Source of the DNA: Bacteroidota bacterium
Lineage (GTDB): Bacteria > Bacteroidota > Ignavibacteria > UBA10030 > UBA8401
DNA: 53,102 nt
Reading direction: 5' to 3'
Assembly: GCA_030679145.1 (NCBI GenBank)
Contig: JAUXTU010000109.1
Span: 1 to 53,102, forward strand
A program made the translations under genes and the position numbers. Within the stretch, counting starts at the first letter, position 1; every line of letters begins with the position of its first letter. The notes beneath the pieces are model-generated. The model ran no database searches. It saw only the letters and a list, made by a program, of their open reading frames with translations, and was not told where the DNA came from. Shown piece after piece: positions 1 to 53,102 of this stretch.

Positions 1-966
1 GCATGTTCCACAAGCCGCAACAGTACTGCTTGTATCATTCCACGTAACGGACAAATTATTTCCGCCATTAAAATTACCATGACAGTATGTATTTGTGCAA
101 GAAATGTTCGTAGCATTATACGATGCGTTTGCTGTAAAGAAAACAGATGCAGAATCAAATTTCACTTCAGCATAACTGGTTGCATCAATATGACCCTGAG
201 AAGAAAATACTGTAGGAACTTTATGACATTCATTACATGCAATTCCCAAATTAAGAACACCTCCCAATAAATGTTTCTGATGAGCGCCAACACCGCGGAA
301 TGTCGGCAAGACATTATCCGCAAGATCTTTTGGAGGAGCGGCGTTCGTACTTCCATGACAGGTTGTGCAGTTTTCCGGTCCGCTCGGTTTATTATGGCAT
401 GTGTTACACGATTTTACAGCTACTCCACCACCGTCATATGCTGTTCCGTGACACGATTGACACGATTGTAAGTTATAATTATTGGTTTTTAAATATTTAG
501 CATGGAAATTCGGGGAGGAAATTACACCAAAACTTTTGTCATGCATAACGGTATGACATTGATAACACGACTTTGATGCTGTTCCCTTACCGTCAAAATT
601 CACTCCGTGACAAGATTGACACGATGCTACATCATACTGATTTGCTTGCAGATATTTTGCGTGAAAATTTGGCGATGCAAGATTTCCAAAATCTTTATCA
701 TGAACTGCTTTATGGCAATCTACACAGGAGGCGTTCACCGTTCCGCCGGTAAACGTTTTACCATGACATGATTGACATTTCGTTACATCATTGTTGATGG
801 ACTTTAGATATACGCCATGAAAATTTGCTGAATTAGTATCTGCAAATCCTTTTCCATGAACAGAAACGGCAGCTTGGGTCGGCAATTTTTCATCTTTTCG
901 TTCACTGCAACCAAACAAACCGCTGAGAATAATTGCAAAAATGGAGAATAGCGTTATTTTTTTCAT
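1..966 (-). CDS. Multiheme cytochrome c lipoprotein with CX4CH motif (3' end outside window)
   Basis: The visible 322 codons start with a lipoprotein signal (hydrophobic stretch ending LFGC, Cys about residue 20) and then carry heme motifs. I count eight CXXCH motifs, one CX4CH (C-TNTY-CH) and a CGTC cut by the window edge. Residues about 45-180 hold three tandem two-heme modules of roughly 45 residues, each with a His-rich FHxxYL stretch before CQSCH. The mix of CXXCH and CX4CH is typical of the Geobacter-type CxxxxCH/CxxCH multiheme family, whose members are often outer-surface electron carriers. The ATG overlaps the stop of the upstream 14-heme gene as ATGA, so the two are translationally coupled. 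A lipid anchor next to a predicted outer-membrane barrel fits the outer-face subunit of a porin-cytochrome conduit, which is inference. The C-terminus and total heme number are unknown. Confidence 0.85.
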   Translation of the reverse strand, partial: MKKITLFSIFAIILSGLFGCSERKDEKLPTQAAVSVHGKGFADTNSANFHGVYLKSINNDVTKCQSCHGKTFTGGTVNASCVDCHKAVHDKDFGNLASPNFHAKYLQANQYDVASCQSCHGVNFDGKGTASKSCYQCHTVMHDKSFGVISSPNFHAKYLKTNNYNLQSCQSCHGTAYDGGGVAVKSCNTCHNKPSGPENCTTCHGSTNAAPPKDLADNVLPTFRGVGAHQKHLLGGVLNLGIACNECHKVPTVFSSQGHIDATSYAEVKFDSASVFFTANASYNATNISCTNTYCHGNFNGGNNLSVTWNDTSSTVAACGTC

Positions 967-2177
967 TGTACATTCGCTCCATGACAATATCCACAAAAGT
1001 TTTGACCTGCTTTTCCGGTTGGCTTTGCATTAACATCAGTATGGCAGACAAAACAATTTGCTGCCAGATCATCATGCCAATCGCCTTTTACACTCTTCAT
1101 AAACCCATTTGCGTGTGTTCGCGGATTTGTTCCTTTAATTCCATCGTTGTCAACGTGGCATGTAATACATGTTGGATCTCCACCTTCAGCATCATGACAA
1201 GCGGCACAACGTTGGATATCGCGTTTCGCCAACTGAGCGTGAGTTCCTCCACCAGTTCCAACTCCAATTATTGTAAATCCTACTTTTTCATGACTTGTCG
1301 GCACTACACCCCCAAGCGCAACACTGCCGTTCATATGACAGTCACTGCAGAATGTTTGCTGACGATGACACGTTTGACAATCAGCTGAACGCCCTTTTGC
1401 ATCAATACCGTGCGTGAATTTATAATTAATGTCGTGAACATTTTGTCCCGAAAGAGCGGCAGGTTTATCATTGCCGAATTTTCTGGGAGATACCATTCCG
1501 GTCTTTTCAAATTTAGAAAGTGTTGTCAGATTCGTTCCGTCATGACATTCCATACATGATGATTCCGTATGACAGCTTTGACAATTTGCATCAAATGTTC
1601 TGCCATTCATTACTCGACCATGTTCACGTTTAAAATTAGCCGCAACGTGCGAAGCCGGACGGAGCGTCGTCAAGTTTGTATGGCACATTTCACATTCATT
1701 AGTTGCTTTTACATTATTATGACACGTATTGCACGTTGCCATTGATGGGGTGTGTTGTGAGAAATTGCCATCAGCTTTTTCAATCCCTGCATGACAGGTC
1801 AGACATTCCACTTTTTGATCAACAACATGTTTCTGATGGCTGAATGATATTTCACGAATAGGATTTGGCGATGCAACAGGATTATTCTCATCCGTATGGC
1901 AGAATCCGCACTTTTCATTCACTTCTTGATCATGACAGGATTGACACTCAGTATGAGTCGGAAGCATCTTGTCCGATGATTTCGTGCTCGCTTGTGCTGT
2001 TGTATGACAGGTTTCACATTCAACACCGGCATCAATATGTTTATTGTGTGGAAATTTTATAGTTTGTGAATTATTTGCTAAATCATCCTCACTCGCCACT
2101 GCACTTGCACGACCGAAGATCACTAAAGCAACCACCACAGAAATTATTGTTACTATGTAAAGGTTTTTTTTCATCAT
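963..2177 (-). CDS. 14-heme cytochrome c
   Basis: The protein has a Sec signal (MMKKNLYIVTIISVVVAL, cleavage near ASAVAS) followed by 14 CXXCH motifs spread over the whole length and additional His residues that could be distal ligands. I see no enzymatic domain outside the cytochrome c3/c7-like heme repeats. I chose the start at 2177 because it forms an ATGATG overlapping the TGA of the upstream barrel gene. An upstream in-frame start at 2204 would add nine residues before the signal peptide and lie inside the barrel gene. Placed between an outer-membrane barrel gene and a lipoprotein multiheme gene, it is a candidate periplasmic or in-barrel electron conduit subunit, analogous in role to MtrA or OmaB-type proteins. 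That role is inferred from context, not from homology I can verify. Confidence 0.88.
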   Translation of the reverse strand: MMKKNLYIVTIISVVVALVIFGRASAVASEDDLANNSQTIKFPHNKHIDAGVECETCHTTAQASTKSSDKMLPTHTECQSCHDQEVNEKCGFCHTDENNPVASPNPIREISFSHQKHVVDQKVECLTCHAGIEKADGNFSQHTPSMATCNTCHNNVKATNECEMCHTNLTTLRPASHVAANFKREHGRVMNGRTFDANCQSCHTESSCMECHDGTNLTTLSKFEKTGMVSPRKFGNDKPAALSGQNVHDINYKFTHGIDAKGRSADCQTCHRQQTFCSDCHMNGSVALGGVVPTSHEKVGFTIIGVGTGGGTHAQLAKRDIQRCAACHDAEGGDPTCITCHVDNDGIKGTNPRTHANGFMKSVKGDWHDDLAANCFVCHTDVNAKPTGKAGQNFCGYCHGANVQ

Positions 2178-3451
2178 AACCAATTCAACTTTTCGTTGAA
2201 CCAATAGTTAATTTTAAGGAATAAACGCATGTCACTGTTATACTGCGGATTACTCATCCATTGCATTTGAAAATCCGTTGAGAGTGTTTGCATAGGGCGA
2301 TAGACAACACCAAGGGTTCCGTTAAATACATCGCTTGCAGGATCTGTTGCTGCTTGTTTATATGTTGCAAAACCGGCTGCACACATTGCGGTGAGTGTTC
2401 TATCCATCATTGGATATGCGGCTTGAACTGAAATGCCATTCAACTCTCCGGCATACCCAAAATTCTGTGTGTAGGTTGCTGATATAAAATCATACGTTCC
2501 ACCTACCACCAATCGCTGACTGGTCTCGTCAACATAATCCACGTTCGCAAATCGTGCAAAAAGAAATGTTTTGGATATTGGACGATATTCAATACCCCCT
2601 TCAATTTCATTGGTGCTGTTGATATTAAACACCGAGAAAACGGAATTGTATGCAACGCGGGGTTTACGGAAAATATACTCCGCAGTAACATTCAGTTCTT
2701 TTATTACACCAACGCGAGTGAATCCCTGAACTTTTGAGATCTCTTCAGTCAAAATATCAAAATCTGTTTTCGCTTGAATAGAATAAACTTGTTCATGCTG
2801 ATATTCAACATCAATCGATGCAAGCTCTTCTTCATTCGGTCTGCTGTTGATAACTATTGAATACGGATTGAACAACGAATCCATTCTCAGAGCTGTATAC
2901 GGCTTTCGCTCCCAGCGTTTGTTCATATAACTTATTCCAACAACGCCATCTTCTATCGGTGCGTAGGAAATTTGACCTCCGAACAAACCATTGGTGCCGA
3001 TATAATTCTTTCGGATCGAACGGGATTGTATGACATTACTTCCCCCGTATCCTTGAATCATAAGGGTGTTGTCCAAAAATTTTGCCAAACCGGAAACACC
3101 GTCGATCAATCCGCTGCCAACACCGGCAAAAACAAATTGGCGGCCTGCAGTAATATCAGCAAGACCGCCAATGTTTTTCACCTTCATCAGAAAGGAATTA
3201 ACTCGTAGTTCGGGATCAGTTTCTATTGTTGAACCAAAATCATTTGACACCATTGCATTCATATTAAAGGAATAATCCCCAGACGCTGCATTGAAGTAGA
3301 GATTCTCATATGCACGAAAATACAATACTTTAGCAAGCGCAGTGTCTCTTCCCTCAAATCCATAGAACAATGTTGTCAATCGTCCCGTCATCAGTTGAGC
3401 AGAAGCTCCCGCTGAAAGCAGAACAAGGCCGACGAAAATTTTTCGGAACAT
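2174..3451 (-). CDS. Predicted outer-membrane beta-barrel protein in cytochrome cluster
   Basis: A signal peptide (MFRKIFVGLVLLSAGASAQ) is followed by about 400 residues of alternating aromatic/polar strands with Gly/Asn/Asp-rich turns, few cysteines, no heme motif and no internal membrane helix. The chain ends in a strand-like segment (FLKINYWFNEKLNWL) typical of a closing barrel strand. I do not recognise a named family. The gene starts three bases after the c554-type gene stop, with an AAAGG ribosome site inside the gap, and its own stop overlaps the start of the 14-heme gene. Sandwiching between multiheme cytochrome genes makes it a good candidate for the porin of a porin-cytochrome electron conduit, similar in role to MtrB or OmbB. 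A generic porin or a cytochrome maturation partner cannot be excluded. Confidence 0.72.
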   Translation of the reverse strand: MFRKIFVGLVLLSAGASAQLMTGRLTTLFYGFEGRDTALAKVLYFRAYENLYFNAASGDYSFNMNAMVSNDFGSTIETDPELRVNSFLMKVKNIGGLADITAGRQFVFAGVGSGLIDGVSGLAKFLDNTLMIQGYGGSNVIQSRSIRKNYIGTNGLFGGQISYAPIEDGVVGISYMNKRWERKPYTALRMDSLFNPYSIVINSRPNEEELASIDVEYQHEQVYSIQAKTDFDILTEEISKVQGFTRVGVIKELNVTAEYIFRKPRVAYNSVFSVFNINSTNEIEGGIEYRPISKTFLFARFANVDYVDETSQRLVVGGTYDFISATYTQNFGYAGELNGISVQAAYPMMDRTLTAMCAAGFATYKQAATDPASDVFNGTLGVVYRPMQTLSTDFQMQWMSNPQYNSDMRLFLKINYWFNEKLNWL

Positions 3452-3453
3452 TG

Positions 3454-3981
3454 TTAACCTTTCGGCATTGGATGTTTAATTTCTTCCCACATTTTTTTGA
3501 AATTAAATTCTTTTATGTCGTGCATTTTGTTTTCGCCATGACATTGGCTGCATGTTTTTTCATCGGCTTTTAACATACCGGCTGCGATCGCCTTCTCTTT
3601 ATTCTCCGGTTTGTTGTGAATTGCTTTATACGCTGAAGCTGCGCCATGGCATGCTTCGCATTGAACACCCATTTCAACTTTGAAAGACTTATCAACTTCT
3701 TGACCAAAACCGGTTGAATGGCATTCTAAACATTCTTTTGCTTCACTTGGAGCACCAGTGATATTTTTTGCTTTTGCGTACTCAGTTGCTTTTTCAGTTT
3801 TCAAGACAGTGAACGCTTCGGCATGTTTTGTTTTTTTCCAAACATCAACCTGTTTCCCTTGTTTTGCAAGATTGTGACATGCACATGTATTAACTCCGAC
3901 AAACTTATTCTTATTTTGAGCAACTCCTAATGCAGAGATTAAAAATGAGAACACTACTATTGTACAAACGATTCGTTTCAT
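3454..3981 (-). CDS. Small c554-family multiheme cytochrome c
   Basis: The 175-residue protein has a Sec signal (residues 1-21) and then FVGVNTCACH, a segment that aligns by eye with the first heme region of the cytochrome c554 family, followed by WKKTKHAEAF, whose His is a likely distal ligand. Three standard motifs follow: CLECH, CEACH and CSQCH. The first motif is C33-A-C-H36, one residue shorter than CXXCH; the bases at about 3874-3888 encode this directly. So three hemes are certain and a fourth is doubtful. The gene follows a 199-base gap after the 11-heme gene and probably heads a second transcription unit with the barrel and the two large cytochromes. A soluble periplasmic shuttle is the likely role. 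Confidence 0.85.
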   Translation of the reverse strand: MKRIVCTIVVFSFLISALGVAQNKNKFVGVNTCACHNLAKQGKQVDVWKKTKHAEAFTVLKTEKATEYAKAKNITGAPSEAKECLECHSTGFGQEVDKSFKVEMGVQCEACHGAASAYKAIHNKPENKEKAIAAGMLKADEKTCSQCHGENKMHDIKEFNFKKMWEEIKHPMPKG

Positions 3982-4076
3982 GGAAGTTCCCTTTTGTATT
4001 TTGTTATTAAAAACAGTTAACTAATTGGCTATAAATGCGGCAAAATGTATGCCGATTGAAAATACTCATTTTTTTC

Positions 4077-4122
4077 AAATTTTCAACAAGAAAAGCTGTC
4101 TACTTCTCACTGTTGAAAATTT
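4077..4122. repeat. Inverted repeat upstream of c554-type gene
   Basis: Two perfect 12-base arms, AAATTTTCAACA at 4077-4088 and its reverse complement at 4111-4122, are separated by 22 bases in the 199-base gap between the 11-heme gene and the c554-type gene. A second small hairpin (CGGCA with TGCCG) lies at about 4038-4054. The pair could be an operator, an mRNA processing hairpin or part of a promoter region for the downstream four genes. There is no clear T-tract that would make it a classical terminator. Confidence 0.4.
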
Positions 4123-4180
4123 CACCCGTAGATTTTTTCACCTTTGAGAATGAAAGAAATCTCGCACCCAATAAATATTT

Positions 4181-5629
4181 TTACCGTTCAATTCGCCGAA
4201 TATACAGAAACAAAGAAACAGCTAAAAGTGTAATAATGAATGACGCAACACCAAGCCCAAAACGTCGAAATTGATATTCATCAAGAGCACTCTGTCCTTC
4301 TGATTTTACAAATTGAGCAGCCTCAAGTCCTTTGTTGACTACATCCTTAAATTTTTCGGGGTTAAAAGCATGAACCATAGTGCGAGATTCGAGTCGAGAT
4401 TGACGTACATCTCGAAGTTTGAACTTTGCCTCACCAACTTCCATTCCTTTTTGTTGCGCCTCTTCTATCAGACCTTTGGCATTTTTCTCCGACAATTCCA
4501 AACTATCAATTAAACCTCTCATGAATTGAGCAGCAACAAATCCTTTTTGATTCTCATTCGATTTATGACATTTTGAACAAACACTTCCTACACCAACACC
4601 AAGCAATGCATCTGTTGTAGCAACAATTTCATGATTACCATGACATGTTTCACATTCAGGATATTTTCGCTGATCGAACGCTTTTTTATGCGGACTCGAT
4701 GCAAAGAGATCCGCATTTAATGCATGACATGTTCCGCATACATTTGATATTGATTCAACGCCCGGTGGGATTGCTCCATGATTTCCATGACAATCATTAC
4801 ACGCGGGTGCTCCAAGATCATGTTTTTCAAGAAGAGCTTTACCATGAACACTCTTGGCAAATTTTTTGTATTGGTCTGTTGGAATATTATATTTTTTCAT
4901 TTTCTGAACATCACTATGACATTTTGCACATGTCGAAGGAAGATTTACTGCATTCACCGTTGACCTTGTATCTGCCGGTCTATAAATATTATGACTTCCG
5001 TGACAACTTGCACATTCCGCAGCGTCAATATTTCCTTTCTTGTTCAAAGAACCATGAATGCTTGTATGATATTTGCTGAGCTGGTCAACCGGCAATGATG
5101 GATTATATTTTTTCATGTACGACGGATCTGAATGGCACTTCGTGCATGTCTTAACAACATTTGCAGGATGCACAGGTGACTGCATACTTTTCACAGAAGA
5201 AACTCCATGCGCTCCGTGGCACGTTATACACTGAGCGATCCATTCACCACCATCAATAGAACCACCGGAGTGAACACTTGTTGCAAAAAATTCAAGCTGA
5301 TTCGTTTTTATTGATGAACCGAACCTTTTCATTTTTGCTTGATTGTTATGACATTCGGAACATGTTTTAGTGATGTCATTTCCTTTTGGAATTCCCTTGT
5401 ATCCTATTTTTTTGTTCATCGCTTGATCGGCATCTTCAGATTTTCTGTCTCCACCGTGACAATCGGCGCATGAAATTCCATTTTGTTGATGGATATCGTT
5501 CTTAAAAAGCAGAGAAGGTTTATCTTCGATGCTGTTATGGCAAGTAACACATTGGTCATCTGCACGCGATAGAATTACCATTCCGCACACACTGATGAAT
5601 AATTGAAATAAAAGTTTTTGTATTTTCAC
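4181..5629 (-). CDS. 11-heme cytochrome c with C-terminal membrane anchor, coupled to cytochrome b
   Basis: I count eleven CXXCH motifs between the signal peptide and about residue 365. A long helical, charged segment then leads to one transmembrane helix near the C-terminus (FGLGVASFIITLLAVSLFLY) and a basic tail, so the hemes should face the periplasm. SVHG/SIHG histidines recur between motifs as in the c3-like repeat families. I chose the GTG at 5629: it gives a clean signal peptide (KIQKLLFQLFISVCGMVIL) and a GTGA overlap with the cytochrome b stop. An upstream in-frame start at 5668 would add 13 residues inside the b gene. Tight coupling to Rieske and cytochrome b makes it the likely electron acceptor in place of cytochrome c1 or f. 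Confidence 0.87.
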   Translation of the reverse strand: MKIQKLLFQLFISVCGMVILSRADDQCVTCHNSIEDKPSLLFKNDIHQQNGISCADCHGGDRKSEDADQAMNKKIGYKGIPKGNDITKTCSECHNNQAKMKRFGSSIKTNQLEFFATSVHSGGSIDGGEWIAQCITCHGAHGVSSVKSMQSPVHPANVVKTCTKCHSDPSYMKKYNPSLPVDQLSKYHTSIHGSLNKKGNIDAAECASCHGSHNIYRPADTRSTVNAVNLPSTCAKCHSDVQKMKKYNIPTDQYKKFAKSVHGKALLEKHDLGAPACNDCHGNHGAIPPGVESISNVCGTCHALNADLFASSPHKKAFDQRKYPECETCHGNHEIVATTDALLGVGVGSVCSKCHKSNENQKGFVAAQFMRGLIDSLELSEKNAKGLIEEAQQKGMEVGEAKFKLRDVRQSRLESRTMVHAFNPEKFKDVVNKGLEAAQFVKSEGQSALDEYQFRRFGLGVASFIITLLAVSLFLYIRRIER

Positions 5630-6693
5630 GATAGCCACCCAATGGTTGTCAATAAAATAATGTAGCAAATTGCGAAAAACGCTATATAATTAATAAATCT
5701 ATTGTGCTCTCCTCGAGCAGTTTTTCTATCCCAGAACGGAATTAACGTCCACACTAAACCAGCAAGTCCAAACAGACCTATTCCTAATAATTCACCATCA
5801 ATGAATAATACGTGTGATGGTATCATTTTCAATGTTTGGAACATAAACATAAAGTACCATTCCGGTTGAATACCTGCTGGGGCCGAAGCAAAAGGATCAG
5901 CTTTCACACCAAGTTCCCACGGAAAGAATACGGCAAGAATTGCAAGAACATTTAACACGATAAGCCAAAGAAGTAAATCGCGTAAAAAGAAATTTGGAAA
6001 GAACGGCATTGTTTCTCGTTCGTGTTCCGGTGTATTTGTAAATTCTATCGGCTCGCTCATTCCTTGGCGCTGAACAAATAGAAGGTGAAGCCCAAGCAAA
6101 ATCGTAAACATTCCCGGTAAAATTGCAACATGGATTCCATAAAACCGAGTGAGTGTTGCACCAGTAACTTCTTCTCCCCCACGTAACAGCATCATAATCG
6201 GTTTCCCAATCATTGGGATAACGCCGACAATATCTGTTCCAACTTTGGTTGCGAAGAACGCAAGTTCGTTCCATGGAAGTAAATATCCGCTGAATCCAAA
6301 TCCTAAAATAAGAAAAAACATAAGCATACCGCTGAGCCATGTAAGCTCTCGCGGTTTTCGATATGCTCTTTCAAACACCACGCTAAACATATGTATCATT
6401 GCGGAAAGCACAAAAAGATTTGCCGACCAACTATGAATAGACCGAATGAGCCAACCAAATGATACTTTCGACATGATAAATTGAATACTTTCAAACGCCA
6501 GGTCTTCTCCCCCTTTGTAATAGAGTAACAACAATATTCCTGTGATTACCTGAATGATAAATAGAAAAAGAGATACACCGCCAAAATAATACCACACTGA
6601 GTGGCTGTGTATTGGCACATATTTCTTCCCCATGAATTTGACTAATGCATCAAGCTCAAATCGTTCATCTAACCATTGAAAAATTTTTTTCAT
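5626..6693 (-). CDS. Cytochrome b of a Rieske/cytochrome b (b6-type) complex
   Basis: The 355-residue membrane protein joins the four-helix heme-binding part and the subunit-IV-like part in one chain. The b-heme ligands are visible as H87/H101 in helix B and H188/H203 in helix D. The 14-residue spacing in helix D is the b6-type spacing rather than the 13 of mitochondrial cytochrome b. The quinol-site motif PEWY lies at 277-280. Where plastid b6 has FYCLGG with the cysteine binding heme cn, this protein has WYYFGG, so that covalent heme is probably absent. The gene starts seven bases after the Rieske stop with an AAGGA site and overlaps the 11-heme gene by GTGA. It should oxidise (mena)quinol and pass electrons through Rieske to multiheme cytochrome c. 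Confidence 0.95.
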   Translation of the reverse strand: MKKIFQWLDERFELDALVKFMGKKYVPIHSHSVWYYFGGVSLFLFIIQVITGILLLLYYKGGEDLAFESIQFIMSKVSFGWLIRSIHSWSANLFVLSAMIHMFSVVFERAYRKPRELTWLSGMLMFFLILGFGFSGYLLPWNELAFFATKVGTDIVGVIPMIGKPIMMLLRGGEEVTGATLTRFYGIHVAILPGMFTILLGLHLLFVQRQGMSEPIEFTNTPEHERETMPFFPNFFLRDLLLWLIVLNVLAILAVFFPWELGVKADPFASAPAGIQPEWYFMFMFQTLKMIPSHVLFIDGELLGIGLFGLAGLVWTLIPFWDRKTARGEHNRFINYIAFFAICYIILLTTIGWLS

Positions 6694-6700
6694 AATGTCC

Positions 6701-7144
6701 TTATGCTATTTTAGAGACTAACACATCGTCACCTTGAAGTGTGACACGATATTCAGATAACGGACGTGGAGGCGGACCAGAAATATTTCTTCCATTCAAG
6801 TCATATTTTCCATTATGACAAGCACACCAAATCAATCCTAAATCATTTTTATATTGAACTGTGCAATCTAAATGTGTGCATACCGCTGAGAACGCTTTAA
6901 AATTACCTTGAGCTGTGCGAACAAGTAACACCGGTTTTGTCCCAAACTTTATAATTTGCCCCGAGTTTAGTGCAATACTTGAACTTTTGCCAACATTCAC
7001 ACTATTAACTTCAACTTCAGCTTGTTTTGGTGGTTTTAAGTATGATAAGACTGGATAGATAATAGCTCCCAGCCAAGCGAGAAAACTGCCTCCGAGAATA
7101 TACTGTAAAAAATCCCGCCTCTTTTGTTGAGTGTTCTCTTGCAT
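6701..7144 (-). CDS. Rieske iron-sulfur protein
   Basis: From the start at 7144 the protein has 147 residues. It begins with a short basic N-tail (KRRDF), one membrane anchor (YILGGSFLAWLGAIIYPVL, about residues 15-33) and then the Rieske fold. The 2Fe-2S ligands are C89-T-H91 with C94 as the disulfide partner (CTHLDC), and C107 with H110 plus C109 (CACHNG). GPPPRPL follows as the usual Pro loop. I chose M6 of the longest frame because AAAGGA lies seven bases before it and would otherwise be inside the gene. The RRDF is reminiscent of a Tat-type signal, as in many bacterial Rieske proteins, though without a full consensus. It forms the electron-accepting subunit with the cytochrome b just downstream. 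Confidence 0.95.
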   Translation of the reverse strand: MQENTQQKRRDFLQYILGGSFLAWLGAIIYPVLSYLKPPKQAEVEVNSVNVGKSSSIALNSGQIIKFGTKPVLLVRTAQGNFKAFSAVCTHLDCTVQYKNDLGLIWCACHNGKYDLNGRNISGPPPRPLSEYRVTLQGDDVLVSKIA

Positions 7145-7274
7145 CGATATTCCTTTCATCTGTTGTTTTTATAAAATAAGTATCTGAAAAATAAAAAAAT
7201 CAGTGTAAAAATATTCGATCCCAACAATTAGGAGCTCAGCTAGTAAGACATTATTGTAGATTAATTAAAAATTG

Positions 7275-8783
7275 TTATTCTCCCTTATGACAGTCACTGC
7301 AATTCATCGTTTTCCAAGAGTCTCCAATATCAATAGGGTGTTTAAATTCCAAACCTGTCGGTGCGTTCGACGTAACATTAGAAAACTGCCCTTGAGCTAA
7401 TATCGTATGGCACGTATTGCAATCTTTGGATAATACTTTTCCGGTCTTTTTCGATACATGTTTTCCGTCGTGACAACGGAAACAACCGACGTATGTATAA
7501 TGTCCAATATTGTTTGGGAAATTTTTCCAATTCACATTCATTTCAGGAAAAATATATCGTGAATACATTCGTTTTAAATTGCTTACAACAGAATCAACTT
7601 CAATTTGACGAGTTCTTGCAACCTCAGGATACTTAAATTTGTAGGTATCTTTAACAGTGCTTTCAATACCATTCATTGCATCTTCTTCGGTTTTATAATC
7701 TTTTACAAGAGCCGCGGAAGCGATAGATCGAACGGACGGCAGAGTCGGTGAAATCCATTCCAATTTCATTAAATTATTAATTGATTCTTCAGGTGTTCTA
7801 TAAATATGTGTCGGACGATTGTGACAATCAATGCAGTCCATTTTTCTTGTTTCACCTTTTTCCAATTTTGTTTTATCTATTACATCGGTCGTAACATATT
7901 CATCATCTTCGTTTGTATCATCATGATGAACCCGAATTATTGGTATCTCCTGACGCCGTTCATCAATGGCAGTGTACGTTACATGATTACTTATATTCAT
8001 ATGCCAATGAATTCCTGAAGTCACTCCGGTTTCCGGGCTTCCGCCCCCAATTTTCATGAGCAATGATATCGTCCACGGCGTATTTTTTTCGTCCGGCATA
8101 TAATACGTTTTTGTTACTTGTTTATCTCTATAAAAATGTTTGGGCCAATGACATTGTTCGCAGGTTCCTTGAGCTGGACGAAGATCCCGAACAGGTGTTG
8201 CAATAGGCCGTGCATATTTATTGAAAAGAACAGAATAGACCTGATATGCTCCGGTTAATTTCGATTTAACATACCAATCGGCTCCGGCGCCAACATGGCA
8301 TTCCGCACATGTAACCTTTGCGTGTGGGGAGAACATATAAGCGGTGTATTCGGGTTTCATTACTACGTGACAAACTTCCCCGCAAAATTCAACGGATTCA
8401 GTGTATTCATAAATCTGAAAACTTGCAAAAGCAGACGTAAGTAGAATTGAAAGAAAAACAACAGAAATAAATGCAAATTTTCTTCTTTGATGAGAATCAT
8501 TTAAGTCCAAAGTTGGAAACGGTGATTTTATAATGCCGGTCTTTAATCTCCGTTTGTTTTCAATTCTCATTCCAACAATAATAACCACTACGCCCAAAAG
8601 AAAAAATGTTGGGAGAATTACTATCGTAATAATCCCCATATATGGTTTTTGATGGGCACCAAAAAACTCAAGCGCAAAAAGAAATACTATTAAACCCACG
8701 CTGATCGCAGAAATTGCAGCGCCGGTAAAGCTAACCATATTGAAAAATAATGTTGGTATTAATTTCTTAATTTTTTTTCTCAT
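7275..8783 (-). CDS. NapC/NirT-like membrane-anchored 7-heme cytochrome c
   Basis: Three hydrophobic segments (about residues 14-40, 50-72 and 103-121) precede the heme region. The first heme motif is C134-GEV-C138-H, a CX3CH motif, within a NapC/NirT-like stretch (VMKPEYTAYMFSPHAKVTCAECH). Six regular motifs follow: CAECH, CEQCH, CIDCH, CFRCH, CNTCH and CSDCH, the last three near the C-terminus. NapC/NirT proteins take electrons from the quinol pool and hand them to periplasmic cytochromes. The gene lies between the two cytochrome c-b fusions and the Rieske gene, with a gap of about 130 bases before Rieske. The role could be a second quinol-oxidising entry point or a connector in the same supercomplex; I cannot tell which. 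Confidence 0.87.
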   Translation of the reverse strand: MRKKIKKLIPTLFFNMVSFTGAAISAISVGLIVFLFALEFFGAHQKPYMGIITIVILPTFFLLGVVVIIVGMRIENKRRLKTGIIKSPFPTLDLNDSHQRRKFAFISVVFLSILLTSAFASFQIYEYTESVEFCGEVCHVVMKPEYTAYMFSPHAKVTCAECHVGAGADWYVKSKLTGAYQVYSVLFNKYARPIATPVRDLRPAQGTCEQCHWPKHFYRDKQVTKTYYMPDEKNTPWTISLLMKIGGGSPETGVTSGIHWHMNISNHVTYTAIDERRQEIPIIRVHHDDTNEDDEYVTTDVIDKTKLEKGETRKMDCIDCHNRPTHIYRTPEESINNLMKLEWISPTLPSVRSIASAALVKDYKTEEDAMNGIESTVKDTYKFKYPEVARTRQIEVDSVVSNLKRMYSRYIFPEMNVNWKNFPNNIGHYTYVGCFRCHDGKHVSKKTGKVLSKDCNTCHTILAQGQFSNVTSNAPTGLEFKHPIDIGDSWKTMNCSDCHKGE

Positions 8784-8802
8784 AACAATAAATTGGTTTA
8801 TC

Positions 8803-11577
8803 CTAATTGTAATTAAAAATCATAGCGTAGACGATCCAAATAACGATACTAAACCCAAGGGTGAGCGCAGTCCAGCCAAATACTTTGATCGCTCGAATCA
8901 CAATCGGTTGATACGGTTCTACAAGATGCTGATCGAGTGTGCCATTCTTTATGTGCTCTTCATACTCAGCAGGTTTGTCCCGTTTTAATTCTTCCAATGA
9001 CATACGACCAGAAAAAACGACAATATCCATCGGGAATTTTTCGGGGCGCAAATGTGTGTTAAAGAAATGGATCGTAAAAATAAACCCCGTTGCCAGCAAC
9101 GCTTCATCACTATGAATGATGGTTGCAACATTGATCGCCCATCCCGGTAAAAATTGAGTAAAGAATTCCGGGAACCACAGAGTTGCTCCGGTGGAACCGA
9201 TCACAAAGACACCCCAGAAAACGGCAATGTAATCGAATTTTTCCCAATATGTCCAACGCCCATACTGTGGACGGGGACCTTTTCCAACGAACCATTTTAT
9301 TGAAGCAATTGCATCAAGAAGATCTTTTTTCATTGGGAGTAAAGAATCTTTTCCTAAGAGAAGATTTTTCCATGTTCCAAACTCTTTCTTTCTTCGTCGG
9401 ATCAAGTCATAAATGTGCGTTACAAAAATACCAACCAAAAAGACAGCAGCAACGCGGTGTACATATCCGGCTGATTCGAATCCGCCAAAAAATCTCGATA
9501 CGATGCCCGCCCAACCAGTATATGAAAATTTCAGAGTCATTCCGGTAAGAGCAAGTGAAATAAAACTAACCACCATAATAATATGCAGAATACGATTCAA
9601 CCTGCTAAATCTTTGATATTGCGGTTCATTCGCATGCTCACGTTCAACTTTCATGTGCTCTTTTCTCATCTGCCAAGCTCGAGGCAGCCAAAGTAAAGTG
9701 TGCAGCCCAAATATAGCAAACGTTCCAACCACAAGAGAAGTCATTGACCAAAAAACCCAGAAAAGAATCGGATACTTTTCAGGATCATGGTGTGTAGCGT
9801 GAGTTAAATATCCTGCAAATTTTCTATTTGCTCCCGGATGACATTTTTGACACGTTTGAACTACGTTTACCCTGTTTAAATGAGATTTAGGATCACCCAT
9901 CGGAAGAATATCGTGGGCGCCATGACAATCATAACATTTCGCTGTTTTTGTGTAACCAAGCTTTGCAACTTTTCCGTGGTATGTATCAAAATACGTTGCA
10001 GTAATTTTTTCATGACATTTTCCACACGTGTTCATCACTCCTAACTTAAATCCTTGAGCATCCGTTCGGTTGATGGTATGTGCAGTGTGACAATCATTGC
10101 AGACCGGAAGAGGTTTATCTGATTTTGAGATTAATGATGAGTGGATACTTTTTTCAAATTGTTCCTGAATTCCATGATGACACTTACCGCAGGTTGCTGG
10201 GAGATTTTTTGCATTAACACTCGATGAAGTATCCGATTTTGGCAGTTCGCGATGAGTGCTATGGCAATCCGTACATTTTGCAGTAACAGTTAAGCCACTT
10301 TTTACCAATCCTCTTCCATGGATACTTTCCGCATAATGTTTAATAATGTCATGTTCGGTACCAGTATAGCGTGCTGCTGCTTTTTTCCCTTCTTGATGGC
10401 AGCGAGCACATAATGCTGGAATATTGGTTGCAAATGTTGGTGAAGCAGGATCAACTTTTCCTTTAGTTCCATGAGTCCCATGACATTCTTTGCATGTCGG
10501 TGCGTTGGCATCATTCTTCGTAAATAATTTTCCATGAATGCTCATTGTATACTGGTCGCCGACTTCTGTATGGCATTGTGAACAATCAACTTTTTTAGTA
10601 ATTGCGTCGCACGGACGAGAATGTGAAGACTTCACTTCACTATGACATTGACTGCACGCTACTTTGGGTCCATGTTTCGAACCAGCATATTCGCTTACAT
10701 CTACAAACAACGAACGACCATCTTTTGACGACCTAACATCTTTTTTCTCGTGGCATGTCATACAGTCTTTATTCGCCATCCCTTGGTCATAGAAAACTTT
10801 TCTTGCTTTATGAGGTTGATGACAATCTACGCATGCAGGAAGAACATTCGCCTCTTTTTCCCAAAGCTTTCCATTGATCACTTTTCGATGCACTGCTTCA
10901 ATTTGTGAATGACATTTTTGGCAAGTCGCAGCGATATTTTTTCTGTTAATGGACGATCTCGGATCCGTATGCGGAAGAATTAAGTGAGGAGAATGACACG
11001 ATGCGCATGTCGCCGTAACAGACAAGCCTTTTTTAAGGAGACCTTCTCCATGAATACTTTCGGTATAATTTTCAATGATATGGTCTTGCGATATTACACC
11101 TCGCCGTTGTACCGAAGTTCCTTCTTTATGACATTTTCCGCAGGTGAACGGAATTTTCATTGGCGACACTGGAGAACGCTGATCTTTCACGCTAAGAATA
11201 TCATGCTTTCCGTGACAGTCATAACATCGCGGAGCAAGTGGATCCCCTTTCGCAGCCCGTTGACCGTGACGACATTGAGTGTACAGCTTTTGTTCCTTAT
11301 TGTGACACGTACCGCAATCCACCGGCTTTACTGGAACTTCATGCGGCATTTCTTTTCCCTCAAGATCCGCGTGACAATTAATACATTGCAGATCACCATG
11401 GATTGAACCGGAAAATTTTTTGTCATCAATAAATAAAGAAGTCTGCTTCCCGTTTTTCTCAGCCGTTAGCGTTTTATCTTCGTGGCAGGATAGACATTCT
11501 GATTTATCTTGAGCGATACTAAACGCTGAAAAAAAAAGCGATGTTATAAAAAATATTTTGAAAACTTTTAATTTCAT
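8803..11577 (-). CDS. 19-heme cytochrome c fused to membrane cytochrome b
   Basis: After a Sec signal (residues 1-22) there are 19 CXXCH motifs up to about residue 610, arranged in c3-like repeats with intervening SIHG histidines and alternating CxDCHGxH and TCxKCH motifs. From about residue 630 the chain becomes a membrane protein resembling the cytochrome b561/formate dehydrogenase gamma/Ni-hydrogenase b-type superfamily, with several helices and candidate b-heme histidines in NRILHII, YVHRVAA, VTHIYD, IIHSDEALL and IHFFNTHLRPE. The protein can therefore move electrons between the quinone pool and a long periplasmic heme wire in one polypeptide. YTQCRHG near residue 105 is not a heme site; it occupies the place of a distal SxHG histidine. 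It is paralogous to the next gene upstream, with a 13-base gap between them. Confidence 0.88.
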   Translation of the reverse strand: MKLKVFKIFFITSLFFSAFSIAQDKSECLSCHEDKTLTAEKNGKQTSLFIDDKKFSGSIHGDLQCINCHADLEGKEMPHEVPVKPVDCGTCHNKEQKLYTQCRHGQRAAKGDPLAPRCYDCHGKHDILSVKDQRSPVSPMKIPFTCGKCHKEGTSVQRRGVISQDHIIENYTESIHGEGLLKKGLSVTATCASCHSPHLILPHTDPRSSINRKNIAATCQKCHSQIEAVHRKVINGKLWEKEANVLPACVDCHQPHKARKVFYDQGMANKDCMTCHEKKDVRSSKDGRSLFVDVSEYAGSKHGPKVACSQCHSEVKSSHSRPCDAITKKVDCSQCHTEVGDQYTMSIHGKLFTKNDANAPTCKECHGTHGTKGKVDPASPTFATNIPALCARCHQEGKKAAARYTGTEHDIIKHYAESIHGRGLVKSGLTVTAKCTDCHSTHRELPKSDTSSSVNAKNLPATCGKCHHGIQEQFEKSIHSSLISKSDKPLPVCNDCHTAHTINRTDAQGFKLGVMNTCGKCHEKITATYFDTYHGKVAKLGYTKTAKCYDCHGAHDILPMGDPKSHLNRVNVVQTCQKCHPGANRKFAGYLTHATHHDPEKYPILFWVFWSMTSLVVGTFAIFGLHTLLWLPRAWQMRKEHMKVEREHANEPQYQRFSRLNRILHIIMVVSFISLALTGMTLKFSYTGWAGIVSRFFGGFESAGYVHRVAAVFLVGIFVTHIYDLIRRRKKEFGTWKNLLLGKDSLLPMKKDLLDAIASIKWFVGKGPRPQYGRWTYWEKFDYIAVFWGVFVIGSTGATLWFPEFFTQFLPGWAINVATIIHSDEALLATGFIFTIHFFNTHLRPEKFPMDIVVFSGRMSLEELKRDKPAEYEEHIKNGTLDQHLVEPYQPIVIRAIKVFGWTALTLGFSIVIWIVYAMIFNYN

Positions 11578-11590
11578 ACTAGCTTAGATT

Positions 11591-13711
11591 TTATTTTTCT
11601 TCATTTTCATTTTCAGATTTCTTCAACTCTTCTTTCAAACGCTCTAACTCCAACGGATGTTCATCAGCCATCTCTTCTTCCGATATTGTCCCCTTGAACC
11701 ACGCTAAATTCATTGGATACACATCGGGATTAAAGATAACAAAGTAAAAATGCCATACTATTATAGAAAGAGCTGCCAGCCACGCTTCATAGAAGTGAAC
11801 CGTACGAGCAACATCCCACCACAATTTTCCGAACAAGCCTAGAAATGTATTATCAAACCATAAAATAACCCCCGTTACACTCATGACTACCGTTCCCCAA
11901 ATAAGCGCCCAGTATTCAGCTTTTTCTATATAGCTAAACCGATCAAGTTTTGGTTTCTCACTTGAAATTCCAAGGTTAAATTTTGCAATTCCGATAGCAT
12001 CATATGCATCTTGCATTCTTGGAAAGAGGTCACGAATCAATTGTTTCCCGCGTGGCACAAATAAGACATAATAGATGTGATATAAACTTACCAATGTCAT
12101 AATAACTGCAGCCGTGCGATGAAGAACTCCACGAATTTCAAATACCGTTGGACTTAATGAACGAATTGGAATAACCCACCATGCATCCGGATAGCGCAGC
12201 ATAAAACCGGTAAGAACAAGCGTGATAAAACTTAATGCAAGCGAAGCATGCTGCAGACGTTCACCTACTGTCATTCGAACGTAAAGGGAATACCCGATCT
12301 CTTCATCATACATCGTTCCATGGCGACGATGCCGTAATCTGCGTTTAGATTTCTTTGCAAAATCTAAAATATTGTGAACTGTCATTCCGCCAATCGTCAC
12401 TATTATTAAAATGATATAAAGATTTGAAACAAAATAGAGAAGGTCGTTGTCAGTCGGATTGGTTACCACAATATGAACAGCCCCTTGTGCAAAGTTTTGA
12501 TTTGCACCGGGATGACATTTGCCACAAGTGATTGCCAGATTTCCTTTGTTTACTCGGGAAAGAGAATCTTTGGACGGAAGAACATCATGAAATCCATGAC
12601 AGCTTGCACAGTTTGCCGCTTCAGTTTTTCCGGCTTTCACGGCAAGACCATGGAAACTATCCATAAAACTTTCATTGCGTCCGGAAGCAAGACCAAATTT
12701 TTCCGACATTTTTACAGAGCTATGACAAGGAGAACAAACCTCTGCAGAGACATGAAGTTTTGATACGGGAGAATTGGGATCTTTGGGTGCAAGAATTTTA
12801 TGCTCACCATGACAATTCGTACACACCGGAGCAGATTCATTTCCTTTCAAGAATGATGTTCCGTGGATACTCTTCTTGTATAATTTAACAACATCCGCAT
12901 GGCAATGTCCGCATGTAGCAGGAATATTTGCTTTATTCACTGTTGAAGTTGGATTGTTTCCTTTTTGCATTTCATGGCTTCCATGACAATCGCTGCAAAT
13001 AGCTACTTTCGCATTTCCTTTTTTCAGCGCTTTGCCATGAACACTTTCTTCATACGACATTACAAAATTTGAAGTTGTACCGGTTGAAGAAGTTTGTTTG
13101 CTGTGACACGAAATGCACATTTTTACTTTTACAAGTTTTACAGTAGCAGAATCTTTTTGAGCGCCATTGGTCGGCATTAATACCGAATGGCATTTTAGAC
13201 AGTTCGGTGCATTTTCGACATTCGATGCAAACGCAACACCGTGAGCCGATTTAAGAAATTTTTCCTTTTCAGAATTATGGCAGGTACCGCAGGCTTTAAC
13301 AATGTTTGTAAAATGGAATTTTGAACCCGGAACCTTTGGAGAAACAACATCATGCTTTCCATGGCAGGATTTACAATTATTACTCACATCGGAACCTTGT
13401 GCAAGAACCGTTTTATGAAACGCATGTTTTGAAACATCCTTTGCGTGACACGTTGCACATTGAACAGGCTTGATGTTTTCTTTATGGGGAACATTGTTTG
13501 GATCAAATCCGGTATGACAAGAAACGCATGTAAATTTTTTGTGAGGTGAATTGTTTAATGCATCTTCTGTAACATATAAAGAAATGGTCTTGCCATTTTT
13601 TTCCATTGTCAATGAATTGTCACTGTGACAAGCAAGACATTCTTCTTTGGTTTGAGCCGAAATTGTTACGGAAAGAATAAGTAAAAAGAATAGTGAAGCA
13701 AAAACTTTCAT
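11591..13711 (-). CDS. 13-heme cytochrome c fused to membrane cytochrome b (operon head)
   Basis: The architecture is the same as in the following gene: a Sec signal (residues 1-19), 13 CXXCH motifs to about residue 405, then a four- to five-helix b561-like domain. Candidate b-heme histidines lie in GERLQHASLA, VLHRTAAV, LYHIYYV, TVHFYEAWLA and WHFYFVIFNPDVYPMN, and the tail is a charged, Glu/Lys-rich helix. The N-terminus (EECLACHSDNSLTMEKNGK) closely resembles that of the 19-heme paralogue, which indicates duplication with loss or gain of heme repeats. The ATG has GAAAGG about ten bases upstream, and no cytochrome gene precedes it, so this is probably the first gene of the operon. Function is inferred as transmembrane electron transfer between quinone and periplasmic hemes. 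Confidence 0.88.
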   Translation of the reverse strand: MKVFASLFFLLILSVTISAQTKEECLACHSDNSLTMEKNGKTISLYVTEDALNNSPHKKFTCVSCHTGFDPNNVPHKENIKPVQCATCHAKDVSKHAFHKTVLAQGSDVSNNCKSCHGKHDVVSPKVPGSKFHFTNIVKACGTCHNSEKEKFLKSAHGVAFASNVENAPNCLKCHSVLMPTNGAQKDSATVKLVKVKMCISCHSKQTSSTGTTSNFVMSYEESVHGKALKKGNAKVAICSDCHGSHEMQKGNNPTSTVNKANIPATCGHCHADVVKLYKKSIHGTSFLKGNESAPVCTNCHGEHKILAPKDPNSPVSKLHVSAEVCSPCHSSVKMSEKFGLASGRNESFMDSFHGLAVKAGKTEAANCASCHGFHDVLPSKDSLSRVNKGNLAITCGKCHPGANQNFAQGAVHIVVTNPTDNDLLYFVSNLYIILIIVTIGGMTVHNILDFAKKSKRRLRHRRHGTMYDEEIGYSLYVRMTVGERLQHASLALSFITLVLTGFMLRYPDAWWVIPIRSLSPTVFEIRGVLHRTAAVIMTLVSLYHIYYVLFVPRGKQLIRDLFPRMQDAYDAIGIAKFNLGISSEKPKLDRFSYIEKAEYWALIWGTVVMSVTGVILWFDNTFLGLFGKLWWDVARTVHFYEAWLAALSIIVWHFYFVIFNPDVYPMNLAWFKGTISEEEMADEHPLELERLKEELKKSENENEEK

Positions 13712-13784
13712 CGGGAAAAACCTTTCAAGGGTATCTAATATAGATCTTTTTGAGTGTTGAATAAATAATCAGTCGAAATTGACC

Positions 13785-13815
13785 ATTAAATCAACAGCAA
13801 ACATTGTACCGTCAA
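13785..13815 (-). promoter_or_regulatory. Weak candidate promoter for cytochrome operon
   Basis: On the minus strand TTGACG lies at 13815-13810 and TTTAAT at 13790-13785, about 19 bases apart and about 75 bases before the start of the 13-heme fusion gene. The spacing is long and the FCB-group promoter consensus differs from that of Escherichia coli, so this is only a pointer. The rest of 13712-13932 is AT-rich and shows no gene. Confidence 0.2.
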
Positions 13816-13932
13816 ATTACTATTAAAAACCGCTAATTCAAGAGTTTTTTGGTCTATTTAGAGAAGATTGTTTTCCAACTATAGGAAAATAAAGACATTT
13901 TTTCACAATTGGAAAAACAGTGAGGACGGTAG

Positions 13933-13997
13933 TACACTCGTCGGGAGTTCCTGCCCGACTGCTGAAGCAGTCACGCAGGCGGGGAACCCGAAACCTT
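13933..13997 (-). pseudogene. Displaced 3' fragment of tRNA-Arg(CCG) with T-loop insertion
   Basis: Bases 13933-13948 repeat the 3' acceptor and T-arm of the intact tRNA-Arg at 14265-14280 exactly, and 13985-13997 repeat its T-arm/variable-loop side (14283-14295). Between them the two bases CG of the T-loop are replaced by a 36-base palindromic insert. The D-arm, anticodon arm and 5' acceptor are absent, so this cannot be a working tRNA. It looks like the displaced att-type 3' end left after something entered the tRNA gene, with the GIY-YIG gene in between. Confidence 0.8.
13949..13984. repeat. GC-rich palindrome in tRNA T-loop, copy A
   Basis: The insert has self-complementary arms, with GACTGCT and AGCAGTC flanking a two-base loop and outer CCTGCC and GGCGGGG. 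Its reverse complement shares CCCCGCCTG, an ACTG core and CAGTCGGGCAGG with copy B at 14449-14492, so the two are one family in opposite orientation. Both sit between TT and AA of a tRNA T-loop TTCGAA-like site. Confidence 0.8.
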
Positions 13998-14258
13998 TGG
14001 CTGTTTTAGAATTTTTTTTAAGAATTTTCTTCCAGCAGAAGATTTCAAATATATTTCACGTTTTCTTGCTTCAACTAAACTTCCAACTTCTTCAGAATAA
14101 ATTAGATCAAAAGGTTGTCTCGGTTTTGTTGATCTAACTTTTCCTGTATTATGTTGAATTAAACGTGATTTGATGTTTGAAGAAAGACCAGTGTAATGCT
14201 CTCCATCTTTATGGCTTAACAAAACATAAACATGATAAATATTTTTGCTGTTAGTCAT
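13971..14258 (-). CDS. Small GIY-YIG nuclease-domain protein
   Basis: The 95-residue protein has the GIY-YIG core: YHVYVLLS as the first strand, HYTGLSSNIKSRLIQHN with the conserved Tyr-x-Gly and Arg, and then the Glu of a VEARKREIYLK helix, which is the usual metal-binding Glu. It matches the stand-alone UPF0213-like GIY-YIG family in size. The start codon lies seven bases from the 3' end of the intact tRNA-Arg(CCG). The last residues (about KVSGSPPA) are encoded by the degenerate tRNA fragment and its palindrome, so the 3' end was acquired from tRNA-derived sequence. It is flanked by direct repeats of the tRNA 3' end. This suggests a minimal mobile or homing-type element, although GIY-YIG proteins of this family are also stable chromosomal genes. 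Confidence 0.85.
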   Translation of the reverse strand: MTNSKNIYHVYVLLSHKDGEHYTGLSSNIKSRLIQHNTGKVRSTKPRQPFDLIYSEEVGSLVEARKREIYLKSSAGRKFLKKILKQPKVSGSPPA

Positions 14259-14264
14259 AACTAG

Positions 14265-14338
14265 TACACTCGTCGGGAGTCGAACCCGAAACCTTCAGCT
14301 TCGGAGGCTGACGCTCTATCCAATTGAGCTACGAGTGC
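14265..14338 (-). tRNA. tRNA-Arg (anticodon CCG)
   Basis: The minus strand folds into a full cloverleaf of 74 bases: acceptor GCACTCG with CGAGTGT (G1 pairs with U), D-stem GCTC/GAGC, anticodon stem TCAGC/GCTGA with loop CTCCGAA, and T-stem TCGGG/CCCGA around TTCGACT. The anticodon is CCG, reading arginine codon CGG. The discriminator base is A and CCA is not encoded. It is the intact partner of the fragment at 13933-13997. Confidence 0.95.
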
Positions 14339-14394
14339 GGGGAATTTCTGTATGGAATTTAACTGATAGTTCCATTGTAATCAACTCATAAAAC

Positions 14395-14428
14395 AAAAAA
14401 AAGCGTCCATACTAATGGACGCTTTTTT
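14395..14428. terminator. Bidirectional intrinsic terminator
   Basis: A perfect stem AGCGTCCAT with ATGGACGCT around ACTA is flanked by an A-tract on one side and six Ts on the other, so it can act in both directions. On the minus strand it follows the degenerate tRNA-Arg(TCG) fragment and separates it from the tRNA-Arg(CCG) gene. Confidence 0.85.
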
Positions 14429-14432
14429 AATG

Positions 14433-14523
14433 TACACCCGGAGGGATTCCCCGCCTGACTGACCCTGCTTACTTAAAATCAGTCGGGCAGGGAACCCCCA
14501 ACCCTCAGATTCGAAGTCTGATG
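14433..14523 (-). pseudogene. Displaced 3' part of tRNA-Arg(TCG) with T-loop insertion
   Basis: Bases 14433-14448 equal the 3' acceptor and T-arm of the intact tRNA-Arg at 16283-16298, and 14493-14523 equal its T-arm, variable loop and complete anticodon arm (16301-16331). The T-loop CG is replaced by a 44-base palindromic insert. The D-arm and 5' acceptor are missing, because homology ends abruptly after the anticodon stem. The gene for the secreted Asp-box protein lies between this fragment and the intact tRNA. Confidence 0.82.
14449..14492. repeat. GC-rich palindrome in tRNA T-loop, copy B
   Basis: The arms CCCCGCCTGACTGA and TCAGTCGGGCAGGG are near-perfect inverted copies around an 16-base AT-rich loop. 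The element occupies the same T-loop position as copy A and shares its sequence in reverse orientation. Confidence 0.8.
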
Positions 14524-14713
14524 ACTCACTTTGATGTACTTAATTTTTCACAATTTAAGCTGCTCTGTATAAGATTCTACACAGGTTGCTCACAACCATA
14601 CTACAAATGGGCTACACTGTAGTTACAGAACCGTTTGTTAAAGAACGTTGATTACAGAATTATAATAACTATAAATTGCACATCTGTAAATGGTTGAATG
14701 CAAATAATATTTT
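14524..14713. other. Intergenic stretch, no gene seen
   Basis: This AT-rich segment follows the end of the Asp-box protein gene on the minus strand. I see no open frame of value, no strong hairpin with a T-tract and no further tRNA homology. A short match of about 16 bases (GGGCTACA and AGTTACA) to the region near 16228-16245 is too weak to interpret. Confidence 0.4.
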
Positions 14714-16000
14714 TTATTTTAGCAACATCATTTTCTTTGTCTGGACAAAATTTTCGGTACGTAGTTGATAAAAATACATACCGCTTGGTAGATCGAAAAC
14801 ATTGACTGAAACAGAATGCTCGCCTCCATTCTGTAGTTCATTAAACACTATTCTTACTACCCTGCCAAGCATATCGAATATTCGAAGAGTTGCTAATGAT
14901 GACGTAGGGAGTGAATATGAAATTGTTGTCGACGGATTAAACGGATTGGGATAATTTTGTTCAAGGGAATAGTTGGATGGTATATCATAGAAAGTATCAA
15001 TATTCATATCCATAGTTAAATTTGATAAAGTTGTTTTCCAAAGCCCATTTAAATCTGTGCCCACAAATATTAAAGAGTCAATACAATAAATTGACGTAAC
15101 TGGTTTTGTGAGATTAAACGAAATATCCTTCCAGATTTGATTACCTTTTGTTTTAACCCATAAATAGGGATTTCCTGTTGAAAATAAATAATTCTTGTAA
15201 CTATATAAAACCCAACCAGAGAGATTTCCGTTGTCTTCGATCCAAGTTTTTCCTTCATCCGAACTTTTCATAATCCAAAAACCATTTGAATATATATACA
15301 AGAACCCATCAAAATATTCTATGGAATATACATCGGTAGATATTGTTGAGCCATTATAAGTATAAATCCAATTCTGAAGAACTTTTGTCCATGATTCACC
15401 CATATCTGTAGATACAAATAGACCCCCTTTAAGTTGAAATGATGCATCAACTCCAGCATAGATTTTTTCACCTACAGAATAGATTTTTCTTACAGTAAAT
15501 GGATCCCCATTGTAATTTAATGGCAATCCTTTGCTCTTAAGATCCCAATAGTGACCATAGTCTTTTGATTGATATACCCCTTTATCTGTTGAAACAAATA
15601 AGAGACTATCAAGTTGCAGAAAACTATAAATATTACCACCATTAATTACGTTGTCACTTTCATTCCAAGTTTCTCCATCATTTATTGTTTTATAAATACC
15701 TGCAGCTGTTCCAGCAAAAATAGTATCCCCAACAACATATAATGACAAAACAGGCAAACTTAAATTAGACCCAACAAACTTAATACTTCTATCTTGCCAC
15801 GTTTGCCCAAAATCTGAAGATCTATAAATTCCAAATGGATGCCTACAACCAACAAATAAGTAATTTTTAAATTGAATTATTGATGACACATAATTAGTAT
15901 CTGGCAAACCATTATTTACTTTCTCCCAATGTTTTTGCTGTGATTCAGAAAGTAGGTTTAAAATAATGAGTAATACTATTATTAAAGATAATCGTTTCAT
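14714..16000 (-). CDS. T9SS-secreted Asp-box (BNR/sortilin-like) beta-propeller protein
   Basis: A signal peptide (residues 1-20) is followed by repeats carrying at least five Asp-box motifs of the form S/T-x-D-x-G-x-x-W: SSDFGQTW, TINDGETW, SKDYGHYW, STDMGESW and SSDEGKTW. This spacing indicates a six- or seven-bladed propeller of the BNR/VPS10 type. The C-terminal ~80 residues are a type IX secretion sorting domain (NYSLEQNYPNPFNPSTTISY, LRIFDMLGRVV, SGMYFYQL, KKMMLLK). Such proteins are exported to the cell surface, but the ligand is unknown. I do not see the RIP/sialidase catalytic signature, so an enzyme call is not supported. The gene lies alone between the intact and broken tRNA-Arg(TCG) copies, which suggests it is an inserted cargo gene. 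Confidence 0.85.
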   Translation of the reverse strand: MKRLSLIIVLLIILNLLSESQQKHWEKVNNGLPDTNYVSSIIQFKNYLFVGCRHPFGIYRSSDFGQTWQDRSIKFVGSNLSLPVLSLYVVGDTIFAGTAAGIYKTINDGETWNESDNVINGGNIYSFLQLDSLLFVSTDKGVYQSKDYGHYWDLKSKGLPLNYNGDPFTVRKIYSVGEKIYAGVDASFQLKGGLFVSTDMGESWTKVLQNWIYTYNGSTISTDVYSIEYFDGFLYIYSNGFWIMKSSDEGKTWIEDNGNLSGWVLYSYKNYLFSTGNPYLWVKTKGNQIWKDISFNLTKPVTSIYCIDSLIFVGTDLNGLWKTTLSNLTMDMNIDTFYDIPSNYSLEQNYPNPFNPSTTISYSLPTSSLATLRIFDMLGRVVRIVFNELQNGGEHSVSVNVFDLPSGMYFYQLRTENFVQTKKMMLLK

Positions 16001-16244
16001 TTTTCGACCAATTATTTTATACCAATTGAGCCAATATAATTTATACTTGAATACTTTTTTTAAAGTATCATTATTTTATACTTACATCAAACTAATAAGG
16101 ATTATATTTTATGCGCTTTAAGATGAGATTGTCCTATTTTAAAGAATTTCTGAATGGCGGATGTATTTAAAAGTTCAATTTTTGTCTTTCGATACTTGAG
16201 TATGGGGGCGGTAAGTAGTTGTATTGGGGCTACATTTCAGTTAC

Positions 16245-16265
16245 AAAAAATCGCCTTTCGGCGAT
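16245..16265 (-). terminator. Intrinsic terminator after tRNA-Arg(TCG)
   Basis: On the minus strand ATCGCC, GAAA and GGCGAT form a compact tetraloop hairpin followed by six Ts. It lies about 18 bases after the 3' end of tRNA-Arg(TCG) and ends that transcript before the Asp-box protein gene. The remainder of 16001-16244 is AT-rich and shows no gene. Confidence 0.85.
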
Positions 16266-16282
16266 AATTTGTGAAAACTCAG

Positions 16283-16356
16283 TACACCCGGAGGGATTCG
16301 AACCCCCAACCCTCAGATTCGAAGTCTGATGCTCTATCCAGTTGAGCTACGGATGC
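16283..16356 (-). tRNA. tRNA-Arg (anticodon TCG)
   Basis: The cloverleaf has acceptor GCATCCG with CGGGTGT, D-stem GCTC/GAGC, anticodon stem TCAGA/TCTGA with loop CTTCGAA, and T-loop TTCGAAT. The anticodon is TCG, reading CGN arginine codons. The length is 74 bases and no CCA is encoded. It is the intact partner of the fragment at 14433-14523. Confidence 0.95.
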
Positions 16357-16405
16357 AAGTGTTGCTCAAATATACAAAATCTTTTCACCGAGCCAAAATA
16401 AAAAA

Positions 16406-18151
16406 TCATTCTACCGTAAATATTTTGCTCTTCGGACCAATTCCCTTCTCATTGAACGCTTCAATTTGAAAATAGTAGGTCTTCTGTTTATCCATTGCGC
16501 GAAAATAATATTCATTCGATCCATAGATCATAATATTGGTATACATTTTTTTCGGGTTGATACCGGAATAGACCGTATAGCCAACTGCGTCATCGGATTG
16601 CTGCCATTTTAACCAGGCATTTCTCCGTTCACTCTCACCACGCAGAACAATAAAATTTTTAACGGAATCTGGAACATTCCCTTTTTCTTTTCCAAATATT
16701 CTAAAGCCACTTAATGCAAACTTTCCGGTCGGCATATGAACATTTTCAATTTTTAGAAAACGCGCTTGAACCGGATTTTTCAATTCCACATAATCATGAG
16801 GAATGTCCTTCCTGTTGGCTCGCTTGTCAATAAGGATATTCCATTTTTTTCCATCAAGTGATCCGTAAACGATGTATTGATGAAAAATATTAGACTGTTT
16901 TCCCATAAATTCAGCATTTTGATCTGCATAATTTATTTGAATTGCGTTAACCGAACATTCTGCACCAAGGTCACTTTGAAACCATTCACCTTTATTTCCC
17001 GTTGCGGCGCTCCAATATGTTTTGATATTTTCATCAACAGCATAGTTGGATTCGTAGCCCCCAAGAGTTGAAGAGACTGTAACAGGTTTATTATAATTCA
17101 ACAACATCCACCCAGTGAAAAGAGATTGTGAGTTTTCGATTTTGGTATCGGGATAATAATACGGGTAGTCTCCATAGGCAGTGTTGCAGAACAGAACGCT
17201 GTCTTGATCAAATCCTGCAGGCCAATAACCAAGTCGTCGTTCAAAATTATTTTTTACAGAAATCGGTACAGTTCCAACATGCCACCAATTACCAAATTTA
17301 TCTTGAAATGTTGATCCATGACCAACACCACGAATAAATCCACCTGGCTTATATGCGAATGGATTATGACTTTGATAGGTGAATGGACCAAGCGGAGAAT
17401 CACCGGTATATACTCCATCGCCGTATCCGCTGAATTCAGTTCCGGGCGCGGCATATTGCAAATAATACTTTCCATTCTGTTTATTCATCCACGCCCCTTC
17501 GATGAATGGATTGAGAAAAGTGTTGTCGGAATGTTCACCAAATCGTTCCCATCCGTGTTCATCGGAATGCAAACTGATCAACACTCTCTTTTCACCGATT
17601 GGCTGGAATGTTTTACGGTCGATCTCCTGCCCCCAGATCGGCAGATCATTGCTCGAGCCAAAATAAATATACAGCCGTTGATCATCATCAACAAAAAACG
17701 CTGGATCCCATGCTCCCACTTGAAAAGAATCGACCGCTTCGTTCCATTCATCTTTTGTTGGATTTGTACTCATCCACAGTGGAAAATTTTTAGTATAGGT
17801 CGACCCAATCAACAGCAGCGTATCACCGAGTGCGACGGCAGCCGGAGCGCACAAATCATCATACACTTTATGATACGGTTTCAGAAAGACACGTGGAATA
17901 AAATTCCACTGCTTCATGTCATCGCTCCACCAATATCCGTATTGATTTGTGGAGAAGAGAAAATATTTTCCTTTGAATAAGACAATCACAGGATCAGCAG
18001 TTGCGCGATGTTTTCCCTCGTCAGTAAAATTAGGAATTGCACCATACCCATAATCGAGATTCATTGGATTGCAATATGTACGCTGTTGAGAAATACTAAA
18101 CGAACATAAAACAACCGCCAATATTACTATTTTGACTATAAAGTTTTTCAT
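16406..18151 (-). CDS. GH43-like glycosidase with discoidin and FN3 domains
   Basis: After a signal peptide (residues 1-21) comes a five-bladed propeller of GH43 type. D53 in RATADPVIV is the likely base, D149 in WDPAFFVDD the pKa modulator and E218 in PFIEGAWM the general acid. From about residue 350 there is an F5/8-type (discoidin, CBM32-like) domain with VSSTLGGYESNYAVDENIKTYW and ARFLKIENVHMP, and the last ~90 residues form an FN3 domain. No T9SS sorting domain is present, so it is probably periplasmic. It is the last gene of the glycan locus and follows a repeat element. GH43 enzymes commonly act on arabino- or xylo- and galactan-type links; I cannot read the substrate from sequence. 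Confidence 0.85.
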   Translation of the reverse strand: MKNFIVKIVILAVVLCSFSISQQRTYCNPMNLDYGYGAIPNFTDEGKHRATADPVIVLFKGKYFLFSTNQYGYWWSDDMKQWNFIPRVFLKPYHKVYDDLCAPAAVALGDTLLLIGSTYTKNFPLWMSTNPTKDEWNEAVDSFQVGAWDPAFFVDDDQRLYIYFGSSNDLPIWGQEIDRKTFQPIGEKRVLISLHSDEHGWERFGEHSDNTFLNPFIEGAWMNKQNGKYYLQYAAPGTEFSGYGDGVYTGDSPLGPFTYQSHNPFAYKPGGFIRGVGHGSTFQDKFGNWWHVGTVPISVKNNFERRLGYWPAGFDQDSVLFCNTAYGDYPYYYPDTKIENSQSLFTGWMLLNYNKPVTVSSTLGGYESNYAVDENIKTYWSAATGNKGEWFQSDLGAECSVNAIQINYADQNAEFMGKQSNIFHQYIVYGSLDGKKWNILIDKRANRKDIPHDYVELKNPVQARFLKIENVHMPTGKFALSGFRIFGKEKGNVPDSVKNFIVLRGESERRNAWLKWQQSDDAVGYTVYSGINPKKMYTNIMIYGSNEYYFRAMDKQKTYYFQIEAFNEKGIGPKSKIFTVE

Positions 18152-18183
18152 ATAAATTAATTGTCCTTGGAAAATAATATTAG

Positions 18184-18323
18184 AAGATGTCTCAAAAAAT
18201 GGATTTTGTTGTCATTCCGAACGAAGTGAGGAATCCCGTTTTATTTTAAGCATAAAATAAGATTTCTCTCCCGCTAAAGCGGGATCGAAATGACAATGGT
18301 TGGGTATTTTTGAGACTATCTCT
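18184..18323. repeat. MITE-like nested palindromic element
   Basis: Terminal inverted repeats (GTCTCAAAAAAT near 18189-18200 and ATTTTTGAGAC near 18306-18315) bound about 140 bases. Inside, TTGTCATTCCGAACGAAG and its partner CGAAATGACAA form a second palindrome, and GCTAAAGC is an inner loop stem. The GTCATTCCGAACGAAGTGAG word is a familiar dispersed intergenic repeat in this group as I recall it. It has no coding capacity and separates the GH43 gene from the discoidin enzyme gene. Confidence 0.7.
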
Positions 18324-18328
18324 ATATT

Positions 18329-21300
18329 TTAATATACCATCTCAATTGTTGCAGGCACAGTATCAACAACGATGTAACCATTCTTGGATTGAACTTCAAT
18401 ACCGTTGACAGCTGCTTTTTTCAACGGCGAAGAGGTCAATGACACCGGGATCAAGATCGGATTTTTTCTAGCATCAATAGTTCCCGCAATATTTAACTGT
18501 GTTACTCCTTTTGGTAAATCAGAAATACTATACGATAATATTCCATAATGCGTGGGAAGATTTTTTACTGAAAGCCCTTCTTCTACCCACTCATCTTTCA
18601 ATCCGGCACCAAGCACAATTGAATGTTCATCATCTATCTCATAGACAAACATTGCACGAATGGCATTGATATAATCGGAACCGACCCACGTGTGGGGCAT
18701 ATCGCCAATGAAACGTTGTGTGCGGTAACCATTTGCAACAACTTCTGCCCAGTGATTCCACTCTTGCGGACGTTGATCGAGCATAAAATATTCGAGAGCA
18801 TAATGTGCGCGTGCTTTTTGTCCTAAATAGATGAATGTTCCAACATTCCGAATTTCGTATGGTGTGTAAGTATCCCACGATATTTTATTTTCTGCTCTCT
18901 GAACAAACCAATCAAAATATTTATCGAATGTATTATTAAATGCCGGTTGAGGCACAAATTTCATCTCTCCATTTGGGAAAAGTGCAATTGAAGTTGACGT
19001 TGCGTCAAAATCTCCCTTTTCAACACAGCCCGGAATGTAACTGATATTTTTATTCTTCATTGCAAGGGCAATTGATTTGTACAGATCAATACGGAAAGCG
19101 TTTGCTAGACTATCATATTCATGCGTTTCCTTTTGTCTGCCAAGTATTGCAGCTGCTGAAGCGGCATCTTTCAGTCCTTTTAACACAAAGAAATTGTCCC
19201 AATATGAATGCATCGCCTTGTCGGAATATCCTTCGTGACTGATCGATTCTGTTACTAATCCATAAAATGCTCTTTTCTCATCATTGCCGTCACGATACTC
19301 AGGGGTCATTCGTTGCGCTCGGAGCGATTGAATGAAGTTTACAGCCGTAACGATGTTATTCCATCGCGCCCGCAGGAATATTGTGTCGTTCGTGAACCGG
19401 AAGTATTCCATACATGCAAAGATCAATTCCCCATGACTGTCATGTTCCGGCACCGGATCGGGTCCGCGAGTATCAACAACGCACGGAACAGCACCACTTT
19501 CATATTGGTATGAAGAATACCACTCCAAATATTTTTTCGGCTCTTCGATAATTCCTAGTTTGAGCAATGCATCGGAAGTCATCGAACCATCACGAATCCA
19601 CGAACGTTCGTACGAACGAGAGCCGGGCTGAAATCCGAATCTGTCTTTATTGATAAGGATATATCCAAGATTTGAACGCATTATATCAATATATTTTTGT
19701 GCTTCCGCAGGGACAGAAAATTGAACAGTATTCAATCTGTCCTTCCAAAATGTTTTCACATCTGAAAATGCTTTTGCAAACTCTTCAACAGATGGATTTT
19801 TCTCTTTCCAATGGTTTCCTTCCGGCGTAAACGGGACGGCAGCGATAACAACAAGAGAATCTCCCGATTTCAATTCAAATGCATATTGAAATGCCCCGGA
19901 TGTCATTCCATTTTTATTTGTTGCTGAAGTACTTATAGGAAGTTCGCCCCGACTGATAAATTCTGTAATATCTCCCTCATCAATTGTTGTTGCACCAAAA
20001 GCCGTTGGTGAATCAGAGACATATACTGTTTTATCTCCAACCTGTGCTTTATTTTTTTCAAATGAAATTGATTCCGTTTTTGCAAACCCGCCATCGTAAT
20101 TCAGCCATTGCGATGTTGGATTTACCTGAAACGGACGGATGGCAAGATAGAACGAACCTTTTTGAACTGATGCGGAAATATTTTTGACAACATATCGTGC
20201 AAATATTGCAGAACGCTCAGCCTCTCCGTTTGCCAACAATGTTACATCCATTTGGATATTTTCATACAATCGCTTCACCGTCGGAATAGGAAGATAATTC
20301 TCTTCCAACGATTGTTCCGTTTTTGCATTCGCCCAGGTCAAACATTGTTTCCCATTATCCAGAGTGATGAATGGTTCAATTGAAAATCGCTGCCGGTCAA
20401 CTTCAAAAACTCCATCTTCATTAAATAACGCTTCTCTTGTATCCGATGGAACGCCAACAACCGTCCAATACGGCTGCTGCATTAAGAAATATCGTGGATA
20501 AAATCCAATCGGTTTAATTTTTGCAATACGTTCGAAGAATTGATTGGGTGTGGAAAGTGAATCGCTCGAAGCTAATGTAATCTCTTCTAGTTTATAAGGA
20601 ATATTCGAATCGTTGCCGCTAAGTTGGATTTTTACATATCGAGCTTCGGATTCAGGAACAAAATGAATAACAGTTCCGGAAATTCCGCCCTTAACAGAAT
20701 ATAAAACCTCATAGTTCTTTTTGTCGTAAGAGGTAAGAATATCATAGTTTAATCCAGTTAAGGATTTATCCCATGATAATTCTATTGCACCAAATTCTTT
20801 TTCATACTTCAGATCAAGTTCGATCCATTCTTTTTTCCCGGTTTTCGAAATCCATGAACCTTTCTTTGCTGCAAGAATATTCTCAGGTTTTCCTTTTGCA
20901 ATTGAAGACGATGCTGAAACAATCGGTTGCGGGATCTGCTTTGGCGGCATAGGAACTGTCGTTAATGTCACATCATCGATCCAAACGCTGCCGCGTCCGC
21001 CGGTTCCAGCTGTAACAATAATTTCTAATCGGTTGAATTTTTCCGGATGCGAAGCGGGTTTTGTTCCCCACGCAAATCCAAGATGGCGCTTTTTAATGAC
21101 GATCTTTTTCCAATCCGTTGGATAGGTATAATTCTTGTTGTTTACCCACCAAATATTTTCCCCCGCACTGTCACTGCTTACTTTAATTTCAAAATTGTTG
21201 ACCGGAACTGTCGCCTTCATCATAAATGAAATTTCGTAACTTTCCGGCAGCGATGATTGAAAATTCCTTACCACTCCTCCATATCCCGATCCTTTGGGAA

Positions 21301-21490
21301 AATTAACATCAAAGCGAAGCCCGTTACCTGAAAAACCTGCATCGCTTTGCTGGGCAACTGTTACTCCGATTGATTGGAATGGAGTCCACGCTGATACATT
21401 CTCGCAATTATCCAGCAGTACAGATTGCCGTGACGTTTGAGAGTATGAGAAGGAGAGGAATAGCAGTGACAACGAGAGAAATATTTTCAT
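18329..21490 (-). CDS. Large discoidin-domain (alpha/alpha)6-barrel glycosidase-like protein
   Basis: From the chosen start the protein has 1053 residues. It has a signal peptide (KIFLSLSLLFLSFSYSQ), a carbohydrate-binding jelly-roll domain (about 20-175), an F5/8 discoidin domain (about 190-310), a beta-sandwich and then an (alpha/alpha)6-type catalytic barrel (about 590-960). Barrel features are FQPGSRSYERSWIRDGSM, VPEHDSHGELIFACMEY, SYWDNFFVLKGL and EWNHWAEV, which resemble GH15/GH63/GH94-like clans. I cannot assign a CAZy family. The start at 21490 has GGAG eight bases upstream and gives the signal peptide directly. A longer frame from 21529 would overlap the permease stop as ATGA but places 13 odd residues before the signal. 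It follows the ABC permease genes. Confidence 0.8.
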   Translation of the reverse strand: MKIFLSLSLLFLSFSYSQTSRQSVLLDNCENVSAWTPFQSIGVTVAQQSDAGFSGNGLRFDVNFPKGSGYGGVVRNFQSSLPESYEISFMMKATVPVNNFEIKVSSDSAGENIWWVNNKNYTYPTDWKKIVIKKRHLGFAWGTKPASHPEKFNRLEIIVTAGTGGRGSVWIDDVTLTTVPMPPKQIPQPIVSASSSIAKGKPENILAAKKGSWISKTGKKEWIELDLKYEKEFGAIELSWDKSLTGLNYDILTSYDKKNYEVLYSVKGGISGTVIHFVPESEARYVKIQLSGNDSNIPYKLEEITLASSDSLSTPNQFFERIAKIKPIGFYPRYFLMQQPYWTVVGVPSDTREALFNEDGVFEVDRQRFSIEPFITLDNGKQCLTWANAKTEQSLEENYLPIPTVKRLYENIQMDVTLLANGEAERSAIFARYVVKNISASVQKGSFYLAIRPFQVNPTSQWLNYDGGFAKTESISFEKNKAQVGDKTVYVSDSPTAFGATTIDEGDITEFISRGELPISTSATNKNGMTSGAFQYAFELKSGDSLVVIAAVPFTPEGNHWKEKNPSVEEFAKAFSDVKTFWKDRLNTVQFSVPAEAQKYIDIMRSNLGYILINKDRFGFQPGSRSYERSWIRDGSMTSDALLKLGIIEEPKKYLEWYSSYQYESGAVPCVVDTRGPDPVPEHDSHGELIFACMEYFRFTNDTIFLRARWNNIVTAVNFIQSLRAQRMTPEYRDGNDEKRAFYGLVTESISHEGYSDKAMHSYWDNFFVLKGLKDAASAAAILGRQKETHEYDSLANAFRIDLYKSIALAMKNKNISYIPGCVEKGDFDATSTSIALFPNGEMKFVPQPAFNNTFDKYFDWFVQRAENKISWDTYTPYEIRNVGTFIYLGQKARAHYALEYFMLDQRPQEWNHWAEVVANGYRTQRFIGDMPHTWVGSDYINAIRAMFVYEIDDEHSIVLGAGLKDEWVEEGLSVKNLPTHYGILSYSISDLPKGVTQLNIAGTIDARKNPILIPVSLTSSPLKKAAVNGIEVQSKNGYIVVDTVPATIEMVY

Positions 21491-21525
21491 TATAAACTCC
21501 GGAAGGATTGAACAGAATTTTATGA

Positions 21526-22347
21526 TCACTCTTTCACGCCGCCGACCATAATACCACGAACGTAATGACGCTGAAAGACAAGGAATAGAATCAACACAGG
21601 AATGATCGTGATAACAGAACCCGCCATCATCAATTCAAGATCGAGGAGGTGTTCACCGCGCAAATTTGCAATGGCAACAGGAAGCGTATAGTTAGCATTA
21701 TCAGACATAATGATTAACGGCCACATAAAATCATTCCATGTTCCCATAAACGTAAACAACGCCAATGTAAATAATATCGGTTTACATAAAGGAAGAATTA
21801 CAGAACCGTATACTTTGAAATCGCTTGCGCCGTCCATTCGTGCCGCTTCGATAAGACTATCCGGAATTGACATTGCAAATTGACGAATCAAAAAGATTCC
21901 AAAAATACTTGCAAGACCGGGAATGATTGCGCCAATGTATGTATTCACAAATCCCATGTTCTTCAACATTAAAAATAACGGGAGCATTGTTACCTGCGCC
22001 GGAACAATCATTCCGCCAAGAAGGAATCGAAATAAATTATCGCGTCCAGGAAAACGATATTTTGCAAATGCGAATCCAGCCATTGAGTTGAACAATAATG
22101 AGATCAACGTTACTGCGGACGCAATGATAAAACTATTGAGAAAATATTTCCCCATGTTCATTCGTTCAGTCAGTGCAAGATAATGTTCAAACGTTGGTCG
22201 TGACGGGATAAAATGCATAGGAACTGCGCTTGCTTCACCGGGAATCATGAATGACGCAGAAACCATCCACAAAACGGGAACAAGAGAAATGAATGCAAGG
22301 ATCATTAAACCTGCATTGAGGACAACGGATGACGTTCGATGATTCAT
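21526..22347 (-). CDS. Sugar ABC transporter permease (MalG/AraQ-like)
   Basis: The 273-residue membrane protein has six predicted helices and the permease EAA loop (EAARMDGASDFKVYGSVILP), which docks to the ATPase. The C-terminal end RHYVRGIMVGGVKE is typical of the MalG-side subunit of CUT1 importers (usual form FVRGLTAGAVKG). I place the start at 22347 because its ATG overlaps the TGA of the preceding permease gene (ATGA). The longer frame beginning at 22449 would lie within that gene. With its partner it should move an oligosaccharide across the inner membrane. Confidence 0.92.
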   Translation of the reverse strand: MNHRTSSVVLNAGLMILAFISLVPVLWMVSASFMIPGEASAVPMHFIPSRPTFEHYLALTERMNMGKYFLNSFIIASAVTLISLLFNSMAGFAFAKYRFPGRDNLFRFLLGGMIVPAQVTMLPLFLMLKNMGFVNTYIGAIIPGLASIFGIFLIRQFAMSIPDSLIEAARMDGASDFKVYGSVILPLCKPILFTLALFTFMGTWNDFMWPLIIMSDNANYTLPVAIANLRGEHLLDLELMMAGSVITIIPVLILFLVFQRHYVRGIMVGGVKE

Positions 22348-23252
22348 GATTGCATTCTCCGTTGAATTAGCATTTGTATGATTGAGAATACAAGGATCAC
22401 TGCAAACAATACAAATGCAATGGCCGCAGCGTAGCCCATATTCCACCAACGAAATCCTTGTTCATACATCATCAACACAATACTTGTTGTTGCATTCATC
22501 GGACCGCCTTCCGTCATAACATACGGCTCGGCAAATAATTGGAAGTATCCTATGATCGTTATCATCACAACAAATACTGAAGTTGGAGCCAACATTGGAA
22601 CCGTAATATCCATGAATTGTCTCCACCCACCCGCACCATCCATATGTGACGCTTCGTATAATTCTTCAGGAATATTTTGCAGACCGGCGATAAAGATGAG
22701 CATGTTGTAACCAAAACCCTTCCACACAGCCATTAAAATAATCGCAGGCATTGCAAGATCAGGATTGCCAAGCCAATCAATCGGAGCGATACCGAATAAA
22801 TATCCGAGCGCATAATTCAATAATCCATGTGCGGGATGAAAGAGATACCGCCAAACTATTGCAACCGCTACAAGACTTGTCACAACCGGAAGAAAATAAA
22901 CAGTTCTATAAAATGGTTTGAATTTTGCCAATTTTGAATTGACCATCAACGCCGCTCCGAGCGAAACAAACACTGATAGCGGTGCACCCACAATGACAAA
23001 ATAAAAAGTATTTTTCATAGCAACCCAGAACAACGGCGTTTCAAAAATACGGATGTAATTTTTGAAACCCATGAAGCGGACATTGTTCAAATTGCCAAGG
23101 GCATAAATATCAAAATCAGTGAAACTCATAACGAGTGCACTGAACACCGGAACAACAAAGAAAATTGCGATCGCTGCCATTGCTGGAGAAAGAAATAGCC
23201 AAGCTGCAGCCGTACGATTTTCGTGTTGTTGCTTATTGGATATTTTGCTCAT
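22344..23252 (-). CDS. Sugar ABC transporter permease (MalF/UgpA-like)
   Basis: The 302-residue protein has a cytoplasmic N-tail, six hydrophobic segments and the EAA loop YEASHMDGAGGWRQFMDITVP. The PYVMTEGGPMNATTSIVLMMYEQGF segment (read in two parts) is characteristic of the UgpA/MalF side of CUT1 importers. The start overlaps the binding-protein stop as ATGA and the stop overlaps the second permease, giving a tightly coupled trio. Confidence 0.92.
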   Translation of the reverse strand: MSKISNKQQHENRTAAAWLFLSPAMAAIAIFFVVPVFSALVMSFTDFDIYALGNLNNVRFMGFKNYIRIFETPLFWVAMKNTFYFVIVGAPLSVFVSLGAALMVNSKLAKFKPFYRTVYFLPVVTSLVAVAIVWRYLFHPAHGLLNYALGYLFGIAPIDWLGNPDLAMPAIILMAVWKGFGYNMLIFIAGLQNIPEELYEASHMDGAGGWRQFMDITVPMLAPTSVFVVMITIIGYFQLFAEPYVMTEGGPMNATTSIVLMMYEQGFRWWNMGYAAAIAFVLFAVILVFSIIQMLIQRRMQS

Positions 23253-24532
23253 TGTTTTATTTTCTGTTCAACTAACCAACGACGTTTTTCCAGCATTTGA
23301 TCCACTTCTGCATCAAATTTTTTCAATGCCTCATCAACCGTCATTGTTTGTGTAGCGATGTATTCAACATAGATCTGCAATCGAATAACGATCTGTTCCC
23401 ATTCAGCAACCTGCGGCAATGGTTCAACCCGTTCCAATTGTGTATGAAAAGCTTGAATGTATTTATTGTTTGCAAGCGATGAATCTGTCCAAGCAGATTT
23501 TCTCGGAGGAAGGTTTCCTGTAATTTTATAAAATGAAATTGTTTGTTCCCGAGATGATAAGAACTCGATGAACTTCCATGCTGCTTCTTTATTACGGCTT
23601 GTTCGAGAGATAACTAAACTTGTTCCGAGCGGCAGTGAATTTCCGGGATAGGTTGAATCCATTGACGGCAGCGGTGCGGTCATCCATTCGTTCTGTATTT
23701 CGGGTGAAATTCTCCGGGAAAATTCGCCAATATTCCATGGACCGGTAATATACATTGCGATCAATCCATCGGAGAATGAATTATACAGATTGGTGATCAA
23801 CTGCATTCCCGACGGAGAGTATTTTTTTTCGTAAAATTTTCCTAGAAGCTCATACGCTTTTCTAAATTCAGGTCCGCTGAAATTTCCCCTCGTCATATTA
23901 TCTTTCAAAAAGTGTCCGCCGGTTTGCATACCCAACGCGATCACCGGAACCCATTCGCCGGTCGGCAGGAAAAACGGATAGCGTGTAATTCCTTTTTCCT
24001 TTGCCTGACGCTGAATCACATCGCAGACTTTTATAACTTCATCCCAAGTTTTGGGCAGCTCTTTAAATCCCGCTTCACGCAATAAGTCTTTTCTATAATA
24101 GATAACTCTCGTATCAACATACCATGGAATTCCGTACAACACAGAATCAATGATATTTGTTTTTAAAACTCCTTCAAAATAATCAGGAAGCTGAACGATT
24201 AACGAAGTTTTTACCAAAGACTCTAACGGTTCTAAAGAATTGAGAACAGTAAACTCCGGTATCCATGTATTTCCCATTTGAAAAACATCGGGCAATGAAC
24301 CGCCGGCAAACGCAGTAAGCATTTTTTCATGAGCGGCCGTCCACGGAATTTGTTGTGCAACGACTCGGATATTCGGATTTTTTTTCTCGAACTCCGGTAT
24401 CATTTGCATCACCATTTCCCCTTCATTTCCCATTGCCCAGAATCTAATCACGGTAACAGAATCCAATGAGCGATTGCAGCTCAACGATAGAGCAGATGCT
24501 ATAATCAGGAATATTTGGAAACTTTTTTTCAT
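23249..24532 (-). CDS. Extracellular solute-binding protein, family 1 (lipoprotein)
   Basis: The N-terminus has a lipobox (LSLSC, Cys19), so the protein is membrane-tethered. The rest is a type I CUT1 binding protein: VIRFWAMGNEGEMV at the first strand, YGIPWYVDTRVIYYRKDLL at the hinge region, LIAMYITGPWNIGEF, and AAWKFIEFLSS near the end. It binds the sugar for the two permeases encoded immediately downstream. No ATP-binding subunit is encoded in this window, so a shared MsmX/UgpC-type ATPase elsewhere must serve the importer. Its position after GH3 and GH144 genes suggests a gluco-oligosaccharide ligand, which is inference. Confidence 0.92.
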   Translation of the reverse strand: MKKSFQIFLIIASALSLSCNRSLDSVTVIRFWAMGNEGEMVMQMIPEFEKKNPNIRVVAQQIPWTAAHEKMLTAFAGGSLPDVFQMGNTWIPEFTVLNSLEPLESLVKTSLIVQLPDYFEGVLKTNIIDSVLYGIPWYVDTRVIYYRKDLLREAGFKELPKTWDEVIKVCDVIQRQAKEKGITRYPFFLPTGEWVPVIALGMQTGGHFLKDNMTRGNFSGPEFRKAYELLGKFYEKKYSPSGMQLITNLYNSFSDGLIAMYITGPWNIGEFSRRISPEIQNEWMTAPLPSMDSTYPGNSLPLGTSLVISRTSRNKEAAWKFIEFLSSREQTISFYKITGNLPPRKSAWTDSSLANNKYIQAFHTQLERVEPLPQVAEWEQIVIRLQIYVEYIATQTMTVDEALKKFDAEVDQMLEKRRWLVEQKIKQ

Positions 24533-24542
24533 TATTTGACGG

Positions 24543-24616
24543 GAACACTGATTACACGGATGCTACTGATTTACACAGATTGATTCAGTGAATATCTGTT
24601 TAATCTGCGTCATCCG
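24543..24616. repeat. Intergenic palindromic repeat
   Basis: An imperfect inverted repeat fills the gap between the GH3 and binding-protein genes. GAACACTGATTACACGGATG on the left pairs with CATCCGTGTTCAATTC on the right, with inner partners ACACAGATT and AATATCTGTT. This CACGGATG-type palindrome is common between genes in this group as I recall it. It could stabilise or attenuate the mRNA between the enzyme and transporter genes. Confidence 0.6.
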
Positions 24617-24626
24617 TGTTCAATTC

Positions 24627-26870
24627 TTAATCTACTACTTCAAACACCGCTTCTTTGCAGTCAACGGAATTTCCGCCGACATACACCGTAAATGTTCCTG
24701 GTTCAACGACTTTCTTCATCTCGAGATTGTAGAATGCTAATTGATCCTGCGTAATTGTAAATTCCACAGTTTTTTTCTCGCCGGGATTCAGAGAAATCTT
24801 TTTGAATCCTTTTAATTCCTTTACCGGTCGAGTTACTGTTGCAAAATCATCACGAAGATACAGTTGAACAACTTCTTCTCCGGCTCTGTTTCCGGAATTC
24901 TCCACATCAACTAAAATGGTTACTGATTGACCTTTCTTAATTGCAGCGGAAGATACAGTCACATTCGAATAGGAAAATGTCGTATACGATAATCCGAAAC
25001 CAAATGGATATAATGGTGAATTGGGCACATCCAGAAATTGTGAAGTATATTTATCTTTTGGATTGTAGGGACGTCCCGTACTTTTGTGATTATAATAGAC
25101 AGGAATTTGTCCGACATTTCGCGGGAATGAGACAGTCAATTTTCCGCTCGGATTTACATCTCCAAACAGCACATCGGCAATTGCATTTCCAGCTTCAACA
25201 CCAAGATGCCACGCTTCAACAATTGCAGGAATATTTTCAGATTCCCACTCTAATGTTAAAGGACGGCCGTTCATTAATACAAGCACAATTGGTTTTCCGG
25301 TTTTCTTTAAAGCTTTCAGCAATTCTTTTTGTGTTGAAGGAAGATCAAGATTTGATTTGCTTGCCGCTTCTCCGCTCACGTGTTGCGATTCGCCAAGAAC
25401 AGCAACAATAACATCCGCTTGTTTTGCGATCTTCACCGCTTGTTTAATTCGAGCACCGGAATCGGATTCAATCTCACATCCTTTATCATATACTATTTTT
25501 ATCGATGAAGAAACTTTGGCTTTTATCCCTTGAATCACAGATACTACATCGTTCGGATTTCTTGCCCAAGCCCATGCTCCAACAAGATCACTACGATTCT
25601 CATTGCCTGCAAGTGGACCGATCAGTGCAATTGTTTTGGTTGATTTTTTAAGAGGAAGAATGTCCTTTTCATTTTTTAATAACACAATTGAGTGTTGTGC
25701 CATTTCTCTGGCAACAACACGATGTTCTTTTTTCAGAAGTAATTCTTTTTCCTTTTCAGGTTTTGCATTGCGATATGGATCATCGAATAATCCATACACA
25801 AACTTTACTCGTAACACTCTTCGAACTGCCTCATCCACGATTTCTTGAGAAAGTTTTTTCGAGCGGACAGCTTCACTTAATTTCCTCAAATAAATTCTAC
25901 TCACCATATCTATCTCAACACCGGATGACAAACCAACGATGCCAGCTTCCGTGCTATCTTTTGCAATTCGGTGATTCATCAACTCCATAATTGCTGTATA
26001 ATCACTCACCACTAATCCCTTAAAGTTCCATTCATCTCTTAACAAATCGGTCATCAGCCATGAACTTGCAGAACTTGGGACTCCGCCAATTTCATTGAAT
26101 GCACTCATCACCGTCCAGGCACCGGCATCAATCGCCGCTTTGTACGGTGGAAGATAAATCTCCCGCAATGTTCGTTCAGAAAAATCTACCGTATTGTAAT
26201 CTCGTCCCGCTTCTGCTCCGCCATACGCAGCAAAATGTTTTACACACGCTAACAGTGATCCATATTCCAAAATATTCTTTCCTTGAAATCCTCGCACACG
26301 AGCCGCAGCCATCACCGAACCGAGATACGGATCTTCACCAGAACCTTCCGCAATTCTTCCCCACCGTGGATCGCGAGCAATATCAACCATTGGCGCGTAC
26401 GTCCAATGGACTCCAATCGCTGAACCTTCAATTGCTGCAACGTGCGCTGATTGTTCAACCAAATCAGGATTCCAAGAACATGCTTCTGCTAACGGAATAG
26501 GTGTAATCGTACTATAGCCGTGAATAATATCATAACCGAACAATACCGGAATTTTCATTCGCGATTGCTCAACAGCAATTCGTTGAATTCTTCCTGTCTC
26601 TGCAGCACCAGTGATACCAAGGAACGAACCGATCTCTCCCGCTTTTAACATTGCGGTTTGCTCTTCATTCAACCGCTCTGTTTTTGTGTCGTACCATGTT
26701 CCGCCGATCTGGTTTAACTGACCAAGTTTTTCTTCCAACGTCATCAGTTTAATGATCGAGTCAATCTTGACTTCAGTTTGCGATGATAGCAGTTGTGTAG
26801 AAGATTGTGCAGCAAGCACGCCGCAGGAAATAAAAATAAAATACACTGTGTTACGAAAAACATTCCTCAT
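24627..26870 (-). CDS. bglX: GH3 beta-glucosidase (BglX-like)
   Basis: The 747-residue protein follows the full BglX layout: signal peptide (1-21), TIM barrel with MTLEEKLGQLNQ, DPRWGRIAEGSGEDP and VKHFAAYGG, nucleophile D290 in GLVVSDYTAI, an alpha/beta sandwich with VLGESQHVSGEAASKSNLDL holding the acid/base Glu region, and a C-terminal FnIII-like domain. GH3 enzymes of this type remove terminal beta-linked glucose from oligosaccharides, and Bacteroidota relatives are known to act on sophoro-oligosaccharides. It lacks a sorting domain and should be periplasmic. The neighbour is the esterase gene ten bases upstream. The linkage specificity is inferred from the GH144 genes nearby. Confidence 0.92.
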   Translation of the reverse strand: MRNVFRNTVYFIFISCGVLAAQSSTQLLSSQTEVKIDSIIKLMTLEEKLGQLNQIGGTWYDTKTERLNEEQTAMLKAGEIGSFLGITGAAETGRIQRIAVEQSRMKIPVLFGYDIIHGYSTITPIPLAEACSWNPDLVEQSAHVAAIEGSAIGVHWTYAPMVDIARDPRWGRIAEGSGEDPYLGSVMAAARVRGFQGKNILEYGSLLACVKHFAAYGGAEAGRDYNTVDFSERTLREIYLPPYKAAIDAGAWTVMSAFNEIGGVPSSASSWLMTDLLRDEWNFKGLVVSDYTAIMELMNHRIAKDSTEAGIVGLSSGVEIDMVSRIYLRKLSEAVRSKKLSQEIVDEAVRRVLRVKFVYGLFDDPYRNAKPEKEKELLLKKEHRVVAREMAQHSIVLLKNEKDILPLKKSTKTIALIGPLAGNENRSDLVGAWAWARNPNDVVSVIQGIKAKVSSSIKIVYDKGCEIESDSGARIKQAVKIAKQADVIVAVLGESQHVSGEAASKSNLDLPSTQKELLKALKKTGKPIVLVLMNGRPLTLEWESENIPAIVEAWHLGVEAGNAIADVLFGDVNPSGKLTVSFPRNVGQIPVYYNHKSTGRPYNPKDKYTSQFLDVPNSPLYPFGFGLSYTTFSYSNVTVSSAAIKKGQSVTILVDVENSGNRAGEEVVQLYLRDDFATVTRPVKELKGFKKISLNPGEKKTVEFTITQDQLAFYNLEMKKVVEPGTFTVYVGGNSVDCKEAVFEVVD

Positions 26871-26879
26871 AGCGACCTA

Positions 26880-27605
26880 TTATTTTGTGTGTTGTAAAAA
26901 CCAATCATACAATTCCTGATTTGCGTATGTAGCATCCCATGCGTTATGATTGGCATCTGGATATAATGTGAATTTCACTTTTGTGCTTCCAAACTTTTGC
27001 AAAAATTGAACCATCTTTTCGCTTTCCGTTGGAGGGACAACATCATCTTTTGCACCATGGAAAATCCATATCGGTTTGTCCCTCAACTTTTCAACATCTT
27101 CCAAATGTCCCCAGCCGCAAACCGGCGCGATCGCCGCAAATCGCTCTGGATACGCAATCGCAAATTTCCACGTTCCCAAACCACCCATGCTGATTCCAGT
27201 AAGATATATTCTATTAATATCAATAGGGAGTTTTGTCAGAACCTCGTCGAGCATTACATTCAATGCTTCTGCATTCCATCGTTGACCATCCGGACATTGC
27301 GGAGAAACGACGATAAATGGAAACTCTTCATTGGCATCAACAACTTTTGGAAGACTATGCACTTTTAATTTATTCGGATCATTTCCCCGTTCACCCGAGC
27401 CATGAAGAAAAATGATGAGAGGCCACAGTTTCTTTTCTTGTGAAAATGATTTTGGAGTATAAACAAGAAGATCATAACCGACATTTTTGATAATCTGTTT
27501 CTCAAAATGTTGGGGATGCTGCCCTTGCGTAACAATCCATTCATTTGATGATGTACAGCCGGTCAATGTCATAAGAATTAGAAAAAAAGAAATATAATTT
27601 TTCAT
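26880..27605 (-). CDS. Lipoprotein alpha/beta-hydrolase (esterase)
   Basis: A lipobox (LTGC, Cys17) precedes an alpha/beta-hydrolase fold of the PHB-depolymerase/acetyl-xylan-esterase-like group. The oxyanion motif is HGSGERG (68-74), the nucleophile S139 lies in GISMGG, the acid is in GAKDDVVP (187/188) and the His is H220 in ANHNAWD. This complete triad indicates an active carbohydrate esterase or peptidase-like hydrolase. The lipid anchor places it at a membrane facing the periplasm or the surface. It lies between the GH2 and GH3 genes, so removal of acyl groups from the glycan is a reasonable guess. Confidence 0.85.
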   Translation of the reverse strand: MKNYISFFLILMTLTGCTSSNEWIVTQGQHPQHFEKQIIKNVGYDLLVYTPKSFSQEKKLWPLIIFLHGSGERGNDPNKLKVHSLPKVVDANEEFPFIVVSPQCPDGQRWNAEALNVMLDEVLTKLPIDINRIYLTGISMGGLGTWKFAIAYPERFAAIAPVCGWGHLEDVEKLRDKPIWIFHGAKDDVVPPTESEKMVQFLQKFGSTKVKFTLYPDANHNAWDATYANQELYDWFLQHTK

Positions 27606-27616
27606 AAAACTTGTCT

Positions 27617-30600
27617 TTATTTTAGAAGAGCATATTCTAAAACATTCAACAATAATTGTTGTGCAATTGGGTCAACTCTTCGAGCATATAATGAATCTGA
27701 AGTTGATGTTCCATTTAACCTGCCGCGTAATTGCAACCTAAAAAGAATAATTTTCCCTTTTCCATATTCCACTTCCGATGCTGCAACAACATTCAAATCC
27801 AATCCGCAGCTTGCAAGCCGTTTCGAGGGAATAGAAAAATCAACATCATACTGCGAAACAATTTCACCGCCATACGCACCATTGAAAAATTTCAAATATT
27901 CTTTTTGAATGTCCCTCCACAACGGATGCGACTGATCTTCAGCAAAGACATACGAATCATAACCACCTTTTTCAAGATCAGCACGTTGATTTATTTTTAG
28001 ATCTATACCATCAACTATTGTGTGCATTTCACTTCCAACAACACGAAATTCAGGTTCTATCAATACAAGAGTTCCGCCATTCTTTACAAGTTGCGATATT
28101 GCATTCCGTCTTTGAATGAACTGTTGGTTTCCGAGAACATTCCCATTAACGATGAGCGTTGTTACATTCTCTAATTTTTCATGCGTAAATTGTAAAAATG
28201 CAATTCCCGAATCTGAAAGATATTCTTCAATTTCTTTTGATGAGTCAAATAAAATAATTTTTTGACCTATCCTCGGTAGAGCTGGTTTCTCAAATAGATA
28301 TGCTGTCTTTGAACTTGTAGCAACTATAGAAGAATCTTCGATCAATTCGGCATAAACATTATAATTTCCAACTTTATCTGGAAAATAAATCTCTTTTGTA
28401 ATTACCAAATCACTCATCGTTTGAACTTCAACAGATATCTCCTTCTTTGAAATCCATTTTCCATCTTGAGATTTGACACCAACTGCCAAATTTCCTCGGC
28501 GCGTTTCATTCGTATCATTAAAGATAAAAAAACGAATTGCCCGCTTCTCATTCACAAAAAAATGCCGATCCCACAATTCAATACTTACGCCAAATGGTGC
28601 AAATGCATTTTTAATCGCTTTCAATAACGGTTTTGGCTGCAAATCTTTAATATCACCCAGAAACCAATGTGCAGTTGGTCCGTCATTATTGCTGATATAC
28701 ACGAATGGCTGAATTGCTTTGATCCGCAGCCGGCGAAACAGTTCAATCAACTCTTGTGCAAGGAATGACTGATGAGCAATAACATCCTCTTTTGTATAAT
28801 TCTTCCCCATCCACCGTTCAACGATCATTTTAGTGAGAACGGTCGGCTCCCATTTATCATTGAACCACCACCACAAAAATTCATTCACCATCGATGGGAC
28901 AGAAAGATTCTCTATCTCATCCAATGAACGCGCAAATCCTAATTTGCGGTTGTTCAACACCATTCCGAGCGAGTAGATGTACGGATGCTCCTCAAGAAAA
29001 TCGACCGATTCCCATGGACGCGTCGGATCGAGTTTTTTCATCTCAGGAACAACCTCCTGCTGTACCGTATCATCCGACGATTCGTTCAACGCATCCCAGA
29101 TGATGATGCTCGGGTGATTCCAGTTATCGTGCATCCATTCGGTAAATTCTTTTCTGATCTGAACATTTGAACCGGTAGCGCCCCAGAATTGCCATTCGTT
29201 TTGGATCAACATTCCATAATCATCTGCTATATCGTACCATCGATTATACATCTGGCCAAGATGATTGCGAAAGAAATTGAAATGATGTTCTTTGGGGATT
29301 TCAATAAGTGCTTTTTTTATCCACACTTCGTTCCACGGCAGTAACTTCCTCTGCGTATCAGAAAGAAATCGATGAAATGCGATGTTGCTTCCTCGAAGGA
29401 GAATCTTTTTTCCATTTAGATAAAAATCCGAACCGACAATTTTGAACTCTCTCATTCCAAAAATAGCCCCACCTAAATCCTCCCCAATGGGGAGGATTTT
29501 TAATGTCTGAAGAATTTTACTTAATACTGCATCAAGATCATTTACAACATCTTCATTTCTAAATCGAATTACTTTGTACCCGTGTTCTTCTAACCATTGT
29601 GTCCTAATCTCGTCGGCTTCGTTATTCTCAGGCAATTGATGGATGAGACCGTCAATTTCTACAACAAGGTTTTTTGACAAACAGACAAAATCGGCAATAT
29701 ACCTGCGTATAATATGCTGCCTTCTAAATTTATAATTTTCGAGAGATTTTGATTTAAGGTGTTCCCACAAAACTAATTCCGCTTTAGTCGGATTTTTGCG
29801 ATGGTCTTTTGCAAACTCTTCGAGCAATGGATAGATCATCGGATCAGCAGTTTGATAGCCAAAAACCCCTTCCCTTTGGGAAGGGGTTGGGGATGGGCGC
29901 TTTATACTGATTTCCACTTCGTACAAAAATGGATAATCGTGCGACCACAATTGCATATTCTGAATCGGAAAATGAAATGTAACTTGCTCTGTGGAATGTT
30001 CGTTGATTGAAATACTCAGATTCTGAATTGTTGAAACAGTTTCACGCGATCGCTTTTCAACAATTTTTGCGGAAACTAATAACGATTCGTGTTTACATTC
30101 GAGACTCTCAATCCAAGCTCGCACTTCTGCAGTGGATGTTTCAATGTGAGGAATCACCTGAACAAGTTTTACTCGAGCACCGCCCACACAAACAAGTGAA
30201 ACATCCCCCCATATTCCCGGTGTATAAATTTCTTTTTCCTGATCTCTGCCAACCGCACTTTCGGGCGGCAGTGTGGATTTAGCTCCCACTCGAACAATCA
30301 ATTCATTTTTCCCCTCCGGATTCAGGAATTCATTCAACAAATATTCATGCGAAGTGTAACAACTGATCGATCCGCCAAGATGATGACCGTTCAGCCACAC
30401 TTCTGTGCCGAACATACTCTGTTCGATCTTTAGAAAAACAGAGTTGACGTGAGATAATTTTTCTATGACAAATGATGTTCGATACCAATGAAAATCAAAT
30501 TTTTCCCAATTGTATGCGGGAACGGCCATATCAACAACGGCAGGAACATTTACTGTTGAGAAAAAGGTAAGAGGGATGGCAGATTTATCGCCGCCAGTTA

Positions 30601-30679
30601 CTTCCCAAACTCCATTGAGAGAAAATGTGTTGCGGGATTTGTGAGAATCAAGAGTGAAATGACTTTGGGACACAATCAA
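27617..30679 (-). CDS. GH2-family glycosidase interrupted in frame by a DUF559 nuclease cassette
   Basis: Residues 1-190 form the GH2 jelly roll (FSLNGVWEV, VWLNGHHLGG, YTPGIWGDVSLV) and 190-260 the immunoglobulin-like domain, ending at FLYEVEISIK. The GH2 sequence resumes at IFGMREFKIVGSDFYLNGKKILLRG (about 406-430) and continues into the TIM barrel with acid/base E533 (WDALNES) and nucleophile E600 (VNEF), both intact. Residues about 261-405 are foreign: PSPTPSQREG, a DUF559 domain (TKAELVLWEHLKSK, RRQHIIRRYIADFVC, VVEIDGLIH, HGYKVIRFRNEDV) and a tail KILPIGEDLGG. The frame is open throughout. The protein has no signal peptide, and the first codon is a TTG directly after the upstream stop, with a GTG at 30673 as alternative. 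Whether the hybrid folds and works is unknown. Confidence 0.88.
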   Translation of the reverse strand: MIVSQSHFTLDSHKSRNTFSLNGVWEVTGGDKSAIPLTFFSTVNVPAVVDMAVPAYNWEKFDFHWYRTSFVIEKLSHVNSVFLKIEQSMFGTEVWLNGHHLGGSISCYTSHEYLLNEFLNPEGKNELIVRVGAKSTLPPESAVGRDQEKEIYTPGIWGDVSLVCVGGARVKLVQVIPHIETSTAEVRAWIESLECKHESLLVSAKIVEKRSRETVSTIQNLSISINEHSTEQVTFHFPIQNMQLWSHDYPFLYEVEISIKRPSPTPSQREGVFGYQTADPMIYPLLEEFAKDHRKNPTKAELVLWEHLKSKSLENYKFRRQHIIRRYIADFVCLSKNLVVEIDGLIHQLPENNEADEIRTQWLEEHGYKVIRFRNEDVVNDLDAVLSKILQTLKILPIGEDLGGAIFGMREFKIVGSDFYLNGKKILLRGSNIAFHRFLSDTQRKLLPWNEVWIKKALIEIPKEHHFNFFRNHLGQMYNRWYDIADDYGMLIQNEWQFWGATGSNVQIRKEFTEWMHDNWNHPSIIIWDALNESSDDTVQQEVVPEMKKLDPTRPWESVDFLEEHPYIYSLGMVLNNRKLGFARSLDEIENLSVPSMVNEFLWWWFNDKWEPTVLTKMIVERWMGKNYTKEDVIAHQSFLAQELIELFRRLRIKAIQPFVYISNNDGPTAHWFLGDIKDLQPKPLLKAIKNAFAPFGVSIELWDRHFFVNEKRAIRFFIFNDTNETRRGNLAVGVKSQDGKWISKKEISVEVQTMSDLVITKEIYFPDKVGNYNVYAELIEDSSIVATSSKTAYLFEKPALPRIGQKIILFDSSKEIEEYLSDSGIAFLQFTHEKLENVTTLIVNGNVLGNQQFIQRRNAISQLVKNGGTLVLIEPEFRVVGSEMHTIVDGIDLKINQRADLEKGGYDSYVFAEDQSHPLWRDIQKEYLKFFNGAYGGEIVSQYDVDFSIPSKRLASCGLDLNVVAASEVEYGKGKIILFRLQLRGRLNGTSTSDSLYARRVDPIAQQLLLNVLEYALLK
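29475..29499. repeat. Left hairpin of DUF559 cassette
   Basis: Arms AAATCCTCCCC and GGGGAGGATTT are perfectly complementary around the loop AAT. It is translated as the KILPIGEDLGG tail of the foreign domain. Confidence 0.85.
29864..29888. repeat. Right hairpin of DUF559 cassette
   Basis: Arms AACCCCTTCCC and GGGAAGGGGTT are perfectly complementary around the loop TTT. It is translated as the TPSQREGVFG entrance of the foreign domain. Stem and loop lengths equal those of the left hairpin. Confidence 0.85.
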
Positions 30680-32062
30680 TTATTTTTTCTTTGGTGAATT
30701 GTCAAGCCAACCGCCGGTGAATCCGGCGCGATGCAATCCTTTTACGATGTATGGATTTTTTTTCATCGTTTCCCAAACAAAACCATTGCGATAATTTTCG
30801 ATCATTAATGCAATTGGTCCTTGATCAATTCCAAGATAATCATGATCAAACCACCCGTTTGGTGTATCCGGAGTGATGTATGTAGGATTAAAAGCATCCA
30901 AGAATCCATACTTCGTCCATAGCTTATCACCATACTTGTTGCGCATGGCTTTTAGTGCTGGAATGGTGATCTCCGGTGCAAATGGAATTGAACCTCCAAC
31001 AGCAGTTGGTGCGATTGTTCCATCGTCTAAATGTTCATCGGCACCTGTTCCGCGCGCGGAATATGAACGAAAGTCTCGTTTAATTCCATTTACTTCAAAG
31101 ATTGTATCTTTCGGTCCGTCGCATGCGGTCATTCCCCAGATGGAATCAGCATAATCGATCCATTTGTTTGGATTTTGTCTTGCATATTCATAATGAACGT
31201 ACGTGGCACGACGAGAATTCTCAAAATAATCTATCCCTTTCTTTCGCATATAATCGTCTTTAATTCCGCGAAAGTCGATCCATACATGCGAATATTGATG
31301 ACCGAAGAGAGGCATAAAATTGATGTGTTCCTGTCCATAATATTCTTTCCATATATACTTCTCTGTCCATGCATTCCATACAGTGATAGGAACAGGAAAC
31401 GTCGGAGAACCGAGTGCAAGAATGTTGAGGATCATCGCTTCATTATACCCGCTCCAAATTGATTGATGAAAACCATCCTCAGGTTTCCAACCCATTGTGA
31501 TTCCTTTTCGGTCACTCATCATCCATTTCCAATCGACACGACAATAGAGAGAATCAGCAAGGGTACGAATTTCTTTCTCAACGATTGAATTATTGTCAAA
31601 ATAGGATTGACAAAATAAGATTCCAGCCATTAATAATCCCGTATCAATGGTAGAAAGTTCACAATTCCATTCGCGAAGACCGGATGTTGGTTTAAGGAAA
31701 TGGTAGAACAATCCGCGGTAGCCGGATGTCTTTATTTTTTTGGAACTTTGAGGGAGTTTCCAGAAGAACCGAAGTGTATTCACTGTTCGTTCGGCTGCTT
31801 CTTCGCGAGAAATTATTTTTCGTTCAACAGCAACGGGATATGTCGTCAATGCAAAACCGACTGCGGCAATGCTTGAAGGCTGCCGCTCGGTCGGCCAGCG
31901 ATCAAGAGTCAGTCCGGTCTCTTTTGGCGTAACATCAAGAAACCATTGAATCGTGCGTTGTTGTACCGTATCAAGAAATGGATCCCACATTTTCTGTTGT
32001 TGACCAAATGATGATACGGAAAGAGATACGGTGGCAAGAATAATAAAGATATTTATTTTCAT
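30680..32062 (-). CDS. GH144-like (PF10091) endo-beta-1,2-glucanase candidate, no sorting domain
   Basis: The 460-residue protein has a signal peptide (1-20) and one (alpha/alpha)6 domain with the family hallmarks ELSTIDTGLLMAGIL, FGHQYSHVWIDFR, IDYFENSRRAT, DDGTIAPTAVGGSIPFAPE, KYGFLDAFNP and GIDQGPIALMIENYRNG. PF10091 was long annotated glucoamylase, but characterised bacterial members (GH144) are endo-beta-1,2-glucanases. Unlike its two paralogues in this locus it ends at NSPKKK with no T9SS domain, so it should stay in the periplasm and could trim imported oligosaccharides. Its stop codon directly abuts the GH2 start. Catalytic residues are not assigned because I have no alignment. Confidence 0.87.
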   Translation of the reverse strand: MKINIFIILATVSLSVSSFGQQQKMWDPFLDTVQQRTIQWFLDVTPKETGLTLDRWPTERQPSSIAAVGFALTTYPVAVERKIISREEAAERTVNTLRFFWKLPQSSKKIKTSGYRGLFYHFLKPTSGLREWNCELSTIDTGLLMAGILFCQSYFDNNSIVEKEIRTLADSLYCRVDWKWMMSDRKGITMGWKPEDGFHQSIWSGYNEAMILNILALGSPTFPVPITVWNAWTEKYIWKEYYGQEHINFMPLFGHQYSHVWIDFRGIKDDYMRKKGIDYFENSRRATYVHYEYARQNPNKWIDYADSIWGMTACDGPKDTIFEVNGIKRDFRSYSARGTGADEHLDDGTIAPTAVGGSIPFAPEITIPALKAMRNKYGDKLWTKYGFLDAFNPTYITPDTPNGWFDHDYLGIDQGPIALMIENYRNGFVWETMKKNPYIVKGLHRAGFTGGWLDNSPKKK

Positions 32063-32100
32063 GGCGTGGTTTAATTGTTGTGTTATGATTTTTACAAATA

Positions 32101-33693
32101 TTATTTTGCAAGCACCATTTTTTTTGCCTGCGAAAAACTCCCTGCAGTGATCTTATAAAAATATACTCCGCTTGGTAACGAATATGTTTCTGCAGAAAAT
32201 GGAAATTCATGATTCCCCGCAGACTGCATTTGATTAATAAGCGTTGCTATTTTTTTACCAAGCAAATCGTACACGCTAAGATTGACAAATGAATTTTTGG
32301 GCAATTGATAACTGATCACTGTTGCTGGATTAAATGGATTTGGATAATTCTGAGATAAGGAAAAATATTTTGGTACTGATTTCTCCTGCTCAACAGATGT
32401 AATTGTGGTAAATTTTGCCACTGTTAACCCCCGCTGCACATCCGGATTTTTCATGAAACGATTCCACACAGATTGATTTCGATAATTCTCAATCATAATG
32501 ATAATTGGTCCTTGGTCGATACCAATAACATCCGGTCCCCACCAATTGACATTCAAATTAAATGCATCTCGAAAGCCATACTTAGTCCATAATTGTGAAT
32601 GGTAATTGTTCCACATATTTTTTATTACAGGAATAACAACTTCCGGTGCAAATGGAATTGAACTGATCGGGGCAGTTGGTACTATTGTTCCGTCATCATT
32701 TTCTGCGGGCGGTGCACCATGTGCCGCGTATCCTCCGGGAACATCACTTGCAGTTATTCCCCACAACGAATCGCTATATCCCTTATGCCCTTTGGGATTC
32801 GCAATACTATATGCGCGTTGAGCAAGTGTTGCACGTCGAGAATTCTCAAAATAATCAAGGTTATGTTCTTTCATCCAATCATCAGCAATATTTCTGAAAT
32901 CGATCCAGCAATGGGAGTATTGATGACCGAACAGCGGAGCAAAATTGACATATAAATAACCATATTGAAATTCGTAATTTGAGTTATACCCGTCAGTCCA
33001 TTTTTGCCAAGCTGTATAATCAACCGGATATGTGGGTGAACCAAGTGCAAAAATATACATTAACGATGCTTCATTATAACCAACCCACTGACCATAATTA
33101 CCAAAACCGGTTCCCGGCATCCATCCCATAAGAATTCCAGGATTAAAGTTGCGCATTAAATCCCAATTCATCCTATAATAAATTGAATCGGAGAAATTGC
33201 GAATCAATGTTTCAACAGAATCCGAACCAGTAAAATATTGTTTCATATCAATTATGCCGGCAAGCAGCAGCGCTGTATCGATGGTTGATAATTCGCTGTT
33301 CCATGTTCTTTTGGCAGTATTCATATCGAGGAAGTGATAGAACAAACCGTACTTGCCAGCGTAGGCATTTCCATCTCCTTGCGGTGCATACCAAAATGTT
33401 TTTAAAGTAGTGAGCACCCGATCTTTTGCTGCTGTTCGACTTACCCATCCATGATCGACACCAATGCAAATTGCCGTTAAACCAAATCCAACGGATGCAA
33501 TGCTGCATGGCGCGTCAGAAATTCCCGTGGCTTTACCTCTGTCTCGTATGAGTCCATTTGCTGGATTGGCTTCATTCCAGAAAAAATTAAACGCAGTATG
33601 CTGGATCGTATCAAGCAATGCTTCGGTGGTAATTTGGGCCGAAGCGGTGGAAGTGCATAGAAAAAAAAAGGTAATGATTGCTTTTGTTTTCAT
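32101..33693 (-). CDS. GH144-like (PF10091) glucanase with T9SS sorting domain
   Basis: The signal peptide (1-19) is followed directly by the catalytic domain (about 23-435) with WNSELSTIDTALLLAGI, FGHQYSHCWIDFRN, LDYFENSRRATLAQRAY, WGITASD, DDGTIVPTAPISSIPFAPE and GIDQGPIIIMIENYRN. The C-terminal ~80 residues are a type IX sorting domain (FSLSQNYPNPFNPATVISY, LSVYDLLGKKIATL, SGVYFYKI, KKMVLAK), so the enzyme should be exported to the surface or medium. It lies between the periplasmic paralogue and the SGNH hydrolase gene. Surface endo-cleavage of a large or cyclic glucan before import is the natural role. Confidence 0.9.
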   Translation of the reverse strand: MKTKAIITFFFLCTSTASAQITTEALLDTIQHTAFNFFWNEANPANGLIRDRGKATGISDAPCSIASVGFGLTAICIGVDHGWVSRTAAKDRVLTTLKTFWYAPQGDGNAYAGKYGLFYHFLDMNTAKRTWNSELSTIDTALLLAGIIDMKQYFTGSDSVETLIRNFSDSIYYRMNWDLMRNFNPGILMGWMPGTGFGNYGQWVGYNEASLMYIFALGSPTYPVDYTAWQKWTDGYNSNYEFQYGYLYVNFAPLFGHQYSHCWIDFRNIADDWMKEHNLDYFENSRRATLAQRAYSIANPKGHKGYSDSLWGITASDVPGGYAAHGAPPAENDDGTIVPTAPISSIPFAPEVVIPVIKNMWNNYHSQLWTKYGFRDAFNLNVNWWGPDVIGIDQGPIIIMIENYRNQSVWNRFMKNPDVQRGLTVAKFTTITSVEQEKSVPKYFSLSQNYPNPFNPATVISYQLPKNSFVNLSVYDLLGKKIATLINQMQSAGNHEFPFSAETYSLPSGVYFYKITAGSFSQAKKMVLAK

Positions 33694-33763
33694 AATTTTA
33701 TGAATCGAATCTACTCACATTCCAGTCTTTACGAATTGGAAAGTGTATGCAATAATATGATAC

Positions 33764-35623
33764 TTATTTAACAATTACCATTTTCTTCACGATAGAATAT
33801 GACTCAGATTGTAAACGATAGATATATACACCCGATGATAAATGGCTCCCATCAAATTTTACGTTATAATTTCCGACAGCAACTGAACCATTTACCAATG
33901 TCGCAACTTCTTGTCCGAGCATGTTGTACACTTTCAACACTACATTTGATGCAACTGGAATGGAATATTGAATTGTCGTTTCAGGATTAAAAGGATTTGG
34001 ATAATTCTGCTCAAGAGTAAACGCTGTCGGCAATGGCAATGGATTGTTCACAAATAACAACAACTTTGACCATACGCCCGCGGCAACGGCTCGTTCATAG
34101 ATAACTCTATGCCCCACGTTATTAAGATGAATGCCATCTCCTGAACCGTACAGTGAATTTATAGTTCCATCGTTATTAGCAATCGTCGTCCAAAAATCGA
34201 GTGTGTTGGTTTTAAACCGAGCATACGTCGAATCTCGCATCGCCATAAGATTTGTTCTTCCTGTTGCATCAAGATTGCGCGGTTGTGTTGTTGTTACCCA
34301 TACGTAGATACTTTTAGGAACTCCGGCGAGTATTGTATTATAATTGGAAAGTTGTTCTGCAATTGAATATCCATACGCAACATCATTGCTGGGCAAGTTG
34401 ATAACAATAGCATCCGGTTTGTACGTTAGTGCATACGTAACATTATTATTTGCTTTTGGTGCTGGTCTACCTGCCGGTGGAATAAAACTTGAAGGCATAA
34501 GATCGTATGTGGTATATCCGCCAACGGCCAGATTTATAACAAATGCCGATGAGTCTTGTTTCTTTACATAATTTTTAAACCGCCCAACCCACGAACTATC
34601 AGCCGTAGTAGCACCTGTGCCTGCAGAAGTTGATGATCCTAACACAACGATAACACGAGTAGAATCTCCGGAAATTATTTTTTTTCCCTTCCATCGCATA
34701 TCGCCGATGTACCATATTTGGCGCAATGAATCTGCAAAACGTTGGCCGAAGAAAATTGTTTTTATTTTTGTTAAATCTGCTGTGCCAACATTGCTCTTTA
34801 ATATGGAAACGGGAATAACAATTCTATACCACTGCTTTGCAGGAACCGAACTAATAAAATTCGTTAGATCTAATTTTGCAGATTTTTTATTTGATAAATC
34901 TTCCACATAAAAAACCGGAAGACCATTGCTCTTTGTTGTATCTTCGGTAAAGATTATAAAACTGAGAGAATCACGCAGAGTTATATCTTGCCCAACCCAA
35001 CCCGGATTTGCAATCGCCGCTCCCCAATCTCCGCCGGGAACAGAAACCCAATTGAGTTTTATTGAATACGTTCCATTCAATGAAAATTTTGAGGATACCG
35101 GAATCTTTGTGTTATTATTTTCTATTGTGCTTGGCGGAGTAAATGCTGCGGCATAACTTGCATCGTGAAAATCTGAAACTGCGCTCTCGTTAAAAACAAC
35201 AAAATCTTGTTCGTTGCCTGTTATTACTGGAATGACCGAAAACATATTCTCGCTTGAATCAATAACGGACCCATCGGCAACATTGGAAATTTTTATTCGA
35301 TATTGGTTTGAAATGGTTGAAGGAACACTCCATTGATATTTTCCTAAAGCAGCAGAAGTTGATGCGATTATTGTTTGCCACGAAGTTCCGTTTGATGTCG
35401 TGAATTCAATTTTTACACTGTCAACAGCAAGGCTTGAGAACAAAATATTTTTCACTTTCCCAACTTCCCATTGTTGAAATCCATTTGGAGAAATTAGATT
35501 GATAGTACCTGTTGTCTTTGTTTCAAAATCCGATTGACCCAACACACCTGCCGCACTGTGGTTATTGGTAATTTGGGATTGAGCAATGGTAATGCTAATT
35601 AGTAGTAGTATAAAAGTTTTCAA
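33764..35623 (-). CDS. T9SS-secreted SGNH hydrolase with carbohydrate-binding-like domains
   Basis: From the chosen TTG start the protein has 619 residues. It has a signal peptide, a Ser/Thr-rich Ig-like domain (about 40-135; LISPNGFQQWEVGKVKNI), a CBM11-like sandwich (about 140-310) and then an SGNH/GDSL hydrolase. Block I is VLGSSTSAGTG (about 327-337), block II NLAVGGYTTYDL, block III LPSNDVAYG and block V DGIHLNNVGH, which gives the Ser, Gly, Asn and Asp-His residues. A T9SS sorting domain ends the chain (FTLEQNYPNPFNPETTIQY, KKMVIVK). Such enzymes often remove acetyl or other acyl groups from glycans. In a GH144 locus a succinyl or acyl substituent of beta-1,2-glucan is a possible target, which is hypothesis. 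Confidence 0.87.
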   Translation of the reverse strand: MKTFILLLISITIAQSQITNNHSAAGVLGQSDFETKTTGTINLISPNGFQQWEVGKVKNILFSSLAVDSVKIEFTTSNGTSWQTIIASTSAALGKYQWSVPSTISNQYRIKISNVADGSVIDSSENMFSVIPVITGNEQDFVVFNESAVSDFHDASYAAAFTPPSTIENNNTKIPVSSKFSLNGTYSIKLNWVSVPGGDWGAAIANPGWVGQDITLRDSLSFIIFTEDTTKSNGLPVFYVEDLSNKKSAKLDLTNFISSVPAKQWYRIVIPVSILKSNVGTADLTKIKTIFFGQRFADSLRQIWYIGDMRWKGKKIISGDSTRVIVVLGSSTSAGTGATTADSSWVGRFKNYVKKQDSSAFVINLAVGGYTTYDLMPSSFIPPAGRPAPKANNNVTYALTYKPDAIVINLPSNDVAYGYSIAEQLSNYNTILAGVPKSIYVWVTTTQPRNLDATGRTNLMAMRDSTYARFKTNTLDFWTTIANNDGTINSLYGSGDGIHLNNVGHRVIYERAVAAGVWSKLLLFVNNPLPLPTAFTLEQNYPNPFNPETTIQYSIPVASNVVLKVYNMLGQEVATLVNGSVAVGNYNVKFDGSHLSSGVYIYRLQSESYSIVKKMVIVK

Positions 35624-35628
35624 TGTAT

Positions 35629-35635
35629 TCCTTTT
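35629..35635 (-). promoter_or_regulatory. Ribosome site that decides the TTG start of the SGNH gene
   Basis: AAAAGGA lies five bases before the TTG at 35623, and the frame from there begins with a perfect signal peptide (KTFILLLISITIAQS). An earlier TTG at 35662 would add 13 residues with no ribosome site. Confidence 0.6.
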
Positions 35636-35674
35636 GCGAAAAGATACTATTGGTGTTGACAATTTTTACATACT

Positions 35675-35720
35675 AACCTTGTCAAGGTTATGAGAAAAAT
35701 TGTAAAACCTTGACAAGGTT
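35675..35720. repeat. Paired palindromic 15-mers
   Basis: AACCTTGTCAAGGTT at 35675-35689 and AACCTTGACAAGGTT at 35706-35720 are exact reverse complements of each other, and each is itself nearly palindromic. They lie between the metallophosphoesterase stop and the SGNH start and can form one long hairpin or two small ones. This word is a common intergenic repeat in FCB genomes as I recall it. Confidence 0.7.
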
Positions 35721-35732
35721 CTGATTGAAATA

Positions 35733-38270
35733 TTATTTTATTAGAGCTAACGACTTTGTTGCTGAATAATTTTCGCCAAATTCGCCATCGCTTTTACGAG
35801 CCGTAAGTGTATAAAAATATATTCCACTCGATAATTTTGATCCATCAAATGATACTTCGTAACTTCCCGCTTCTTTCTCATCATTCACCAAAGTCGCAGC
35901 TTCTCTTCCAATCGCATCATACACTCGTAAGGTAACGATACTGTTTACTGGTATCTGAAATCTGATTACTGTACTGGGATTAAACGGATTCGGATAGTTT
36001 TGACCCAAACCAAATGTTAATGGATGTCCCGCGTCTTTTTTTTCGACTGATGTTACTCCCGAAAACGTTTTTTCGTTCGACCATTCACTCCATTTCAAAT
36101 TCAAATCACGGTAACGAACTCTCCATCCATAAGTTTTCCCTTGATCAAAAAGTGAAGTTGGAAGTGATAATTCTGTTAATTGTATTCCTTTATTTTTGTC
36201 AATAGGATTGAACGAAATATCTGTTCCCCAAATATTTCTCCACAAGCGAGATGTGTTATACAAAAGTTCTGTAGTATAATCACCCGGTTTTGAAGTTATT
36301 TGCATTTCAGTTGCCATTAAAGAATCGTTCCCGCTGTATGGCGATGAAGAAAATTTGAGCTGCGTTAGTTGTACTGTCGGCAGAGTTACCGCTGGCGTAT
36401 CAGGATTTTGCTGTTGAGTTTTTCTGCTCCATCTATCCAACTCAACTGAATTTAATAGATAATTGGGATTCCCAAGACTGAACATTCTTCCTGTATATGA
36501 TTTGTTTTTCGAATCAACATCAATCAACACAAAAAAATGATGATCATATGAAGTATGTATTTCCGGATAATCAACAGAACCATATTCGCCCCAGCGGTCT
36601 CTATCTCCGCCGCCGCCGCCCGCTCCAACAATATGAAGATCACCAATTGAACGATTGGTTTGGATTGCGCCGTGTTCGTATGCATGCACATGTCCGTACG
36701 TTAACTGCACCGGTTTTGAATATTTTTTCAGAGTTCCAACAACATCATTCTTGGTAAATGGAATCTCTCCGGCAGGCCACAATTCACTTAGCGGCTGGTG
36801 ATGCAAAAAAGTAAAGACTAAATCAATATCCGATCGGTTTTCGGCTTTTTGTAATGTGCTATCTAACCATGCTTTTTGTACACCGTTTGTTGTATGTCCT
36901 TCGGTTTCAATAAATGAATCAAGCCCCACAAATAAAATTCTGCCACCAACAAACTTGAAAATTTTTTCAAAATACTGATGCCCCGCAGGAAATGCGGAAA
37001 GATCATCGTACTTCATATATTGATAGAAGTACGGATATTCAAATTCGTGATTGCCTGGAGCGATCATCATCGGAAAATTTACGGATAGTGCAGAAAACGG
37101 ACGGAAAATTTGATCGGAATATTGCGAGATTGTGCTTCCGCTATGCACCGCATCACCGCAATGCATTATCAAGTGAACCGAATCGGAATAATTTGCTCCA
37201 TATAAATCTGATAATTTTTGTTTTGCAGCGCGCACAACTTTTCCAGTCCACGACGAATCTTCCTGCGTATCCGAAAAAATTAAAAACCGATAATGTCCAT
37301 CGTAAGAAGAATCCGGCTGCGTATGGAACGAATATATTTTTGAAGTATCCGAACCACTGAGGCAACGATAAAAATATTTTGTATTTGCAGAAAGTCCGGA
37401 AAGTTTTACAGAATGCCACCGATAATCTGTTGTAATAAGTTCGTTTGTTCCTGTTACAGATTGTCCCAAGCCGGTTGTCATTCCAAATTCCACTTTTGTT
37501 ACGAGCGATGAAAGATCGTGCCATCCAACCACAATAGAAGTTTGTGTGGGTGCTTGTAAGTATGGAACAACAAATGTTGTTTGTGCAATACCAAAGATAT
37601 GTCCGTAACCACCCAATGCTTTTACAGTGCTGCCGGATAAAGCATTGTTCCAAAATGTAATTTCGGAAACATCAAATTCTCCATCTTCGCCATCATTATC
37701 AGCAAACATTAATAAAAGGGAATCGAGTGCAAAACGTCCATCAATCGCTTGTTTTGTTCCTTCATAAAATAAATTTCCATCAACATAATATCTGTAGAAA
37801 TTTCCATTCTCCACTGAAACCACTAAACGATACCATTCGTTTGCAGCAATTTTATGAATCGAATATCCAGTCGCCCCAATTCCAATAGTTCCATTTGGAT
37901 TAATAGCACAATCAGCATCGGTGCTGTTAGCCACATCGGTTTGAAAAAAACAACGCCACGCGCCGATTGATTGTACCTTAAAATCAATCTGCAGGGAGTA
38001 TTGATTAACAAATGTTCCGCCGCCGTTTGGTAACGCGCCGTGCATCATTTTATAATAACTTCCAACGCCAATTCGTACTGCTTTATTGTACAGATTCGGA
38101 CCATCAACAATTTGATGAGAACCAACAAGTTGAAGTGGCTGTCCGTTTCCGGTTGATTCATCTAAAGGATTTGCAACATCATCAAACCTCCATTTTCCCG
38201 TTGGCAATTGGGCAAATAAAATTTCAGCATGCAAAAAAATAAGAATCAAAATTACATGGAAGTACTTCAT
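35733..38270 (-). CDS. T9SS-secreted metallophosphoesterase with LamG and FN3 domains
   Basis: The 845-residue protein has a signal peptide (1-20), a LamG/concanavalin-like domain (about 22-220), an FN3/purple-acid-phosphatase N-domain (about 232-318) and a calcineurin-like phosphoesterase. Metal ligands are in FSDTQED (332-338), CGDAVHSG (371-378), GNHE (406-409), LHHQP (489-493) and YGHVHAYEHG (525-534). A second FN3 and a T9SS sorting domain follow (LGQNYPNPFNPSTVIRF, LRVYDAIGREAATL). Purple-acid-phosphatase-like enzymes cleave phosphomono- or diesters. A surface enzyme of this kind inside a glucanase locus could remove phosphoglycerol or phosphoethanolamine groups from glucans; simple phosphate scavenging is the alternative. 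Confidence 0.88.
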   Translation of the reverse strand: MKYFHVILILIFLHAEILFAQLPTGKWRFDDVANPLDESTGNGQPLQLVGSHQIVDGPNLYNKAVRIGVGSYYKMMHGALPNGGGTFVNQYSLQIDFKVQSIGAWRCFFQTDVANSTDADCAINPNGTIGIGATGYSIHKIAANEWYRLVVSVENGNFYRYYVDGNLFYEGTKQAIDGRFALDSLLLMFADNDGEDGEFDVSEITFWNNALSGSTVKALGGYGHIFGIAQTTFVVPYLQAPTQTSIVVGWHDLSSLVTKVEFGMTTGLGQSVTGTNELITTDYRWHSVKLSGLSANTKYFYRCLSGSDTSKIYSFHTQPDSSYDGHYRFLIFSDTQEDSSWTGKVVRAAKQKLSDLYGANYSDSVHLIMHCGDAVHSGSTISQYSDQIFRPFSALSVNFPMMIAPGNHEFEYPYFYQYMKYDDLSAFPAGHQYFEKIFKFVGGRILFVGLDSFIETEGHTTNGVQKAWLDSTLQKAENRSDIDLVFTFLHHQPLSELWPAGEIPFTKNDVVGTLKKYSKPVQLTYGHVHAYEHGAIQTNRSIGDLHIVGAGGGGGDRDRWGEYGSVDYPEIHTSYDHHFFVLIDVDSKNKSYTGRMFSLGNPNYLLNSVELDRWSRKTQQQNPDTPAVTLPTVQLTQLKFSSSPYSGNDSLMATEMQITSKPGDYTTELLYNTSRLWRNIWGTDISFNPIDKNKGIQLTELSLPTSLFDQGKTYGWRVRYRDLNLKWSEWSNEKTFSGVTSVEKKDAGHPLTFGLGQNYPNPFNPSTVIRFQIPVNSIVTLRVYDAIGREAATLVNDEKEAGSYEVSFDGSKLSSGIYFYTLTARKSDGEFGENYSATKSLALIK

Positions 38271-38274
38271 TTGT

Positions 38275-40431
38275 TTATTTGTTTAGCAATAGTTTCTTGG
38301 TCGAAGAAAAATTACCCGTTGTCAACAAATAAAAATAGACACCGCTGGACAATTTTGATCCATTAAATGTTACTTCGTAAAATCCGGCATCTTTTGTTTC
38401 GTTCACAAGTATCGCTACTGCTTTCCCAAGCACGTCAAATACTTTTAATACAACGTTGCTTTTTTGTGGAATTGAATACGCAATTGTTGTCGTTGGATTA
38501 AATGGATTGGGATAATTTTGCATAAGTGAAAATGTTTCCGGTGCATAATTTGAAATATTTTTTACCCCTAATGTCGGTTTAAAGCCAGCCCGCTCTAAAC
38601 CTTTTTGCACATTGGCATTCTTCATGAATGTATTCCATACTTTTCCAGTGCGGTAATTTTCAATCATAATTATTATTGGACCTTGATCTATGCCAATATA
38701 GTCGGTTCCAAACCACGCAAACTGTTCATTGAACGCATCCTTAAATCCGTATTTACCAAATAAATCCGTCCCAAATTTGTTATACATTACTCTCGCAACA
38801 GTTTTCGATTCGTTTGGATTAAAAGGCATTGAACTGAGTGCGGCGGTGGGAGCAATAGTTCCATCATCTATACCATTTGGTGCGCCGCGTGCCTTGTAAC
38901 CGGTCGGACCATCGCAAGCGGTTAATCCCCAGAGACTATCGGAATATCCTTTGAATCCATTGGGGTTGTTGATACAGTAAGCTCGGTTAGCGAGTGTTCC
39001 TCTCTTGCTATTTTCAAAATAGTCTATTCCCTTGTTCGCCATATATTGATCTTGAATATTTCTAAAATCTACCCAGCAATGAGAATATTGATGACCGAAT
39101 AAAGCAGCAAAACCGACATGAGAATATCCTCCATACGTAATCCAAGGATAAGTACTCGTGTATGTCGTCCATGAACTTTGCGGTATTGGATTGTTTGGTG
39201 CTCCAAGTCCGAGCAAATAAAGAATTGTTGCTTCAGTATATCCACCCCAACCCCATGGCAGCATTCCAGATTCAGGGAACCATCCATGTCGAATGATGTT
39301 TCCGTTAAGAATCCATTGCCAATCAATGCGTGCATAAATTGAATCAACTTTTGCACGCATTTGAGTTTCCAAAGAATCAGTACTGGAAAAGTATTCTCTT
39401 GCATAGATTAAACCTGCGAGTAGTAAACCCGTATCAATAGTAGATAATTCATTCTGACCTGCACGGGTTGCCGAATTCAAATCAAGAAAGTGATAAAACC
39501 ATCCTTTGTATCCAACCGTTCCACTGGTACCTGTCCCTTGAACCCCGCCGTAAAAAACATTAATAATTGCATTTATTCTGTCCCGTCCGGCTGCATAACT
39601 AACCCATCCCCGATCAATGGCAATACAACTTGCCGTAATTCCAAATCCGGTTGCGGCAATACTTGCACCAGAACCACTTGTACTTCGGTCTTTTACCAGC
39701 CCGTTAATTTGGCTCGACTGTTCCCAAAAATATCTGAAGGCGGTGTATTGTAAGGTGTCAAGCAATCGTTCTTCAGTAATTGGCGGCAATTCCTTTGAGA
39801 ATGTTTTATTACTTACTGCAGATATGTAATCTATAAAAATTGTTCTTCTCTTCGCGGTTACGCCATTTTCCAAAAACCGTGCTGTTTTAAATTTCGATAA
39901 TAAAAAATTTCCATACGGTTGAAACGCGGTAAAAGGAATTGAAACCCGTTGCCATGTTTGTAAATTTGAATCTAAACTTAAATAACTAGAAATTTTAATA
40001 ACTGAAGATTTGCTATCAGCATTTTCCGATTCTAAACCGATTTGAGGAAGTTCATTTGGATGAATTGAATCTGCTGTGTTAATATAGAACACAATGGAAT
40101 CATAGAGCGAAAAATCTCTTGCTGACCAAGCATTACTTGCAATAAATAGATTCCAACTGCCACCGGACGCATGGCTGTATTCAACAACAATTGATTGGTT
40201 TCCACTGTATTTCTGTGTGGTTGTTATTGGTGCTTTATCCTTACTTCCACCTGCTAGTTGTAAATATTCACCGCCACCGGAAAATGTTCCCCATGATGCA
40301 TCTCGGAATACATTACTCATTGGGTCTTCATCAAAGATAATTGAAGTTGTTTGTGCCGTTACATTAGCAACATATCCGCTTAAAAAAATAACAAGTAATA
40401 ACGCGCGCAGTATCCATCTATTAAAATTCAT
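38275..40431 (-). CDS. GH144-like (PF10091) glucanase with N-terminal CBM11-like and T9SS domains
   Basis: A signal peptide (1-26) is followed by a CBM11-like sandwich (about 30-205; YSGNQSIVVEYSHASGGSW, LQTWQRVSIPFTAF), then the GH144-like domain (about 215-620) with ELSTIDTGLLLAGLI, FGHQYSHCWVDFRN, IDYFENSKRGTLANRAY, DDGTIAPTAALSSMPF and GIDQGPIIIMIENYRTG. A type IX sorting domain closes the chain (FSLMQNYPNPFNPTTTIAY, LKVFDVLGKAVAIL). It is the largest of the three paralogues and the only one with a binding module, which would hold it to polymeric glucan at the surface. Five bases separate it from the metallophosphoesterase gene downstream. It heads a run of genes after a 284-base gap. Confidence 0.9.
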   Translation of the reverse strand: MNFNRWILRALLLVIFLSGYVANVTAQTTSIIFDEDPMSNVFRDASWGTFSGGGEYLQLAGGSKDKAPITTTQKYSGNQSIVVEYSHASGGSWNLFIASNAWSARDFSLYDSIVFYINTADSIHPNELPQIGLESENADSKSSVIKISSYLSLDSNLQTWQRVSIPFTAFQPYGNFLLSKFKTARFLENGVTAKRRTIFIDYISAVSNKTFSKELPPITEERLLDTLQYTAFRYFWEQSSQINGLVKDRSTSGSGASIAATGFGITASCIAIDRGWVSYAAGRDRINAIINVFYGGVQGTGTSGTVGYKGWFYHFLDLNSATRAGQNELSTIDTGLLLAGLIYAREYFSSTDSLETQMRAKVDSIYARIDWQWILNGNIIRHGWFPESGMLPWGWGGYTEATILYLLGLGAPNNPIPQSSWTTYTSTYPWITYGGYSHVGFAALFGHQYSHCWVDFRNIQDQYMANKGIDYFENSKRGTLANRAYCINNPNGFKGYSDSLWGLTACDGPTGYKARGAPNGIDDGTIAPTAALSSMPFNPNESKTVARVMYNKFGTDLFGKYGFKDAFNEQFAWFGTDYIGIDQGPIIIMIENYRTGKVWNTFMKNANVQKGLERAGFKPTLGVKNISNYAPETFSLMQNYPNPFNPTTTIAYSIPQKSNVVLKVFDVLGKAVAILVNETKDAGFYEVTFNGSKLSSGVYFYLLTTGNFSSTKKLLLNK

Positions 40432-40632
40432 TTAAAATGTTCCTTGTATCGGATGTAATTGTTTATAAAGTTTGATAAAAATTTGTAACTCTTAAGTAAC
40501 TCATAGAGACATCAAATAAATCAAAAAGTTAAAAATTGAAAATCTTACATTGCTTCCTGAAAAAAGTACGTCTCGGATTCGCTAAATCACTACTCAGCGT
40601 TCTTTTCTATCAGATACCACGCATTGTATAGC

Positions 40633-40652
40633 AATAGAAATATTTTTCTATT
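40633..40652. promoter_or_regulatory. Perfect palindrome in 284-base gap before GH144 gene
   Basis: AATAGAAA and TTTCTATT flank TATT about 200 bases upstream of the GH144 start at 40431. The gap 40432-40715 is otherwise AT-rich without a gene, and it probably carries the promoter of the enzyme operon. The palindrome is a weak operator candidate; the LacI-type regulator at the right edge is a possible binder. Confidence 0.25.
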
Positions 40653-40715
40653 TGGTTTGAATGTATAGGTTTGGTAAAAAAACTCATACAAACAGCAAGA
40701 CTTTGTCAAACTTGA

Positions 40716-43109
40716 TTATTTTCCCATGATTACTACAACGTGATGCGAAGTACCATGTCCAAACGATGGTATGATTTTCTCACGCGGACCTTTTGACATG
40801 CAATGCCGTTGACCGTCAACCCATAATTCTTTAATTCCGCATTGAACGTGGTTTGGATTTTTCACTTCAATATTATACACCGCCCCGTGAAAAGTTCTTT
40901 TAACTTTGAACCCTTTCCACGCAGAAGGAATACATGGATCAATCTGCAAACCATTTTCTGTTGCACGAACACCAAGAATCCACTCAAGACCGACTTTGAA
41001 CAACCATGCCGCTGAACCCGTATACCACGTCCAGCCACCGCGTCCAAAATATTTTGAGTCCGGTCCTTCAATATTTCCAGACGTAACGAACGGCTCTGCA
41101 ACATATTTATCAGGATTTTTCCCTCGGTTAACCGGATTGAGTTTAGAATAGAATCTATATGCAGTTTCACCGCGCCCAAGCATTGCCGCTGCAATAACAG
41201 ACCACGTTGCACCATGAGTATATACGCCGCCATTTTCACGCATACCAGGACTGTATCTCGTTAAATATCCGACATTCTTGTCTGGCGTTTTGTATGCAGG
41301 ATACAGCAACAATGTGCCGATTTCCCTCTCCAATTTTTGTTCAACAACATCCATAATTTTTTCTGATCGTGATGGATCAGAAACTTGAGCAATAATTGCC
41401 CATGTTTGGGGATTCAACCAAACCGAACCTTCAGAATTTTCTTTGCTTCCAATTTTTTCGCCGCTATCTTTTGTTGCACCAAAATAATATTCTCCATCCC
41501 ATCCAACAGTATTGAGTAATTCTTTCAATGCTTTGGCTTTTGAAGAATATCGTTCTGCAATAATTGAATCATTTCTTTGTTTGGCAATCGAAGAAAAATC
41601 AAGCAGAATACGATGGATAAAATGCCCAAGCCAAATCGATTCTCCTTTCATATCGAGACCGACCGCACTTAAACCGTCATTCCAATCGCCGCTGCCGATA
41701 AGGGGTAAACCGCGGGAACTGAATCGTTCGAGAGATTTATCAATTGCTTTGATACAATGCTTATACATGCTTACAGGTGTAGCGTCATCAACAAACGGTT
41801 CTGATTCGTCAAGAATAGAATAATTATTTGTCTCTTGCAGGTACGCATTCATAACAAACGGCATCCACAATAAATTATCCATAATCTGGTTTCGCAAACC
41901 GATTTCCGAAATGGGATGCCACCAATGATATACGGTTCCGTCGTTGAACTGATGACGTGCATGCAAATGAAGCTGATTTTTTGTCCTTACCGGATCAATC
42001 ATCAGCCAAATCTGACTGTCTTGTAATTGATCTCGGAACCCGAACGCTCCGCCGGTTTGATAATATGCTGTCCTTCCCCAAATACGACCGGAGATAGCCT
42101 GATATTTCAACCATGTATTCTCCATGATATTCATCGAATCATCAGGTGTGGAAACTTCAACGGTATTTAGCAATTGGTTCCATCGTTCCTGCATTTGAAC
42201 AAATGCAGAGTTAACATTTTTTGAAGATTGATATTTTTTAGCAAGCTCTATTGCCTGTTCTTTAGAATCAGCACATCCAATATTGAACACAATAGTCTTT
42301 TCTTCGTTCGGTTTTAATTTGATGACGTTTTGAAGACTCGCAATATGATCGAGCCAATTTCCTTTTTTCTTGTTTAATATCCTTTTAGAGACACCTGCCG
42401 GCATTGCTTGGCTTCCGTACATACCAAGAAATGTTTCCTTATCCGTATCAAAAGAAATCGGTTTTAAACTTGATGAGTGAAATGCTACGTACGGCCAGTT
42501 TGTATTCCAATGACCGCGGTCAGTTGGCACTTCCCATAAACGCTTTGTGGCGAGAATGGAATGAGATTTCGGATCGTAATCGGTTTCGATGAATGATTTG
42601 TGAAACTCTCTGTGCCAATCGGGAGATTGACCAAGTGCCCATTCAAAAAAAGAATAAATATTTAATGTGCGAGATTTCTTTGAACGATTACGAATTGTTA
42701 GTTTCCAAATTTCAATCGGATCAGCATTTGGAAGAAACATCATTAATTCAGTTTCAATGCCAAAATTTTTTGATGTGATAACGGAATACCCTACTCCATG
42801 CCGGCATTCATAAAAATCCGGTTTGTGGCAAACTGGTTTCCATCCTGCCGACCACACATTGCCCTGTTCATCACGGAGGTAAATGTACTTACCCCATTCA
42901 TCTTTGATAAGATCTTGATCCCAGCGGGTAAGACGATTCAATTGCGCATGACTTCTCCAGCTATATCCGCCTCCCGTTTGCGAAACAGTGATACCATAAT
43001 CACCATTGCTTATCACATTAATCCACGGACGGGGCGTACGCGGTGTAGTTATTATATATTCCTTTCCATCTTTTGAAAAATGACCATACTTCGTTTTAAA
43101 ATTTTTCAA
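40716..43109 (-). CDS. GH94 family glycoside phosphorylase
   Basis: The 797-residue protein has the GH94 layout without a signal peptide, so it is cytoplasmic: an N-terminal sandwich (YGHFSKDGKEYIITTPRTP, PWINVISNGDYG, TGGGYSW, ECRHGVGYS) and an (alpha/alpha)6 barrel with YQTGGAFGFRDQLQDS, RHQFNDGTVYHWWHP and the general-acid region around D475 in GSGDWNDGL. GH94 enzymes phosphorolyse beta-gluco-disaccharides or -oligosaccharides to glucose-1-phosphate. The length fits cellobiose/laminaribiose-type enzymes more than the ~1000-residue 1,2-beta-oligoglucan phosphorylases, while NVISNGDYGI looks partly like the GH94 part of cyclic glucan synthases. The donor linkage is therefore open. It would process imported oligosaccharides after the ABC importer. 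Confidence 0.92.
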   Translation of the reverse strand: MKNFKTKYGHFSKDGKEYIITTPRTPRPWINVISNGDYGITVSQTGGGYSWRSHAQLNRLTRWDQDLIKDEWGKYIYLRDEQGNVWSAGWKPVCHKPDFYECRHGVGYSVITSKNFGIETELMMFLPNADPIEIWKLTIRNRSKKSRTLNIYSFFEWALGQSPDWHREFHKSFIETDYDPKSHSILATKRLWEVPTDRGHWNTNWPYVAFHSSSLKPISFDTDKETFLGMYGSQAMPAGVSKRILNKKKGNWLDHIASLQNVIKLKPNEEKTIVFNIGCADSKEQAIELAKKYQSSKNVNSAFVQMQERWNQLLNTVEVSTPDDSMNIMENTWLKYQAISGRIWGRTAYYQTGGAFGFRDQLQDSQIWLMIDPVRTKNQLHLHARHQFNDGTVYHWWHPISEIGLRNQIMDNLLWMPFVMNAYLQETNNYSILDESEPFVDDATPVSMYKHCIKAIDKSLERFSSRGLPLIGSGDWNDGLSAVGLDMKGESIWLGHFIHRILLDFSSIAKQRNDSIIAERYSSKAKALKELLNTVGWDGEYYFGATKDSGEKIGSKENSEGSVWLNPQTWAIIAQVSDPSRSEKIMDVVEQKLEREIGTLLLYPAYKTPDKNVGYLTRYSPGMRENGGVYTHGATWSVIAAAMLGRGETAYRFYSKLNPVNRGKNPDKYVAEPFVTSGNIEGPDSKYFGRGGWTWYTGSAAWLFKVGLEWILGVRATENGLQIDPCIPSAWKGFKVKRTFHGAVYNIEVKNPNHVQCGIKELWVDGQRHCMSKGPREKIIPSFGHGTSHHVVVIMGK

Positions 43110-43142
43110 GGTGCTTCCTTCAATAAAACATTACTAAATAAA

Positions 43143-44153
43143 TTATAACGTAATTCCAACAGAAACGCGATGTACTTCTTTCAATCGTCCGTGATCTGCC
43201 CATCCGTAATCAAAATTAAATTTATAACCGGACAATTCATATTCTATTCCACCGCCAAGGGTAAGTCCAACTTCAGAATCCTGAAGAAACATGTTCTGAT
43301 ATCCCGCACGTAATGCAATCATATGTTCAAAAAGATATTCCGCACCAAAACTCACGCTTTCTGTGTTGTCGCTCGGATGAAATGCATTAACGGCAACTGT
43401 TACTGTATTCATTTCTCCAATATGGATAGGCATGCCAACTCCTACACGAAATATCACAGGTAATGGAAAATCATTTGTGAATATTTGTGCCGGGAGTTGT
43501 CCGTTATCTCCGTACTTTGTGCTGTTTTGATCGTACGATACTCGCAAATCTCTTCCGTCAAATTGTCCGCGCGTGCCAAAATTAGAGATACTGGCTCCGA
43601 GATGAATTCCATCAGGCGAAATTCTATAGATCGTTCCTACATTAAATGAGAAAGCGGAGAATGCACTGTGCCAAATAGTTTCTTGAATATAGTTAACTTG
43701 AACACCAATAGAAAAACGCTCTGAGATTTGACGTCCTATTCCTAATCCAAAAGCAACATCGGATACAGTATAGCGTTCACCTGTTCCCAATGGTTGGTCA
43801 ACCGTGCGAACATCAATCTCACCTGAATTAAGTGAGGTAATGGAAGCAAAAATATTTCCTACTCCTTCCATACTAAACATAAAAACTCCGTAGTCGTATG
43901 CAATATCCGCCAACCATTCACTATGAGTAACCTGGATTGCACTGCCTTGCATAAATCCCAAACTTCCAGGATTATAAAAGACTGCTTGAGGTTCACTATA
44001 CAATGTAACCCCTGCGTTTCCCATTGCAGCAATGCGTGAACTTGGTTCAATTGAAAGAAATGCACCAACACTCGTTCCGGTTTTTGATTGTGAAACCAGT
44101 TGAGTTATTGCGAGAACAATGAATACGAGAAGAGTAAAAAATTTCTTTGTCAT
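43143..44153 (-). CDS. PorV/PorQ-family outer-membrane protein
   Basis: The 336-residue protein has a signal peptide (1-22) followed by the PorV/PorQ (UPF0164-like) start: AFLSIEPSSRIAAMGNAGVTL, AVFYNPGSLGF and HSEWLADIAYDYGV. The rest reads as beta strands of a FadL-like barrel. PorV shuttles T9SS cargo to the attachment complex, while other family members sit as dedicated partners in TonB/cargo clusters. Here it lies 12 bases after the 1103-residue protein gene and before GH94. I infer a cluster-specific partner of the receptor system rather than the housekeeping PorV. Confidence 0.87.
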   Translation of the reverse strand: MTKKFFTLLVFIVLAITQLVSQSKTGTSVGAFLSIEPSSRIAAMGNAGVTLYSEPQAVFYNPGSLGFMQGSAIQVTHSEWLADIAYDYGVFMFSMEGVGNIFASITSLNSGEIDVRTVDQPLGTGERYTVSDVAFGLGIGRQISERFSIGVQVNYIQETIWHSAFSAFSFNVGTIYRISPDGIHLGASISNFGTRGQFDGRDLRVSYDQNSTKYGDNGQLPAQIFTNDFPLPVIFRVGVGMPIHIGEMNTVTVAVNAFHPSDNTESVSFGAEYLFEHMIALRAGYQNMFLQDSEVGLTLGGGIEYELSGYKFNFDYGWADHGRLKEVHRVSVGITL

Positions 44154-44165
44154 AGTTGTCCTCGT

Positions 44166-47100
44166 TTACTTAATGATAGCAAATTTTCCGATACTGCTCC
44201 CCGTACTGCCTGCATCAACTTGATAGATATATAAACCCGGAGCAACATCTAAATTATCTTTTGTACGCAAATCCCACGGAATATAACCGGTTGTTGAACC
44301 GTCATGTATTAGAGTACGTACCAACTCACCGCGAACTGTATAAATTCTAATTGAACAATCCTTAGGAAGATTTCGGAACTCCATTCTTCTGTCACCCCTG
44401 CCTTGAACGCCAAATGGTGCAGGCTCAAAACTTGCCCCGCCTACGTACGGATTTGGAACAACATACGGACCTTCTTTGAATTGATTTTTCGCCTCATTCG
44501 GAACGATAGATTCGCTGGTTGTATTGAACACAAAGACATCATTTGAATTAAACGGAAGCAATAATTTAAATTCAAATACATCTCCCTTAGTCGGAGTAAT
44601 TGTGTTAGCAGTAGCATCCTTTAATTGTATCGTCCATGTCTCACGTTGAAATTGAAACAGAGTGTCGCTGCCAGTAAGAATCCTCACTTCTTCTGTATTG
44701 CCATAATAACTTAATGTTGAATCACCATTAAAATCATACATTGAAAATTTTACTTTCTTCTCTCCCGTCGGTGTATTTGTCACAATTGTAAATTTCACCG
44801 GAAATGGATCGTCTCCCTTGGGATGAAGAGCCGTATCTACAACTGTATCAGAAAATTTTATTGTAAAATTCACAGGGAAGAATTCTCTTCTAAAGTTTTC
44901 AGACAAAAATGGATTTTTATATTGAAATGCCAGTTTTGCATTTGTATTGCTGCCTGCTATAAACTTTGTATTGGCGGTGTCAACTTGATATTTTTGTAAT
45001 GTTTTTACTACCGGTTGAATGCCAACTTCGGATATACCCGTCCCTTCTCCGTCAAAATCATTTCCCGTGTTGAAAAGAATTTTATTGTTGTCGGTGCTGT
45101 CAATAAGGTTATACGAAATTGGGTGAACACTATCCGGATTTGAATTAAAGGTGATCTTCATAATATGATTATTGGAAACTTTCGCCGAATTAAGAACATT
45201 CATCGATACAGCTCCCGAACCTGTTCCGGATAGTTTTGTTATTCCTGAGGTTGATGCTTGCTTATATCCAAGCACTTTAGGATTCGGACGTACAGCAACA
45301 ACATTCTTTGGAAGAGTTACTCCTCCAAGAAGAGTTCGTGATACTGACATTGAATTTTCTGCAGGATAAAATGTAAAGGATTCTCCCGTTTTTCCTTGAA
45401 TTATTGTGGCGCCAAAATCATACGAGGTAACAGCAAAGAAATATTCTTGACCATTAACGACAGTTGTATCTCGAAATGTATGAGTCAATCCACTCTCGGT
45501 ACCTAAGTTATAGGCTAATCCATTAACAATTTGAGAAGAAAATCCTCTTATCCCATCTTTCAAATCAAATTGCGCAAGCGGGTTACCATTATTTGTTTGT
45601 GATAATCCTCGTGCACTAATAACAGTTGTTACATCGTTAAAATTGTAATCCGTTGCACGGTAAATTTTGTATCCTTCAAAATCATTTATATTTGTGGTCG
45701 CATCCGTTGCTCTTTCTGCAACATCGTTCCAGTGAAGTTGAACATAACCGTCTCCAGCTTCAGCAGTAAGAGTCGGCACAGGTGGGGGAGTAGCAAATTT
45801 ATAATTACCATTATAGATTGTTTGGACTACTTTCACGACATCTCGTAATTCTGCTAGACTATTTCCGTATGCCAACGCCAAACTGAACCGTTCTTGTGTT
45901 CCCGCTTTCAGTGTAAATGGTCCTGATGCAAATAAAAATCCTATATTTAAGTTAAACGTACCATTAGGATCAAAAGGTCCTGCATAAGGTCCTTTTGCTT
46001 TCCCTGTGAAATAATCGTAAAAGAAATTTGGATAGTCGCCTTCGTAATAGTCTCTCACGGTTGGTTGTTGTGCTGTTGATGATTTATAAAATGAAATTCC
46101 TCCATCTCCACCTACGTCACTTGTGATCCTAAACATTCTAAAACCCGTTAAACCGATTTGATCCGATTCGTGAAGATCTGTTTTTCCAAAATTTTGTTCA
46201 CCATTCTTGGGCATTCCATCTCCTTCGCCTTTATCGTGTGTTGCTGGTTCACCATCCTCTCCAAAATCATTAACTGACGCTACCCAATCCATATCTTCGT
46301 CCCCTGTCCACCACACACCTGCTTTATACGCCGGAGTGCTTTGTATCTTGCCGTACGCTGCTTCAAACTTTGTAATATTATAACCTAGATCTTGTATCTT
46401 TTGTAAAATTTCTTGTTGTCCAATTTTCAGTTCTCCTGCAGTAGTATCTCTTGATTCATTAGTAATTCCATCTTGGTCGTTATCGATATTATCATACGGT
46501 TTGCCTGGTGTTTCAAGGTAAGCATAGCCAAGATATCCTGATCTAGAACATTTACCGGTGAGATCAACGCCATGACCAGAATTATCCCAAGTATAGACTA
46601 AATTTAACCCCGAAAAATCAACTTTAGCATTATCGTCTAGGTTTTCATCACCATCACAACTATTTAATCCGCCGCCGACTCCGGTATCCATGTACAGTCC
46701 GAAAATAATATTTTCCGGATCACCATTGATCGGATAATCCGTAGTGCTTTCGTTGGCAATATCATAGTGCCAGAAGATAACATTGCCTGCCTGAGGATTC
46801 GCCCATTGAAAACCTCGTACTTCTATTTTTAGACCCAATCCTTGACGGGTCGCATCCCTTTGGTCCGGTGTAAAATTAAATGAATCATAAAATTGATCAT
46901 CCATTACGGTGAAACTTTCCTGATCCGGAGCAAATGCTAATGAAGTTCCAAAGTACCCATTCCATTTTCCATTAAACGTTGTATCTTTATCAGGCCATGT
47001 TTGTGGCCATGTTTGCTGCTTGGTGCTTACAGCAGGCGACCGTTCATTATTGATAGCAGGGTTCTTCTCAAAGTATCCCGGACGCGGTTCAAAACGCATT

Positions 47101-47477
47101 GCTCGGTTAAAATTCTTGCTCGTTCCCTGTCCTTCGCGATAACCCGTTTCCATGATATATATTTCTTTCCCAACATTGTTTTTTATTTTGGCAAGTACAA
47201 ATGGAGTTATACCATCGGAATAATTCATTCCAGTACCTTTGGGAACTTCAACAGAATGCTGGGTTGCAATATCAACACCGCCGCCCCACCAATTTCCTAC
47301 CATTCCGAAATTTGAAAATTCTGTCCGAATGTTGTTGGCATCATGCAGTCCTTTGCGTTCAGCATCAGATGAACTACGCTTTTCCGGAGGAACTACGGGG
47401 TAATATTGTTGTTGTGAAATAAGAACATTGCTAACTGCAAAGTGTATAAAAAATAAAACACCAATATATTTTCTCAT
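44166..47477 (-). CDS. Large secreted FN3-containing partner protein of TonB receptor
   Basis: A signal peptide (1-21) leads to about 550 residues I cannot assign, rich in Gly/Asp/Asn with a calcium-type segment (YDNIDNDQDGITNES, GEDMDW). An FN3-like domain lies at about 575-700 (AGDGYVQLHWNDVAE, FEGYKIYRATDYNFND), then beta-rich repeats and a variant T9SS end (VPNPYVGGASFEP, CSIRIYTVRGELVRTL, APGLYIYQVDAG, GKFAIIK). The receptor gene is 19 bases upstream and PorV-like gene 12 downstream. The same trio occurs, as I recall, in Ignavibacteria and Calditrichota. It could fill the place of SusD as surface binding protein, but no SusD/RagB fold signature is visible. Confidence 0.82.
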   Translation of the reverse strand: MRKYIGVLFFIHFAVSNVLISQQQYYPVVPPEKRSSSDAERKGLHDANNIRTEFSNFGMVGNWWGGGVDIATQHSVEVPKGTGMNYSDGITPFVLAKIKNNVGKEIYIMETGYREGQGTSKNFNRAMRFEPRPGYFEKNPAINNERSPAVSTKQQTWPQTWPDKDTTFNGKWNGYFGTSLAFAPDQESFTVMDDQFYDSFNFTPDQRDATRQGLGLKIEVRGFQWANPQAGNVIFWHYDIANESTTDYPINGDPENIIFGLYMDTGVGGGLNSCDGDENLDDNAKVDFSGLNLVYTWDNSGHGVDLTGKCSRSGYLGYAYLETPGKPYDNIDNDQDGITNESRDTTAGELKIGQQEILQKIQDLGYNITKFEAAYGKIQSTPAYKAGVWWTGDEDMDWVASVNDFGEDGEPATHDKGEGDGMPKNGEQNFGKTDLHESDQIGLTGFRMFRITSDVGGDGGISFYKSSTAQQPTVRDYYEGDYPNFFYDYFTGKAKGPYAGPFDPNGTFNLNIGFLFASGPFTLKAGTQERFSLALAYGNSLAELRDVVKVVQTIYNGNYKFATPPPVPTLTAEAGDGYVQLHWNDVAERATDATTNINDFEGYKIYRATDYNFNDVTTVISARGLSQTNNGNPLAQFDLKDGIRGFSSQIVNGLAYNLGTESGLTHTFRDTTVVNGQEYFFAVTSYDFGATIIQGKTGESFTFYPAENSMSVSRTLLGGVTLPKNVVAVRPNPKVLGYKQASTSGITKLSGTGSGAVSMNVLNSAKVSNNHIMKITFNSNPDSVHPISYNLIDSTDNNKILFNTGNDFDGEGTGISEVGIQPVVKTLQKYQVDTANTKFIAGSNTNAKLAFQYKNPFLSENFRREFFPVNFTIKFSDTVVDTALHPKGDDPFPVKFTIVTNTPTGEKKVKFSMYDFNGDSTLSYYGNTEEVRILTGSDTLFQFQRETWTIQLKDATANTITPTKGDVFEFKLLLPFNSNDVFVFNTTSESIVPNEAKNQFKEGPYVVPNPYVGGASFEPAPFGVQGRGDRRMEFRNLPKDCSIRIYTVRGELVRTLIHDGSTTGYIPWDLRTKDNLDVAPGLYIYQVDAGSTGSSIGKFAIIK

Positions 47478-47496
47478 ACAAAAAACTCTCCCTTAT

Positions 47497-50172
47497 TTAC
47501 TGTCCAGATACTATTTGGGATAATGATATACCGATTTCAAGCCTTCTTGGCGGGAAATACCTCAACGGATTTGCTAATCGTAGTCTGTCTCCCAAATAAT
47601 TGACTGTGTAATCCGGACTTCCCGTAGTGGCAAACACATCGCCATTAAAATAGGTTGTATTGAACAAATTGAATACCCGTAAAAAAGCATTCATTTGTAA
47701 ACCGCCAAATGAGAAGCCCTTCTCGGCTCTCAAATCTACTGTCAATCCCATCGGCTTTCTTCCTGAGTTTGATTCAATTAGTGAACCGAACCCTGAACCG
47801 AATGCTGGTGTATACGGCAACCCACTGCCGTACTTAACAATTGTGCTGATGGAATATTCATTCGGTTCGGACAATTGAATGCTCGCATTCAGTGTTTGTC
47901 GTTGATCCCAATTCAATGGTATTTGCTTTGGTCGTGCATCTAATTTTGATTCGGCAAGTCGCGCTGTTTCTGCTGGATCACTTGAATTTCCTTGCGCAGT
48001 CTGCCATGTGTAATCTACTGATGAACTAACAATCCCTACTCTTCGTTGCGACAATGAGATAGTAAATCCCGAAACATTTCCAAAATCAACATTAGTAAGA
48101 CGTGAATATTGAGCATCGTTATACGTAGAAATAAATTCTACGCCGAGCAAATCTCGAATATCTTTGTAAAAAAGATTTACCGATAATCCAAGAACATCGG
48201 AGAGTGCATTCTTGTACCCAAATTCATATTGAACTGTACGTTCTGGCTTTACGTCAGGATTTCCTAACACTCCATAATCCGATGTGGCTCCTTGTATTCG
48301 TGCAAGTCTATTATAGTTAGAATTACTAAACATATCTCTCAGTGGCGGCAGTTGGTAGAAATGTCCATAAGAGAAAAATATTCCTGATGTTGTTGTAATC
48401 GGATATGAAACACCGAGACGTGGTGCATATGAAGTTTTTATTGATGCTGCTTTGGGATGAGAGTCAGGAGAACCGGAAATTGCATTTGCCGGATTTGCTA
48501 AATCACTCGGCAAGGTTGAACGGGCATCAAAATATTCAAATCGTACGCCTGCCCGGATAGTTAAATCATTCCATTCGATCAAATCTTGAACATACGTCGC
48601 GCCGGAAATTGGTTTGTAAAATTGAATCCCGGGATAATCCGGCGGAAGATCAACATACCGTATTAATTTTGTTACACCGCCTTCAGTAAGATACACTAAG
48701 GTGCCGGATGTACCAAATTGTAAATCAGAATATTGGAATTCGGCACCGACTTTTATTTGATGATCTCGAGAAACTTGACTCATCAACGAAATCTTTCCAA
48801 TGTATGAATCAGTTTTTTGACGGAAGCGACCAAAATCTACCCCTTGCATTATAATATCTGAATTTGGAAGTGTCACTGTAGAGCCGGCTCTATCATATTG
48901 AGTATCATAAAAATTTTCATATACCAAATCTTTATATTCAAACAAGTTTTCATGAAGGCTTATTGTGTAATATGTCGATGGAGAAAGTAAATGAGTTATA
49001 TCGATTCCATGAACTAACGAAAAAGTCTTTTGTGTTTTTCGTCCGTCCGGATTCAGCATCCAACTTCTATCGGTATTCACCCCTTCAGAATAATTAAATA
49101 ATCCTTGATAACTTATTTCGATCCCTTCTATCGATTTATTAGTTATTTTCCCTAATCCGGACCATTCTCGTTTATAGCCAAGAGGCACTTCTTTTCCATC
49201 ACCCAAAGAATCATATCCCACTATACTTCCTAAAGTATCTTTTATTGGCAACCAGATTGACTTGAATGTTCTTGTACCGTAGAGATAATCATCAAACACA
49301 TAATGTCTTCCATTAAAAAGAAAATATGTTTGAGGAATACCTGTTGGTCCGCTCATCGTTGTCTGAAAACTTTGTGTAGAAAATGGATGTGCCTTGTATG
49401 TCAATCCCCGTTTACCGCCATTTCCATATAGAAAATCTCCGCCGTATACTTCTGCATTCCAATCAAATTGTTCATTGCCAGATTTAAGAACTGTGTTGAC
49501 AACACCGCTCATCGCTTGTCCGTACTCTGCATCGAATGTTCCTGTAATTACTTGAACTTCTTGAATGATTGAACGGTCAATCTTAATGCTCGATTTATTA
49601 TCGTATGCATTGTTTATTGAAACCCCATTTACCTGATATTGCACCTCCCCTTCTCTGCCACCACGAAAATGTCCGTCAACAACACCCGCCTGAAGATTTA
49701 CAATATCTTGAAGTTCCTGTACTGGAAGCATTTTAATATCCTTATCACTCACAGTTGCAACGGTACTTGTAAGATTTACCTGTACAACAGGTTTTTCGGC
49801 AGTAATAATCACGACATCGGTGGTGACAACATCTTCCTGCATTGATGCATCAAGTTTTGTTGTATTATCGGACATTATCTGAACATGTTTTACAACATAC
49901 GTTCTGTATCCAATAAAACGGAATTGAACCTCATAATTGCCGGGAGGAATATTGAGAATAGAATAATAACCGTCTAAATCAACAATACCGCCAAGATTAG
50001 TCCCGGTTAAAATGATATTTGTTCCAACTAAGGATTCATTAGTTTTAGAATCTGTAACACGTCCTGAAATTTTTCCTGTTGTACCAGAAAATATGTTTAG
50101 CGAGAATAAAATAGTCAACAGGATGTATCTCAGAGAAAATGGTAAGCTATTGATGCGGAAAGATTGAGTCAT
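47497..50172 (-). CDS. TonB-dependent receptor with N-terminal carboxypeptidase-like domain
   Basis: After a signal segment (about 14-30) comes the carboxypeptidase-D-regulatory-like domain (GKISGRVTDSKTNESLVGTN, GYYSILNIPPGNYEVQF), then the plug (VVQVNLTSTVATVSDKDIK, LPVQELQDIVNLQAGVV, VNGVSINNAYDN, EVQVITGTFDAEYGQAMSG, VVNTVLKSG) and a 22-strand-type barrel to the C-terminus. The family imports large ligands such as oligosaccharides with energy from TonB. No SusD gene follows; the next gene encodes the 1103-residue partner. Its product would carry glucan fragments to the periplasm. An AT-rich palindrome at 50227-50241 lies upstream of the gene. Confidence 0.9.
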   Translation of the reverse strand: MTQSFRINSLPFSLRYILLTILFSLNIFSGTTGKISGRVTDSKTNESLVGTNIILTGTNLGGIVDLDGYYSILNIPPGNYEVQFRFIGYRTYVVKHVQIMSDNTTKLDASMQEDVVTTDVVIITAEKPVVQVNLTSTVATVSDKDIKMLPVQELQDIVNLQAGVVDGHFRGGREGEVQYQVNGVSINNAYDNKSSIKIDRSIIQEVQVITGTFDAEYGQAMSGVVNTVLKSGNEQFDWNAEVYGGDFLYGNGGKRGLTYKAHPFSTQSFQTTMSGPTGIPQTYFLFNGRHYVFDDYLYGTRTFKSIWLPIKDTLGSIVGYDSLGDGKEVPLGYKREWSGLGKITNKSIEGIEISYQGLFNYSEGVNTDRSWMLNPDGRKTQKTFSLVHGIDITHLLSPSTYYTISLHENLFEYKDLVYENFYDTQYDRAGSTVTLPNSDIIMQGVDFGRFRQKTDSYIGKISLMSQVSRDHQIKVGAEFQYSDLQFGTSGTLVYLTEGGVTKLIRYVDLPPDYPGIQFYKPISGATYVQDLIEWNDLTIRAGVRFEYFDARSTLPSDLANPANAISGSPDSHPKAASIKTSYAPRLGVSYPITTTSGIFFSYGHFYQLPPLRDMFSNSNYNRLARIQGATSDYGVLGNPDVKPERTVQYEFGYKNALSDVLGLSVNLFYKDIRDLLGVEFISTYNDAQYSRLTNVDFGNVSGFTISLSQRRVGIVSSSVDYTWQTAQGNSSDPAETARLAESKLDARPKQIPLNWDQRQTLNASIQLSEPNEYSISTIVKYGSGLPYTPAFGSGFGSLIESNSGRKPMGLTVDLRAEKGFSFGGLQMNAFLRVFNLFNTTYFNGDVFATTGSPDYTVNYLGDRLRLANPLRYFPPRRLEIGISLSQIVSGQ

Positions 50173-50226
50173 GAATTTTCCGTAAGTATGTAAAATGTTT
50201 GACGATATAACAGGAATTTTTTCTCA

Positions 50227-50241
50227 ACTAAAAATTTTAGT
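50227..50241. promoter_or_regulatory. 15-base palindrome upstream of TonB receptor gene
   Basis: ACTAAAAATTTTAGT is a perfect odd-length palindrome 55-69 bases before the receptor start. Its place fits an operator, but AT-rich palindromes arise easily by chance here. It does not match the palindrome at 40633-40652. Confidence 0.25.
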
Positions 50242-50332
50242 ATTCATTTTTTAGCGAAGCACCTAAAAAAATATTGACAGCTAAGGAATCTATCAATCAG
50301 TCAAATAAGATATTCTTGAAGTCACTGATTGT

Positions 50333-50369
50333 AAAAAAAGTGTGTCCCGATTTTTCATCAGGACACACC
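50333..50369 (-). terminator. Intrinsic terminator after CBM9-like protein gene
   Basis: On the minus strand GTGTGTCC and GGACACAC (extended by T-G/A-T pairs around a GAAAAA loop) are followed by seven Ts. It begins 12 bases after the stop of the CBM9-like gene, so that gene ends its own transcript and the TonB operon starts afresh. Confidence 0.9.
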
Positions 50370-50380
50370 AAAGAAAAAAC

Positions 50381-52309
50381 TTATTTCAACAACATCATAC
50401 GACCGATTACAACTTGTTTTGCAGAATTTTGCAAACGATAGTTATATACACCAGAAGCAAGATGCGATGCATTGAAAGTAACTTCTTGAACACCGGTTTC
50501 TCGTGTGCCAAGATTTTGTGTTGTAACTAAACGACCAAGCACATCAAATACTTGAAGTATTACATCGCCTTTTATCGGCATTGTAAATTTGATTGTGGTT
50601 GAAGGATTGAATGGATTCGGATAGTTTCCTAGAAGTTTGAATTCTTCCGGTACAACTGTATTCTCTTGACCAGCAGAAGTTATAAGTGATGCTGGATCCA
50701 TATACATCCACGCAGCTCCATCCGCCCCAGGTTGTTCTCTCATAAACCATACCCTGGTTCCGTAACTGTTGGTTGGGTTTGGATCAGAATCACCATCAAA
50801 CCTACACAATCCAAAGAACAACACACCATCTCCATGTCCTGCAGAATACCCAAGTTTACGAAGATTTATTTTCATTTCAGCAGTGTAACCTTTGTCCGCA
50901 GTAGCTCCAACTGTGTCAACGGTAGTTCCTGTATTTAAAGCTATTTTTACAGTAACCGCCTGACCTGAAGAATCCCATGCACCGGAAACTTTTGCTAAGT
51001 CTTCACGTCTGCCATCACCGCCTGTAGAATCAATAATGAATGTTATGTTACGTGCAACAAGAACTGAATCACCATTTCGTTTATCCCTCGCTGTTATCAT
51101 AACACGGAATCCATCTTGACGATCAAAATTACTAGAATATTGTACATATTTATCTTTAACATCAAAACCAAGGTAAAGAGAATCACCCTTAACAAAATAT
51201 TTTACTATCGCAGTATCGGCATCAAAAATTGCCGCCTTCCCTCCATTCACATCCGGTTGGAATTGACCACTGCGGAATGGAGCAGTATTTGGATATGCGT
51301 TGCGAATTGCATCGTTGCCGTATCGAAGCAATAACTTTCCAATACCTTTACCATTCCAAACAGCTTCATCAAGTTTTCCGTCAATTGTTGGTGCAGCAAA
51401 CGTACCAGCATCTGGAATTGTGAGATCAGCATTTACAGTAGGAACCGCTCCAGTAGTGGTAACACTTGGTTTCACAAAAATTCTTAAGTGGTTACCATCG
51501 TTACCACCCCAAGGACCTTGTGTCCATGCTTTGTTAATGGCAAATCTATTTTTCAATGTATCTGCCCCTCTATACCATTGCCAATCGCAATCGTATATTG
51601 CGATGCTATACATTATTATATCACCATTTACACCTTTGGGATCATAGCCGTAATACTTCAAATTGATCTTAAATTCCATCGTATAGCCTTTGTCGATGAT
51701 CGAATCAGCATTGGTTAGACCATCCACAAATGTTTGTGCATCCCAAATTTGAGCTTTTAGGCGACCGTCTGAAGAATCCTTCCAACGATTATACCCACTT
51801 ACAGGACCAAAATACCCAGGCATTGCCCCAACATTTCCTGTTGCAGGGTCAGCCCAGCCTTCTGTGTTCCAAGCATAATAAATTTCACCATTCGGCACTG
51901 GTCTATCCACTTTAGATTTATTTCGCATGTTCGACAAAACACCTTCCCATTTTGCCGGACCAGGCCATCCGCCGCCGCCAATTGAACTATCCTTGACACT
52001 AATAGCTACGTACAAACTATCACCATTAACCAAGAATTTAACAACTGCATTGTTAAGCGGATCAGTAGGAACCACTCCCCAGCCATCTGTCGTAAAACCG
52101 GATCCGGGTATTCCGTTATCCTTGCCATATGAAATATATAACGACTCTGCTTTAGCCCAATCTGTTTCATTTAATTTACCATCTAATGTAATCGGGGTCG
52201 AAGTTGTTCTCGCCCAAATTGCATCGGTACGCTTGATCATTTGTCCGTATGCCAAAAAAGAAGAACCAACTATCAGGCACAAAACAAATACTACTAGATT
52301 TTTTTTCAT
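50381..52309 (-). CDS. T9SS-secreted protein with two CBM9/DOMON-like domains
   Basis: From the chosen start the protein has 642 residues. It has a signal peptide (KKNLVVFVLCLIVGSSFLAYG), two CBM9-like sandwiches (about 30-280 and 300-540) that each start with a PxIDGKLDExxW-type strand (TPITLDGKLNETDW and PTIDGKLDEAVW), contain VKFLVNGDSLYVA or VKYFVKGDSLYLG, and close with KGYTxEMKINL. A T9SS sorting domain follows (FKLLGNYPNPFNPSTTIKF, LQVFDVLGRLV). The start at 52309 has AGGAG nine bases upstream; an ATG at 52369 would add 20 residues. No catalytic residues are apparent, so a surface glycan-binding role is likely. It sits alone between the regulator and a terminator. Confidence 0.87.
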   Translation of the reverse strand: MKKNLVVFVLCLIVGSSFLAYGQMIKRTDAIWARTTSTPITLDGKLNETDWAKAESLYISYGKDNGIPGSGFTTDGWGVVPTDPLNNAVVKFLVNGDSLYVAISVKDSSIGGGGWPGPAKWEGVLSNMRNKSKVDRPVPNGEIYYAWNTEGWADPATGNVGAMPGYFGPVSGYNRWKDSSDGRLKAQIWDAQTFVDGLTNADSIIDKGYTMEFKINLKYYGYDPKGVNGDIIMYSIAIYDCDWQWYRGADTLKNRFAINKAWTQGPWGGNDGNHLRIFVKPSVTTTGAVPTVNADLTIPDAGTFAAPTIDGKLDEAVWNGKGIGKLLLRYGNDAIRNAYPNTAPFRSGQFQPDVNGGKAAIFDADTAIVKYFVKGDSLYLGFDVKDKYVQYSSNFDRQDGFRVMITARDKRNGDSVLVARNITFIIDSTGGDGRREDLAKVSGAWDSSGQAVTVKIALNTGTTVDTVGATADKGYTAEMKINLRKLGYSAGHGDGVLFFGLCRFDGDSDPNPTNSYGTRVWFMREQPGADGAAWMYMDPASLITSAGQENTVVPEEFKLLGNYPNPFNPSTTIKFTMPIKGDVILQVFDVLGRLVTTQNLGTRETGVQEVTFNASHLASGVYNYRLQNSAKQVVIGRMMLLK

Positions 52310-52398
52310 AACAAATACTCCTATGAGTTTGTGGATTAATTGACAAATCTGTGAAGGTATTTTTAACACCTCACTGTATAGCTATTGCAATGGTATTG

Positions 52399-53102
52399 TT
52401 ATGCCGCATTCTCCTCCTTTCGTGATTGAGATACCTTGGTTATTTTCTTACAGCTACTTCGTATGCTTAGTGTTGTCGGAACAAATAAATGTGCTGCCGC
52501 ACCTTTAGTGCGCTTTTGTAAACGATCAAAAACTCGCTTGATTGCCATTTCTCCTAACTCTGGAATCGGAACGTGAACCGATGTTAATGACGGGCTAATA
52601 TATTTTGCAATCGGAGTATCGTCAAACCCACAAATTGAAATGTCATGAGGAATTCGCAGACCGGCTTCTCGTATCGCTCCAATAGCACCAATTGCCATCG
52701 AATCATTAAGTGCAAAAATTGCTGATGGTATATTTTTCAATTTGAAAATTTCTTTTACCGATTCATATCCGGACATTTCCGTAAAGTTTCCTTCAAACTC
52801 CAGCGATTTATTCGGAACTAAACCTCTATCCGTAAATGCAGTCCGATACCCTCGTAAACGTTCTTGAGATTCAATATTATTTGGACCACCGGTAATCACT
52901 GCAATTCTCTTATGTCCCTGATCACTTAAATAATTTGTCATCTCTTTCGCGCCACCAAATCCATCTGTCATTATAGTATCAAAATGAGGATTACTAGTTC
53001 TGCAATTCAGTAAGACAACAGGTAAACTTTTAGGAAGGTTTGCAAGGAGGGTTTCAGAATCAACACGCGGAGACATAACAACAAGTGCATCAACACGTCC
53101 TC
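52399..53102 (-). CDS. LacI-family transcriptional regulator (5' end outside window)
   Basis: The visible part is the periplasmic-binding-type effector domain: RVDALVVMSPRV, LPVVLLNCR, DGFGGAKEMTNYLSDQGHKRIAVITG, ERLRGYRTAF, SAIFALNDSMAIGAI, ISICGFDDTPIAKYISPSLTSVH and the final IRSSC. The frame is open to the right edge; the helix-turn-helix region lies beyond the window. LacI regulators beside glycan genes usually respond to a sugar from the same pathway. The gene leads the CBM9-like gene, which starts about 90 bases later, and likely regulates some or all of the locus. The C-terminal tail (KVSQSRKEENAA) is poorly conserved. Confidence 0.93.
   Translation of the reverse strand, partial: GRVDALVVMSPRVDSETLLANLPKSLPVVLLNCRTSNPHFDTIMTDGFGGAKEMTNYLSDQGHKRIAVITGGPNNIESQERLRGYRTAFTDRGLVPNKSLEFEGNFTEMSGYESVKEIFKLKNIPSAIFALNDSMAIGAIGAIREAGLRIPHDISICGFDDTPIAKYISPSLTSVHVPIPELGEMAIKRVFDRLQKRTKGAAAHLFVPTTLSIRSSCKKITKVSQSRKEENAA

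Follow-up and report, generated by a model that had tools for sequence, protein, structure and literature searches.

A DUF559 nuclease element with hairpin ends in frame within a GH2 gene, and its relatives in other bacterial enzymes

Results

The element and its host gene

The stretch of DNA analyzed here, hereafter the window, comprises 53,102 nucleotides of contig JAUXTU010000109.1 from a Bacteroidota bacterium (assembly GCA_030679145.1, genome G000). On its minus strand, an open frame of 1020 codons (27617-30679) encodes a GH2 protein in which Pfam places a DUF559 domain at residues 287-393 (E 4e-35), with GH2 domains on either side. The match to DUF559 (PF04480) reaches 120.4 bits, against a curated cut-off of 20.6. 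The upstream host part covers residues 1-260 and the downstream part residues 406-1020, and the letters E533 (in LNES) and E600 (in VNEF) are both present, their catalytic role being putative. Next to the GH2 gene, and in the same orientation, lie two apparently related open reading frames of 460 and 530 residues (30680-33693).

Measured from tag to tag, the whole element covers 433 bp of the minus strand (29466-29898), with inverted ends GCCCATCC and GGTGGGGC. Read in the sense of the gene, it consists of a 5' tag (29889-29898, minus strand, GCCCATCCCC), a perfect hairpin at 29864-29888 with an 11-bp stem and a 3-base loop, which is read through in the host frame, the nuclease domain (29501-29863, minus strand), a second perfect hairpin at 29475-29499 with a 12-bp stem and a 1-base loop (equivalent to 11 bp with a 3-base loop), and a 3' tag (29466-29474, minus strand, AGGTGGGGC). 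The Pfam and genome matches to the nuclease span 29501-29821, and its assignment also draws on a predicted model, its fold and its conserved residues. The inversion of the ends is imperfect, as seen when the minus-strand GCCCATCCCCAA plus hairpin is compared with the reverse complement of the other end, GCCCCACCTAAA plus hairpin. The 3' end TTGGGGAGGATTTAGGTGGGGC also closes a copy found in MetH (L107). The insert amounts to roughly 145 codons, mostly DUF559 plus short linkers. The original prediction had described a DUF559 nuclease cassette in frame inside a GH2 enzyme, bounded by two perfect hairpins and imperfect inverted termini, and both its coordinates and its description proved right.

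Most GH2 orthologues lack the insert

The C-terminal part of the GH2 protein was searched in 80 related genomes, with matches in 50 of them, and the 25 best loci were read. The insert was present in two, the window genome and G010, which belongs to another genus of the same family, and absent from the other 23, including G003, the closest GH2 by sequence (81%). Orthologues without the insert are mostly around 885-920 residues long and have a loop of about 11-13 residues at the corresponding position. In the window gene these 11-13 host residues before FGMREF (QEGKNILDDMRTT in G003) are replaced, in such a way that the event is not a pure insertion. An insert in every GH2 orthologue and no hairpin copies elsewhere would be the picture opposed to a mobile element, and it is not what we found, as 23 of the 25 loci lack the insert and hairpin units free of DUF559 occur in the same genome.

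In a tree of the GH2 C-terminal part, G000 and G003 group together (99/97) with G010 outside (98/92), whereas the inserts of G000 and G010 are sisters in the DUF559 tree (100/96) and share 79% identity. The disagreement between both trees indicates that the insert was gained or lost more than once in this group, or that it moved between lineages. Identity windows along the G000 and G010 loci gave no clear case of local recombination around the insert. The hairpins of the G010 insert differ from those of G000 and are again perfect. In the GH2 hybrid of G010 (L027/L101), some 18 residues are missing immediately ahead of the LNES motif, and this GH2 may therefore be inactive.

C-rich hairpins accompany DUF559 genes

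The pattern CCCYTCCN{1,9}GGARGGG was found at 18 places in the 3.8-Mb genome that contains the window, against none for a reversed-pattern control, so that the window hairpins are more than chance. This genome holds seven DUF559 matches, one of them truncated; by eye, the six longer ones are flanked by C-rich hairpins and a short tag, with long and imperfect hairpins in one case (L006). Seven of the 18 places lie in the window element or in an array on contig C87, and 11 lie away from DUF559 matches; nine of these 11 were read, eight carrying both ACCACCCC and GGGGTGGT ends and one a single end. The existence of hairpin units without DUF559 elsewhere in the same genome supports the earlier proposal of a mobile family bounded by hairpin ends. 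In the C87 array (L003/L004), hairpin units of about 100 bp with ACCACCCCT/AGGGGTGGT ends are interleaved with two very similar DUF559 genes.

The relation holds across genomes. DUF559 was detected in 43 of 75 genomes of the order, where most of the DUF559 frames listed are shorter than 240 residues. The pattern CCCYYTCCN{1,9}GGARRGGG was counted 218 times in the 43 genomes with DUF559 and 32 times in the 32 without it, with 12 and 13 counts, respectively, for the reversed pattern (Spearman 0.51; Mann-Whitney p 2e-4, which is a guide only because the genomes are related). No pattern was present in 11 of the 43 genomes with DUF559, and at least one place was found in 14 of the 32 without it.

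Flanks were analyzed at 36 DUF559 loci, 3 of them in frame (L001, L049, L084) and 33 not, after skipping 18 of 54 loci with short or cut flanks. The density of hairpins with a C-rich first arm falls from 5.8 per kb within 100 bp of the gene to 0.14 per kb beyond 800 bp, and a single mirror hairpin, with the purine arm first, was found around all these loci. When any six-pyrimidine run in the arm was accepted, 27 of the 36 loci were positive, with hairpins on both sides in 20, on one side in 7 and on neither in 9, compared with 0, 1 and 35 at control positions 800-1000 bp away. A stricter test that considers only the innermost stem bases undercounts, with 18 of 36 loci positive (in 34 loci, both sides 6, one side 8, none 20). 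At loci free of the insert, such hairpins occur at 0.019 per kb for GH2 and 0 per kb for MetH.

Ten plasmid copies of DUF559 from Cyanobacteriota, Pseudomonadota and Deinococcota, among the 40 matches listed, have hairpins within 200 bp, on both sides in six and on one side in four; the near hairpins of one of them (L255) mean less, since 11 more are found further away on that plasmid. In three Deinococcus plasmids (L251, L252, L253), DUF559 with its hairpins occupies three different gaps of the same annotated hpa cluster, and in a Sphingomonas plasmid (L254) it lies between sufB and sufC.

All these observations could be accommodated by a system like that of REP sequences and their RAYT transposases, in which DUF559 would nick or cut hairpin ends, as single or double strands, and copy the units, the in-frame copies being the survivors of random landing. 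Hairpins on both sides of the gene, their number in genomes, the dispersed units with both ends, the plasmid copies in three other phyla and stand-alone DUF559 genes with dispersed hairpins fit such a system well. We nevertheless regard it as unlikely as a general explanation, though deserving serious weight, because of the nature of the domain and the repeated use of one site in MetH, both described below. The hairpins might also be moved by other machinery, with DUF559 as a passenger. Hairpin units without DUF559 and the pattern places in genomes that lack the gene are in line with this idea, and the case for mobility of DUF559 itself is a comparative one. On the other hand, hairpin number tracks DUF559, the two ends match within each element and the nuclease residues are conserved, so a passenger role appears improbable.

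Related elements reside in frame in eleven enzyme families

To place the window element among its relatives, the DUF559 domain of the window type was used to scan one genome per species, and the best 80 of 566 relatives were kept, all of them from Bacteroidota or Ignavibacteriota according to their records. Hosts were assigned by clusters of flanking sequence, with one or more representatives of each cluster scanned against Pfam and NCBIfam. Among these best 80, 77 are in frame in host open reading frames of 11 enzyme families; the others are two stand-alone genes (L177, L180) and a fragment (L112). As only the best 80 of 566 were kept, the proportion describes this subfamily and not DUF559 at large. 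MetH is the most frequent host (41 loci), with four sites in use: one before the B12 domain (35 loci), two in the activation part (3 and 2) and one in the homocysteine domain (a single locus). It is followed by MetRS (9), CinA (7), adenine deaminase (4), IleRS, RecG, LeuRS and AroC (3 each), an IcmF-like mutase (2), and PurL and urocanate hydratase (1 each). A relative was found in 168 of 392 genomes of the phylum; for 29 of the 30 best rows, counted by eye, the surrounding frame is 417 codons or longer.

The host parts are otherwise continuous. The MetRS hybrid L157 is colinear with the structure 1rqg over 23-264 and 421-889, with about three residues missing; the MetH hybrid L136 is colinear with 9ssp across its interdomain linker, and the CinA hybrid L149 with 6mr3 on both sides of the insert. 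The suggestion that the element is able to land in frame because its hairpins are open reading frames is supported, and in-frame residence appears as a habit of the subfamily rather than an accident.

Further in-frame cases are two DNA methyltransferases of genome G041. The same methyltransferases and a neighboring open reading frame also show, by eye, apparent single in-frame hairpin stretches without DUF559 (L097, L098), which are possible non-autonomous copies. In a plasmid of Pseudanabaena galeata (L256), DUF559 lies inside a single annotated coding sequence of 4866 nt with a methyltransferase-like motif downstream, which, as read by eye, is an in-frame case outside Bacteroidota. Two other candidates selected by frame length (L099 in G017 and L100 in G023) were discarded, as by eye they read as helicases with an ordinary DUF559-like fusion domain.

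The ends are often paired hairpins and encode probable linkers

The ends of in-frame copies were tested in the 72 of 80 loci with long frames and enough flank, requiring a hairpin with a C-rich first arm and a stem of at least 5 bp. Such a hairpin was found at the 5' end of 50 copies, at the 3' end of 54 and at both ends of 40, 22 copies thus lacking one by this test on the 5' side and 18 on the 3' side. Host control positions 400 nt away gave 0 of 72 on each side, and purine-first controls at the ends gave 3 and 1 (shuffled expectation, 0.2 each).

Each element also has ends that resemble each other. When the 5' end of an element was compared with its own 3' end in reverse complement, the mean match was 16.7 (75 elements), against 12.6 for ends of different elements, 14.2 for the largest of 10,000 permutation means and 8.4 for host control positions; relatedness is only partly controlled in this comparison, and the own end was best or tied in only 10 of the 75 elements. 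In an alignment of 18 5' ends, stem positions pair in 91% of cells (86% in shuffles), nine cells carry double changes (2.6 in shuffles, reached in 0 of 500), three stem pairs have a double change (1.5 in shuffles; 16 of 500), and covariation is 0.168 compared with at most 0.108 when the alignment is slid. The number of further pair types, one of five covariation measures, showed no excess over shuffles in these 18 rows (3 against 4.4). At the protein level, the linkers of 74 of the 80 loci (long frames, enough flank) contain 25% Pro plus Gly, compared with 10% in the host parts.

The nuclease is conserved and has a Vsr-like fold

An alignment of 66 DUF559 rows has as invariant positions W33, the FRRQH motif (46-50), I56, E69, G72, H75 and D84, with E29, D58 and D71 nearly invariant. 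Candidates for the EDxHD residues of Vsr-like homing endonucleases can be proposed among them (E29, D58, E69, D71, H75 and D84). The dN/dS values, which rest on few unsaturated pairs, were computable in 6 of 10 pairs other than window and G010, with 0.04-0.09 in five of them, four of which have dS above 1.7, and 0.23 in a sixth pair that is nearly identical; the comparison of the window insert with that of G010 gave dN 0.12 and a saturated dS of 3.4.

The model of the window DUF559 domain (pLDDT 80.5) most closely resembles 3hrl, a DUF559 protein (Z 15.3), followed by the homing endonuclease I-Bth0305I (3r3p; Z 10.7, rmsd 3.0 over 93 aligned residues) and Vsr (Z 8.7). Foldseek likewise recovered 3hrl (E 7e-9) and I-Bth0305I (E 8e-5); mitochondrial ribosome proteins (Z 9.1) and FASTKD4 are among the other matches given by Foldseek and VIA. 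The original prediction had drawn a parallel with RAYT elements, with a different nuclease fold. The difference in fold was borne out, the domain being DUF559 with a fold like that of Vsr and I-Bth0305I and not a RAYT, which speaks against the RAYT-like system; this fold points instead to homing endonucleases, with a hairpin-driven route as the main rival.

In a predicted model of one MetH hybrid (pLDDT 76.9), the nuclease and its neighboring host domains are mostly above 70, and the stretches that flank the nuclease (115-127 and 248-255) are below 50. The nuclease is thus predicted to fold separately, tethered by linkers, and the pTM of 0.43 leaves the relative placement of the domains open.

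The location of the element, in frame in conserved enzymes as inteins are and with hairpins at its ends that might act as signals, raises the question of whether the enzyme functions only once the insert is gone, through removal as an intein, as an intron or by translational bypassing. Against removal, Pfam and NCBIfam matched no splicing domain in the window hybrid or in 16 further hybrids, and DUF559 takes up the greater part of the insert of roughly 145 codons. The element also takes the place of host codons instead of only interrupting them, and the model predicts the nuclease as a domain tethered by linkers. A group I or group II intron is likewise disfavored by the open frame and the linkers. 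We consider removal very improbable.

Filled and empty sites alternate, and the nuclease changes hosts

The first MetH site was studied within one genus, presumably Flavobacterium as judged from 86-88% identity to a protein of F. micromati. Among its 101 genomes, 94 had a match, and at least 11 are filled at this site. Nineteen further MetH loci of the genus were read, all empty at the first site, 18 of them reading ...GDKxGN GKI... at the position of the element in filled alleles; one of the loci empty there (L243) is filled at another MetH site. The 3' junction of the 11 filled alleles is nearly constant (GAG[KR]), L226 having four more residues, and the 5' junction varies by several codons (EASK|RPP, FI|SPP, MNQ|APP and others).

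A tree built from host sequence only, with 30 MetH loci that are the best matches of this genus and not a random draw, requires three changes between filled and empty, all forced by starred branches, against a mean of 9.2 when states are shuffled. The filled L217 is the sister of the empty L228 (97/90). A co-conversion tract was looked for around the filled L217 and L218 and not seen, as their flanks are no closer to other filled alleles than to empty relatives, so ordinary horizontal recombination could also explain the recurrence.

The DUF559 tree (82 rows) requires at least 25 changes of host over 16 labels. For the 12 host groups with at least two rows, 21 changes are needed, between the least possible number of 11 and a shuffled mean of 41.6; this tree is based on few columns, many of its forks are open, and two MetH sites share the label 'MetH2'. 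Host gene is strongly clustered on this tree, so most copies would have been inherited with their host, with jumps. Starred clades mix MetRS with adenine deaminase, MetH with IleRS, LeuRS with PurL, and two MetH sites.

The clustering by host gene and the retention of nuclease residues inside host proteins are also what would be expected from a domain gained to the benefit of the host enzyme and inherited normally. The presence of the same domain in unrelated enzymes, at four places of MetH and with a patchy distribution within a single genus makes this extremely unlikely. The use of the same MetH site in 35 of the best 80 loci and in separate lineages of one genus is equally unlike the random landing expected from a RAYT-like system. 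Close relatives differ in whether a site is filled or empty, and different host genes are intermingled in the nuclease tree, so the element moves; movement is in this sense demonstrated by comparison of sequences. It carries its own nuclease, has inverted hairpin ends, resides in frame in housekeeping enzymes, occupies its sites in a patchy manner and switches hosts, and is thus a mobile element.

Discussion

The explanation that we favor, with a probability of around 0.6, is that of a selfish element in which a DUF559 nuclease of the Vsr/EDxHD type lies between inverted ends made of tag and hairpin, resides in frame and unspliced, and most likely spreads in a homing-like manner. The hairpin ends would play a double role, as the DNA ends of the element and as codons for Pro/Gly-rich linkers, in such a way that the nuclease would be an additional domain attached to a loop or an interdomain linker, and the host enzyme could still fold. 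The nuclease would be expressed from the host promoter, and frameshifts would be punished by selection on the host enzyme. The nuclease, or the hybrid, would cut the uninterrupted allele near a conserved site, repair would copy the element in with replacement of a few host codons, and a rarer ectopic copying would carry it to a new host gene. Cutting, the repair route, the absence of splicing and the host enzyme activity of the hybrids are steps that we infer; for residence without splicing, the reasons are that no splicing domain appears among the matches and that host codons are replaced. Two observations lead us to prefer homing, the repeated use of one MetH site by separate lineages and the fold of the nuclease; the variable 5' junctions lower our confidence in it. 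Homing and hairpin-directed routes could both hold, in different branches.

Inteins are nuclease parasites that sit in frame in conserved housekeeping enzymes, with a patchy distribution and re-use of sites. The DUF559 element shares these traits, with a nuclease inside and with empty alleles as found here. It differs in that no Hint splicing domain was matched in the window hybrid and 16 others, in the replacement of host codons, in its hairpin DNA ends and in that it probably stays in the protein. The resemblance to I-Bth0305I and other EDxHD (Vsr-like) homing endonucleases lies in the nuclease fold (Z 10.7). To our knowledge, hairpin ends are no feature of homing endonucleases. I-Bth0305I recognizes a very long target and possesses long additional DNA-binding regions, and its family is placed with the endonucleases of group I introns (PMC3943268); no such regions were seen in the DUF559 element. 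A DUF559 gene is already filed under EDxHD (PMC9403480), and a Caulobacter Vsr-like protein appears in the DUF559 literature (PMC12907096).

Two systems come close in other respects. The ShiLan domain of a phage methylase (PMC11855218) is also an insertion open in the host frame, predicted to remain unspliced, with a homing pattern and an encoded nuclease, but that nuclease is of the HNH type and in another frame, the phage gene is non-essential, and no hairpin ends are described in the text consulted. Rickettsia palindromic elements (PMC2229807) lie likewise in frame inside conserved proteins, and a guanylate kinase hybrid is active; they are of 105-146 bp with no nuclease mentioned in the text consulted, whereas the DUF559 element is a nuclease between two hairpins. 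REP/REPIN sequences with RAYT share with our element the tag plus palindrome, the inverted pairs, the gene-free copies and a nuclease gene flanked by repeats, and differ in that RAYT is a transposase of the HUH Y1 type and our domain is DUF559 by Pfam and by fold. REPs are extragenic, and DUF559 hairpin elements are often in coding frames. A search of titles and abstract starts in open-licence PMC articles, weak evidence of absence for that reason, found no description of in-frame DUF559 elements or of a link between DUF559 and hairpins.

These elements look like a little-noticed kind of selfish DNA. Whether they form a class of their own, non-splicing homing nucleases that reside in frame and use palindromic ends as both recognition ends and linker code, as a branch of a DUF559-hairpin system present in at least four phyla, is a more tentative proposal, to which we give slightly less than even odds.

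According to the usual logic, a nuclease that parasitizes a conserved gene has to be removed by splicing, as happens with inteins and introns. The DUF559 element appears to skip this step by sitting in loops with built-in linkers. If true, this would explain much of the widespread DUF559 family of unknown function and the C-rich hairpin repeats that surround it, as well as the unusual additional domains that MetH, tRNA synthetases and RecG have in Bacteroidota. The DUF559 hybrids would be natural examples of domain insertion into enzymes, and the idea that a palindromic DNA may serve mobility and protein linker coding at once becomes testable.
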